DNA from: Pseudaquabacterium terrae
Lineage (GTDB): Bacteria; Pseudomonadota; Gammaproteobacteria; Burkholderiales; Burkholderiaceae_C
Reading direction: 5' to 3'
Length of the DNA: 42,488 nucleotides
NCBI RefSeq assembly: GCF_013266755.1
Contig: NZ_JABRWJ010000023.1
Coordinates: 1-42,488, forward strand
Every line of letters starts with the position of its first letter. The first letter of the stretch is position 1. Both the position numbers and the translations under genes were made by a program. Positions 1 through 42,488 of this stretch are shown here, in pieces. The notes under the pieces are model-generated. The model was given only the letters and a program-made list of their open reading frames with translations, was not told where the DNA came from and made no database searches.

Positions 1-122
1 GGTACATTCTGGATTCGGCATTGCCTCCGCCCTTCGTCAAGATTCAGCACCTCGACAAACGGGCATTCCAGGGGCAATGCCGTCCTCGCTTTCACGGGGG
101 TAGCGTGAAATTTCCGGGCTAG
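1..122 (-). mobile_element. Probable insertion-sequence end with start of a minus-strand transposase gene
   Basis: This stretch does not continue the glutamate-synthase-like reading frame that starts at 123; that frame hits a TAG at 120-122 and reads as unrelated residues before it. On the minus strand there is an ATG at 19-21 behind a strong GGAGG ribosome binding site, starting a protein MPNPECT that leaves the window. Two nested inverted repeats are present: 16-25 with 73-82 (10 bp, perfect) and 90-96 with 104-110 (TTTCACG/CGTGAAA). A promoter-proximal IS end that interrupts the neighbouring gene explains this best. The family is uncertain; an IS1380-type transposase start is a guess from the first residues only. 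Confidence 0.45.
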
Positions 123-1538
123 TACTTCATCGAGAGCGAGCGCGAGGCGATTCCGTTCTCACGCCAGCAGCGCTCGCTGGTCTACCAGCGCAGCAAGGGC
201 GAATCGGACAAGCGGCCGTTCGGCACCCAGCTCGATGTCGGCGCCCCGGGCTACGAGTGGATCAACCATTCGCTGCAGCCGACGCGGCTGGCCACGCACG
301 ACTTCCGCGTCGACATCGGCGCCCAGGCCGGCAGTCGCTGCACGCAGCCGTATTCGGCGAGCCTGTTCAACATCTCGGCGCTGAGCTTCGGCGCTTTAAG
401 CGCCAACGCCATCATGGCGCTCAACGGCGGCGCGAAGCTCGGCGGCTTCGCACACGACACCGGCGAGGGCTCGATCAGCCGCCACCACCGCGTGCACGGC
501 GGCGACCTGATCTGGGAGATCGGCTCGGGCTACTTCGGCTGCCGCAACGCCGACGGCTCGTTCGACGAAGCGCAGTTCGAGGCCAACGCGCGCGACTGCC
601 AAGTGCGGATGATCGAGCTGAAGCTCAGCCAGGGCGCCAAGCCCGGTCATGGCGGCGTCCTGCCGGGGCCGAAGGTGACGGCCGAGATCGCCGCGACGCG
701 CGGCGTGCCGGTCGGCGTCGACTGCATCTCGCCGGCCGTGCACAGCGCGTTCGATACGCCGCTGCAGATGCTGGCGTTCATCGACCGGCTGCGCACGCTG
801 TCGGGCGGCAAGCCGGTCGGCTTCAAGCTGTGCATCGGCCACCCGTGGGAGTGGTTCGCCATCGTCAAGGCGATGCTGGAGAGCGACCTGCTGCCGGACT
901 TCATCGTCATCGACGGCGCCGAGGGCGGCACCGGTGCCGCGCCGCTGGAATTCACCGACCACGTCGGCGCGCCGCTGCAGGAAGGGCTGCGCCTGGTGCA
1001 CAACACGCTGGTCGGCGTGGCCTTGCGTGATCGCATCAGGCTCGGGGCCGCCGGCAAGATCATCAGTGCCTTCGACATCGCCCGCGCGCTGGCGCTCGGC
1101 GCCGACTGGTGCAACTCGGCGCGCGGCTTCATGTTCGCCCTCGGCTGCATCCAGGCGCAGAGCTGCCACACGGGCCATTGCCCGACCGGCGTGACGACGC
1201 AGGACCCGCTGCGCCAGCAGGCGCTGGTGGTGCCCGACAAGATCGAGCGCGTGCGCCGCTTCCACGAGTACACGCTCGAAGCGCTGAAGGAGCTGGTGCA
1301 GGCCGCCGGCCTCGAGCATCCGAACCGGATCACGCCGGCGCACATCGTGCGCCGCACCAGCGACCACCAGGTGCGGCTGTTGTCGCGCCTGCTGCCGACG
1401 CTGCGGCCCGGCGAGCTGCTGGCCGCCGAACGCGGCGAGGCGGCGTGGCCGCACCAGGTGTTCGCGCTGTACTGGCCCCTGGCGCGCAGCGACAGCTTCA
1501 AGGCAGCGCGCAGCGACGGCGTCAAAGCCGGAGCGTGA
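123..1538 (+). CDS. FMN-binding glutamate synthase family protein, 5' truncated
   Basis: The translation matches the stand-alone GltB-like family (glutamate synthase domain 2, PF01645): YFIESERE, FSRQQRSLVYQR and YEWINHS near the start, an FMN/TIM-barrel core with VIDGAEGGTGAAPLEF, and the three-cysteine cluster motif C-x5-C-x4-C (CIQAQSCHTGHC) near codon 345 that carries a 3Fe-4S centre in glutamate synthases. Family members are normally about 70-80 residues longer at the N-terminus, with a membrane anchor. That part is missing: homology begins exactly after a TAG at 120-122, where IS-like DNA starts. The catalytic barrel seems intact, so a product could still be made from an internal start, but the gene is probably disrupted. 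The physiological substrate of this family is not firmly known. Confidence 0.85.
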   Translation, partial: YFIESEREAIPFSRQQRSLVYQRSKGESDKRPFGTQLDVGAPGYEWINHSLQPTRLATHDFRVDIGAQAGSRCTQPYSASLFNISALSFGALSANAIMALNGGAKLGGFAHDTGEGSISRHHRVHGGDLIWEIGSGYFGCRNADGSFDEAQFEANARDCQVRMIELKLSQGAKPGHGGVLPGPKVTAEIAATRGVPVGVDCISPAVHSAFDTPLQMLAFIDRLRTLSGGKPVGFKLCIGHPWEWFAIVKAMLESDLLPDFIVIDGAEGGTGAAPLEFTDHVGAPLQEGLRLVHNTLVGVALRDRIRLGAAGKIISAFDIARALALGADWCNSARGFMFALGCIQAQSCHTGHCPTGVTTQDPLRQQALVVPDKIERVRRFHEYTLEALKELVQAAGLEHPNRITPAHIVRRTSDHQVRLLSRLLPTLRPGELLAAERGEAAWPHQVFALYWPLARSDSFKAARSDGVKAGA

Positions 1539-1664
1539 AGCCCGTCACGCCTTCAGCCACCCGCCATCCACAACAACCCGCTATCCCCCGCGCCTCGGGG
1601 ATGCGATTACGCGCGCGCAGTCGACAGAATCGGTTACATCAAGATACCGATAGTCGTTGGGACC

Positions 1665-2315
1665 ATGAAGACCGCCTTGCTCGCCGGGCACACCCCGGCG
1701 CGGAGTCAGTCGTGGCGTGAGGAATTGCTGGCCACGGGCGAATGGGATGTGCTGGGTCCGGTGCAGAGCTTCGCCTCGGCCCGCGTGCTGATGCACCGCC
1801 ACGATCCGCACCTGCTGATCTCGGACCTGCGGCTGATCGATGGCACCGTGCTCGACATGATCCGCGTGCTGCGTGTCGGCGTCAGCCCGCTGCGCGCGCA
1901 GGTGCTGGTCGTCGCCCATGGCGAAGACCGGCTGCTGCTCGATGCGCTGCAGGAAGGCGCCGACAGTTTCTACGACGCCCAAGACCTGCGCAGCGAGCCG
2001 TTGCACTCGCATGCGCGCGACACGCTCGACGGCGGCGCCGACATCACGCCGTGGATCGCGAGCCGGCTGCTCGACCACTTCGAGGCCGACCGGCGCAGCG
2101 TCGCGGTCTCGCCGCTCGACGAGATGATCAGCCCGCTGGCGCTCGGCCACGAGGACCTGCTGCTGCTGCGCCGGCTGGCGATCGGCCGCCGCGTCGCCGA
2201 CATCGCCCGCTACGAAAGCGTCAGCCCGCGCGCCATCTCGGCCCGGGTGCGGGCGATCTATCGCAAGATGCAGTGGGACCTGCGCGCCGGCAGCCTGAGC
2301 CTGCAGGCCGCTTGA
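1665..2315 (+). CDS. Atypical response regulator with LuxR-type HTH
   Basis: 216 residues. Residues 1-120 resemble a CheY-like receiver with the phospho-acceptor Asp54 in LLISDLRLIDG. The acidic pair normally found at the end of the first strand is replaced by AGHTPA, so the Mg-binding pocket looks incomplete and phosphorylation is doubtful. Residues about 150-205 (LGHEDLLLLRRLAIGRRVADIARYE and following) form a LuxR/GerE helix-turn-helix. No sensor kinase gene is adjacent. It stands alone between the truncated glutamate-synthase gene and a convergent GST gene. The ATG at 1665 is the first good start; a weak hairpin (ATCCCC/GGGGAT, 1583-1602) lies upstream. Its targets cannot be inferred. Confidence 0.75.
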   Translation: MKTALLAGHTPARSQSWREELLATGEWDVLGPVQSFASARVLMHRHDPHLLISDLRLIDGTVLDMIRVLRVGVSPLRAQVLVVAHGEDRLLLDALQEGADSFYDAQDLRSEPLHSHARDTLDGGADITPWIASRLLDHFEADRRSVAVSPLDEMISPLALGHEDLLLLRRLAIGRRVADIARYESVSPRAISARVRAIYRKMQWDLRAGSLSLQAA

Positions 2316-2331
2316 AGGACCAGGCCCCCTA

Positions 2332-2396
2332 CACGCCTGCGGCGTGGTCCCCCCAAGGGGGATCAGGCCTCTTGGGGCGGCCCGGCGAGGCCTGAT
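2332..2396. terminator. Composite hairpin element between convergent genes
   Basis: Three inverted repeats are stacked here: CACGCC/GGCGTG (2332-2346), CCCCC/GGGGG (2349-2360) and a perfect 11-bp stem GATCAGGCCTC/GAGGCCTGATC (2360-2370 and 2386-2396). It lies between the stop codons of the regulator (+) and the GST (-), so it probably terminates both. It lacks a long T tract. The CCCCC/GGGGG part resembles intergenic repeats common in Burkholderiales genomes and recurs at 7408-7420. Confidence 0.6.
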
Positions 2397-2420
2397 CCTA
2401 GCCCCCGAAAGACGCGGCGG

Positions 2421-3035
2421 TCAGGCCGCCGGCGGCGCCGTGTCGACGAAGCTCGGCCGCGCCGCCAGCTTCTCGGCCAGGCGCGCCAGGTTCGGATGGT
2501 CGCCGCGCCAGTCGATCGTCGGAAAGCGGAAATCGAGGTAGCCGAGCGCGACGCCGACGGCCACGTCGGCCAGCGTGAAGTGGTTGCCGTTGCACCAGGG
2601 CTTGTCGCCCAGGCCCTGGCTCATCGCCTTCAACGACGAGGTGATGCGGCTCAGCTGCCGGTCGATCCAGGCCTGGCTGCGCGCCGCGCCGCGCGGCGCC
2701 CAGGTCTCTTCCAGGCGCGCCAGCAACGCCGCGTCGCAGACGCCGTCACCCAGCGCTTCCCAGGTACGCACCTCGACCCGTTCGCGGCCCGACGGCGGGA
2801 TCAGCTTGCCGACCGGCGACAGCGTGTCGACGTACTCGACGATGACGCGCGAATCGAAGACCGCCTCGCCGCCTTCCATCACCAGGCAGGGCACCTTGCC
2901 CAGCGGATTGGACTTCAGGATCGCGTCCTGCGCCCAGACGTCCTCCAGCACCAGCTGGTAGTCGAGCCGCTTCTCCGCCATCACGACTCGCACCTTGCGT
3001 ACATAAGGGCTGGTCAGCGATCCGATCAGTTTCAT
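2421..3035 (-). CDS. Glutathione S-transferase, YibF-like
   Basis: 204 residues from the ATG at 3033-3035. The N-terminal thioredoxin-like domain (MKLIGSLTSPYVRKVRVVMAEK, then NPLGKVPCLV and FDSRVIVEYVD) and the all-helical C-terminal domain (residues about 90-200, with HFTLADVAVGVALGYLDFR) match the GST family, closest in pattern to E. coli YibF. The serine in TSPYVRK is the usual catalytic position of this group. A longer frame upstream lacks homology, so the start at MKLIGS is preferred. Likely a cytosolic glutathione-dependent enzyme; the substrate is unknown. It is divergent from the pilin operon. Confidence 0.88.
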   Translation of the reverse strand: MKLIGSLTSPYVRKVRVVMAEKRLDYQLVLEDVWAQDAILKSNPLGKVPCLVMEGGEAVFDSRVIVEYVDTLSPVGKLIPPSGRERVEVRTWEALGDGVCDAALLARLEETWAPRGAARSQAWIDRQLSRITSSLKAMSQGLGDKPWCNGNHFTLADVAVGVALGYLDFRFPTIDWRGDHPNLARLAEKLAARPSFVDTAPPAA

Positions 3036-3120
3036 GGGCGGGCGAAGGGTCGATGAGCCGGTGGCGGGAGTGCGATCGATTCTAGCGAGGCGACCCCGCG
3101 CAAATGGTTTCGACCGCCGG

Positions 3121-3134
3121 CACTGCCGGCAGTG
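3121..3134. promoter_or_regulatory. 14-bp palindrome in the GST/pilE intergenic region
   Basis: CACTGCCGGCAGTG is a perfect palindrome in the 239-bp gap between the divergent GST and pilE genes. It could be an operator for either gene. No convincing sigma-54 or sigma-70 promoter was found around it, and no cognate regulator is known, so the call is tentative. Confidence 0.25.
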
Positions 3135-3274
3135 TGGCAAGCAACCGACGCTGGGTGCACCAGCGCGGTGCGTCGACCCGCGGCGCGATGCAAGTCGACG
3201 AACGGTCGAATTGCGCCGGTGAACGGTGGCTGATCCGTCTCAAGTCGAATCGCGCGTAAGCCGAAGACCTCGAT

Positions 3275-3703
3275 ATGTGTCGGAAAGTGCCCTCGCCCCG
3301 CCGCCCCGTGAAGGGCTTCACGCTCGTCGAACTGATGATCACCGTGGCCATCGTCGCGATCCTCAGCTCGATCGCCTACCCGAGCTTCATGGGCAGCATC
3401 CGCAAGGGTCGCCGCGCCGATGCCAGCGATGCCGCCGCCGGCGTGATGCAGGCACAGGAACGCTGGCGCGCGAACAACGCCCTCTACACGACCACGCTGG
3501 CGAGCCTGAACATCGCCAGCAGCACGACCGGCAACGGCTACTACACGATGGCGCTGTCGGCGGCCAGCGGCACCGGTTACACGCTGTCGTTCACGCCGGT
3601 GGCCGCCAAGGGCCAGAACCACGACACCGGCTGCACCGCGCTGTCGGTCACGGTCACGTCCGGCAATCCGGCCTACGCGCCCGCCGCGTGCTGGAGCCGA
3701 TGA
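3275..3703 (+). CDS. pilE: Type IV pilin-like protein PilE
   Basis: 142 residues with a class III prepilin leader: a 14-residue basic stretch ending KG, then FTLVELMITVAIVAILSSIAYPSF with Glu at +5, the site cleaved and N-methylated by PilD. The C-terminal part has a cysteine pair (C-T in DTGCTA and AACWS) that can close the pilin D-loop. First gene of a five-gene pilin operon. Its stop overlaps the next start (ATGA at 3700-3703). A GTG at 3308 would give a shorter leader. In this context it is probably a minor pilin that helps start or cap the pilus; it could also be a major subunit. Confidence 0.88.
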   Translation: MCRKVPSPRRPVKGFTLVELMITVAIVAILSSIAYPSFMGSIRKGRRADASDAAAGVMQAQERWRANNALYTTTLASLNIASSTTGNGYYTMALSAASGTGYTLSFTPVAAKGQNHDTGCTALSVTVTSGNPAYAPAACWSR

Positions 3704-4179
3704 TGCCCTGCCGCCGCGTCCGCGGACTGACGCTGATCGAAGTGGTGGTGGCGATCGCCATCGCGGCCATCATGCTCGGCCTTGCCGCGCCGTCCTTCGT
3801 CGAGAGCATCGCCCGCACGCGGCTCGAAGGCGCGGTCAGCACGCTCGGCATCGACGTGCAGTACGCGCGCAGCGAAGCGATCCGCCGCCGCACCAACGCG
3901 ACGCTGACGATCCTGTCCGGCGGCGCTTCGTACACCATCGGCTACACGCCGACCAGCGGCGCCGACGTCGTGCTGAAGACCGTCGCGCTGCCCTCGGGGG
4001 TGAGCCTGTCGGCGGCCGGGCCGATCGTCTTCGAAGGCCTGCGCGGCACCACCGCCGCGGAGACCATCACCGGCAGCAGCAGCCAGACCGGCGCGCAGCT
4101 GCGCGTCACCACCAACGCCTTCGGCCGCATCTCGACCTGCTCGCCGGGGTCCAGCCTGCACGGGTACACCGCATGTTGA
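3700..4179 (+). CDS. fimT: Minor pseudopilin, GspH/FimT family
   Basis: 159 residues starting at tandem ATGs (3700, 3703). The prepilin motif RG|LTLIEVVVAIAIAAIMLGLAAPSF has the cleavage glycine and Glu +5. The section with ARSEAIRRRTNATLTI matches the GspH/FimT fold, in which DVQYARSEAIRR is highly characteristic. Translationally coupled to pilE by a 4-bp overlap and to pilW by a 7-bp overlap. It should sit in the pilus-priming minor pilin complex at the inner membrane. Confidence 0.87.
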   Translation: MMPCRRVRGLTLIEVVVAIAIAAIMLGLAAPSFVESIARTRLEGAVSTLGIDVQYARSEAIRRRTNATLTILSGGASYTIGYTPTSGADVVLKTVALPSGVSLSAAGPIVFEGLRGTTAAETITGSSSQTGAQLRVTTNAFGRISTCSPGSSLHGYTAC

Positions 4180-4874
4180 GTCTGCGCCCTCGTCGCCGCG
4201 GTGCGCCTGCGCGCGCGCGCCAGCGCGGCCTGTCGATCATGGAGCTGATGATCGGTGCGACCGTCGGCATGATCGTGATGAGCGGCGCGGTGCTGCTGTT
4301 CGCCAAGAACGTCTCGGGCTCGCGCATGCTGCTCGCCGAAACGCGGCTGAACCAGGACCTGCGCAACGCCACCGACCTGCTGACGCGCGACCTGCGCCGC
4401 GCCGGCTACTGGGGCAATGCGATTCTCGGCACGACCGCGATCGGCGTCGGCTCGGTGACCACGCAGAACCCGTACAGCCAGGTCACCAGCCCGGCCGCCG
4501 ACGAGGTCAGCTACCGCTTCTCGCGCGACGCGGCCACCGACAACAACACGCTCGACAACAACGAGCAGTTCGGCTTCCGGATCGTCGACGGCGCCTTGCA
4601 GATGCAGGTCGGCAGCAGCTGGACCGACGTCACCGACAAGAGCTCGGTGACGATCACCGAGCTGAGCGTGACGCCGACGGTGACGCAGATCAGCCTCGGC
4701 GACACCTGCCCGACCGTCTGCGGCATCGGCACGCCCAACTGTCCCACCACCACCGTGCGCAGCTTTGCCGTCGTGCTGCACGGTCAATCGGTTCGCGACG
4801 CCAACGTCCAGCGCAGCCTGCGCTCGACGGTGCGCGTGCGCAACGACCAGGTCAGCGGCGCCTGCCCGGCCTGA
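4173..4874 (+). CDS. pilW: Minor pilin PilW family
   Basis: 233 residues. The prepilin leader ends QRG, followed by LSIMELMIGATVGMIVMSGAVLLF with Glu +5. The next section LNQDLRNATDLLTRDLRRAGYWGNA is the PilW signature. The C-terminal third is beta-rich and contains several cysteines (CPTVCG, PNCPTT). It is shorter than many PilW proteins (over 300 residues) but shows no frame break. It overlaps fimT by 7 bp and is followed after 11 bp by pilX, so it is part of the same transcript. Confidence 0.87.
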   Translation: MLSLRPRRRGAPARARQRGLSIMELMIGATVGMIVMSGAVLLFAKNVSGSRMLLAETRLNQDLRNATDLLTRDLRRAGYWGNAILGTTAIGVGSVTTQNPYSQVTSPAADEVSYRFSRDAATDNNTLDNNEQFGFRIVDGALQMQVGSSWTDVTDKSSVTITELSVTPTVTQISLGDTCPTVCGIGTPNCPTTTVRSFAVVLHGQSVRDANVQRSLRSTVRVRNDQVSGACPA

Positions 4875-4885
4875 AGGAACGCACG

Positions 4886-6214
4886 ATGTCCACCCGGTTC
4901 AACCGTCCTCCGCGCCGCAGCCAGCGCGGCCTCGGCACGCTCGTCATCGCGCTGGTGCTGCTGTTCGCCGCTTCGCTCGGCGCGCTGTACGTCAACCGCG
5001 GCGTGCTGGTCGAACAGCGCACCTCGGCCAACCAGATGCAGGCCACCTTGAGCCACGAGGTTGCCGAGGCGGCGCTCGAATGGGCCACCGGCATGCTGAA
5101 CGCGCCCTACGACATCGGCGCCAACTGCACCTACGACAACACCGCCGGCAACACCTCGTTCCGCAAGCGCTACGTGATGTCGAGCTGGAACGCCGCGACG
5201 CCGACGACCAACGTCGTGCCGGCGACGACCGTCTTCCCGGGCTGCAAGATGGATCCGAGCAACGGCGCGTTGACCTGCAGCTGCCCGAACGCGCCGGCCA
5301 GCGGCACCGCGGTGGCCAGCCTGGGCAGCAGCGTGCAGCCGGGCTTCACGGTGGCCTTCGAAGCCGTGCCCGGTGACACCGACGCGGTGAAGATCACCGC
5401 CTGGGCCTGCAGCGCGCAAGCGGCGAGCTGCGCGTCGACGACCTACGGCAATGCCGATGGCAATGCGCGCACGACGGTCACGCTCAAGCTCGGCCTGTCG
5501 CCGCGTCCGCCGGCGGCGCCGCTGACCTGCGGCACGTCGTGTGACATCGGCGGCTCCTTCAACGTCGCCAACAACGACGTCGCGACCAACGGCATCACGA
5601 TCAACGCCGGCACGACGATCGACACCTCGCCCGGCACCACGGTCACGACGCTGGCCGGCCAGCCGGTGGCCAACTCGCAGATCGAGAACGACCAGTCGCT
5701 GTACTCGCTGGCCAGCGCCGACCCGACCTGCGAGAACTCGGCGATGTTCAAGACCTACTTCGGCATGACGATCGAGCGCTTCCGCGACTCGCCGACCACC
5801 AAGATCATCAGCTGCGGCAGCGCATCGGACTGCAAGAGCCAGATCGACACCGCCTACAGCCAGGGCTGGCGCTCGTTCTACTTCAACTCCGACCTGCAGC
5901 TCAGCGGCAACAACACCTACGGCACGCAGGCCGACCCGATCATCTTCGTCACGCCGAACGCGCTGAAGATCAACGGCAACAACACCTTCTACGGCCTGAT
6001 CTTCTCGAACAGCGCCGACTGGAACGACATCGGCACCGGCTCGGCGGTCATCAACGGGGCCCAGATCACCTGCGCGGCCTACAAGACCAACGGAAACGGC
6101 ACGGTGACCTACGACCCCGATGCGCTGAAGAACGCCCGCCGCATGAGCGCACCGCTCGTGCGCGTGCCGGGCAGCTGGCGCGACTTCCGCACCACCACGG
6201 ACACGCTGCCATGA
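4886..6214 (+). CDS. pilX: PilX-like minor pilin with large C-terminal domain
   Basis: 442 residues. The N-terminus RSQRGLGTLVIALVLLFAASLGALYVNR is the PilX-type leader and helix, with no Glu at +5, as is common in PilX. TSANQMQATLSHEVAEAALEWA matches the PilX N-terminal domain. Unlike short PilX proteins (about 170-200 residues), it carries a long Thr/Asn-rich C-terminal region (about 150-430). The strand pattern there (DPIIFVTPNALKINGNNTF, YGLIFSNSADW) suggests a beta-helix or beta-sandwich. There is no pilY1 here, so this extension could take over part of the tip-adhesin role; that is inference. Its stop overlaps the pilV start (ATGA at 6211). Confidence 0.8.
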   Translation: MSTRFNRPPRRSQRGLGTLVIALVLLFAASLGALYVNRGVLVEQRTSANQMQATLSHEVAEAALEWATGMLNAPYDIGANCTYDNTAGNTSFRKRYVMSSWNAATPTTNVVPATTVFPGCKMDPSNGALTCSCPNAPASGTAVASLGSSVQPGFTVAFEAVPGDTDAVKITAWACSAQAASCASTTYGNADGNARTTVTLKLGLSPRPPAAPLTCGTSCDIGGSFNVANNDVATNGITINAGTTIDTSPGTTVTTLAGQPVANSQIENDQSLYSLASADPTCENSAMFKTYFGMTIERFRDSPTTKIISCGSASDCKSQIDTAYSQGWRSFYFNSDLQLSGNNTYGTQADPIIFVTPNALKINGNNTFYGLIFSNSADWNDIGTGSAVINGAQITCAAYKTNGNGTVTYDPDALKNARRMSAPLVRVPGSWRDFRTTTDTLP

Positions 6215-7377
6215 ACCGCCGCCTGACTCACTCGCAGCGGGGCTTCTCGCTGCTCGAATCACTGATCGCGCTGGTGGTCATGGCCTTCGGGCTGCTGGCG
6301 ATCGCCGGCATCGGCCTGAAGCTCGCCACCAGCGAGGACGTCGCGCGCCAGCGCGGCGAAGCGGCACGGCTGGCGCAGGAGAAGATCGAGGAATTCCGCT
6401 CCTTCACGCAGATCGACACCGCCGCCGGCGTCAATGCGTGGGAGAGCATGGGCAGTGGCGGCAGCAGCGACGTGATCGCCAACGGTGCCGACTACCACGC
6501 CAACACGCAATTCAACCGCAGCTGGCAGGTGCTCGACAGCGCCGACGACCCGTGGCGCCGCGTGCGCGTCACCGTCAACTGGGCCGATCGGGTCGGCGGA
6601 GCGACGGTACCGAACACGCTGTCGTTCAGCACGATCATCTCGAAGACCGATCCGTTCGACAGCGGTTCGCTCGCCTTCCCGCTGCCTGGTAACACGACAT
6701 TGAAGCGGCCGAAGAACCGCAACCTGAACATCCCCGTGCCGGCGGTCGACCTGGGCGGCGGCAAGAGCGTCGTGCAGTTGGCCAGCAATTTCGCGGTGGT
6801 GTTCTCGAACGATTCGGGCTACGTCGTGCTGACCTGCAACTTCGTCGTCGACAGCATCGACGACCTGAGCAACTGCACCGAGACCAGCGCCTACATCATC
6901 GCCGGCTACATCTCGCTGAGCGGCACGACGAGCTTCCCGAGCGGGCTGCTGGTCAGCACCGCGCAGCTCAGCGGCACCAGCGGCGTGACCTGCACGCTGG
7001 CGAACGCGGTCGACCAGAACACCGGCACCGCGATCTCCGGCTACAAGTACTACCTCTGCGTGGTCAGCGTGCCTTCGCCGGGCGCGGCCTGGGCGGGCAC
7101 GGTGCGGCTCGGCGGTTCGGGGCTGAACTCGGGCGCGACGGGGTACAAGGTCTGCCGCTTCGAGTACCCGGGTGGCAATGGTGCGACGAACAACCAACGC
7201 AACATGCAGCCGTACGGGCAAGTCGCCGAGTCGCTGGACAACCAGAACTACGTGCTGTCGACCAGCCACGGCGATTGCCCGACGATCAGCTCGCTGGCAA
7301 CGGTCGAGCACCAGAACTGCCGCGGCAGCAACCCGAACAGCAACCCGAGCCGCGCCACCGATTGCCCGGTCAACTGA
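6211..7377 (+). CDS. pilV: PilV-like minor pilin
   Basis: 388 residues. The leader SQRG is followed by FSLLESLIALVVMAFGLLAIAGIGLKLA with Glu +5, the PilV/PulJ-type N-terminus. RLAQEKIEEFRSF and the DDPWRRVRVTVNWAD block match PilV. The C-terminal half is longer than classical PilV (about 150-200 residues) and has multiple cysteines that could form disulfides. It is the last gene of the operon, followed by a strong bidirectional hairpin. No pilY1 is found downstream, where the gene at 7468 runs the other way. Confidence 0.82.
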   Translation: MNRRLTHSQRGFSLLESLIALVVMAFGLLAIAGIGLKLATSEDVARQRGEAARLAQEKIEEFRSFTQIDTAAGVNAWESMGSGGSSDVIANGADYHANTQFNRSWQVLDSADDPWRRVRVTVNWADRVGGATVPNTLSFSTIISKTDPFDSGSLAFPLPGNTTLKRPKNRNLNIPVPAVDLGGGKSVVQLASNFAVVFSNDSGYVVLTCNFVVDSIDDLSNCTETSAYIIAGYISLSGTTSFPSGLLVSTAQLSGTSGVTCTLANAVDQNTGTAISGYKYYLCVVSVPSPGAAWAGTVRLGGSGLNSGATGYKVCRFEYPGGNGATNNQRNMQPYGQVAESLDNQNYVLSTSHGDCPTISSLATVEHQNCRGSNPNSNPSRATDCPVN

Positions 7378-7407
7378 GCACCCCCAAACCTGCCGCTTCG
7401 CGTCAGG

Positions 7408-7452
7408 CCCCCCGAGGGGGTCAAGCAAAGTGGCAGAGCCACATTTGCTTGA
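7408..7452. terminator. Bidirectional terminator hairpin between pilV and the amidohydrolase
   Basis: A CCCCC/GGGGG stem (7408-7420) is directly followed by a 14-15 bp stem, TCAAGCAAAGTGGC (7421-7434) pairing with 7438-7452 across a 3-nt loop, with one bulged base. It lies between convergent stop codons. The design matches the element at 2332-2396: a common GC clamp plus a locus-specific long stem. Confidence 0.7.
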
Positions 7453-7467
7453 GAGCACGGCGGCGCG

Positions 7468-8739
7468 TCAGCGCGCCAGCGTCCAGTCGACCTGCGCCGG
7501 CCGGCCGGTCACGCGCAGCTCGGCACATGCCGGCGCCTGCCGCGCGATCACCTCGCCGCGGCGCAGCACTGCCAGCCGCGCCGCGCGCAGCCGGATCGCC
7601 TCGACCGGCGAGCGCGCCTGCAGCAGCACCGCATCGGCATGGCAGCCGACCTCGAGCCCGTAGCCCTCGAGCCCGAGCACCCGCGCGGCATTCACCGTCA
7701 CCGCGTCGAAGCAGGCCCGCATCTGCGCCTGCGACGTCATTTGCGCGACGTGCAGCCCCATCTGCGCGACCTCGAGCATGTCGCCCGAGCCGAGCGCATA
7801 CCACGGGTCCATCACGCAGTCGTGGCCGAACGCGACGTTGACCCCGGCGGCCATCAGCTCGGGCACGCGGGTCATGCCGCGGCGCTTCGGGTAGCTGTCG
7901 TGGCGGCCCTGCAGCGTGATGTTGATCAGCGGGTTGGCGACGGCGTGCACCCGCGCCTCGGCGATCAGCGGGATCAGCTTGGACGCGTAGTAGTTGTCCA
8001 TCGAATGCATCGAGGTCAGGTGCGAGCCGGTGACGCGGCCCTGCAGCCCGAGGCGCTGCGTGTGGAAGGCCAGCGTCTCGATGTGCCGCGACAGCGGGTC
8101 GTCGCTCTCGTCGCAGTGCATGTCGACCGGCAGCGCGCGGCGCGCGGCGATCTCGCACAGCAGCCGCACGCTCTCCGCGCCATCCGCCATCGTGCGCTCG
8201 AAATGCGGGATGCCGCCGACGACGTCGACCCCCCGGTCGAGCGCGCGCTCCAGCGTGGCCAGTGCATGCGGCGTGCGCAGCACGCCGTCCTGCGGAAACG
8301 CCACCAGCTGCAGGTCGAGCCAGGGCTTGATGCGTTCGCGCACCTGCAGCAGTGCCTCGACGGCCAGCAGCCGCTGATCGCAGACATCGACGTGCGTGCG
8401 GATTGCCAGCAGCCCGCGGGCGACGGCCCAGTCGCAGTACTGCAGCGCGCGGTCGACCAGCGCCTCCTGCGTCAGCAGCGGCTTCAGCTCGCCCCACAGC
8501 GCGATGCCTTCGAGCAGCGTGCCGCTGGCGTTGATGCGCGGCAGCCCATAGGACAGCGTCGCGTCCATGTGGAAGTGCGCGTCGACGAAGGGCGGGCTCA
8601 AGAGCCAGCCGCCGGCATCGAGCTCGGGTTCGTTCTCGGCGCCGTGCAGGCCGGGGCCGATCGCGGCGAAGCGGCCGTCGCGCACCAGCAGGTCAATGCC
8701 GCTGCGGCCATCGGGCAGCGTGGCGTTGCGGATCAGCAT
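7468..8739 (-). CDS. Cytosine deaminase-like amidohydrolase
   Basis: 423 residues from the ATG at 8737-8739, which has AGGAG upstream. Amidohydrolase-superfamily metal site: VDAHFHMD (HxH), DMHCDESDD, GSHLTSM and GHDCVMDPWYALGSGDMLEVAQMGLH. The last block is the diagnostic CodA signature. The enzyme should hydrolyse an exocyclic amino group or cyclic amide of a cytosine-like ring in the cytoplasm. It is divergent, with a 65-bp gap, from an operon of FAD oxidoreductase, Bug receptor and PhyH dioxygenase, which suggests catabolism of an N-containing ring compound. The exact substrate is unknown; isocytosine, creatinine or a pesticide-type ring would fit the family equally well. Confidence 0.85.
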   Translation of the reverse strand: MLIRNATLPDGRSGIDLLVRDGRFAAIGPGLHGAENEPELDAGGWLLSPPFVDAHFHMDATLSYGLPRINASGTLLEGIALWGELKPLLTQEALVDRALQYCDWAVARGLLAIRTHVDVCDQRLLAVEALLQVRERIKPWLDLQLVAFPQDGVLRTPHALATLERALDRGVDVVGGIPHFERTMADGAESVRLLCEIAARRALPVDMHCDESDDPLSRHIETLAFHTQRLGLQGRVTGSHLTSMHSMDNYYASKLIPLIAEARVHAVANPLINITLQGRHDSYPKRRGMTRVPELMAAGVNVAFGHDCVMDPWYALGSGDMLEVAQMGLHVAQMTSQAQMRACFDAVTVNAARVLGLEGYGLEVGCHADAVLLQARSPVEAIRLRAARLAVLRRGEVIARQAPACAELRVTGRPAQVDWTLAR

Positions 8740-8804
8740 GGGGTGGGTTCTCCTGCAGGCAGTGAGCGAAGCGGTGGCATAGGCTACCGGCTTTGCGGCT
8801 GACG

Positions 8805-10142
8805 ATGAAACCTGCACGCACGCTGACCGAGCCGGCCCGCTCGACGCCGGTGATCGCCGAGACCGAGGTCCTCGTGCTCGGCGGCGGGCCGGCCGGCATC
8901 GCCGCGGCGGCTGCGGCCGCGCAGGCCGGCCGGCGCACGCTGCTGGTCGAGCGCTACGGCTTTCTCGGCGGCATGGGCACGGCGGCCGGCGTGACCAACT
9001 TCTGCGGCCTGCATGCCAACGTCTTCGGCCACATCGAGCAGGTGGTGCACGGCGTCGTCGACGAGCTGCTCGACCGCATGCGGCGCATGGACGGCCTGGG
9101 CGAGCCGCACGCCCTGTTCGGCGGCAAGATCGCCGCGCAGGCCTACGACAACGCGGCGTTCAAGGTGGCCGCCGACGAGCTGCTGCTGGCGCGCGGCGCG
9201 CAGCTGCTGTTCCATGCGCTCGCCGTCGGCGTGATGATGCGCACGCCGCAAGACATCGATGCGCTGCTGGTCGAAACCAAGTCCGGCCGCGGCGCGATCA
9301 CTGCCGAGGTCTTCATCGATTGTTCCGGTGACGCCGACCTGGCCGCCGCCGCCGGCGTGCCGTTCGAGAAGGACGAGCTGCTCTACCCGTCGACGATGTT
9401 CCGCATCCACGGCGTGAACGATCAGCGCGCCGGCGCGGTGTGGAACCAGCTCGATGCGCTGATGGCCGAGGCGGAGCGCCGAGGCCGCCGCTTTGCGCGC
9501 AAGACCCCGATCGTGCGGCCGCAGAAGCATGCCGGCGAGTGGCGCGCCAACGTCACGCAGCTGGCCAATCCCGACGGCAGCGCGGTCGATGGCACCGACG
9601 CCTGGCAGCTGAGCGCCGCCGAGGTCGAAGGCCGGCGCCAGAGCGTCGATTTCATGGATTTCCTGCGCAGCGCCGCACCCGGCTTCGAGCACGCCTACCT
9701 GCTCGAGATCGCGCCGCAGCTGGGCATCCGCGAAACGCGGCGCATCGTCGGCGAGCTGCAATTGAGCGATCAGCACGTGCTCGGCTGCGCGAGTTTTGCC
9801 GACAGCATCGGCGTCAACGGCTGGCCGATCGAGGCGCACGTGGCCGGCGACGTGCACTTTGAATTCCCGCCCGGGCTGGGCACGCACCGCGGCTACAACC
9901 AGCTGCCGCTGCGCATGATCGTGCCGCGTGTCGTGGACAATCTGCTGGTCGCCGGTCGCTGCGCATCGATGACGCACCGTGGCCAGTCCGCCGCGCGTGT
10001 CAGCGGCGCCTGCTTCGTGATGGGTGAAGCCGCCGGCACCACTGCTGCGCTGGCCCTTCAGCACGCACACAGCGCACGCGAACTGGCGCCCGCCGAGCTG
10101 CAGCGTTTGTTGCAGCAGCACGGCGTATTTCTCGGCGAGTGA
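8805..10142 (+). CDS. FAD-dependent oxidoreductase (FAD_oxidored family)
   Basis: 445 residues from the ATG at 8805; a TTG 12 bases earlier is less likely. A dinucleotide-binding motif VLVLGGGPAGIAAAAAAAQAG lies at about residues 23-43, followed by LLVERYGFLGGMGTAAGVTNFCG, typical of PF12831. The second FAD contact, VDNLLVAGRCASMTHRGQSAARVSGACFVMGEAAG, is near the C-terminus. The family acts on varied small substrates, some with an additional Fe-S centre, which I do not see here. It is first in a plus-strand operon with the Bug receptor and PhyH genes, and is likely a step in the same uncharacterised catabolic route as the divergent amidohydrolase. Confidence 0.85.
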   Translation: MKPARTLTEPARSTPVIAETEVLVLGGGPAGIAAAAAAAQAGRRTLLVERYGFLGGMGTAAGVTNFCGLHANVFGHIEQVVHGVVDELLDRMRRMDGLGEPHALFGGKIAAQAYDNAAFKVAADELLLARGAQLLFHALAVGVMMRTPQDIDALLVETKSGRGAITAEVFIDCSGDADLAAAAGVPFEKDELLYPSTMFRIHGVNDQRAGAVWNQLDALMAEAERRGRRFARKTPIVRPQKHAGEWRANVTQLANPDGSAVDGTDAWQLSAAEVEGRRQSVDFMDFLRSAAPGFEHAYLLEIAPQLGIRETRRIVGELQLSDQHVLGCASFADSIGVNGWPIEAHVAGDVHFEFPPGLGTHRGYNQLPLRMIVPRVVDNLLVAGRCASMTHRGQSAARVSGACFVMGEAAGTTAALALQHAHSARELAPAELQRLLQQHGVFLGE

Positions 10143-10173
10143 AATTCGAGACCTACAACAACGAGGAGTCCTG

Positions 10174-11190
10174 ATGACCCCGCAACGACGTCGTGTGCTG
10201 TCCCTGCTTGCCGCCGGCCCCGCGGCAATCGCGCTGCCCGGCTGGGCACAGACCGCCGCACCGCGCACCGAGGCCGCGGCGAAACCGCTGGCCTGGCCGA
10301 CGCAGCCGCTGAAAGTGCTGGTCGGCTTCCCCGCCGGCTCGACGCCGGACCTCGCGGCGCGCGCGATCTCCGAGGCGCTGGCGAAGAACCTCGGCCAGCC
10401 GGTGGTGGTCGAGAACCGGCCCGGCGCGTCGGGCAACATCGCCGCCGACCTGGTCGCCAAGGCGCGCGACGACCACACCATCGGCGTGCTGATCAACGGC
10501 AACCTGACGGTCGCCCGGCTGCTGAATCCGAAGCTGCCCTTCGATCCGGCGAAGGACTTCGCGCCGTTGTCGCTGATCGGCACCGCGCCGCTGCTGCTGA
10601 CGGTCACCGGCAGCGCGCCCGGCACCCGGCCCGCCGAGCTGCTGCACTGGGTGCGCGGGCTCGAGGGCAAGGCCAACTACGGCACGCCGGGCAACGGCAC
10701 CGTCGGCCACCTCGGCATGGAGCTGATCAAGAGCAAGACCGGCATCACCGCGGTGCATGTGCCGTATCCGGGCAATCCGCAGGTGATCAATGCGATGCTG
10801 TCGGGTCAGGTCCAGCTGGCGCTGCTGCCGCCGGGCCTGGCGCTGCCGCACGTGCGCAGCGGCAAGCTGAAGGCGATCGGCCTGACCTCGCCCGGCCGCA
10901 GCGCGCTCGTCACCGACCAGCCGACCTTGCGGGATGCCGACGTCACCGGCGCCGACCTCGAGATCTGGACCGCTGCCGCCGCGCCGGCCACGATGCCCAA
11001 GGCGGTGGTCGCGCGCTTGAGCGCCGCGCTGGTCGACGCGATCCGCGCGCCCGAGTCGCGCCAGAAGCTGCTGAATGTCGGCTGGCAGGCGGTGGGCACC
11101 GCGCCCGAAGGGCTGGCCAACCGGATGAAGGCCGATACCGCGCAGTTGGGCGGCATCATCATGATGCGCGGCATCAAGGCGGATTCGTAA
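10174..11190 (+). CDS. Bug/TctC-family tripartite tricarboxylate transporter receptor
   Basis: 338 residues from the ATG at 10174 (GAGGAG eight bases upstream). An N-terminal RRRVLSLLAAGPAAIALPGWAQ looks like a twin-arginine or Sec export signal. Family signatures are LKVLVGFPAGSTPDLAARAISEALAKNLGQPVVVENRPGA, NYGTPGNGTVGHL and HVPYPGNPQVINAMLSGQVQ. Bug proteins are periplasmic receptors for carboxylates, amides or nicotinamide-like compounds. No TctA/TctB membrane genes are nearby, as is usual for Bug expansions in Burkholderiales. It starts 31 bp after the FAD gene and ends one base before the PhyH gene, so it probably captures the pathway substrate. Confidence 0.9.
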   Translation: MTPQRRRVLSLLAAGPAAIALPGWAQTAAPRTEAAAKPLAWPTQPLKVLVGFPAGSTPDLAARAISEALAKNLGQPVVVENRPGASGNIAADLVAKARDDHTIGVLINGNLTVARLLNPKLPFDPAKDFAPLSLIGTAPLLLTVTGSAPGTRPAELLHWVRGLEGKANYGTPGNGTVGHLGMELIKSKTGITAVHVPYPGNPQVINAMLSGQVQLALLPPGLALPHVRSGKLKAIGLTSPGRSALVTDQPTLRDADVTGADLEIWTAAAAPATMPKAVVARLSAALVDAIRAPESRQKLLNVGWQAVGTAPEGLANRMKADTAQLGGIIMMRGIKADS

Positions 11191-11191
11191 G

Positions 11192-12028
11192 ATGCTCGCG
11201 GACGCACAGATTCGCCGTTATCACGACGACGGTTACCTGGTGCTGCCGGGCTTCAAGACGGCGGCCGAAGTGGCGGCGCTGCGCGAACGCGCGCAGCAGA
11301 TCGTCGAGGAGTTCGATCCCGGCCCGCGGCGCGCGATCTTCAGCACGACCGACCAGGCGCGCGGCACGGGCCGCGAGTTCCTCGACTCGGCCGAAGGCAT
11401 CCACTGCTTCTTCGAGGAAGAGGCCTTCGACGAGCTTGGGCGACTGCGCCAGGCCAAGGCCTTGTCGATCAACAAGATCGGCCACGCGATGCACGACCTC
11501 GACCCGGTCTTCGAGCGCTTCTCGCGCGGGCCGCGCATGGCCGCGCTGGCGCGCAATCTGGGCCTGGCCGAGGCGAAGCTCTGGCAATCGATGTACATCT
11601 TCAAGCAACCCGGCATCGGCGGCGAGGTGAAGTGGCACCAGGACGCCACCTTCTTCGACACCACGCCGTGCACGGTGACGGCGTTCTGGTTCGCGCTGGA
11701 AGACGCGACGCGCGACAACGGCTGCCTGTGGGTCGAGCCGGGCGGCCAGCGCGGCCCGCTGCGCGAGCGCTTCGTGCGCGACGGCGACGCGGTGCAGATG
11801 GAAACGCTGGACTCGACGCCCTGGCCGGACGATGCGGTCGCCGTGCCGGTGGAGGTGGAAGCCGGCACGCTGGTCTGCTTCCACGGCCTGCTGCCGCACT
11901 GGAGCGCGCCGAACCGCTCCAGCGTGTCGCGCCATGCGTACACGCTCCACGCGACCGACGCCGCCAGCGCCTACTCGCCGCGCAACTGGCTGCAGCGCGG
12001 GCGCTTGCCGCTGCGCGGCTTCGACTGA
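11192..12028 (+). CDS. Phytanoyl-CoA dioxygenase (PhyH) family protein
   Basis: 278 residues starting one base after the Bug gene stop. The Fe(II)/2-oxoglutarate facial triad is visible as WHQDATFF (His-x-Asp) near residue 149 and the distal histidine in GLLPHWSAPNRSSVSRHAYTLH, whose arginine should hold 2-oxoglutarate. The N-terminus DAQIRRYHDDGYLVLPGF is typical for PhyH. The enzyme should hydroxylate a small organic substrate in the cytoplasm. As the last gene of the operon it likely acts on a compound imported through the Bug receptor. It is convergent, with a 4-bp gap, with the small secreted protein gene. Confidence 0.87.
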   Translation: MLADAQIRRYHDDGYLVLPGFKTAAEVAALRERAQQIVEEFDPGPRRAIFSTTDQARGTGREFLDSAEGIHCFFEEEAFDELGRLRQAKALSINKIGHAMHDLDPVFERFSRGPRMAALARNLGLAEAKLWQSMYIFKQPGIGGEVKWHQDATFFDTTPCTVTAFWFALEDATRDNGCLWVEPGGQRGPLRERFVRDGDAVQMETLDSTPWPDDAVAVPVEVEAGTLVCFHGLLPHWSAPNRSSVSRHAYTLHATDAASAYSPRNWLQRGRLPLRGFD

Positions 12029-12032
12029 AAAC

Positions 12033-12440
12033 CTATCCCGGCCAGGTCAGCGCGACGGCCAGGTGCTTGCGGCCGTCGATCGCCACGCTGCGCTGCTGGG
12101 TCCGGCCGTCGTGCCGAGCCTCGACCATGTAGGTCCCGGCCGGCAGGTCGAGCAGCACGATGGGCCCCAGCCCGCCGCCTTCGTAGACGACGCGGCCCGC
12201 GCGGTCGCGGATGCGCAGGTCGACGCCGGCGACGAACGCGCCGCCGGGCTGCGCGAAGGTCAGCCCGAGCCGGTAGCCCGGCGCCGCCTCGCGCATCGCA
12301 CGCGCTTCGTCGGCATCGACGCCGCCGCTCAGGCTGCGCACGGCGCCGTTCTCCTGCGCGACAGGCGCTGCCAAGGGGCTGCCCGCGACCAGAGCTGCCA
12401 GGACGCCCGCGAGCAAGGGCGCCAGTCGATGGTGTGTCAT
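12033..12440 (-). CDS. Small secreted protein with beta-sandwich-like repeat, unknown function
   Basis: 135 residues from the ATG at 12438-12440. A signal peptide (HRLAPLLAGVLAALVAGSPLAAP) is followed by a region with DLRIRDRAGRVVYEGGGLGPIVLLDLPAGTYMVEARHDGRTQQRSVAI. That is the pattern of a carboxypeptidase-regulatory or PEGA-like beta-sandwich, where LPAGTYxVEA is a common turn. Probably periplasmic. A much longer open frame upstream (to 13055) crosses the genes at 12570 and 12943 and is not coding. No enzymatic motif is visible. Confidence 0.65.
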   Translation of the reverse strand: MTHHRLAPLLAGVLAALVAGSPLAAPVAQENGAVRSLSGGVDADEARAMREAAPGYRLGLTFAQPGGAFVAGVDLRIRDRAGRVVYEGGGLGPIVLLDLPAGTYMVEARHDGRTQQRSVAIDGRKHLAVALTWPG

Positions 12441-12569
12441 GTGCGCGAGGGGGCAATCGGCATGCCGTGCGCATTCGCATTGCAGTTGAAACCGCCGTGC
12501 ACCGCGCCGACATCGGCGCGCGGCGTCGGGCCGCGATGCTCGCACCCTGACTGAACGAGGAGCGGCGCA

Positions 12570-12935
12570 ATGGAGCCCTGGGGCAAGCGGATGTGGCGTG
12601 ACGTCTCGAGCGAGCTGTTCGACAACGAAGGCCTGGACACGCTGTTCTCGCATGCCCGCAACATGCTGACCTGCGCGGCGATCATCGCCGCCGGGCTGTA
12701 TGCCGCGCATCACATGGGTCCGCAAGCGGCATTGAGCCTGCCGAATGCGCACATCGCCGGCTACATCGTCGCCGGCTTCGGCGTCGCGATGCTCGGGCTG
12801 AACCTGCTCGACGGCCTGCGCCGCCTCGCCAAGCGGCGGCACCCGCTGCTGCTGCGCGCGCTGGCGATCTTCGTCTACGTCGTCTTGTCGGTGCGGTTGA
12901 CGCAGGTGATCGTGTACTTTCGCTCGGCGGTGTGA
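12570..12935 (+). CDS. Three-helix membrane protein, unknown function
   Basis: 121 residues with GAGGAG before the ATG. Three hydrophobic segments: about 31-51 (NMLTCAAIIAAGLYAAHHM), 60-82 (HIAGYIVAGFGVAMLGLNLL) and 93-117 (LLRALAIFVYVVLSVRLTQV), separated by a basic loop RRLAKRRH. The N-terminal 28 residues are charged and cytosolic-looking. The topology resembles PsiE-like small inner-membrane proteins, but no motif secures a name. It is divergent from the small secreted protein gene and convergent with the ArsR gene. Confidence 0.7.
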   Translation: MEPWGKRMWRDVSSELFDNEGLDTLFSHARNMLTCAAIIAAGLYAAHHMGPQAALSLPNAHIAGYIVAGFGVAMLGLNLLDGLRRLAKRRHPLLLRALAIFVYVVLSVRLTQVIVYFRSAV

Positions 12936-12942
12936 GCCGGCG

Positions 12943-13299
12943 TCAGCGCCCGCCCAGCGGCAGCAGCCGGTCCTCCGGCTGCACTTCGGTCCCCGGATCG
13001 AGCTCGATCGCCACCTGCGTGCAGACGGCGCGGCACAGCGTCGCGACGCGTTCACTCTGCAGCCGGTAGTAGATCTGCGTGCCGTCGCGGCGCTTGCCGA
13101 GCACGCCGGCGCGGTACAGCGTCGACAGGTGCTGGCTCATGTTCGGCTGCGTGGTGTCGATTTCGCCGAGCAGCTGCGAGACGTTCTTTTCGCTGGTGCA
13201 CAGCGCGCCGATGATCTTCAGCCGGATCGGCGTCGACAGCAGCGCGAACAGCTCGGCGACGGATTCGAAGACAGCGTCGGCGGCGGGGTCGGTTTCCAT
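12943..13299 (-). CDS. ArsR/SmtB-family transcriptional regulator
   Basis: 118 residues from the ATG at 13297-13299. Winged helix: LLSTPIRLKIIGALCTSEKNVSQLLGEI, recognition helix TTQPNMSQHLSTLYRAGVL, wing KRRDGTQIYYRL. Cysteines at about 34, 89 and 93 bracket the helices, where sulfide/persulfide sensors (BigR/SqrR) and metal sensors place their ligands. The ELCVCD-type metal motif of ArsR is absent. With a complete sox operon about 9 kb away (soxC start at 22223), a role as sulfur-responsive repressor is an attractive inference, not shown. A dyad at 13320-13337 upstream is the likely autoregulatory operator. Confidence 0.85.
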   Translation of the reverse strand: METDPAADAVFESVAELFALLSTPIRLKIIGALCTSEKNVSQLLGEIDTTQPNMSQHLSTLYRAGVLGKRRDGTQIYYRLQSERVATLCRAVCTQVAIELDPGTEVQPEDRLLPLGGR

Positions 13300-13319
13300 G
13301 CGGCGGGCCTGGCGATGAG

Positions 13320-13337
13320 TGCGCAATTTTATGCGCA
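13320..13337 (-). promoter_or_regulatory. Candidate ArsR operator overlapping a -10 box
   Basis: TGCGCA-ATTTTA-TGCGCA is a perfect dyad 21-38 bases before the ArsR-family start codon. Read on the minus strand, its centre is TAAAAT, a good sigma-70 -10 hexamer. A repressor sitting here would block its own promoter, as ArsR-family proteins usually do. Confidence 0.5.
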
Positions 13338-13376
13338 GCCACCGATGGACGCCGCCCCCGCGCCGCGGCGCCTCGC

Positions 13377-14675
13377 TCAGGCCGTGCGCAAGGCGCCCGC
13401 GCTGCGCCGGTCCTCGCGCGCGAGGCCGGTGAAAGCGAAGTCCAGCTCCGGCAGGCGGCCGCTGACGATCTCGGCGATCGCCTTGCCCGAGCCCGCCGAG
13501 TGCGTCCAGCCGAGCGTGCCGTGGCCCGTGTTCAGGTACAGGTTGTGAATCTTCGAGCGGCCGATGTAGGGCACGTTCGACGGCGTCGCGGGCCGCAGGC
13601 CGGTCCAGTACTGCGCGTCGCGGCCATCGCTCATCTCGGGGAACAGCGCGCGCACGCGACGCACGATGGCTTCGCAGCGCGCCAGGTTCAGCGCCGTGTC
13701 GTAGCCGTTCAGCTCGGCGGTGCCGGCGATGCGCAACCGGTCGCCGAGGCGCGAGAACACGAGCTTGTATTCGTCGTCGGTCAGCGAGACCGAATAGGCC
13801 TTCGCCGGGTCCTGCACCGGCAGCGTCACCGAGTAGCCCTTGGCCGGGTAGATGTTCAGCTCGATGCCCAGCTCGCGCGCGAACGCGGCCGAGAAGGAGC
13901 CGAGACACAGCACGTAGCGGTCGGCCGCGAGCGTCGAGACGATGCCGCGCGCATCGGCGACCTGCACGGCGGCGAGCCGGTCACCTTCGGATTGCAGGCC
14001 GACGATGCGCGTGTCGTAGCGGAATTCGACGCCCGCCGCCACGCACGCAGCGGCCAGCGCCTGCGTGAAGCGGTGCGCGTCGCCCGATTCGTCGCTCGGC
14101 GTCATGCTGCCGCCGACGATCTGCGCGCGGCATTGCGCCAGCGCCGGCTCGATCGCGACGCACTCGTCGGGCGTCTTCATGTCGAGCTCGCAGCCGTGTT
14201 CGCGCATCACGCGTGCGGGCTCTTGCGCGGCGTCGAATTCGGCGGCGCTGGTGTAGAAGTGCAGGATGCCGCGCGTCAGCTGGTCGTAGTCGAGACCCAG
14301 GTCGCGGCGCAGCTGCTGCAAGGTCGCGCGGCTGTAGAGGCCGAGGTTGACGATCTGCCGGATGTTGTGGCGCGTGCGGCCGGGCGTGCATTCGCGCAGG
14401 AAGCTCATGCCCCAGCGCCATTGGCGCCAGTCGGCGCGCAGGCGGAACAGCAGCGGCGCGTCTTCCTTGGCCAGCCACTTCAGCACCTTCAGCGGTGCAC
14501 CGGGGTTGGCCCAGGGCTCGGCATGCGAGACGGAGATCTGGCCGCCGTTGGCGAAGCTGGTCTCGAGGCCGGCCGCGGGCTGACGCTCGATCACGGTGAC
14601 GTCGTGGCCGGCCTGGCGCAGGAACCAGGCGGTGGTGATGCCGGTGACGCCGGCGCCGAGGACGATGGTTTTCAT
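13377..14675 (-). CDS. dadA: D-amino acid dehydrogenase (DadA-like)
   Basis: 432 residues from the ATG at 14673-14675, preceded by GGAGACCCCCTCC. FAD motif IVLGAGVTGITTAWFLRQAGHDVTVIER at the N-terminus, SFANGGQISVSHAEPWANPGAP and the C-terminal YWTGLRPATPSNVPYIG...LNTGHGTLGWTHSAGSGK block match DadA (DAO superfamily). It oxidises D-alanine and related amino acids to keto acids at the inner membrane, passing electrons to quinone. The start lies behind a tandem glycine riboswitch, so glycine should turn it on. That suggests glycine, or D-alanine alongside glycine, is the physiological cue. Confidence 0.9.
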   Translation of the reverse strand: MKTIVLGAGVTGITTAWFLRQAGHDVTVIERQPAAGLETSFANGGQISVSHAEPWANPGAPLKVLKWLAKEDAPLLFRLRADWRQWRWGMSFLRECTPGRTRHNIRQIVNLGLYSRATLQQLRRDLGLDYDQLTRGILHFYTSAAEFDAAQEPARVMREHGCELDMKTPDECVAIEPALAQCRAQIVGGSMTPSDESGDAHRFTQALAAACVAAGVEFRYDTRIVGLQSEGDRLAAVQVADARGIVSTLAADRYVLCLGSFSAAFARELGIELNIYPAKGYSVTLPVQDPAKAYSVSLTDDEYKLVFSRLGDRLRIAGTAELNGYDTALNLARCEAIVRRVRALFPEMSDGRDAQYWTGLRPATPSNVPYIGRSKIHNLYLNTGHGTLGWTHSAGSGKAIAEIVSGRLPELDFAFTGLAREDRRSAGALRTA

Positions 14676-14742
14676 GGAGGGGGTCTCCGAGGAAATGGCA
14701 GCAAGGGGAACGAGACGGACCTTGAGGTCCTCTCGCGCCGCT

Positions 14743-14944
14743 CCCGCTGTCCTCGGTACCTGAGAGATTCGGCGCCGGCGTTCAGCGAACGCTTCGGGCC
14801 TTGCTCCTTCGGTGGACACCCATCGAAACGGGCATCACTCTCCAGTGTCGGCTGTGACTCGAACCAGTACCGGGCCTGAGCGTGTATGGGAGGTTGCGCC
14901 TTCGGCGGCGGTCTTCGTGGAAGGCCGCGCTCTCCTGGTTCGAG
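14743..14944 (-). promoter_or_regulatory. Tandem glycine riboswitch controlling dadA
   Basis: On the minus strand two glycine aptamers follow each other. Aptamer 1 (14944-14858) opens and closes with a perfect 10-bp P1 stem (CTCGAACCAG/CTGGTTCGAG) and contains GGAGAG, CGCCGAAGGCGCAA and CGCTCAGG. Aptamer 2 (about 14850-14743) contains GGAGAG, CACCGAAGGAGCAA, ATCTCTCAGG and GGACAGCGGG. These are the conserved glycine-aptamer cores. Between aptamer 2 and the dadA start is a 10-bp hairpin (14712-14734, GGACCT/AGGTCC) that may be the expression platform; it lacks a clear U tract, so ribosome-site control is also possible. Confidence 0.92.
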
Positions 14945-14952
14945 CCGCGATT

Positions 14953-15375
14953 CTAGGCGAGACAGGTCCAGCGCAGTCCGGCGAAGCGCGCGAAGTCGCG
15001 GTCGAAACTCAGCAGCTCGGCGTTGTGCTCGATCGCCAGCGCGGCGAGGTGCGCATCCGACACCAGCGGTCCCCCCTGGCCGGCGCCGATGAGCAGCCGG
15101 CCGAGGATGGCTGCGTGCCGGTCGCTCGGCGCCAGCGCCACCGCTGCCGGATGATCGAGCCAGCTGTGCAGCACCAGCAGCCCCTGTTCGACCGGCAGCG
15201 GCCGGCTGAGGATGCCCGTGCGCGTGCTCAGACGCAGGAAGCCGAGCAGCACGGCCCAGGGCAGGCCGACTTCGCCTTGCTCGAAGGCTTCGCGCAACGC
15301 CTGCTTCGCGACCGCATGCTGAGGCGACGCGGAGTTGACGGCGTAGAGCAGGACGTTGACGTCGGGCAGCTTCAT
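14953..15375 (-). CDS. vapC: VapC-family PIN-domain toxin
   Basis: 140 residues. PIN-domain acidic residues: Asp5 in MKLPDVNVLLYAVN, the SDAHLAALAIEHNAELLSFDRDFARF block with two further aspartates, and the C-terminal LRWTCL. The subgroup motif LPWAVLLGFLRLSTRTGI is intact. VapC toxins are Mg-dependent ribonucleases that cut tRNA or rRNA. The ATG overlaps the vapB stop (ATGA at 15372-15375), the classical antitoxin-toxin coupling. The stop lies just 9 bases before the riboswitch, whose transcript runs in the same direction toward dadA. Confidence 0.88.
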   Translation of the reverse strand: MKLPDVNVLLYAVNSASPQHAVAKQALREAFEQGEVGLPWAVLLGFLRLSTRTGILSRPLPVEQGLLVLHSWLDHPAAVALAPSDRHAAILGRLLIGAGQGGPLVSDAHLAALAIEHNAELLSFDRDFARFAGLRWTCLA

Positions 15376-15629
15376 GCGCCGCGCGCGAGCTTGGCCGCTT
15401 GCTCCTGGTCCTCCAACTCGTCCGCCAGCGCAAGCGCCTTGGTCAAGTCGACACGTGCCGAGCCCAGGTCATGGCAGGGCCAATCCGGCGCAGGTGCCTT
15501 GCCGTAACGCGGCGCCAGGCCGGCACGCACCGCGTCATTCAGCGTGACCTTGAACGGCTTGCCGCTGCGGTAGGCCGCTTCGGCCAGCAACGCCTTCACA
15601 TCCGGGTCGAGCGTGATCGTCGTGCGCAT
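15372..15629 (-). CDS. vapB: VapB-family antitoxin
   Basis: 85 residues from the ATG at 15627-15629, preceded by GTGGGGG. The N-terminus MRTTITLDPDVKALLAEAA is a ribbon-helix-helix DNA-binding domain; residues 45-85 (acidic and Lys-rich, ALADELEDQEQAAKLA) are the toxin-neutralising tail. A longer frame upstream to 15719 runs through the two palindromes and into soxB and is rejected. It should form a complex with VapC and repress its own promoter through the palindromes at 15651-15684. Confidence 0.85.
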   Translation of the reverse strand: MRTTITLDPDVKALLAEAAYRSGKPFKVTLNDAVRAGLAPRYGKAPAPDWPCHDLGSARVDLTKALALADELEDQEQAAKLARGA

Positions 15630-15650
15630 CTGTAACCCCCACTTGCTGAG

Positions 15651-15684
15651 CATCATGATGCCACAGCGTGAGGCATCATGATGC
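15651..15684. promoter_or_regulatory. Paired palindromic operators of vapBC
   Basis: The perfect 10-bp palindrome CATCATGATG occurs twice, at 15651-15660 and 15674-15683, with a centre-to-centre distance of 23 bp (about two helical turns). The second copy extends to GCATCATGATGC. They lie 22-55 bases before the vapB start and 13 bases after the soxB stop. Two ribbon-helix-helix dimers binding side by side would explain the spacing. Confidence 0.7.
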
Positions 15685-15696
15685 GCGACGTGGATT

Positions 15697-17433
15697 TCAT
15701 CCTGCCAAACCGGGATCACCCGCGACGCCGATCAACTTCGGCACGCTGATGCGGCGCGGCTTCACGCGCGGCTTCTGCTGCTTCAGCCAGGTCTCGACGA
15801 CCTCCCACACCGGCTTCCAACCCGCCGAACGCGCGGCCTCGGCCACCGGTGCCCAGCCGGCGACGCGGTAGGTCTTGTCGGCCTCGATCAACTTGCCGCT
15901 GGCCAGCCGCAGATCGGCGATGCGCTGGCCCATCGCCGCGCCCGGCGTGCAGCTGTAGGCCAGGCCGCCGGTGCGCACCATGTCGCCGCCCTGCTGGTAG
16001 TACGGGTCGGCGTTGAAGAGGTTGTCGGCGACGTCCTCCAGCACCGTCTTCAGCATCTCGCCGCGCATCTCGGTGACGGTGGCGTACGGATAGGTGATCG
16101 CCAGCTGGTCCATCAGCCGCTCGCGCGTGATGGTTTCGCCGGGCAGCAGCGTCGTGCCCCAGCGGAAGCCGGGCGACAGTGCGATGTCGGCCCCTTGCAC
16201 GTCGATCAGCGCATCGCAGATCAGCTGGTCCCAGCTGCCGTTGAAGTTGCCGCGCCGGTACAGCAGGCCCTCGGTGACGGCCAGCGGCTCGGCCAGCATC
16301 GCCGCGAACGGGCCGCGACCTTTGTCGATCAGCGCCTGCATCGCCGCATCCGGCTCGAGCTGGTTCGAGAACACCGGCAGCAGCTTGTAGCGCCAGTCGG
16401 CGAGCTTGCCGTTGCGCACCTCGAAGTCCATCACGCCGAGGAACTTGCCGTTGCTGCCGGCATTCGTCACCAGCGTCGTGCCGCCGGGGTTGCTGACGGG
16501 CAAAGCGAGCGGCACCGCGTCGTGTGTGTGGCCGCCGAGGATCGCATCGATGCCGCGCACGCGGCTGGCGAGCTTCAAGTCCACGTCCATGCCGTTGTGC
16601 GACAGCAGCACGACCAATTGCGCGCCCTTGCCGCGGACCTCGTCGACGGTCTTCTGCAGGTTGGCTTCCTCGATGCCGAAGCGCCAGTCGGCGACGAAGT
16701 AGCGCGGGTTGGCAATCGGCGTGTACGGGAAAGCCTGGCCGATGATCGCCACCGGCACGCCGTTGATCTCGCGCCAGGTGTGCGACGGGAATACCGGGTC
16801 GCCGAAGTCGGCGGTCTGCACGTTCTGCGCGATGAACTCGATGCGGCCCTTCAGATCCTTGTCGACGATCTGCTTGACGCGCTCCATGCCGTAGGTGAAT
16901 TCCCAGTGGCCGGTCATCACATCGACACCGAGTGCGAGCGCCGCGTCGACCATGTCCTGGCCTTGCGTCCACAGCGCGGTGGCCGAGCCCTGCCAGGTGT
17001 CGCCGCCGTCGAGCAGCAGCGCGCCGGGGCGGCTGGCCTTCAGGCGCTTGACCAGCGTCGCCAGGTGCGCGAAGCCGCCGACGCGGCCGTAGCGGCGCGC
17101 GGCGCGCTCGAAGTCGAGCATCGTGAAGGCATGGGCTTCGGCGCTGCCGGGCCGCAAGCCCGCGGCCTTCAGCGCCGCGTTGCCGACCAGGTGCGGCCAC
17201 TGGCCGCGCATCGCGCCGACGCCGAGGTTGACGCCGGGCTCGCGGAAGTGCAGCGGCAGCAACTGCGCATGGCAGTCGGTCATGTGCAGCAGCGAGACCT
17301 GGCCGAAGCGCGGCAGGTCGTACAGCGCGGCCTGCGCAGTCGCAGCGTCGGCCTCGGCGTGCTGGCCGAGCGCCATGCCGGCCGCCGCGGCCGCGCCCAG
17401 CACCTGCAGGAATTCGCGGCGCGCCAGGCTCAC
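15697..17433 (-). CDS. soxB: Thiosulfohydrolase SoxB
   Basis: 578 residues. A twin-arginine signal (SLARREFLQVLGAAAAAGMALG) is followed by a 5'-nucleotidase-like di-manganese domain (LLHMTDCHAQLLPLHFREP, LLDGGDTWQG, and the SoxB hallmark GHWEFTYG near residue 155, then GGHTHD) and the C-terminal substrate domain from about residue 380. SoxB hydrolyses sulfate from the cysteine-S-thiosulfonate on SoxY in the periplasm. It is the last gene of the soxCDYZAXB operon, 7 bp after soxX. Confidence 0.95.
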   Translation of the reverse strand: MSLARREFLQVLGAAAAAGMALGQHAEADAATAQAALYDLPRFGQVSLLHMTDCHAQLLPLHFREPGVNLGVGAMRGQWPHLVGNAALKAAGLRPGSAEAHAFTMLDFERAARRYGRVGGFAHLATLVKRLKASRPGALLLDGGDTWQGSATALWTQGQDMVDAALALGVDVMTGHWEFTYGMERVKQIVDKDLKGRIEFIAQNVQTADFGDPVFPSHTWREINGVPVAIIGQAFPYTPIANPRYFVADWRFGIEEANLQKTVDEVRGKGAQLVVLLSHNGMDVDLKLASRVRGIDAILGGHTHDAVPLALPVSNPGGTTLVTNAGSNGKFLGVMDFEVRNGKLADWRYKLLPVFSNQLEPDAAMQALIDKGRGPFAAMLAEPLAVTEGLLYRRGNFNGSWDQLICDALIDVQGADIALSPGFRWGTTLLPGETITRERLMDQLAITYPYATVTEMRGEMLKTVLEDVADNLFNADPYYQQGGDMVRTGGLAYSCTPGAAMGQRIADLRLASGKLIEADKTYRVAGWAPVAEAARSAGWKPVWEVVETWLKQQKPRVKPRRISVPKLIGVAGDPGLAG

Positions 17434-17440
17434 CGGACGC

Positions 17441-18091
17441 TCACTGATTGACCGGGGACTTCGGATCGAGCAGCAACGCCATCAAGTGGCGGATCTGGTC
17501 TTCATCGAGCAGCTTCGCGTGGCCGAAGCGCGGCATGTTGGAGCAGGCCGAATAGGCCTTGCTGTTCCACAGCTTGCCCCAGGTGTACTTGACGATCTCG
17601 GCGCTGGCCGGGGCGGCCGGGTCCTTGACGCCGCGGATCTTGCCGTACTGGTGCAGGCTGGGCCCGATGTTGCCGAAGGAGATTTCGGCGGGGCCGATCT
17701 GGTGGCAGTTGTAGCACATGCCCCCGTTTGCCGTGGGCTCGGCCTTGGCGTCGGACCAGGTCATGCCACGGCCGTTCTGCGCCAGCCTTTCGCCATCGCG
17801 CCAGTTGCCGATGTACTTGCCGTCGGAGGGCCACTTGACGGCGGCGAGCGACTCGGTCTCGATCTGCTTGGCGATCGCCGGCGCGGGCGGCTGGTCCGAC
17901 GAGCAGGCGCGCTGGCCGAGGTCCTGGTCGAGCCGGTCGACGCCGGCGATGCCCTGGGCGCGGAAGTCGGCCTTGTGCATCGCGGTGGTTTGCGTGTCGA
18001 GCTCGGCCGGCGACGGCAGCGTCGCGCAGCCGACCAGCACGGTGGCTGCAGCGCCGGCGGTGATTGCAAGGAGACGGTGGGTGCGGTTCAT
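17441..18091 (-). CDS. soxX: Cytochrome c SoxX, predicted lipoprotein
   Basis: 216 residues from the ATG at 18089-18091, with AAAGGTGG upstream; a GTG four codons earlier is less likely. One c-type heme site, CYNCH, near residue 126 and the distal methionine region CSNMPRFGHAKLLDEDQIRHLMALLLDP fit SoxX. The N-terminus RLLAITAGAAATVLVGCATLPSP carries a lipobox (LVGC), so this SoxX may be membrane-anchored. It pairs with SoxA to form the SoxAX oxidase that joins thiosulfate to SoxY. The spacing to soxA is 15 bp. Confidence 0.92.
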   Translation of the reverse strand: MNRTHRLLAITAGAAATVLVGCATLPSPAELDTQTTAMHKADFRAQGIAGVDRLDQDLGQRACSSDQPPAPAIAKQIETESLAAVKWPSDGKYIGNWRDGERLAQNGRGMTWSDAKAEPTANGGMCYNCHQIGPAEISFGNIGPSLHQYGKIRGVKDPAAPASAEIVKYTWGKLWNSKAYSACSNMPRFGHAKLLDEDQIRHLMALLLDPKSPVNQ

Positions 18092-18106
18092 GCGGCGGTC
18101 CACCTT

Positions 18107-18946
18107 TCAGCGCTTGATCGACGGCGCGATCGACTCCGCGCCCTTGGCATTGACGCCCATGTAGACGCCGAGCGCGACGGTCACGTCGGACGCGAAACCG
18201 GGGTACGGAAAGCGCTGCTGGCGGTAGCAGTCGTTGAGCCGCCGCTGCATCGTCCACAACTCGCCGCTGGAGACGCGGTAGGCGGGCCAGGCGGCGAAGC
18301 CGATGCCGTCGCCCGGGTTCTTCGTCAGGTTCGGCAGGTCCTGCATGCGGATGCGCTTGCCGTCCGAGTCATGGCAGGCTGCGCACGAGAAGTCCATCGG
18401 GCCGCCGCGGAAGAAGAAGGCGCGCTTGCCGAGCTCGTACATGCGCTGCTCTTCGGGATGCGCCTGCGGCAGATTGATCTTGCGGCCGCGCGATTCGGCC
18501 GAGATCCATGCGGCATAGGCTTCCAGGGTCGCCTGCTCGCCGCGGCCGAACGCCGTCTTGGCGATCTCCGCCGGGTCGAAGCCCTGCAGCTGCTGCATGC
18601 AGGTCAACAGGCGCGACTCGAGGTCCTGCACCTTCTGCGTGTCCGGGAACCAGCGCGGCAGCTGCACCCACGCGCCCTTGACGACGCCGGGGCCTTGCCC
18701 CAAGTCGCAGCGCTCGAGCGTCGCGTTCTTCGGCCCGCGCGGCGTCTTCCACAGCGCCTCGCCCTTGGCCTCGAACAGCTCGGCCGGGTTGCCTTCGGCG
18801 AGCATCGCGCGGTATTCGGCGATCGCTTCGGCGGAGGTCTTCGGTTTCGCAGCCGGTGCCGGCGTCTGCGCCTTGACCGCCAGCGCGGCGGTCAAGGCGG
18901 CAATCGTCCAGGCGGCGGCGTGCAGGGGTCTTGGCGTCGGCTTCAT
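18107..18946 (-). CDS. soxA: Cytochrome c SoxA, single-heme type
   Basis: 279 residues from the ATG at 18944-18946; a TTG at 18973 overlapping soxZ is less likely. Signal peptide to about residue 26. One heme motif, CAACH (about 188-192), and a ligand cysteine in LNDCYRQQRFP (about 240), which is persulfidated in SoxA proteins. Where triheme SoxAX enzymes have an extra CxxCH, only single cysteines remain (ERCDLG at about 80 and LLTCMQQLQGF at about 116), expected to form a disulfide. The pair is therefore the diheme SoxAX type. Confidence 0.93.
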   Translation of the reverse strand: MKPTPRPLHAAAWTIAALTAALAVKAQTPAPAAKPKTSAEAIAEYRAMLAEGNPAELFEAKGEALWKTPRGPKNATLERCDLGQGPGVVKGAWVQLPRWFPDTQKVQDLESRLLTCMQQLQGFDPAEIAKTAFGRGEQATLEAYAAWISAESRGRKINLPQAHPEEQRMYELGKRAFFFRGGPMDFSCAACHDSDGKRIRMQDLPNLTKNPGDGIGFAAWPAYRVSSGELWTMQRRLNDCYRQQRFPYPGFASDVTVALGVYMGVNAKGAESIAPSIKR

Positions 18947-18965
18947 CGGCGTCTTGGGTCCTTGG

Positions 18966-19280
18966 TCAGGCAATCACGGCTTCGTCGGTGCGCTTCTCGC
19001 CGCGATTGTCGAGCCAAGTCACGGCCACCTTGTCGCCGGCCTTCGCGCCCTTGATCGTGAACTGCAGGAACGGGTTCTTCGAGATCGCCGGGCCCCATTG
19101 CGCGCTGAACACCGGCTTGCCGTTGTGCGTCGCGCTGACTTCCTGGATGAACCAGGCCGGAATGATCTTGCCGGCCGCGTCCTTGCGCTGGCCGGTCTCC
19201 ATCTCGTGTTGCATCAGCACGCGCACGGTGGCCTTGTCGCCAGCGGCCTGGGCGCGGATGCGCATCGGATCTGCTGCCAT
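18966..19280 (-). CDS. soxZ: Sulfur carrier partner SoxZ
   Basis: 104 residues, the normal length. MRIRAQAAGDKATVRVLMQHEMETGQRKDAAGKIIPAWFIQEV is a textbook SoxZ N-terminus; the rest (NPFLQFTIKGAKAGDKVAVTWLDNRGE) completes the beta-sandwich. There is no signal peptide, because SoxZ is exported in complex with the Tat-signalled SoxY. It presents the SoxY swinging arm to the other Sox enzymes. It starts 12 bp after soxY. Confidence 0.95.
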   Translation of the reverse strand: MAADPMRIRAQAAGDKATVRVLMQHEMETGQRKDAAGKIIPAWFIQEVSATHNGKPVFSAQWGPAISKNPFLQFTIKGAKAGDKVAVTWLDNRGEKRTDEAVIA

Positions 19281-19292
19281 GTTCGTCTCTCC

Positions 19293-19751
19293 TTAGCCGC
19301 CGCAGCCGCCCAACGTGACCTTGATCTCCTTCTGGGAGAACAGCGTCCGGCCGTCGCCCATCAGCGCCACCGCGTAGACGTTCGACGACTGGCCCATCTT
19401 GACGCGCGTGGTGAAGGCCGATTCGATCGCGTCGTTGCATTCGAAGATCGCCGACAGCGCGTTCGGATTTTTCTCGACCAGCAGCAGCATGCGCTTGACG
19501 CCGGGCAACGCGGTCGCGCAGCCGACCTGCACGACGGCGCCGTTCTCGGCGATGTCGGGGCCGGTCAGCACGACGTCCTTGCTCTCGACCGGCGCGCCGG
19601 CGCCGAGCGCCTTCAGCGTATCGGCCAGGTTCTTCGCGTCGAACGCGGCCTGCGGATAGGCGGCCTGCGCCACGCCGGGCAGCAGGCCCAGGCCGGCCAA
19701 CAGGCCGGCAACGCCGGCGCTGCGTTGCAGCATCTCGCGGCGGGTTTGCAT
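19293..19751 (-). CDS. soxY: Sulfur carrier SoxY
   Basis: 152 residues from the ATG at 19749-19751 with AAGGAG upstream. Tat-like signal QTRREMLQRSAGVAGLLAGLGLLPGVAQAA, an Ig-like domain, and the essential C-terminal swinging arm GGCGG ending the protein. The arm cysteine is covalently loaded with thiosulfate and its sulfur is then oxidised stepwise by SoxAX, SoxB and SoxCD. Third gene of the operon. Confidence 0.95.
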   Translation of the reverse strand: MQTRREMLQRSAGVAGLLAGLGLLPGVAQAAYPQAAFDAKNLADTLKALGAGAPVESKDVVLTGPDIAENGAVVQVGCATALPGVKRMLLLVEKNPNALSAIFECNDAIESAFTTRVKMGQSSNVYAVALMGDGRTLFSQKEIKVTLGGCGG

Positions 19752-19798
19752 CGTCAACTCCTTGCTTCTCGTCCAACCAATGGGCGGCCGCGACCGTA

Positions 19799-20878
19799 TC
19801 ACGGCCGCGCACCACCCGCCAACCACCGGGCAATCGTTTCGGCATCACCCGCGGCCAGGCTCTGCGGCGGCATCGGGATCGAGCCCCACACACCGCTGCC
19901 GCCGGCCTGGATGCGCCCGGCCAGGTAGGCCACCGCGTCGCCGCGCCCGGCCTGGCGATGGGCGATCTCGCGGAAGGCCGGGCCGACTATTTTCTGCTCG
20001 ATGCCGTGACAGGCGATGCAACCCTGGGCCTGCAGCAGCGCGAGCACCGGTGTGCCGGCGCCGGCGGATCGACCGACGGCCGCTGCCGCGGCCGGTGCGC
20101 CGCCGGTCGCTGCCGCTGCCTGGGCTTGTCCTGCGGTCTGCATGCCGCGCTGCGGGCCGACGAGCCGGTTCTGGTCGGCCAGGTTCCCGTGTGCATTGCG
20201 CGCGTGGTCCGGGATCGCGGAGGTGATGCGCGGCGCGGTCGGCGCGCAGTCGCGCATGCAGGCGCTGCCCTGCACGTCGGGCTTCGCGCGCGCGCCCGGG
20301 TCGCTGCCGGGCCACATCGCGTGCCGGGTCGTCATGCCGTCGCGGTTCGGCAGCTTCGCCTGCACGGCGCGGATCGTGCGTTGATCGAGCACGAAGTCCT
20401 CGGCAACCACGCCGCCCAGGTGCAGCATGTAGGCCGTCACGGCATAGACCTCGTCGGTCGACAGCGTCTTCGGTGCGGTCCACGGCATCGCGCGGCGGAT
20501 GTAGTCCCACAGCGACGCCACCGTCGGCAGCTTCATCATCGTCGTGCGCGCCGGGTAGGCGGGGTCGGCCAGCGTTGCGGTGCGGCCGCGCTGGATGTCG
20601 GTGGGCGTCGTGCCGCCGATCAGCGGGTGGAAGACCTGGTTCGACTCGCCGAACACGCCATGGCACGACGCGCACTGCGCCTCCCACAGCTTCTCGCCGG
20701 CGGCGACCGAGCCGCGGCCGGCCGGCAGGCCCTTGAAGTCGGGCCGCACGTCGATGTCCCAGGCGGCGACCTCTTTCGGCGTGGCGCTGCGGCCGATGCC
20801 AGGGAAGTCGGCGGCTGCGGCGCTGCCCGCGATGGCGAGCAGCGGCACGGCCAGCGTTGCCTTACGCCAGCTGAACAT
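19799..20878 (-). CDS. soxD: Diheme cytochrome c SoxD
   Basis: 359 residues from the ATG at 20876-20878, overlapping the soxC stop by 17 bp. Signal peptide FSWRKATLAVPLLAIAGSAAAAD, heme 1 in CASCH (about residue 74), heme 2 in CIACH (about 300). A Gln/Ala-rich linker (QTAGQAQAAAATGGAPAAAAA) lies before the second domain. SoxD accepts electrons from the molybdenum subunit SoxC during sulfane-sulfur oxidation. Presence of SoxCD means thiosulfate can go fully to sulfate without sulfur globules. Confidence 0.92.
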   Translation of the reverse strand: MFSWRKATLAVPLLAIAGSAAAADFPGIGRSATPKEVAAWDIDVRPDFKGLPAGRGSVAAGEKLWEAQCASCHGVFGESNQVFHPLIGGTTPTDIQRGRTATLADPAYPARTTMMKLPTVASLWDYIRRAMPWTAPKTLSTDEVYAVTAYMLHLGGVVAEDFVLDQRTIRAVQAKLPNRDGMTTRHAMWPGSDPGARAKPDVQGSACMRDCAPTAPRITSAIPDHARNAHGNLADQNRLVGPQRGMQTAGQAQAAAATGGAPAAAAAVGRSAGAGTPVLALLQAQGCIACHGIEQKIVGPAFREIAHRQAGRGDAVAYLAGRIQAGGSGVWGSIPMPPQSLAAGDAETIARWLAGGARP

Positions 20879-22223
20879 TGCGCACCTCGCCGCTCTCCTG
20901 CACCCACCAGGTCTGGATCGCGTTGTTGTGATAGATCGAGCGCGTGCCGCGCGCCGCACGCAGCGCGCGGTAACCCGGCTGCACATGCCCCGTCGAATCG
21001 GTCGCCCGGCTCTGGATCAGCGCCGGCTGGCCGTCCCACACCCAATCGAGCGAGAAGCGCGTCAGGCACTTCGACAGCACCGGCGTCTGCAGCCGGGCTT
21101 GGCGCCATTGCCGGCCGCCATCGACCGAGACGTCGACCCGCTGCACGGCGCCGCGGCCCGACCACGCCAGGCCGCTGATGCTGTGAAATCCCTTCTGCAG
21201 CAGCACCTGGCCGCCCGAGGGCGTCGTGACCACGCTCTTGCACTCCTGCGTGCTCGAATACTGCCGATGCGTGCCATCGGGCAGCAGGTCGATGTAGTGG
21301 ATCGCCTCGTCCTTGGTGCCCCAGGGCTGATCGCCGACCTCGATGCGGCGCAGGTACTTGATCCAGCTGACGCCCTGCACGCCCGGCACCACCAGCCGCA
21401 GCGGATAGCCGTTCTCGGGCCGCAGCATCTCGCCGTTCTGGCCGTAGGCCACGAGCACCTCGCCGGACTCGACCAGCGCCATCGGCAGCGTGCGCGTCAT
21501 GCCCGAGCCGTCGGCGCCTTCGCCGAGCACGAAGCGTGCGCGCTTGAAATCGACGCCGCAGAGCTCGAGCAGCGTGCGCAGCGGCACGCCGGTGAACTCG
21601 CTGCAGCTCAGCATGCCGTGCGTGTACTGCACCGTCGGCACCGCGACGTTGCCCCACTCCATGCCGGTGTTGGCGCCGCACTCGATGAAGTGGAAGCGCG
21701 ACACCGAGGGAAGGCGCATCAGCTCGTCGAGCGTGAAGACCATCGGCCGCTTCAGCAGCTTGTCGTCCGAGCCATTGACCATCAGCCGGTGCTGCGCCGG
21801 ATCGATGTCCCACCAACCCTGGTGATGGCGCTCGAAGTGCAGCCCGCTCGGCGTGACGATGCCGAACAGTGACTGCAGCGGCGCGAAGGACACCGAGGCC
21901 TGCGGCGTCTGCGTCAGCCCGGGGCTGGGCCGGCGCTGCACGTTGGCCTCGTGCAACGAGGGTTTGCCGTAGCCGTCGCTGGCCACCGGCTTGCCGAGCC
22001 CGGTGCTGTGCGCCGGCAGTTGCAGGATCTGCGGCTCGCCGTCGGCGGGCGTCTGCGCCCGCGCCGCGCCGGCGGCGCTGGCGGCACCGGCCAGCGCGCC
22101 ACGCAGGAAGTCGCGGCGGCCGCGGCGCGCCTCGGCGAACACCGTGCGCGCACCGGCCGGATCGATGAAGTTCTCCGGCGCCTTCAACAGGCGGCCCGGG
22201 GGGGCAAGGGGGCGGTCGCTCAC
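20862..22223 (-). CDS. soxC: Sulfane dehydrogenase molybdenum subunit SoxC
   Basis: 453 residues from a GTG at 22221-22223; a TGA three codons upstream leaves this as the only plausible start, and no Shine-Dalgarno is visible before it. Tat signal RRGRRDFLRGALAGAASAAGAARAQ. Sulfite-oxidase-fold molybdopterin domain with HFIECGANTG carrying the likely Mo-binding cysteine, HGMLSCSEFTGVPL and GYPLRLVVPGVQGVSWIKYLRRIEV, then the dimerisation domain. It removes six electrons from the SoxY-bound sulfane sulfur. First gene of the operon. Confidence 0.93.
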   Translation of the reverse strand: MSDRPLAPPGRLLKAPENFIDPAGARTVFAEARRGRRDFLRGALAGAASAAGAARAQTPADGEPQILQLPAHSTGLGKPVASDGYGKPSLHEANVQRRPSPGLTQTPQASVSFAPLQSLFGIVTPSGLHFERHHQGWWDIDPAQHRLMVNGSDDKLLKRPMVFTLDELMRLPSVSRFHFIECGANTGMEWGNVAVPTVQYTHGMLSCSEFTGVPLRTLLELCGVDFKRARFVLGEGADGSGMTRTLPMALVESGEVLVAYGQNGEMLRPENGYPLRLVVPGVQGVSWIKYLRRIEVGDQPWGTKDEAIHYIDLLPDGTHRQYSSTQECKSVVTTPSGGQVLLQKGFHSISGLAWSGRGAVQRVDVSVDGGRQWRQARLQTPVLSKCLTRFSLDWVWDGQPALIQSRATDSTGHVQPGYRALRAARGTRSIYHNNAIQTWWVQESGEVRNVQLA

Positions 22224-22277
22224 GAAAATTCAAATATAAGCACACAAGGATATTAGGTTGCGCACCGCGCCGGTGCG
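22224..22277. promoter_or_regulatory. AT-rich sox promoter region with a palindrome
   Basis: Between soxC and the divergent ABC binding-protein gene there is an AT-rich island (22224-22256), unusual in this GC-rich DNA. On the minus strand it holds TATATT about 10 bases before the soxC GTG, which would give a nearly leaderless transcript, though no good -35 box is seen. Next to it is a perfect palindrome CGCACCG/CGGTGCG (22261-22267 and 22271-22277), a candidate operator. The regulator is unknown. Confidence 0.4.
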
Positions 22278-22369
22278 GGCGGTGTTAACCCGCGCCCGCC
22301 GAAGCCCGTGACTGCAGCGGCTAGCATCGCCGACGCCGATGTGACCGCGTCCCTTTCCAGGAGCCCGCC

Positions 22370-23860
22370 ATGATTCGCCGCCGCACCGCCTTGAGCCTGC
22401 CCGCCGCCGCCGTCGGCCTGACACCGCTGTGGGCCGCGGCCCAGCCGAAGAAGGAGACGCTGGTGCTGGCGATGACGCTGGAGCCGCCGGGGCTCGATCC
22501 CACCGCCGGCGCCGCCGCGGCGATCAGCGAAGTGGTGCACTACAACATCTTCGAGACGCTGACCAAGATCCTCGGCGACTCGTCGATCACGCCGCTGCTG
22601 GCCGAGAGCTGGACCGTCACGCCGGACAACAAGACCTGGGCCTTCAAGCTTCGGACGGGCGTCACGTTTCACAACGGCGAGCCGTTCAACGCCAAGACGG
22701 TCAAGTTCGCCTTCGAGCGCGCTGCCGAGGCGGGCAGCGCCAACAAGGACAAGGCGACTTTCGCCAACATCGTCAACATCGCGTTGACCGACGACTACAC
22801 CGTCGTGCTGACGCTGAAGAACCCGAACCCCGACTTCCTGTTCCAGCTCGGCCAGGCGACCGCCTCGATCGTCGAGCCGAAGAGCGTAGCGAGCAACAAC
22901 ACGCAGCCGGTCGGCACCGGGCCGTACAGGCTCGACACCTGGGCCAAGGGCTCGTCGGTGGTGCTGGCGCGCTGGGACGGCTGGCGCGACGCGAAGTCGA
23001 TCCGGATACGCCGCGTGACGATGCGCTTCATCAGCGATGCCGCGGCGCAGGTGGCGGCGATGCTGGCCGGCGACGTCGACTACTTCCCGCGTATCTCGGC
23101 GGCCAAGACGCTGGAGCAGTTCAAGCGCGACAAGCGCTTCCAGATCGTCATCAGCGGCTCGCGCGCGAAGACCATCGTCGCGATGAACAACAAGAAGAAG
23201 CCGCTCGACGACGTGCGCGTGCGCCGCGCGATCGCGATGGCCATCGACCGCAAGCAGGTCATCGAAGGTGCGGCCGATGGTTTCGGCACGCCGATCGGCA
23301 GCTTCTACGTGCCCGGTGCGCCGGGTTATATCGACCTGACCGGCGTCAACGCCTACAACCCCGAGCGTGCGAAGGCGCTGCTGAAGGAAGCCGGCGTGAT
23401 CACGCCGCTGGAGCTGTCCATGAAGCTGCCGCCGACGCCGTATTCGCGCCAGGGCGGCGAGGTGGTCGCCGCAATGCTGGCCAAGGTCGGCATCATCGCC
23501 AAGCAGGAGAACGTCGAGTGGGCGCAGTGGCTGTCGGCGGTCTACGGCCAGAAGGCCTATGACCTGACGATCATCGCGCACGTCGAGCCGCTGGACTTCG
23601 GCAACTTCGCGCGGCCGGGCTACTACTGGAACTACGAGTCGGCCAGGTTCAACGAGCTGTGGGCCAAGGTCAACGCCACCGCCGATCCGAAGCAGCGCCA
23701 CCAGTTCCTGGCCGAAGCGCAGCGCCTGGTCGCCGACGATGCGGTCGCCGCCTACCTCTACCAGCCGACCTACATCACGGTCGCCAACGCGAAGCTGCAG
23801 GGGCTGTGGAAGGACATGCCGATCTTCGCCAACGACCTGTCCGCGCTGCACTGGGCATGA
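22370..23860 (+). CDS. ABC transporter substrate-binding protein, peptide/dipeptide type
   Basis: 496 residues from the ATG at 22370 with AGGAG upstream. The N-terminus IRRRTALSLPAAAVGLTPLWAAAQ is a probable Tat/Sec signal. The SBP_bac_5 (DppA/OppA) pattern is clear: LVLAMTLEPPGLDPTAGAAAAIS, LLAESWTVTPDNKTWAFKLRTGVTFHNGEPFNAKTVKFAFERA, VGTGPYRLDTW, and RVRRAIAMAIDRKQVIEGAADGFGTPIGSF. It binds peptides, amines or other solutes in the periplasm. No permease or ATPase genes follow. Instead its stop overlaps the start of a TTC38-like gene (ATGA at 23857), so it is separated from its transporter or serves a distant one. Confidence 0.9.
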   Translation: MIRRRTALSLPAAAVGLTPLWAAAQPKKETLVLAMTLEPPGLDPTAGAAAAISEVVHYNIFETLTKILGDSSITPLLAESWTVTPDNKTWAFKLRTGVTFHNGEPFNAKTVKFAFERAAEAGSANKDKATFANIVNIALTDDYTVVLTLKNPNPDFLFQLGQATASIVEPKSVASNNTQPVGTGPYRLDTWAKGSSVVLARWDGWRDAKSIRIRRVTMRFISDAAAQVAAMLAGDVDYFPRISAAKTLEQFKRDKRFQIVISGSRAKTIVAMNNKKKPLDDVRVRRAIAMAIDRKQVIEGAADGFGTPIGSFYVPGAPGYIDLTGVNAYNPERAKALLKEAGVITPLELSMKLPPTPYSRQGGEVVAAMLAKVGIIAKQENVEWAQWLSAVYGQKAYDLTIIAHVEPLDFGNFARPGYYWNYESARFNELWAKVNATADPKQRHQFLAEAQRLVADDAVAAYLYQPTYITVANAKLQGLWKDMPIFANDLSALHWA

Positions 23861-25188
23861 TCGACGCGAGGGACCCGTTCGGCCTGCCGATCCGGGTGCA
23901 GCAACCCGGCAGCGCGGTCGCGGTCGCCGGTTTCGTCGAGGGTTTCCTCGGCTACACGCCGCGCATCCTGGAGGTGCTGGCGGTCGCCGAGGCCGATCAC
24001 AGCCTGATCGTGCAGGCCTGCGCCGCGGCGCTGCAGATGTTCGCCGAGAGCGGCGGCGCGCCGGCCGCGGCGAGACCCCACCTTGAACGTGCCGCACGGG
24101 CTGCGCGACCTAGTACCGAAAGAGAGCGTCAGTTCGCGGCAGCGGTGAAGCTGTGGGTCGACGGCGACGCCGCCGCGGCCTTGGTGGCGCACGAAGCGGC
24201 GCTGGCGCGCTGGCCGCGCGACCTGTGCACGCTGAAGCTCGCGCAGTACCACGCCTTCAACCTCGGCGACTCGCCGGCGCTGCTGCGGCTGGCACTGCGC
24301 GCGCTGCCGGCGGCGCACGACGTCGCCTGGCTGCACGGCATGCTGGCCTTCGGCTGGGAGCAGTGCCACCGGCTCGACGAGGCCGAGCATGCCGCGCGGC
24401 TGGCGCTGGCGCTGCGCCCGGCCGAACCGTGGGCGCAGCACGCGCTGGCGCACGTGATGCTGTCCGACGGTCGCCTCGCCGAGGGTGCGGCCTTCCTGCG
24501 CGCGGCCAGCGGCCAGTGGCGCGGGCTGACCTCGTTCATGCGCACGCACAACTGGTGGCACCTGGCGTTGTTCCTGATCGAGCTCGGCGACGCGGCCGGC
24601 GCGCTGGCGCTGTACGACCAGGAGGTCTGGGGCATCGACAAGTCGTATTCGCAGGACCAGGTCGGCGCGGTCTCGCTGCTGGCGCGGCTGGAGCTGGCCG
24701 GGCTCGACGTCGGGCCGCGCTGGCAGGAGCTGGCCAGCTGGCTCGAGCGCCGGCTCGACGACCGCGTGCAGCCCTTCCTCGATCTGCAGTACCTGTACGG
24801 CCTGGCGCGCGCCGGCCGGCCGCAGGCGGCGGCGCTGCTGGCGCGCATCGAGGCCGATGCGCCGAACGCGCCGACGGCGACGCTCGCGGCCTGGCAGCGG
24901 GTGGCGCTGCCGGCGGCGCGCGGGCTGCTGGCGCATGCGCAAGGCCGCTGGGTCGATGCGGCCGACGCGCTGGAGCAGGCGCTGCCGCGGCTCACCGCCA
25001 TCGGCGGCAGTCATGCGCAGCGCGAGCTCTTCGAGCAGATCCACATCGATGCGCTGCAGCGCTCGGGCCAGCACGCCGGCGTGCTGAATGCGCTGCAGCC
25101 GCGGGCCCGCGCGCAGCCGCAATCGATGCGCCTGAAGCGCCAGCTGCGCGGCAGCTGCGCCGCGCTGGGTCTGCCGATACCCGGGTAG
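23857..25188 (+). CDS. TTC38-like tetratricopeptide repeat protein
   Basis: 443 residues, overlapping the preceding stop by 4 bp. Helical repeats throughout; the central part LCTLKLAQYHAFNLGDSPALLRLALRALP, LHGMLAFGWEQCHRLDEAEHAARLALALRPAEPWAQHALAHVM and RTHNWWHLALFLIELGDAAGALALYDQEVWG matches the TTC38 (tetratricopeptide repeat 38) family shared with eukaryotes. No signal peptide, so cytoplasmic. The HNWWHLALF motif is the family signature. The molecular role is unknown. Coupling to a substrate-binding protein suggests a link to uptake or use of that solute, but this is inference. Confidence 0.8.
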   Translation: MIDARDPFGLPIRVQQPGSAVAVAGFVEGFLGYTPRILEVLAVAEADHSLIVQACAAALQMFAESGGAPAAARPHLERAARAARPSTERERQFAAAVKLWVDGDAAAALVAHEAALARWPRDLCTLKLAQYHAFNLGDSPALLRLALRALPAAHDVAWLHGMLAFGWEQCHRLDEAEHAARLALALRPAEPWAQHALAHVMLSDGRLAEGAAFLRAASGQWRGLTSFMRTHNWWHLALFLIELGDAAGALALYDQEVWGIDKSYSQDQVGAVSLLARLELAGLDVGPRWQELASWLERRLDDRVQPFLDLQYLYGLARAGRPQAAALLARIEADAPNAPTATLAAWQRVALPAARGLLAHAQGRWVDAADALEQALPRLTAIGGSHAQRELFEQIHIDALQRSGQHAGVLNALQPRARAQPQSMRLKRQLRGSCAALGLPIPG

Positions 25189-25191
25189 CGC

Positions 25192-26010
25192 TCAGCCCGC
25201 CTGATCGGCCAGCGCTTCCAACGCTTCGAGGTCCAGCACCTCCCAGCGCCCGGTCGCCAGCCACAGCAGCCCGTCGCGTTCGAGCTTCTTCAGCCCGGCG
25301 TTGACGCGCTGCCGGCTGGCGCCGAGCAGGTCGGCCAGGTCCTGCTGCGACAACTTCAGGCCGATGCGCACGGCATCGCCGGCGGCGCGGCTGCCGAAAC
25401 GACGTGCCAGCTGCAGCAGCTGGCGCGCGAGGCGGTTCTCCAGCGGCAGCGACAAGGCGTCGGCGAACAGGCTCATCAGCTGTCGCGTGCGCCGGCCGTT
25501 CAGCCGCGCCAGCGCGATGCCGAAGTCCGGGTGACGTGACAGCAGCTGCAGCAGGTCCTCCTTGCGCAGCACCAGCAGCGTCGAATCGGCGCAGGTCTCG
25601 GCATCGCAGGGCGCCGCCAGGCCGTCGATCAGCGGGATGTCGCCGAACCAGGCGCCCGGCTCGACGAGCTGGAAGTTCACCTGCCGGCCCGAGGCCAGGC
25701 TGGTCGACAGCCGCACCGCGCCGGCGGCAACGCCGAACCAGGCCTCGCCGGCGCCGGAGCCGCCGCGTACCAGCACCGTGCCGGCGCGCAGCCGCCGCAC
25801 CGTGGCGCGGGCCAGGATCGCATGCTGCAGCTCGCTCGACAGGCTGGCGAACCAGGCGTCGCCACGCAACGCCTGCAGCTCAGGCTGTGTCAGCTTGGCG
25901 TGGCCGGCGACGGCTGCCAGGGCAACCACCGGCGGCGAGGCGCTGCGCAACGGGTCGATCAAGGGATTCGCGCTCTGCCCGGAGGGGCTGGCCAGCGGCT
26001 GTGCGGACAT
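25192..26010 (-). CDS. Crp/Fnr-family transcriptional regulator
   Basis: 272 residues from the ATG at 26008-26010. Residues about 45-165 form a cyclic-nucleotide-binding-like beta-roll (RATVRRLRAGTVLVRGGSGAGEAWFGVAAGAVRLST, PGAWFGDIPLIDGLAAPCDAETCADS). Residues about 195-260 form the Crp-type winged HTH, with LKLSQQDLADLLGASRQRVNAGLKKLERDGLL. The Fnr iron-sulfur cysteine set is absent; the cAMP-contact residues are only partly kept, so the ligand is uncertain. It is divergent from the tetR gene across a 101-bp region with a palindromic operator, and ends 3 bp from the TPR gene stop. Confidence 0.88.
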   Translation of the reverse strand: MSAQPLASPSGQSANPLIDPLRSASPPVVALAAVAGHAKLTQPELQALRGDAWFASLSSELQHAILARATVRRLRAGTVLVRGGSGAGEAWFGVAAGAVRLSTSLASGRQVNFQLVEPGAWFGDIPLIDGLAAPCDAETCADSTLLVLRKEDLLQLLSRHPDFGIALARLNGRRTRQLMSLFADALSLPLENRLARQLLQLARRFGSRAAGDAVRIGLKLSQQDLADLLGASRQRVNAGLKKLERDGLLWLATGRWEVLDLEALEALADQAG

Positions 26011-26031
26011 CGTGTGAATCCCCGAAAAAAT

Positions 26032-26049
26032 ACCGAGCGCTCGCTCGGT
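26032..26049. promoter_or_regulatory. TetR-type operator palindrome between crp/fnr-like and tetR-like genes
   Basis: ACCGAGCG-CT-CGCTCGGT is a perfect 8-bp inverted repeat with a 2-bp centre. A plausible -10 box TACAAT lies 12 bases downstream (26061-26066) for the plus-strand tetR gene, so a repressor here would cover its -35 region. It is also 22 bases from the crp/fnr-like start codon and could repress both. Confidence 0.65.
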
Positions 26050-26111
26050 TTCGTGGAGTCTACAATCCGCGCGCCCTGGGGTCAACGCGGGGCTTTTCTC
26101 CCCATCCCCGC

Positions 26112-26813
26112 ATGCCACTGGACCTGCCGCCGCACTTCCTGATCGCCGATTTCAAGCGCGTCGCACCGGTCGACGCGAGCACGGTGTGGGACAAGCTGCT
26201 CGAGCGCAACGCGCACCGGCTGACGGTCAAGCGCCCGGCGGCGCTGGAGAACCTGCGCACCATCGTCGAGACGACGTTTCGCCTCGCCAACAAGGTCGGC
26301 TTCGGCGCGATGACGCTGCGCGACCTGAGCGGCGCCTGCGGCCTGTCGATGGGCGGGCTGTACGGCTACATCGCCAGCAAGGACGACCTCGCCGCGATGA
26401 TCGAGGACATGATCCGCTTCCTCGCCGCGGAGATCCCGGGCTGGTTCGACGGGCCGTGGCCGGCGCTGGAGCGGCTGGAAGCGATGCTGCGCGGCCACGT
26501 CTACATCACCGAGATCCTGCAGCCCTGGTTCTACTTCGTGTTCCTCGAGTCGCGCACGCTCTCCGAAGGCCAGCGCCAGGTTGCCAAGGCCTCGGAGATG
26601 GATGTGCAGCAGGGCCTGACGCGCCTGTTCGCCGAGGCCGGCATCGACGATGCGCTCGAAGCCCAGGTGCTCGCCGGCCACTTCCTCGCCTTGAGCCAGG
26701 ACTGGTACGTCAAGCGCTGGAAGTACCGGCAGCTGAAGGTGCCGGTCGATGCCTTCGCCGACAGCATCTGCCGGCTGGCGCGGGCGCGGGTCGAGGCCGG
26801 CGCGGCGTCCTGA
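26112..26813 (+). CDS. TetR/AcrR-family transcriptional regulator
   Basis: 233 residues from the ATG at 26112. An unusual N-terminal extension of about 50 residues precedes the HTH: ENLRTIVETTFRLANKVGFGAMTLRDLSGACGLSMGGLYGYIASKDDLAAMI, a canonical TetR DNA-binding domain. The C-terminal helical ligand domain contains an aromatic-rich core (QPWFYFVFLESRTLS). The operator palindrome at 26032-26049 is its probable autoregulatory site. The glycosyltransferase gene starts 16 bp downstream and may be cotranscribed. The ligand is unknown. Confidence 0.87.
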   Translation: MPLDLPPHFLIADFKRVAPVDASTVWDKLLERNAHRLTVKRPAALENLRTIVETTFRLANKVGFGAMTLRDLSGACGLSMGGLYGYIASKDDLAAMIEDMIRFLAAEIPGWFDGPWPALERLEAMLRGHVYITEILQPWFYFVFLESRTLSEGQRQVAKASEMDVQQGLTRLFAEAGIDDALEAQVLAGHFLALSQDWYVKRWKYRQLKVPVDAFADSICRLARARVEAGAAS

Positions 26814-26829
26814 GCGGGGGGCGAGAACG

Positions 26830-28026
26830 ATGAAAGTGCTCCACGTCACGCGGGAGAGCCACGAGGACAGGCGCTATGGCATGGGCCGCTCGATCCGCCA
26901 GCTGATGCAGGGGCTGGCCGGGCACGGCGTGGCGTCCGATTGTTTCGTCGCCGGCGATCTGTCGGCCGCCGCGCTGTCGACCGCGCAGCTGCGGGCGTCG
27001 CGCTGGGCGGACGCGATCGGTGCCGAGCAGGCGCCGTTGCTGGAGATCGTGAGTCGGGCCTGGCAGGCCGGGCAGGAAGCGGCGCGGCAGGTGAAAAGCG
27101 GCGCATTCACGCACGTTCATTGCCACGATGCCGTGGTCGCGCACGGCTATCTGAGTGCAGCCGACGGTCTCGATGTTCCGATGGGCCTGACGCTGCATGC
27201 CTTCGACAGCATGGCGTTCTCGCTGCGCAACTACGTTGCCGACATTCCCCCGGCGCTGGCCGAAGGCCTCGACAGCATCGAGCGGCAGGTGCTCATCGAA
27301 TCGGACTGGGCGGTGTTTCTGTCGCAGGCCGGCGCGAAGAGGATGGCGGCCGAGCTCGATCTCGGCCCGCCCGAGTCGCGTGCGAACTGGCATGTGGTGC
27401 CGCACGGCAAACCGGCCCTGGAGCACATCGAGCGGTCCGCGGCGCGCCAGCAGCTCGGCTGGACAACACCCCGGCGGGTGCTGCTCGCTGTCGGCCAGCT
27501 GGTTGCGAACAAGCGCTTCGACTGGGTCGTGGAGGCGATGTGCGGCCTCGACGATCGCTGGGATCTGGTGCTGCTCGGCGAAGGGGATGCCACGTCGTTG
27601 CAGGACCTCGCCGCGCGCCTGGGCGTGCGCGCGCCGCATTTCGCGGTCACCGACGTGCCCGGCCCCTACTACTGCGCCGCCGATGCCTTCACCAGCGCGT
27701 CGGCCATCGAGTCGTTCGGAATGGCGCACCTGGAGGCCATGGTCGCCGGCTTGCCGATCGCCTGCACCGCCGTCGGCGGCGTGCCCGAGGTCGTCGGCAG
27801 CGCGGCATGCCTGCTCGCGCCCGAGAAACACGCCTACGCGCAGGGCCTCGCCGAATTCCTCGGCGACGATGCCGGCCTGGAGCGTGCCGCTGCCGCCGCA
27901 CGCGCGCGCCAGGCGGCCTGGCCGAGCGTCGCGGAGATTGCAGCGCGACACCTGGCCGCTTATCGGCGCGTCGAGCGCAGGCGCGGCGGCGCGCGTCTGT
28001 CGGCGCCGATGGGTATTGCGACGTAG
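26830..28026 (+). CDS. Glycosyltransferase family 4 protein
   Basis: 398 residues. GT-B fold: the N-terminal acceptor domain begins MKVLHVTRESHEDRRYGMGRSIRQLMQGL; the C-terminal donor domain has RRVLLAVGQLVANKRFDWVVEAM and the GT4 E-x7-E motif ESFGMAHLEAMVAGLPIACTAVGGVPEVVG. It retains the anomeric configuration and transfers a sugar from a nucleotide sugar to an unknown acceptor in the cytoplasm. No other polysaccharide genes are nearby, so it is an isolated transferase, probably cotranscribed with the tetR-like gene. Confidence 0.88.
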   Translation: MKVLHVTRESHEDRRYGMGRSIRQLMQGLAGHGVASDCFVAGDLSAAALSTAQLRASRWADAIGAEQAPLLEIVSRAWQAGQEAARQVKSGAFTHVHCHDAVVAHGYLSAADGLDVPMGLTLHAFDSMAFSLRNYVADIPPALAEGLDSIERQVLIESDWAVFLSQAGAKRMAAELDLGPPESRANWHVVPHGKPALEHIERSAARQQLGWTTPRRVLLAVGQLVANKRFDWVVEAMCGLDDRWDLVLLGEGDATSLQDLAARLGVRAPHFAVTDVPGPYYCAADAFTSASAIESFGMAHLEAMVAGLPIACTAVGGVPEVVGSAACLLAPEKHAYAQGLAEFLGDDAGLERAAAAARARQAAWPSVAEIAARHLAAYRRVERRRGGARLSAPMGIAT

Positions 28027-28045
28027 GCGTTCGCGGCGGCCAGGC

Positions 28046-28696
28046 TCAGTCGCGCGAGGCGGGCACCGTGCTCGGCTGCTCCGGCAGCCCGAGCAGGTGC
28101 GCATCGTCGGCCCATTGGGTAACGGTCAGGCCGCCTTCGCTCCAGCGCAGCCGGTTGATGCCCGTGTTGGGGATCGCGCAGGCGCGCGCGCCGTGCAGCG
28201 GCAGCGTGTTCGCGGCGCGCCACAGCATGTCGAGCACGCCGCCATGCGTGACGACCACGATGCGCCGCCCGGCATGGGTCTCGATCGCCGCGGCCAGCGC
28301 ACGCTGCACGCGGGCATAGAAGTGCAGGTTGCTTTCGCCGCCCGCGGGCAGCGCGTAGTCGGCGTCGTGCTGCACCCAGCGTTCCCACAGGTCGCGGTGC
28401 TGGCGGCGGATCGTCGTCACGTCCAGGCCTTCGAGGATGCCGAAGGCCTGTTCGCGCCACAGCGGCTCGGTGTGCACGGCCAGACCATGGCTGCGGGCGA
28501 TCGGCGCGGCGGTGGCCTGCGCGCGCTGCAGGTCGCTGGCGATCAGCACGTCGATGCGCTCGCCGGTCAGCCGCTCGCCGAGCCGCGTCGCCTGTTCGAG
28601 GCCGAGCGTGTTCAGCGGCACGTCGATCTGGCCCTGGAAGCGGTGCTGGCGATTCCAGTCGGTCTCGCCGTGGCGGATCACGATCAACTCGGTCAT
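28046..28696 (-). CDS. Histidine phosphatase (phosphoglycerate mutase-like)
   Basis: 216 residues from the ATG at 28694-28696. The phospho-histidine motif LIVIRHGETDWN opens the protein; IASDLQRAQATAAPIA, REQAFGILEG and VVVTHGGVLDMLWR complete the catalytic pocket (two His, two Arg, Glu). Members of this group (CobC, GpmB-like, YhfR) remove phosphate from small metabolites. Which substrate is used cannot be told. A long frame upstream of the ATG overlaps the glutaminase gene and is rejected. Confidence 0.9.
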   Translation of the reverse strand: MTELIVIRHGETDWNRQHRFQGQIDVPLNTLGLEQATRLGERLTGERIDVLIASDLQRAQATAAPIARSHGLAVHTEPLWREQAFGILEGLDVTTIRRQHRDLWERWVQHDADYALPAGGESNLHFYARVQRALAAAIETHAGRRIVVVTHGGVLDMLWRAANTLPLHGARACAIPNTGINRLRWSEGGLTVTQWADDAHLLGLPEQPSTVPASRD

Positions 28697-28798
28697 CAGT
28701 GCCTGCGCTGGGGACTGTTCATCGCGCGATTGTCGGTCGTCGCGGGCAGGTGAGTCTTGGCACACTTCGCGCCTGTCACGCCAACGGGTGCCCGCCGC

Positions 28799-29713
28799 AT
28801 GGACTATTCCGCCATCCTTCACGAGATCCGCGAGCGCCTCGCGCCAGTCATCGGTCAGGGGCGCGTGGCCAGCTACATCCCCGAGCTGGCCACGGTCTCG
28901 CCGCAGCACTTCGGCATGGCCGTGGTGTGCATCGACGGCACGGTGCACTCGATCGGCGATGCCGACGTGCCGTTCTCGATCCAGAGCATCAGCAAGCTGT
29001 TCACGCTGGTGATGGCGCTGCAGTGCGAGGGCGATGCGCTGTGGCAGCGCATCGGCCGCGAACCCTCGGGCAACCCGTTCAACTCGCTGGTGCAGCTGGA
29101 GCACGAGCACGGCAAGCCGCGCAATCCGTTCATCAATGCCGGCGCGCTGGTGCTGTCGGACATTCTGTGCACGCGCTACGCGGTGCCGGAGACCGCGGTC
29201 GTCGAGTTCCTGCGCAAGCTGGCCGGCCACGAGAACATCCACTACGACCGCCGCGTCGCCAAGTCCGAGCGCGACACCGCGCATCGCAACGCGGCGATGG
29301 CCTATTTCATGAAGAGCTTCGGCAACCTGAAGAACCCGGTCGGCCAGGTGCTCGATGCCTACTGCCGCCACTGCGCGATCGAGATGAGCTGCATCGACCT
29401 GGCGCGTGCGGTGACCTTCCTCGCCAACCACGGCGTGCTGCCGCGCAGCGGCGAGCGCCTGCTGACTGCCAGCGCCGCGAAGCGCCTGAACGCGCTGATG
29501 CTGACCTGCGGCACCTACGACGCGGCGGGCGACTTCGCGTTCCGCGTCGGCCTGCCGGCCAAGAGCGGCGTCGGCGGCGGCATCCTGGCGCTGGTGCCGG
29601 GGGAGTGCGGCGTCTGCGTCTGGTCGCCGGGGCTGGAGCCATCGGGCAACTCACTCGCCGGCTCGCTGGCGCTGGAGACCTTCACGACGCTGACCGGGCG
29701 CTCGATCTTCTGA
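28799..29713 (+). CDS. glsA: Glutaminase A
   Basis: 304 residues from the ATG at 28799; a TTG at 28757 adds unrelated residues. Beta-lactamase-like serine glutaminase: the catalytic S-x-x-K in PFSIQSISKLFTLVMAL, the NPFINAGALVLSDI block, the Tyr/Asn-containing MAYFMKSFGNL and the C-terminal GVGGGILALVPGECGVCVWSPGL motif. Length is normal for GlsA. It hydrolyses L-glutamine to glutamate and ammonia in the cytoplasm. It stands alone; a conserved repeat unit begins 40 bp after its stop. Confidence 0.94.
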   Translation: MDYSAILHEIRERLAPVIGQGRVASYIPELATVSPQHFGMAVVCIDGTVHSIGDADVPFSIQSISKLFTLVMALQCEGDALWQRIGREPSGNPFNSLVQLEHEHGKPRNPFINAGALVLSDILCTRYAVPETAVVEFLRKLAGHENIHYDRRVAKSERDTAHRNAAMAYFMKSFGNLKNPVGQVLDAYCRHCAIEMSCIDLARAVTFLANHGVLPRSGERLLTASAAKRLNALMLTCGTYDAAGDFAFRVGLPAKSGVGGGILALVPGECGVCVWSPGLEPSGNSLAGSLALETFTTLTGRSIF

Positions 29714-29852
29714 TCCGTCCGTCGCCGCCGGCAGTCGATTCGTCGGCGTGCGGCTGCGCTTCGTCGCAATGCGCTGTTCGCGCGGCCCTCGGCTTTCTAC
29801 AGTTCATTCCAACGCACCAACGCGTTGCCACTGAGAAAGACCGGAGCCCATC

Positions 29853-30032
29853 ATGTTCAAGCAGATCAGCACCCAAGCCACCGCCTTCGGCCTCGCCGCG
29901 CTGGTGACGCTGGCCACGCTGGGCAGCATGAGCGCGCTGGCGAACCACAGCGTGGCGACCGAGATGGCGCGTGCCGACAGCACGCCGGTGCAGCAGGTCG
30001 TGATCGTCGGCAAGCGGGACGTGCGCGGCTGA
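29853..30032 (+). CDS. 59-aa secreted or membrane microprotein, copy 1
   Basis: 59 residues: FKQISTQATAFGLAALVTLATL and GSMSALA form a signal-peptide or single membrane segment with a possible cleavage after ALA. The rest is a 29-residue tail ending VQQVVIVGKRDVRG. The product is identical to the protein at 31079-31258. The tail resembles the VVVxGKR ends of small hypothetical proteins seen in Burkholderiales; no function is known. It has its own palindrome upstream and a rho-independent terminator directly downstream, so it is a monocistronic, probably well expressed unit. Confidence 0.75.
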   Translation: MFKQISTQATAFGLAALVTLATLGSMSALANHSVATEMARADSTPVQQVVIVGKRDVRG

Positions 30033-30057
30033 GCTCCAGCGCCCCCGCTCCCTCACG

Positions 30058-30079
30058 AAGCCCCGCATCGCGGGGCTTT
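30058..30079 (+). terminator. Rho-independent terminator of microprotein copy 1
   Basis: A perfect 7-bp GC stem GCCCCGC/GCGGGGC (30060-30066 and 30070-30076) with a 3-base loop, preceded by AA and followed by TTT. It lies 26 bases after the stop codon. Confidence 0.85.
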
Positions 30080-30208
30080 CTGCATTCTGGGCGCCCCAGG
30101 CCCCTAACTTCAGGGTGGCGTGGCATGTCCGCGCGGTGCCGCGGATCGCGTCCTTACTCCACAAGGCATCGGAATGGTTCCGCTGCCGTCACACGGAGCA
30201 CTCTCACC

Positions 30209-30883
30209 ATGGCTACCAAGATCACCACGCACTATTTCGAGTTCGGCGTGCACAAGTACTTTCGCGGCAGCGCCCATGCCATCGAGCCCGCGACCTACGG
30301 CGAGATGAACGACCCCGTTGGCATCAAGGCCTGGCTCGAACCGGCCGGCAAGGTCAAGCCCGAGCACCTGGACGGGCGTCTGAAGTTCAATACGCGCGTC
30401 AGGATCGACTGGAACACGGTCGCGAAGGGCGACCTCGAGGCCGAGGCGGATCTCAACTATCTGGGCCTCGGCAAGAGCGGCATGCTGAGTTTCGACCTCT
30501 CGAAGGCCAGGTCCGCCAAGCTCGAACTCGTCAATCTCAGCATCGACGAGAGCCCGTTGATTCGCATGCTGAACAACGATGCCAACATCGCGCGTAACTT
30601 CCTCGCCGAAGAGGGCAGCGACGGACGCATCGTCTCCGAGGTCTGGATCGTCGTCGATGCGGAGCTGGGCGAGCACTTCGCCACCAGCGGAGCGGCGGGC
30701 GTGGCGGTCAAGGCCTTCGGCAGCACAGCGGGCGTCGTCGTCAGCGGCGGCAAGCATGGCACGCAGACCGTGCAGCTCTCGTCCGGCACGACGTTCGCCT
30801 ACAAGGTGCACAAGGTGAGCGACTGGAACAAGGGGAAGACGCAGGTCGAGAAGGTCGAGGCCGACTACAAGGGCCTGTCCTGA
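30209..30883 (+). CDS. Unrecognised 224-aa protein between the duplicated microprotein genes
   Basis: 224 residues from the ATG at 30209 (GGAG 10 bases upstream, CACGGAGCACTC). No signal peptide, no membrane helix, no cysteine. The protein is beta-rich with alternating polar residues: ITTHYFEFGVHKYFRGSAHAI, then RVRIDWNTVAKGDLEAEADL, an amphipathic middle (ESPLIRMLNNDANIARNFLAEEG) and a C-terminal strand series (VSEVWIVVDAELGEHF, VAVKAFGSTAGVVVSGG, TVQLSSGTTFAYKVHKV). It is richer in Lys and Asp than its neighbours. The C-terminal pattern faintly recalls gasdermin or other pore-forming beta sheets, but no confident family match can be made. It sits exactly between two direct repeats, suggesting it entered or was framed by duplication. 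Confidence 0.7.
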   Translation: MATKITTHYFEFGVHKYFRGSAHAIEPATYGEMNDPVGIKAWLEPAGKVKPEHLDGRLKFNTRVRIDWNTVAKGDLEAEADLNYLGLGKSGMLSFDLSKARSAKLELVNLSIDESPLIRMLNNDANIARNFLAEEGSDGRIVSEVWIVVDAELGEHFATSGAAGVAVKAFGSTAGVVVSGGKHGTQTVQLSSGTTFAYKVHKVSDWNKGKTQVEKVEADYKGLS

Positions 30884-30921
30884 CCGGGGCGCGAGCCAGG
30901 CCAGCAGGCCGGATGCTGCCT

Positions 30922-30940
30922 GCGAGCGCCCGGCGCTCGC
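30922..30940 (+). terminator. Long GC palindrome after the 224-aa gene
   Basis: GCGAGCGCC-C-GGCGCTCGC is a perfect 9-bp stem 39 bases after the stop. There is no T tract, so it may be a terminator, a processing hairpin or a protein-binding site. Confidence 0.4.
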
Positions 30941-30978
30941 ACGGCCCATCGGCCGCGCGAACGCTCCAGGCTCGCACC

Positions 30979-31309
30979 GCTGCACTTCGTCGCAATGCGC
31001 TGTTCGCGCGGACCCTGGGTTCCTACAGTCCATCTCAACGCACCAACGCGTTGCCACCTGAAAGACACGGAGCCCAACATGTTCAAGCAGATCAGCACCC
31101 AAGCCACCGCCTTCGGCCTCGCCGCGCTGGTGACGCTGGCCACGCTGGGCAGCATGAGCGCGTTGGCGAACCACAGCGTGGCGACCGAGATGGCGCGCGC
31201 CGACAGCACGCCGGTGCAGCAGGTCGTGATCGTCGGCAAGCGGGACGTGCGCGGCTGAACCCACCAGCGCCTTCCGCTTCCCCAGAAAAGCCCCGCATCG
31301 CGGGGCTTT
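30979..31309 (+). repeat. Direct repeat unit, copy 2
   Basis: Second copy of the unit at 29753-30079, offset by 1226 bp. The palindrome CAACGCGTTG (31044-31053) is again exactly 35 bases before the ATG. Small differences in the flanks show that the two copies have had time to diverge outside the gene. Confidence 0.9.
31079..31258 (+). CDS. 59-aa secreted or membrane microprotein, copy 2
   Basis: Identical in amino-acid sequence to the protein encoded at 29853-30032; only two synonymous changes separate the genes (CTG/TTG and CGT/CGC). Hydrophobic residues 11-30 form a signal or membrane segment, followed by the conserved VQQVVIVGKRDVRG tail. Conservation of protein and loss of identity in the flanks point to either selection on the peptide or recent gene conversion. 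Confidence 0.75.
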   Translation: MFKQISTQATAFGLAALVTLATLGSMSALANHSVATEMARADSTPVQQVVIVGKRDVRG

Positions 31310-31310
31310 T
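31287..31310 (+). terminator. Rho-independent terminator of microprotein copy 2
   Basis: The same GCCCCGC/GCGGGGC stem as copy 1 (31290-31296 and 31300-31306), with AAAA before and TTTT after it, so it can also terminate the convergent gene that ends at 31316. Confidence 0.88.
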
Positions 31311-31315
31311 GCTTT

Positions 31316-32713
31316 TCAGAGCCCCAGCAGCCGCTGCGCCAGCTGCCAGGCATGCGTGCGCAGCTCGGGCACGGCAGTGGCCTCCCAGTCGCGCGCCTTC
31401 AGCAGCGGGCCGATGTACGACAGCCGCGGCGAGGCCACGCCGTCGCGACCGACCACGGCGTAGTGCGGATCGACCTGCAGGCCCAGGCCGAGCGGGTCCG
31501 GGCAGATCCAGCCGGCTTCGAGCAGGTCGCGCACCAGCGGCGATGGGCAGCGGCGCAGGTCCGAGCTCGGACCGGTGCAGTTGACGATGTGCTGGACCGT
31601 CAGCCGCTCGGTGCCCGCCGCACCACGCCGCTGCAGCTGCACGACGAGACCCGCGTCGCCGGGTTCGACCGAGACCATGCGCGCCGCCCGCACATCGAGC
31701 GCGCCCTGCTCGACGAGCCCTTGGTACGCCTCGTGCGCCGCCGGCGCGCAGCGATGGCGCAGCACTTCCCAGTGCGGCCGCGCATGGCGCAGAAAGCGTG
31801 CGCGGTCAACGGCCGACAGTCGTTGCCACAGCGCCGGCGTGTGCGCGCGCAGGGCGCCGATCACGTCGCGCCAGTCCTCGCCGTTCGCGATGCGTGCCGC
31901 GATATCCCGCCGCAGCACGCGCCACTGCTGGCGCAGCGAATCGCCCATCGCCGCGACCAGCGCGCCGGCATCCAGCGCACCCGGCGCAGCGCCGCTGCGG
32001 CGGTGCGGGTTGGGCGCCAATCCACGCCGCGAGATGCTGATCAGCCGTCCGCGCCGCGCATCACGCGCCAGCGCCAGCGCGACGTCGACCGCCGTCAACC
32101 CGGCCCCGACCAGCAGCACGTCGTCGTTCGCACCGATGCCTTGCAGCGCGCCCCTGGCCCACGGATCGCGGATGTAGCGTGCGCCGGCGGCCGCGATCGC
32201 CGCGGGCGGCAGCGGATCGAGCGGCGCGAAGTGCCCGAAGGCCAGCACGACATGATCGGCCGCGATCAGGCCGCCCTGCGCCAGCCGGATCGCGACGCCG
32301 GCGTCGGCATCGATGTCGAGCCCGATCACGCGGCCGACGATGCGTTCCAGCGCGATCGCCGGCGCGGCGGTCAGCTCGGCCGCCGACAGCAGGGCATCGA
32401 GGTAGGCGCCATACAGGCGGCGCGAGACGAAGGAGGTCGGCTCGACCTGCGGATCGGACCAGCGGCAATAACGCAGAAAATCCTCGGCATCCTGCGCCAG
32501 CGCACTCATGTTGGCGGCCGGCACGTTCAGCACGTGCTCGCGGCTGGATGTGCCGTAGGCCAGGCCGCGTGCCATGCGGCCCGATTCGTTGATCAGCACC
32601 ACCTGCAGCCCCTCGGCCGGTGCGTGGCGCAACAGCTGAACCGCGGTGACCGCGCCGCTGAAACCGGCGCCGACGATCGCGATGCGGCGGGGGCGGGTCG
32701 ATGGACGCGTCAT
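31316..32713 (-). CDS. FAD/NAD(P)-binding protein (PF13454-type)
   Basis: 465 residues from the ATG at 32711-32713. The N-terminal dinucleotide motif RRIAIVGAGFSGAVTAVQLLRHA and a second nucleotide-binding stretch NDDVLLVGAGLTAVDVALALARD are typical of the FAD-NAD(P)-binding family. ARGLAYGTSSREHVLNVPAANMSAL is the family signature near residue 50. VNCTGPSSDLRR and SRRGLAPNPHRR support this. The reaction is unknown; relatives are flavin-dependent oxidoreductases of small metabolites. It runs opposite to the Mop gene across a 146-bp gap that holds the shared 41-nt element. Confidence 0.85.
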   Translation of the reverse strand: MTRPSTRPRRIAIVGAGFSGAVTAVQLLRHAPAEGLQVVLINESGRMARGLAYGTSSREHVLNVPAANMSALAQDAEDFLRYCRWSDPQVEPTSFVSRRLYGAYLDALLSAAELTAAPAIALERIVGRVIGLDIDADAGVAIRLAQGGLIAADHVVLAFGHFAPLDPLPPAAIAAAGARYIRDPWARGALQGIGANDDVLLVGAGLTAVDVALALARDARRGRLISISRRGLAPNPHRRSGAAPGALDAGALVAAMGDSLRQQWRVLRRDIAARIANGEDWRDVIGALRAHTPALWQRLSAVDRARFLRHARPHWEVLRHRCAPAAHEAYQGLVEQGALDVRAARMVSVEPGDAGLVVQLQRRGAAGTERLTVQHIVNCTGPSSDLRRCPSPLVRDLLEAGWICPDPLGLGLQVDPHYAVVGRDGVASPRLSYIGPLLKARDWEATAVPELRTHAWQLAQRLLGL

Positions 32714-32762
32714 TTGCAGGGACGGCGGCGGTGGAGGTTCGCCGGATGATAGGCGCGGCTTG

Positions 32763-32803
32763 CTCGTTCGGCGCATGTGCATCGAAGCAAGCATTCGTTT
32801 TCC
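32763..32803 (+). promoter_or_regulatory. Shared 41-nt upstream element, copy A (before the Mop gene)
   Basis: This stretch matches 33680-33720 at 32 of 41 positions without gaps. Conserved blocks are CTCGTT, CGCATGT, CGAAGCAA and TTCGTT followed by TCC. In this copy the CGAA/TTCG arms of a dyad remain. It ends 56 bases before the Mop start codon. Confidence 0.6.
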
Positions 32804-32859
32804 TTGTCGCCGCTGCGGGTCAACACTGTCCTCACCGCCACCCAGAGAGGACATCCGAC

Positions 32860-33078
32860 ATGAGCATCACCGCAATCAACGTTCGCAACCAGTTCCGCGG
32901 CCAGGTCCGCGAGATCGTCGAAGGACCGGTCGTCAGCGAGGTCGACGTCGAGACCGCCGGCGGGCTGATCGTCACGTCGGTCATCACGACCCGCTCGGTC
33001 AAGGAGCTGGGGCTGGAGGTCGGCAAGGAGGTGATCGCCCTGGTCAAGTCGACCGAGGTGTCGATCGCGACGCTATGA
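32860..33078 (+). CDS. Mop/TOBE-domain molybdate-binding protein
   Basis: 72 residues with GAGAGGACA before the ATG. MSITAINVRNQFRGQVREIVEGPVVSEVDVETAGGLIVTSVITTRSVKELGLEVGKEVIALVKSTEVSIA is a single Mop (TOBE) domain, the fold that oligomerises to bind molybdate in ModG/Mop and in the tail of ModC and ModE. It probably buffers molybdate in the cytoplasm, which the molybdenum enzyme SoxC would need. Its stop overlaps the following hydrolase start by 4 bp. Confidence 0.9.
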   Translation: MSITAINVRNQFRGQVREIVEGPVVSEVDVETAGGLIVTSVITTRSVKELGLEVGKEVIALVKSTEVSIATL

Positions 33079-33665
33079 CCGTTGACGCGCGCGCGCCGCG
33101 CCTGCTGATCGTGCCGGGCCTGCACGACAGCGGCCCGGCGCACTGGCAGAGCTGGCTGCAGTCGCACTACCGCCACAGCCTGCGCGTGGTGCAGCGCGAC
33201 TGGCAGGCGCCCGACCTCGAGCGCTGGAGCGCGCGCATCGGCGCGACGCTGGAGCGCGCCGGGCCGGGCCCGTGGATCGCCGCGGCGCACAGCTTCGGCT
33301 GCCTGGCGCTGGTGCACCACCTGGCCCGCACGCCGGACTCGCCGCTGCGTTCGTTGCTGCTGGTGGCGCCGGCCGAACCCGATCGATTCGGCCTCGCCGA
33401 GGCCCTGCCGCAGACTGCGCTGCCGCGGCCGGGCCTGCTGATCGGCAGCCAGAACGACCCGTGGATGAGCGCCGGCAGCGCCCGCCGCTGGGCCGAGCGC
33501 TGGGGCTGCCAGTGGATCAACCTGGGCGACGCCGGCCACATCAACGCCGAGGCGGGATTCGGCCCGCTGCCGCTGGCGCGGCGCTGGGTGCTCTCGATGG
33601 CGCAGCGCCTCGCGCGCGAGCAGCGGCCCGCGCGGGCCGGCGCGGAGTGGTCATTCGCCGTCTGA
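33075..33665 (+). CDS. RBBP9/YdeN-family alpha/beta hydrolase
   Basis: 196 residues. LLIVPGLHDSGPAHWQSWLQSHY is the opening signature of the RBBP9/YdeN serine hydrolases. The nucleophile is in AAHSFGCLALVHH, the acid probably in GSQNDPWMS, and the base in LGDAGHINAEAG. This family has activity toward small esters; natural substrates are unknown. Coupled to the Mop gene by ATGA at 33075-33078, so the two are translated together. No signal peptide. Confidence 0.88.
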   Translation: MTVDARAPRLLIVPGLHDSGPAHWQSWLQSHYRHSLRVVQRDWQAPDLERWSARIGATLERAGPGPWIAAAHSFGCLALVHHLARTPDSPLRSLLLVAPAEPDRFGLAEALPQTALPRPGLLIGSQNDPWMSAGSARRWAERWGCQWINLGDAGHINAEAGFGPLPLARRWVLSMAQRLAREQRPARAGAEWSFAV

Positions 33666-33679
33666 TTCCGGGGCGCTCA

Positions 33680-33720
33680 CTCGTTTCTCGCATGTACAAC
33701 GAAGCAATGCTTCGTTCTCC
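33680..33720 (+). promoter_or_regulatory. Shared 41-nt upstream element, copy B (before the sulfate-binding protein gene)
   Basis: Homologous to 32763-32803. In this copy the core is a perfect dyad, AACGAAGCA-A-TGCTTCGTT (33698-33716). It ends 53 bases before the sbp start codon, a distance like that of copy A (56). Likely a binding site for a common regulator of the two genes. Confidence 0.6.
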
Positions 33721-33773
33721 GAATGAGCGGCACTTCCTAGCATCGCCAGCATTCACGACCCGGACACCCAACG

Positions 33774-34787
33774 ATGACTTCTCTCGCATTGCTGCGCCGC
33801 TCGGTGCTGGCGCTCGCGTTGACCGCGGCCGCCTTCGGCGCCGCGGCCAAGGACCTGACGCTGCTGAACGTCTCCTACGACCCGACGCGCGAGCTGTACC
33901 AGGATTTCAACAAGGCCTTCGCCGCGCACTGGAAGGCCAAGACCGGCGACAACGTCGCGGTCAAGCAGTCGCACGGCGGCTCGGGCAAGCAGGCCCGCAC
34001 GGTGATCGACGGGCTCGATGCCGACGTCGTCACGCTGGCGCTGGCCTACGACATCGACGAGATCGCCCGCCTGGGCAAGCTGCTGCCGGCCGACTGGCAG
34101 AAACGCCTGCCGCACAACAGCGCGCCGTACACGTCGACGATCGTGTTCCTGGTGCGCAAGGGCAATCCGAAGGGCATCAAGGACTGGGACGACCTGGCCA
34201 AGCCGGGCATCGGCGTGATCACGCCGAACCCGAAGACCTCCGGCGGCGCACGCTGGAACTACCTGGCCGCCTGGGGCTACGCGAAAAAGAAGTTCGGCAG
34301 CGACGACAAGGCGCAGGAGTTCGTGCAGAAGCTGTTCGCCAACGTGCCGGTGCTCGATTCCGGCGCCCGGGGCTCGACGGTGACCTTCGTCGAACGCAAC
34401 ATCGGCGATGTGCTGCTGGCCTGGGAGAACGAGGCGCTGCTGGCGCTGAAGGAGCTCGGGCCGGGCAAGTTCGACATCGTCGCGCCGTCGGTGTCGATCC
34501 TGGCCGAGCCGCCGGTCGCGCTGGTCGACAAGGTGGTCGACAAGAAAGGCACGCGCGCGGTGGCGCAGGCCTACCTCGAGTTCCTGTATTCCCCCGAGGG
34601 CCAGGACATCGCGGGACAGAACTACTACCGGCCGGCCGATCCGAAGGCGGCGGCGAAGGTCGACAAGCAGTTCCCGAAGCTGACGTTGTTCACGCTCGAC
34701 AGCGTGTTCGGCAGCTGGGCCGCGGCGCAGAAGACCCACTTCGCCGACGGCGGCGTGTTCGACCGCGTCGTGACGAAGCACAAGTGA
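33774..34787 (+). CDS. sbp: Sulfate/thiosulfate-binding periplasmic protein
   Basis: 337 residues with a signal peptide ([23 protein letters not shown]). Canonical Sbp/CysP features: [66 protein letters not shown] and a C-terminal [11 protein letters not shown]. It binds sulfate or thiosulfate in the periplasm for the CysTWA importer, which is not encoded next to it. The conserved dyad 53-76 bases upstream, shared with the Mop gene, is a likely control site. The next gene is convergent. Confidence 0.93.
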
Positions 34788-34791
34788 ACGC

Positions 34792-35910
34792 TCAGCGCTC
34801 GCTCTGCCAGACGAAGCGGCCGTCGGCGCGGATGTAGCCGCTGGTACGCCCCTGGCCGACATAGGCCAGGCCGCTGTGGAAGGGGCGCGCGAAGCTGAAC
34901 TGCGGCTCGATCGCCACCCGGCCGCGCTTGTCGATGTAGCCGTGCTTGCCGCCGACCTTGACCACCGCGAGCCCCTGCGAGAACGGCCAGGCGCGCTCGG
35001 CCTCCGGCTGCAGCACCGTGCGGCCGGCAGCGTCGAGGTACAGCGCCTTGCCGTCGGCCTTGACCAGCGCGAGGCCGTCGGAGAAGTCTTCCGCCGTGTC
35101 GTAGCGCGCCGGGATCACCAGCGTGCCGCGCTTGTCGATGTAGCCGTACTTGCCGTCGATCCAGACGCGGGCGAAGCCTTCCTTGAAGTCGCTCGCCTGC
35201 TGGAAGCGCGGCGGCACCACGAGCTGCCCGCCCGTCGTCATGAAGCCCTGCGTCCGGCCGGACCAGACCCGCACCATGCCGTCGCTCGCGAGGCCGACGA
35301 AGTCGATGCCCGCCGGCGTGATGTCGCGGCCCTGCGCGTCGAAGACGCGGTGCGTGCGCTCGCGCGATTCGGCGCGCACCAGGCCGCCGCCGGGCGGCAG
35401 CAGCTTGTCGTGCGCCGCCGCCAGCACCAGCTGGCCGCGCTTGTCGATCGCGCCGTACTTCAGCTGGCCCCAGGCGTCGGCGATGCCGACCAGCGCCAGC
35501 CCGTCGGCAAAGGGCTGGGCCTCGTCGAAGGCCGGCGCGATGACCCATTGCCGCTGCGCACCCACGTACCCCCAGCGCGGCTTGCCCTGCGCATCCTTGC
35601 CGCGTTTCGGCACCAGGCCTTCGGCGAAGGGTTGCGACAACTCGTCCTGCGGCTCGATGACGAAGCGGCCCGCCGGGTCGACGTAGGCGGTGCGGTGGCC
35701 TTTGCGCACCATCACCAGCGGCGCGCCGATGCGCACCTCGGTGTACTCGGGCGCCAGCACCTGGCGGCCTTCGGCGTCGATCAGCCCATGCAGGTCGCCG
35801 TGGCGAATCGGGAACAGCAGCGGCGCACTTGCCTGCGCCTGCGCCGTGCCGGCACAGAACAGCGCGAGCAGCGCGGCAAACAGGGGCCGACGATTCAGCC
35901 GTGCAAGCAC
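34792..35910 (-). CDS. WG-repeat protein, secreted
   Basis: 372 residues from a GTG at 35908-35910, inside the end of the 58-aa gene. A signal peptide (LNRRPLFAALLALFCAGTAQAQA) is followed by about seven WG-type repeats (for example DGKYGYIDKRGTLVIPARYDTAEDFSDGLALVKADGK), each predicting a beta-strand pair. WG (KWG) repeat proteins are usually exported or envelope-associated, with unknown roles. A 16-bp overlap with the upstream micro-ORF suggests translational coupling, which could explain the weak GTG start. Confidence 0.8.
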   Translation of the reverse strand: MLARLNRRPLFAALLALFCAGTAQAQASAPLLFPIRHGDLHGLIDAEGRQVLAPEYTEVRIGAPLVMVRKGHRTAYVDPAGRFVIEPQDELSQPFAEGLVPKRGKDAQGKPRWGYVGAQRQWVIAPAFDEAQPFADGLALVGIADAWGQLKYGAIDKRGQLVLAAAHDKLLPPGGGLVRAESRERTHRVFDAQGRDITPAGIDFVGLASDGMVRVWSGRTQGFMTTGGQLVVPPRFQQASDFKEGFARVWIDGKYGYIDKRGTLVIPARYDTAEDFSDGLALVKADGKALYLDAAGRTVLQPEAERAWPFSQGLAVVKVGGKHGYIDKRGRVAIEPQFSFARPFHSGLAYVGQGRTSGYIRADGRFVWQSER

Positions 35911-36071
35911 AACACCACCGCCGCGCAGGCGGCCACCAGCACGACCGCCCACACCAGGCTGCGCTCGCCGGGCAGCATGCCGCCGGCCGGCGTGCCGGGC
36001 TCGGAAACGATGGTGTGGTGAAGCTGGCCCAGCATGCCGGGCGGCAGGTCGGTCAGCACGTGCGGGATCAT
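35895..36071 (-). CDS. 58-aa single-helix membrane microprotein
   Basis: A 58-codon frame from the ATG at 36069-36071, with AGGGAG eight bases upstream, a strong ribosome site. The N-terminal half (IPHVLTDLPPGMLGQLHHTI) is cytosolic; residues 38-56 (SLVWAVVLVAACAAVVLCL) form one membrane helix. The gene starts 15 bp after the QueA-like stop and overlaps the WG gene by 16 bp, so it is inside an apparent operon. No family could be assigned. Confidence 0.65.
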   Translation of the reverse strand: MIPHVLTDLPPGMLGQLHHTIVSEPGTPAGGMLPGERSLVWAVVLVAACAAVVLCLHG

Positions 36072-36086
36072 GGTGGCACTCCCTGT

Positions 36087-37310
36087 TCAAGCGGTGTCGG
36101 CCACTGTGGCCGGACGGGGTTTCAGCGGCGCTACGCCAGCGTCCGCCCCTGGTTTCGTTTGTAGTTCGCCGCTCGCCGAAATGCTGTGCGTTTTGCACTC
36201 TTGCAGCCGTCGAAGATCGGCCGTGTGACCTTCGGCACCGTGGCTTCGCCACAGCAGCACCGAGTCGCCGAATTCGTGCGCGCGGTAGCCGCCGGTGTCG
36301 AGCGCCGCATCGAGTCGGGCGAGCGTTGCTGCGCCGGCGAAGGCGCCGAGCAGCCGGTGGTGGCTGGTGCCCGGCTCGTGCGCGCCGCTGACCAGCGCGT
36401 CGACGATGCGCAGCGGGCTGCTCGCCCCGAGCCGGTTGTCGGCCAGGCCCTCGCCGGGCTGCAGGGCGCCGCGGGCCCCGGCGTGTTCGAGCGCGCGCGT
36501 CACTGTCGTGCCGAGCGCGACGATGCGGCCGCCGGCGCGGCGCGTGCGTTCGATGGCCGCGACCGTCGACGGCGGCAGGTGGTAGGGCTCGTCCAGCGGC
36601 AGCCGCGCGTCGAGCGCCGCGTCGCCGGTCGACGACAGGCCGGCGGCATGCGTCAGTGTCGCGAAGCCGATGCCGCGCGCGCGCAGTGAATCGAGCATCG
36701 ACCAGTCGAGCAGGAAGCCGGCCGAGGGCGGCTCGAAGGCCACCGGCAGCGCGGCGATGCGCGTCCAGCTGTCCCACAAAGCGAGCGGGTCGGGCAGGTG
36801 GGCGTACTGCACCGGCTTGCCATGGCGCGCCAGGCCGCGCCAGATCGCCTCGGGCCTGCCTTCGAAGCGGATCAGCACCAGCCGCGGATGGCCGAGCAGC
36901 CGGCGCACGCGGGCGCGCAGCGGCCGCTCGTCATCCTCGGCGCGCAGCGCGCCATCGCCGCAGCCGAGCAGCAGCAGGTCGTCGGGCGCGAGCGGCGGCG
37001 GCAGCGGACGGTCTTCGGTGCGCAGGCGATGGTCACCTTCGCCGAAGACCACGGCGGCGAATTCCTTCACCGCATCGACGGCCAGGGTCGGCCGGCCGGC
37101 CAGGCGGATCTCAATCGGCCGGCCGCTGCGGCCGTGCACGCCGTGCAGGCTGGCTGGCAGCGTCGCGGCATCGTTGGCCACCAGCAGGTCGCCGGGTTGC
37201 AGCAGGGCGGGCAGCGTGTGGCGGGCATGGTGCTCGAGCCGTCCTTGTGGATCGACGGTGAGCAGCCGCGCGTCGGCCGGTCGCTGCACCGCAAGGGCCG
37301 CCGGTTTCAT
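36087..37310 (-). CDS. QueA-like S-adenosylmethionine:tRNA ribosyltransferase-isomerase family protein
   Basis: 407 residues. The QueA fold is evident in LLQPGDLLVANDAATLPASL, VQYAHLPDPLALWDSWTRIA, the LDEPYHLPPSTVAAIERTRRAGGRIVALGTTVTRALE region and TSHHRLLGAFAG. It is longer and more divergent than housekeeping QueA (about 345 residues), with an added C-terminal tail of about 40 residues. This resembles a QueA paralogue group rather than the queuosine enzyme; the true substrate may differ. It is coupled by 4 bp to the upstream SDR gene (overlap at 37307-37310). Confidence 0.82.
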   Translation of the reverse strand: MKPAALAVQRPADARLLTVDPQGRLEHHARHTLPALLQPGDLLVANDAATLPASLHGVHGRSGRPIEIRLAGRPTLAVDAVKEFAAVVFGEGDHRLRTEDRPLPPPLAPDDLLLLGCGDGALRAEDDERPLRARVRRLLGHPRLVLIRFEGRPEAIWRGLARHGKPVQYAHLPDPLALWDSWTRIAALPVAFEPPSAGFLLDWSMLDSLRARGIGFATLTHAAGLSSTGDAALDARLPLDEPYHLPPSTVAAIERTRRAGGRIVALGTTVTRALEHAGARGALQPGEGLADNRLGASSPLRIVDALVSGAHEPGTSHHRLLGAFAGAATLARLDAALDTGGYRAHEFGDSVLLWRSHGAEGHTADLRRLQECKTHSISASGELQTKPGADAGVAPLKPRPATVADTA

Positions 37311-38038
37311 CGCACAGCCTCCTCATCGACGGCCAGCAGCGCGCCGGTGATCGATGCTTCGAGCCGCGCGATGACTTCGTCGGCCGCCTGCTGCGGCCGC
37401 TTCAGCGTCGCCGGATCGGCATCGGGCAGCGCCAGCGCATGCAGCGGCGTGTCCATGTCGCCCGGGTCGTGTTCGAGCACGCGGATGCCCAGCGGCTGCA
37501 GCTCCGCATCCCACACCGCCGCCAGCTGCCGCGCCGCGGCCTTGCTGGCGCCATACGCGCCCCAGCCGGCGTAGGCATTGACACCGGCATCGCTGCCGAT
37601 GAACAGCACGCGCGCCGGCCGGCTTTCGCGCGCCGACGCCGCCAGGCTGCCGAGCAGCGCGCGCGTCAGCCGGAACGGGCCGAGCACATTGGTCGTCAGC
37701 GCTTCTTCGAACTGCTCGCACTCGGTGTCGGCCAGCGGCGCCAGCGGCACGGGCCCCAGGCTCGACGCGTTGTGGATCACCAGGTCGACGCCGCCGAGGA
37801 TGCCGGCCAGCTGCAGCGCGAGCGGATGCGTCTGGCGCTTGTCGGCGACATCGCCAGCGATGCCATGGCTGCCCGGGTGCGCGGCGGCGACCGCGCGCAC
37901 GCGCTCGGCGTTGCGGGCGATGAAGGCGACCTGCGCGCCGCGCTGGCGCAGGCCGCGCAGCAGCGCCAGGCCGAGGCCCGAGGTGCCGCCACTCAGCACG
38001 ACGCGGGTACCGGTGAGGGGAGAAGTCGGGGTCGTCAT
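37307..38038 (-). CDS. Short-chain dehydrogenase/reductase
   Basis: 243 residues from the ATG at 38036-38038 with CAGGAGC upstream. Classical SDR: cofactor motif VVLSGGTSGLGLALLRGL, NNAG-like VIHNASSLG, catalytic Ser in VLFIGSDAG and Y-x-x-x-K in GAYGASKAAARQL. The loop after it carries HDPGDMDTPLH, as in many SDRs. NAD(P)-dependent oxidation or reduction of an unknown substrate in the cytoplasm. Head of the minus-strand operon; divergent from the XRE-cupin regulator, a likely controller. Confidence 0.9.
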   Translation of the reverse strand: MTTPTSPLTGTRVVLSGGTSGLGLALLRGLRQRGAQVAFIARNAERVRAVAAAHPGSHGIAGDVADKRQTHPLALQLAGILGGVDLVIHNASSLGPVPLAPLADTECEQFEEALTTNVLGPFRLTRALLGSLAASARESRPARVLFIGSDAGVNAYAGWGAYGASKAAARQLAAVWDAELQPLGIRVLEHDPGDMDTPLHALALPDADPATLKRPQQAADEVIARLEASITGALLAVDEEAVR

Positions 38039-38146
38039 TGAATGCTCCTGATGTCTGTGGCGCAAAGGTAGGCGGCGCCGTCGCGCGCGGCGAGCCGGAT
38101 GTCCGCTGCGTTGGCGGAAGATCGATCCGCTGGACAATCGCCGCCG

Positions 38147-38713
38147 ATGTCCTCCGACCGCACGGCTTCGCACCTGGCGCGCAACCTCGCTGCGCTGCGC
38201 CATGCACGGACCTTGACGCAGCAGGAGCTGGCGCGCGCCGCCGCGGTGCCGCGCTCGACGATCGCGAACCTCGAATCGGGTGAAGGCAACCCGTCGCTGG
38301 CCGTGCTGGTGAAGGTGGCCGGCGCGCTGTCGGTACCGATCGACGAGCTGCTCGCTGCACCGCGCGCGCTGGTGCGGCACTGGCCAGCGGACGCGATCGC
38401 GCCGCGCCACAAGGGCCGCGGCGTGCAGGTGCGCGACCTGGTGCCCGAGCCGGTGCCCGACGAGATGATGGAGCTGATGGACTTCGAGCCCGGCGCGGTG
38501 ATGGGCGGCACGCCGCACCTGCCGGGCACGCGCGAGTTCTTCACCTGCCTCGACGGCCGCGTGATCCTGATGGTCGCCGGCGACCGCTACGAGCTGGCGC
38601 CCGGCGAGGTGCTGGCCTTTCCCGGCAACCTGCCGCATTCGTACCAGAACGCCGATGCGCTGCAGCGCGCACGCGGCGTGTCGGTCGTCGTCCTTGCGAA
38701 GGCGGGGGTTTGA
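38147..38713 (+). CDS. XRE-family regulator with C-terminal cupin domain
   Basis: 188 residues from the ATG at 38147. The N-terminal HTH ARNLAALRHARTLTQQELARAAAVPRSTIANLESGEGNPSLAVLVKVAGALS is a standard XRE domain; residues about 110-185 form a cupin (GTREFFTCLDGRVILMVAGDRYELAPGEVLAFPGNLPHSYQN). HTH-cupin proteins typically sense small metabolites and control adjacent genes. It is divergent (108-bp gap) from the SDR operon and upstream of an aldo/keto reductase. Confidence 0.88.
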   Translation: MSSDRTASHLARNLAALRHARTLTQQELARAAAVPRSTIANLESGEGNPSLAVLVKVAGALSVPIDELLAAPRALVRHWPADAIAPRHKGRGVQVRDLVPEPVPDEMMELMDFEPGAVMGGTPHLPGTREFFTCLDGRVILMVAGDRYELAPGEVLAFPGNLPHSYQNADALQRARGVSVVVLAKAGV

Positions 38714-38735
38714 GCACAGCGGCTAGCATCCCGCG

Positions 38736-39755
38736 ATGCAAGAGACCTACCGCAACTTGGGCCGCTCGGGCCTGAAGACTTCGCCGCTGTGGCTCGGCAC
38801 GATGATGTTCGGCGACCAGACCGATCACACCGAAGCCGCGCGCATCGTCGGCGCCACGCGCGACGCCGGCCTGAACGCGATCGACACCGCCGACATCTAT
38901 GCCAACGGCCAATCGGAGCGGATCGTCGGCGAGCTGATCAAGACCGACCGCTCGCGCTGGGTGCTGGCGAGCAAGCTCGCGAATCCGATGAGCGCCGAGC
39001 CGAACGACCGCGGCCTCTCGCGGCGCTGGTTGATGCAGGCCTGCGAAGCGAGCCTGAAGCGCCTGGGCACCGACAGGATCGACGTCTATTACCTGCACCG
39101 CGACGACGAGTCGACGCCGATGGAGGAGACGCTCTCGGCGCTCGCGAAGCTGATCGCCGACGGCAAGATCCTGCACTGGGGCGTCTCGAACTTCCGCGCC
39201 TGGCGCATCGTGCGCATCGCCGAGCTGGCGCGCGCGATGGGCGTGCCGCCGCCGATCGTCTGCCAGCCGCCGTACAACGCGATGAGCCGCGGCATCGAGA
39301 CCGAGCTGCTGCCGGCCTGCAACCACTATGGGCTGGGCGTCGTCGCCTACAGCCCGCTGGCGCGCGGCGTGCTGACCGGCAAGTACAAGCCCGATGCAGC
39401 GCCCGACGCCGGCACGCGCGCGGCGCGTGCCGACAAGCGCCTGATGCAGACGGAGTTCCGCGCCGAATCGCTGGCCTTGTCGCAACGCTTCGCCGCCTAC
39501 GCCGAGCAGCGCGGCGTGGCCGCCAGCCACCTGGCGATCGCCTGGGTGCTGAACAACCGGCTGGTCAACGGCGTGATCGGCGGGCCGCGCACGCTCGAAC
39601 AGTGGAACGATTACCTCGCCGCGCGGACGCTCACTTTGAGTGATGAAGACGAGGCCTTCATCAGTGGCCTGGTCCCGGCCGGCCACGCGTCGACGCACGG
39701 CTACACCGACCCGCTGTATCCGGTCACCGGGCGTCAGCCGAGGACGTCAGCATGA
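38736..39755 (+). CDS. Aldo/keto reductase
   Basis: 339 residues. The AKR catalytic tetrad is visible: Asp and Tyr in NAIDTADIYANGQSE, Lys in WVLASKLANPM and His in DVYYLHRDDE. NADPH-site residues occur in VVAYSPLARGVLTGKYK and the C-terminal GVIGGPRTLEQWND. The protein resembles the YajO/Tas-like AKR group. It starts 22 bp after the XRE-cupin gene and overlaps the flavin reductase start by 4 bp, so all three may be one transcript. Confidence 0.92.
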   Translation: MQETYRNLGRSGLKTSPLWLGTMMFGDQTDHTEAARIVGATRDAGLNAIDTADIYANGQSERIVGELIKTDRSRWVLASKLANPMSAEPNDRGLSRRWLMQACEASLKRLGTDRIDVYYLHRDDESTPMEETLSALAKLIADGKILHWGVSNFRAWRIVRIAELARAMGVPPPIVCQPPYNAMSRGIETELLPACNHYGLGVVAYSPLARGVLTGKYKPDAAPDAGTRAARADKRLMQTEFRAESLALSQRFAAYAEQRGVAASHLAIAWVLNNRLVNGVIGGPRTLEQWNDYLAARTLTLSDEDEAFISGLVPAGHASTHGYTDPLYPVTGRQPRTSA

Positions 39756-40306
39756 CCCCGGAACCGGTTGAACTCGCGAAAGCCTACCGCCTGATCAACC
39801 ACGGCCCGACCGTGCTCGTCAGCAGCGCGCACGGCGGCCGCCGCAACGTGATGGCCGCGGCCTGGAACATGGCGCTCGACTTCACGCCCGCCAAGGTCTG
39901 CGTGGTGATCGACAAGACCACCTTCAGCCGCGGCCTGATCGAAGCCTCCGGCGAGTTCGTGCTCAACGTGCCGGCGCGGGCGCAGGCCGCGCAGGTGCTG
40001 GCGATGGGCCGCGTTTCAGGCCGCGACGGCGACAAGTTCGACGCGCTGGACCTGCCGACGCTGCCGGCGGCGAAGGTCGCTGCGCCGCTGCTGGCCGGCT
40101 GCCTCGGCTGGCTGGAATGCCGCGTGATCCCCGAGCCGCACAACCAGCAGGCCTACGACCTCTTCATCGGCGAAGTGATCGCCGCCTGGGCCGACCCCCG
40201 TGCGTTCACGAAAGGCCACTGGCGCGCCGAAGCGCCGCCGAGCCTGCACTACATCGCCGGCGGCGCGTTCTTCGCCACCGGCGAAGCGTTCGAGGTGGCT
40301 GGGTGA
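39752..40306 (+). CDS. Flavin reductase-like domain protein
   Basis: 184 residues. RLINHGPTVLVSSAHGGRRNVMAAAWNMALDFTPAKVCVVIDKTTFSRGLIEASGEFVLNVPA is the FMN-binding split-barrel of the flavin reductase family. The protein should bind FMN and reduce it with NAD(P)H, or act as a small flavoprotein. It is coupled to the aldo/keto reductase (ATGA at 39752-39755); the partner monooxygenase, if any, is not here. It is convergent with the secreted 577-aa protein gene (5-bp gap). Confidence 0.88.
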   Translation: MTPEPVELAKAYRLINHGPTVLVSSAHGGRRNVMAAAWNMALDFTPAKVCVVIDKTTFSRGLIEASGEFVLNVPARAQAAQVLAMGRVSGRDGDKFDALDLPTLPAAKVAAPLLAGCLGWLECRVIPEPHNQQAYDLFIGEVIAAWADPRAFTKGHWRAEAPPSLHYIAGGAFFATGEAFEVAG

Positions 40307-40311
40307 GCGCT

Positions 40312-42045
40312 TCAGCGCAGAATGATGTTGTCGAAGATCTCGTTGTCGTTGCGATCGATGTAGTGCAGCGCAAACTCGACGTTCGATTTGCTGGCCATGT
40401 CGGGCAGTTGGGCCGTGACCGGCAGGCCGCTGAATGATGACGCCATGCTGCCGGGGTATGAGGCCTTCAGGTAACGGTAGCCCGGGGAGAGGACACCCGC
40501 GGCATTGCCCCGCTTCGGTCCGGCGAAGAACTCATGAAGCCGCGCCACGCGAAATACCGCGTTGTCCGGGCTTGACGGCATGGTCCAGACCAGGTTGATC
40601 GGCGCTGGCGCCGCGCTCATCGCGTTGGCGCGCGCCTGCGCCAGCGACGATCCGCTGATGCCGAGGCGTGGGTAGCGGTCGCCTTGCGGTCCGCTGCTCA
40701 CCATCTCGACGAACTTGTACGGCAACTTGTCCAGCACCGCAGTGTAGGTGGCGATCGGCGCGCGACCCGCGTGGCCGTTCACTGTCTTCCAACCGTCGTC
40801 GTCATAGACCTCAAAGAGGTAGGTCGCTCCGGCCACCAGGCCCAGATTCGCGAACTTGGCGTCCGCCTGCACGTCGGGCGTCGCGGTAGTCCAGCCCCAG
40901 TTGTCGATCGACGCACCGGTTGCTGCGCAATCCACGGTGGCCGCCGGCGTGGGCGTCGACTCGGTCGGGACGTCGCAGAAGCGGAAGGTGTCCTCGTCGC
41001 GCCAGTTCAGGTAGTTTCCGCGCTTGCCGGCCAACTCAGGCGCGCTGCGCAGGATGCGTGGCGACAGGAACTTGAAGGTCTGCCGGGTGGGCGCGCCGGC
41101 GAAGATGACGCGGGGGCCGGTGACGATCACATAGCTGGCATGGCCCATCGGATCGGTGATCATCCAGCGCACTTCGCGCCGATGGCTGACCGACGTTTGC
41201 GCTGGCGTGCGCGTGCCGTCGTAGGTCTCGGTCCGCAGGTTGCGTGCGCGTACCGCGACCGACACCAGGCGCTGGTCGCCGAGCATGCGCCAGGACGGAT
41301 CGCTTTGCGGCGTCGTGCAACGCGGCGTCCCGTAGGTGCTGCCGGTGACCAGCGTCTGCCGGACGTTCCTGTCGGTCGAGCCGTCCTTGAAGCGCTGCTC
41401 GTACTGCACGTCGACTTCGGTGCGTGTGCTGCCGTCGCCATTGACGACGCGGCGCTCGGCGAGCACCTGGACATTCGTGGTCTCCTGGCCGATGCGGTAG
41501 GCATCGCGAGCCTGGACGGCGGCCGGGTCGGCATCGGTCTCCGCGATCAACCAGTCGCGGCTGCGTCCATCGTGCAGGTAACACGCGTCGGCGTACTGCA
41601 GGCTTGCCACCCCGGATGCAGGTACCTGCCGGGCAAACTGGCCATCGACCGCCGCCAGCAGCGCCTTGACGCCGGCGAGCGTGTCCGCATTGAGCGGCGT
41701 CGCGGACTGCAGCGCAAAGCGGTACTGCCCGTTGTCGCGCAGCGTCACGTTCAGATAGGTGGTCGCGCCGACTTTCACCGCCGGCAAGGTCAGGAGACGC
41801 GTGGCGGCGTCGTACGTGGCGATGCCCGGCGCTGGCGGGTACTGGGGGGTGGCCGCTTGCAGCGTGAACGCGAGCCGCGCATCGCTCTTGAGCGTCACCT
41901 TCTCGTAGCTCGCCGCGCCGACGCTGACCGATGGAATCGTCAGCACGCCGGTTGCGGCGTCGTAGGTACTGACCTGGGCTTGCAGCAGCGCAGGCAACAC
42001 GCCGAGCGCACCCAGCAACGCCAGGCGCGAGGCCGTCGTCTTCAT
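40312..42045 (-). CDS. Secreted protein with tandem N-terminal repeats, unknown function
   Basis: 577 residues from the ATG at 42043-42045 with GGGAGGG upstream. A signal peptide ends about residue 24 (ALLQAQ). Two 43-residue repeats follow (about 25-67 and 75-117), with the pattern TYDAATxxLTxPxVxVGAxxYxxVTLxxxxxxxFxLQxATP. This is a common tandem in exported Burkholderiales proteins. The remainder (120-577) is beta-rich with cysteine pairs and shows no enzyme motif. Probably periplasmic or surface-exposed. It reads away from the decayed gene at the right edge. Confidence 0.78.
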   Translation of the reverse strand: MKTTASRLALLGALGVLPALLQAQVSTYDAATGVLTIPSVSVGAASYEKVTLKSDARLAFTLQAATPQYPPAPGIATYDAATRLLTLPAVKVGATTYLNVTLRDNGQYRFALQSATPLNADTLAGVKALLAAVDGQFARQVPASGVASLQYADACYLHDGRSRDWLIAETDADPAAVQARDAYRIGQETTNVQVLAERRVVNGDGSTRTEVDVQYEQRFKDGSTDRNVRQTLVTGSTYGTPRCTTPQSDPSWRMLGDQRLVSVAVRARNLRTETYDGTRTPAQTSVSHRREVRWMITDPMGHASYVIVTGPRVIFAGAPTRQTFKFLSPRILRSAPELAGKRGNYLNWRDEDTFRFCDVPTESTPTPAATVDCAATGASIDNWGWTTATPDVQADAKFANLGLVAGATYLFEVYDDDGWKTVNGHAGRAPIATYTAVLDKLPYKFVEMVSSGPQGDRYPRLGISGSSLAQARANAMSAAPAPINLVWTMPSSPDNAVFRVARLHEFFAGPKRGNAAGVLSPGYRYLKASYPGSMASSFSGLPVTAQLPDMASKSNVEFALHYIDRNDNEIFDNIILR

Positions 42046-42153
42046 GGTGGTTCCCTCCCCGGGGCGGCATCTTAGAGGGGCCGGCAGGGCCCCTGGCGCC
42101 GGAGATGGTCGATACCATGCCAACTCCGACCGATTTGCCGAATCGGATACCCG

Positions 42154-42395
42154 ATGGACCACCCGCCCGCCTCCGCCCTGGCGACCGTGCTGCGCGCCGC
42201 CGCCGTCGCCGCGCACAACACCGCAACCAGCGGCGCAAGGATGTCGACGCGTCGCCGTACATCAACCATCCGCTGGCGCTGGCGGCCGATTGGCCACTGC
42301 AACGGCGTCAGGCCTATTTCGACTGGGCGAAGCAGGTGGTCGACCGGCTGCGCGGCGTGCATGCGCCGCTAGCCCGCATGTTTCACGGTAGGTGA
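42154..42395 (+). pseudogene. Decayed MESH1-like HD-domain (p)ppGpp hydrolase
   Basis: The fragment starts LATVLRAAAVAAH, then needs one base inserted after 42218 (AAC to AAGC) to read on as KHRNQRRKDVDASPYINHPLALA, the N-terminal helix of small (p)ppGpp hydrolases. At about 42280-42288 it jumps straight to ADWPLQRRQAYFDWAKQVVDRLRGVHAPLARMF, the C-terminal end of the same family. Roughly 100 residues, including the HD metal-binding motif, are missing. The stop at 42393-42395 is close to an apparent element boundary. The gene therefore carries a frameshift and an internal deletion and cannot make an active enzyme. Confidence 0.85.
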
Positions 42396-42398
42396 GCT

Positions 42399-42488
42399 GT
42401 ACGGCCGATTTGGTTGGAGGCAGCCGATTTGGCCGAGATTTGGATCTCGAATTGGGACATTGCGACCCCTGTCGTCCGCAATGGGGCC
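42399..42488. mobile_element. Possible IS end with GATTTGG repeats
   Basis: CCGATTTGG occurs at 42405-42413 and 42424-42432 (19 bp apart), and a third GATTTGG at 42437-42443. Repeated terminal motifs directly behind a TG dinucleotide recall the multi-repeat ends of IS21-like elements. No reading frame is visible in these 90 bases. The stretch breaks the neighbouring pseudogene, like the IS at the left edge. Confidence 0.35.

Follow-up and report, generated by a model that had tools for sequence, protein, structure and literature searches.

A 59-residue protein gene repeated in one direction around unrelated DNA in Pseudaquabacterium terrae: a locus perhaps shaped by recombination through the repeated units

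A stretch of 42,488 nucleotides from the 8.04 Mb genome of Pseudaquabacterium terrae, a genome placed in the genus of Aquabacterium humicola, was analysed and is called the window throughout. It carries two same-strand copies of a unit encoding a 59-aa protein, and the DNA enclosed by them has no counterpart at the same place in A. humicola. Recombination through the repeated units was judged the best explanation of the locus; drawn from few cases by comparing sequences, it is a reading that we hold to be somewhat probable. The unit would belong to a dispersed family of genes whose small protein products are probably exported; every gene would have a promoter of its own, and most of them a repeated operator. 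Units would multiply as same-strand direct repeats. Homologous recombination between the copies would keep their coding sequences nearly identical within a genome by gene conversion, and would also allow the DNA enclosed by two copies to be exchanged, copied over to a further unit or deleted, with a gene of 224 codons as the present passenger of one such interval. Comparison of the genomes showed that at two loci the content enclosed by paired units differs, and that two loci of one genome have an interval in common. These products are visible in the sequence; the process, its enzymes and a dependence on RecA are what we infer from them. We are aware that few independent events were seen, because only two loci allow a species-to-species comparison.

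Each unit in the window is made up of operator, promoter, 59-aa gene and a terminator-like palindrome (Table 1). The direct repeat covers positions 29753-30032 and 30979-31258 with 93% identity at a spacing of 1226 bp. Within the coding sequence only 2 of 180 bases differ, base 85 (CTG/TTG) and base 120 (CGT/CGC), both synonymously. Using an ungapped comparison in bins of 20 nt, 19-20 bases per bin were found identical throughout the coding sequence, 12-19 in the 100 bp upstream (18 differences per 100) and at most 8 after the stop codon, where little identity was left apart from the palindrome. The original prediction of two units in the same direction at this distance, encoding identical peptides with two synonymous differences between drifted flanks, was confirmed by the located open reading frames, the direct repeat and the bin-wise identities. 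The palindrome expected 35 bp before both ATGs indeed starts there, at 29818 and 31044. For the predicted terminators the outcome was divided: an identical 22-bp palindrome follows each gene (spacing 1230), but a consensus scan of 29600-31500 called no terminator, and for this reason the term stands on the palindrome. Rfam gave no match in the same region.

Table 1. Positions of the features at the paired-unit locus of the window.
Feature	Position	Strand	Remark
Left conserved neighbour, glutaminase	28799..29713	+	94% protein identity in A. humicola
Operator, unit a	29739..29765	+	TTCGTC direct repeats 21 bp apart (TTCGTCGGCGTGCGGCTGCGCTTCGTC)
-10-like box TACAGT, unit a	29798..29803	+	44 bp from start of TTCGTCGCAA box to end of TACAGT
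Hairpin CAACGC-N6-GCGTTG, leader of unit a	29810..29827	+	right part (29818-29827) is the palindrome of the original prediction
Peptide gene, copy a	29853..30032	+	59 aa; hydrophobic N-terminus (by eye); C-terminal motif VQQVVIVGKR
Interval without A. humicola counterpart	30035..30975		941 bp here; 3324 unrelated bases in A. humicola
G+C-rich palindrome, presumed terminator, unit a	30058..30079	+	repeat comparison
Putative passenger gene, 224 aa	30209..30883	+	sub-threshold gasdermin-like match; no cysteine; GC 0.633
Operator box TTCGTCGCAA, unit b	30986..30995	+	no second exact TTCRTC box upstream
-10-like box TACAGT, unit b	31024..31029	+	pattern match
Hairpin CAACGC-N6-GCGTTG, leader of unit b	31036..31053	+	sequence reading
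Peptide gene, copy b	31079..31258	+	59 aa; protein identical to copy a
G+C-rich palindrome, presumed terminator, unit b	31288..31309	+	repeat comparison
Right conserved neighbour, FAD/NAD(P)-binding protein	31316..32713	-	gene calls and A. humicola comparison

In A. humicola the order of genes is glutaminase, unit, a paralogue of EF-G (assignment confirmed by Pfam), a gene of 102 codons, unit and FAD/NAD protein. The nucleotide homology between window positions 28059-30034 and A. humicola 192759-190715 is collinear and takes in the stop codon of copy a; it resumes at window position 30976 (A. humicola 187390), the start of unit b. The intervals of 941 bp and 3324 bp gave no match to each other at E 1e-4. 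Glutaminase matches were obtained in 7 of 21 genus genomes, at 100 and 94% in the host and A. humicola and at 42-56% in five others; both genomes with a close orthologue, among the 21 searched, have paired units with differing content. The idea of a cassette held between direct repeats was partly supported by these results, as the A. humicola locus has two units with unrelated DNA inside and paired units were also found in another genus. The 102-aa passenger is present in three copies in A. humicola and two in the host genome, and 2 of these 5 copies are near a unit. One host copy, on contig C3, is separated by 0.9 kb from a unit and is located in a stretch that holds SSB, DNA methylase, Fic and MazE genes and looks plasmid- or ICE-like; it is a possible trace of gene traffic.

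Searching the peptide together with its gene neighbourhoods, as had been proposed with the original prediction, showed that paired copies with inserts recur in relatives. A widespread peptide and a 224-aa gene located elsewhere, both taken in advance as signs of a random tandem duplication, were observed as well, yet the paired copies with inserts recur. Of the 37 units examined, 20 belong to 9 same-strand clusters; among the 11 intervals of these clusters, a simple gene caller predicted genes in 5 and none in 6. In the other genus, two genomes (G158, contig C3, and G241, contig C24) have a common locus with two units each. Their outer flanks are 82% and 91% identical and the part with the first unit 77%; the intervals are alike only in the first 72-85 bp and contain inverted repeats and no predicted gene. 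The C3 interval of G158 recurs on contig C7 of the same genome, where 601 bp are 96% identical to it and 274 bp 86%. The best match of unit C7b is C3a (187 of 192 bases); C7a likewise resembles C3a (175) and C7b (174) more than the one unit at the orthologous locus G241:C62 (154). Copying of the interval plus one unit via peptide-gene homology would leave this pattern, if not a fully clean one; G241 may have lost a unit at C62 rather than G158 gaining one. Contig C12 of A. humicola carries a three-unit array with a GFA gene between the first two units; the array is absent at the orthologous place of the host genome (contig C34), where 35 bp separate the flanking genes. Three units that point the same way at G276:C26 are interspersed with other genes, namely one for a PF00144 (Beta-lactamase family) protein and then those for an S41 peptidase, an NAD(P)-binding protein and an HxlR regulator. 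Short gene-free intervals were kept in both species at host contig C1 and A. humicola contig C43. No recombination intermediate or circular form was seen.

The coding sequences of copies a and b are 99% identical to each other, 86-89% identical to two C12 units of A. humicola and 81-84% identical to the A. humicola units at the same locus. Given the upstream rate of 0.18, the P for at most 2 differences at 36-42 synonymous sites is 0.031-0.012. Nine MFKQIS-type copies from both species have, in their first 16 codons, four non-synonymous variants and a single synonymous one. When the two species are compared, the first 31 codons have 1-4 synonymous codon differences for copy a and 2-5 for copy b. 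The corresponding count in 31-codon windows of the glutaminase gene is 1-9 with a mean of 4.0 (43 synonymous and 19 non-synonymous codon differences in 305 overall), and two orthologous pairs of other family members have 4 and 8 in 30. As the between-species counts of the peptide gene are within the glutaminase range, the best explanation was weighted down and tandem duplication weighted up. Gene conversion and recent duplication both fit and could each account for the near-identity of copies a and b, the synonymous deficit being modest. Gene conversion, one of the two causes originally considered, was favoured by the P of about 0.01-0.03, which falls short of proof.

Plain tandem duplication, with unrelated DNA inserted or expanded between the copies in each lineage, would give the repeats no part in the exchange. 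Gene-free tandem intervals are common (6 of 11), differing content was found at two loci only, and the non-coding intervals of the second genus contain inverted repeats, such as would remain from an inserted element. We regard this course as possible, if on the unlikely side, since at both loci homology ends at the edges of the repeats or close to them, one interval is found again elsewhere in its own genome with joins at the peptide units, and copies a and b are 99% alike compared to 81-84% for the same-site units of A. humicola. Movement of the unit as a small transposable element, by a transposase or recombinase acting in trans, would explain the dispersed similar copies, their presence or absence at a site with otherwise adjacent flanking genes, and the inverted repeats in some intervals. 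It appears very unlikely, as homology starts in the conserved operator, as for a gene, the copies occur as direct repeats, and at one occupied/empty pair neither terminal inverted repeats nor a target-site duplication were found by eye.

The original prediction had also considered a small peptide system with an effector inside, for instance a secreted signal or immunity peptide together with the enclosed 224-aa protein. The physical enclosure of the gene and the possible pore-forming fold of its product agree with one common system. Nevertheless, the 224-aa gene was not found in many of the genomes that have the peptide family, the A. humicola pair encloses other genes, and in the 12-16 kb examined at each of the three other carriers of the 224-aa gene (G009, G115, G152) no peptide gene adjoins it. 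A peptide search of G009 found nothing at E 0.001, and the 32 genomes matched by the peptide in the family search at E 0.01 include neither G115 nor G152, which may have been outside the sample searched. The 224-aa protein is probably not a functional partner of the peptide, and a joint system would surprise us greatly. An elaboration of recombination through the units was considered unlikely as well: a recombination-site microgene, LytTR-controlled, exported and near-identical at many loci, would offer portable homology, by which passengers, among them a protease-less gasdermin-like pore former, would be picked up, copied and swapped by the RecA pathway, and circles of a passenger plus one unit would move.

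Integron gene-cassette arrays consist of passengers separated by repeated unit copies in one orientation, and their content varies between relatives. Our locus shares with them the passengers between same-orientation repeats and the differing content between relatives, whereas its repeat is a whole promoter and gene unit and recombination would be homologous. No integron integrase was recognised by eye among the gene calls of the window. Gene-turnover hot spots and tandem repeats evolve by RecA-dependent recombination and gene conversion. Homogenised copies and variable content between conserved flanking genes are common to these hot spots and the locus; in contrast, the flanking repeat is here a small regulated gene at many loci, between which content could be copied. 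If recombination through the units is true, the locus would be an integron-like hot spot of gene turnover without a dedicated recombinase, using a small regulated gene in many near-identical copies.

The promoter analysis covered 37 units, mostly the stronger matches and not every place matched, many of them related and not independent. They contained 43 exact TTCRTC boxes versus 2.5 in shuffles. Allowing one mismatch per box, 41 pairs 20-22 bp apart were counted; 500 shuffles by two-base blocks gave 0.73 on average and at most 4. A pair of this spacing was found in 23 of the 37 units, 32 were reached when a spacing of 41-43 bp was counted too, and 5 had neither. All 37 units had a -10-like box, several forms being allowed. 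The combined pattern of box and -10 occurred 15 times in 487,174 bases, each time before a peptide gene of the family (14 of the 37 units and one in G007), a specificity that holds within these loci, which were chosen for relevance and mostly contain a peptide gene. Its length was 44 bp in 15 of 15 occurrences, although 24 to 45 free bases were allowed. The operator of unit a was the sole match to TTCRTC-N15-TYCRTC in the whole window. A sigma-70 consensus scan of 29600-31500 did not call the proposed unit promoter; the sole sigma-70-like promoter that it called, 29825-29854, is a different one. The palindrome CAACGCGTTG was found to be the right-hand part of the leader hairpin CAACGC-N6-GCGTTG. 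Of the 6 A. humicola units of this type, 4 (C12a, C12b, C34a, C34b) have the hairpin with paired changes, as CATCGC-GCGATG; as it is missing from C12c and C43a, it is not family-wide. The RNA fold of the whole leader (z -1.0) was nothing unusual.

In excerpts of PMC6193735, the repeats bound by LytTR regulators of LRS operons are 9 bp long and mostly spaced by 12 bp, in a minority by 11 or 13, and they are often located 10 bp upstream of the -35. The core AlgR site given in an excerpt of PMC4064291 is CCGTTCGTC; the AlgR sites quoted in that excerpt are not tandem pairs of such spacing. Direct repeats with a period of 20-22 bp were found upstream of the promoter in the window, as an exact pair in unit a and as one exact box in unit b. 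With such repeats just upstream of the promoter core, the units resemble LytTR promoters (AlgR, AgrA, LytTR regulatory systems), and they also contain the TTCGTC core of the AlgR site. Furthermore, a LytTR response regulator (Pfam E 1.8e-21) and a His_kinase protein are encoded beside one family member, a 51-aa protein without the C-terminal motif, at G137:C38. Unlike those promoters, some units have a spacing of 41-43 bp or no pair, and the product is here a microprotein family. The operator layout points to sites of a LytTR-type response regulator, and the peptide units may be under LytTR control.

Using a single-sequence search, 5 peptide matches were found in the host genome at E <=0.001 and 8 at E 1. 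The peptide was matched in 6 of 21 genus genomes, and an alignment search at E 0.01 found the family in 32 of 349 family genomes, the weakest of which may be chance. Pfam gave no match, PHROGs none up to E 0.1 and NCBIfam one match only, far below cut-off; no relatives were found in plasmids or viral contigs. The family proteins share a hydrophobic N-terminus, as judged by eye, and the 59-residue protein is probably exported. A pattern scan showed a C-terminal motif of the PVQQVVIVGKR kind in 29 of the 37 units; it is doubled or tripled in some members, such as a 72-aa copy of A. humicola and a 92-aa copy on contig C1 of the host genome. The scan matched 31 of 109 small predicted genes, i.e. 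those of the 29 units, one further small gene in L109 and one in L069, the latter looking like a chance match. It matched none of the 390 larger predicted genes of the examined loci within their first 90 residues. The motif of some members (VVVTGKR/VVITAKR) presumably recalls the start of TonB-dependent receptors; the literature search found no paper linking it to the TonB-box idea. Our best guess, weakly held, is an envelope or periplasmic peptide under LytTR control, with the C-terminal VVxVGKR strand as its working part. Among the open-access papers listed, none describes the peptide family or a repeat-flanked exchange of such sort. If the main reading is right, the data would open the way to a family of exported small proteins whose genes have a LytTR-like promoter in common.

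The 224-aa gene has the look of a passenger. Its GC content (Table 1) is lower than that of its neighbours, the 36 window genes averaging 0.703 (sd 0.026). In A. humicola the passengers, with 0.679 and 0.681 versus 0.719, are slightly lower in GC too, and unit C34a of that genome (0.667) is as low as they are. Weak matches to Pfam Gasdermin were obtained for three of four family members, with E-values of 0.11 for the window protein, 0.0064 for G009 and 0.073 for G115 and none for G152, all below the 25-bit cut-off; a hand-made consensus of the family reached 7.1e-4, also below it. The matches are collinear with the profile (75-203 to 86-217, 44-194 to 60-212 and 98-203 to 108-217). A match of one member to Diphtheria_C at 0.023 was taken as chance. 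A profile search of PDB sequences yielded 9 matches up to E 10, all butyrophilins and no gasdermin, and single-sequence AlphaFold2 an unusable model (mean pLDDT 39.1). Most bGSDM proteins have a conserved, palmitoylated N-terminal cysteine and in most cases an adjacent activating protease (PMC9079055). Unlike them, the 224-aa protein stays below the curated cut-off, has no N-terminal lipid cysteine (none in all 224 residues) and no confident fold, and no protease adjoins it at the window locus, where the neighbours are the peptide genes, glutaminase and the FAD/NAD protein. Possibly the protein is a membrane pore former with a divergent gasdermin fold that was brought in from elsewhere, and it would then offer a handle on a possible gasdermin-like branch without cysteine or adjacent protease.

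Homologues of the 224-aa gene were found in 2 of 21 genus genomes (the host and G009, at 72%), in 3 of 349 family genomes (the host, G152 at 28% and G115 at 29%) and, among 399 order genomes, in the host only. Within the genus of G115 1 of 5 genomes has a homologue, and the genus of G152 was covered by G152 itself. The 224-aa protein had no relatives in plasmids, phages or viral contigs, and the G115 homologue none in plasmids. PADLOC gave no match for the 4 members of the alignment and PHROGs none up to E 0.1 for the 224-aa protein, the 102-aa protein and the G115 homologue; NCBIfam matches were all far below cut-off. At 3 of the 4 family loci (G009, G115 and G152) a gene for a LuxR-type regulator, called by Pfam GerE in G009 and by eye in G115 and G152, lies upstream on the same strand, directly so in G009 and G115 and with a 124-aa gene in between in G152. 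Among the three homologue loci, that of G152 has the homologue next to a gene which by eye resembles an M15 peptidase.

The C-terminal motif PxQxVxVxGxR was found two or three times in two members of the peptide family (table), as if it were the working unit. In one genome (G241:C24) the interval of about 1 kb between two peptide units carried long inverted repeats and no predicted genes, and may be a MITE-like element. The 102-109-aa protein, for which no Pfam family was found (L027, L029), was present in 5 copies across the two species P. terrae and Aquabacterium humicola, with 2 of these close to a peptide unit.

In another genome (G137:C38) a family peptide gene was located next to two genes, one for a LytTR response regulator and the other for a sensor of the His_kinase type, which were considered a candidate regulator pair for the peptide family. 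Genes for LuxR-type regulators were observed upstream of homologues of the 224-aa gene at three loci (L012, L069, L070), with the 376-aa regulator assigned by Pfam and those of 874 and 880 aa by eye. TonB- and ExbB/ExbD-like genes, recognized by eye, were located approximately 4-5 kb from the peptide gene at three loci of one genus (L087, L088, L090). The window itself contained a pair of small genes which by eye had the appearance of a VapBC-type toxin-antitoxin system.

Coordinates of the described features, in the numbering of each locus
Locus	Position	Feature
L026	7437-7655	peptide-family member, repeated motif
L030	7281-7559	peptide-family member, repeated motif
L083	6234-7283	interval between units (G241:C24)
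L027	7502-7810	102-109-aa protein
L029	9091-9420	102-109-aa protein
L091	5307-7546	peptide gene with adjoining LytTR regulator and sensor (G137:C38)
window	14953-15629	VapBC-like gene pair
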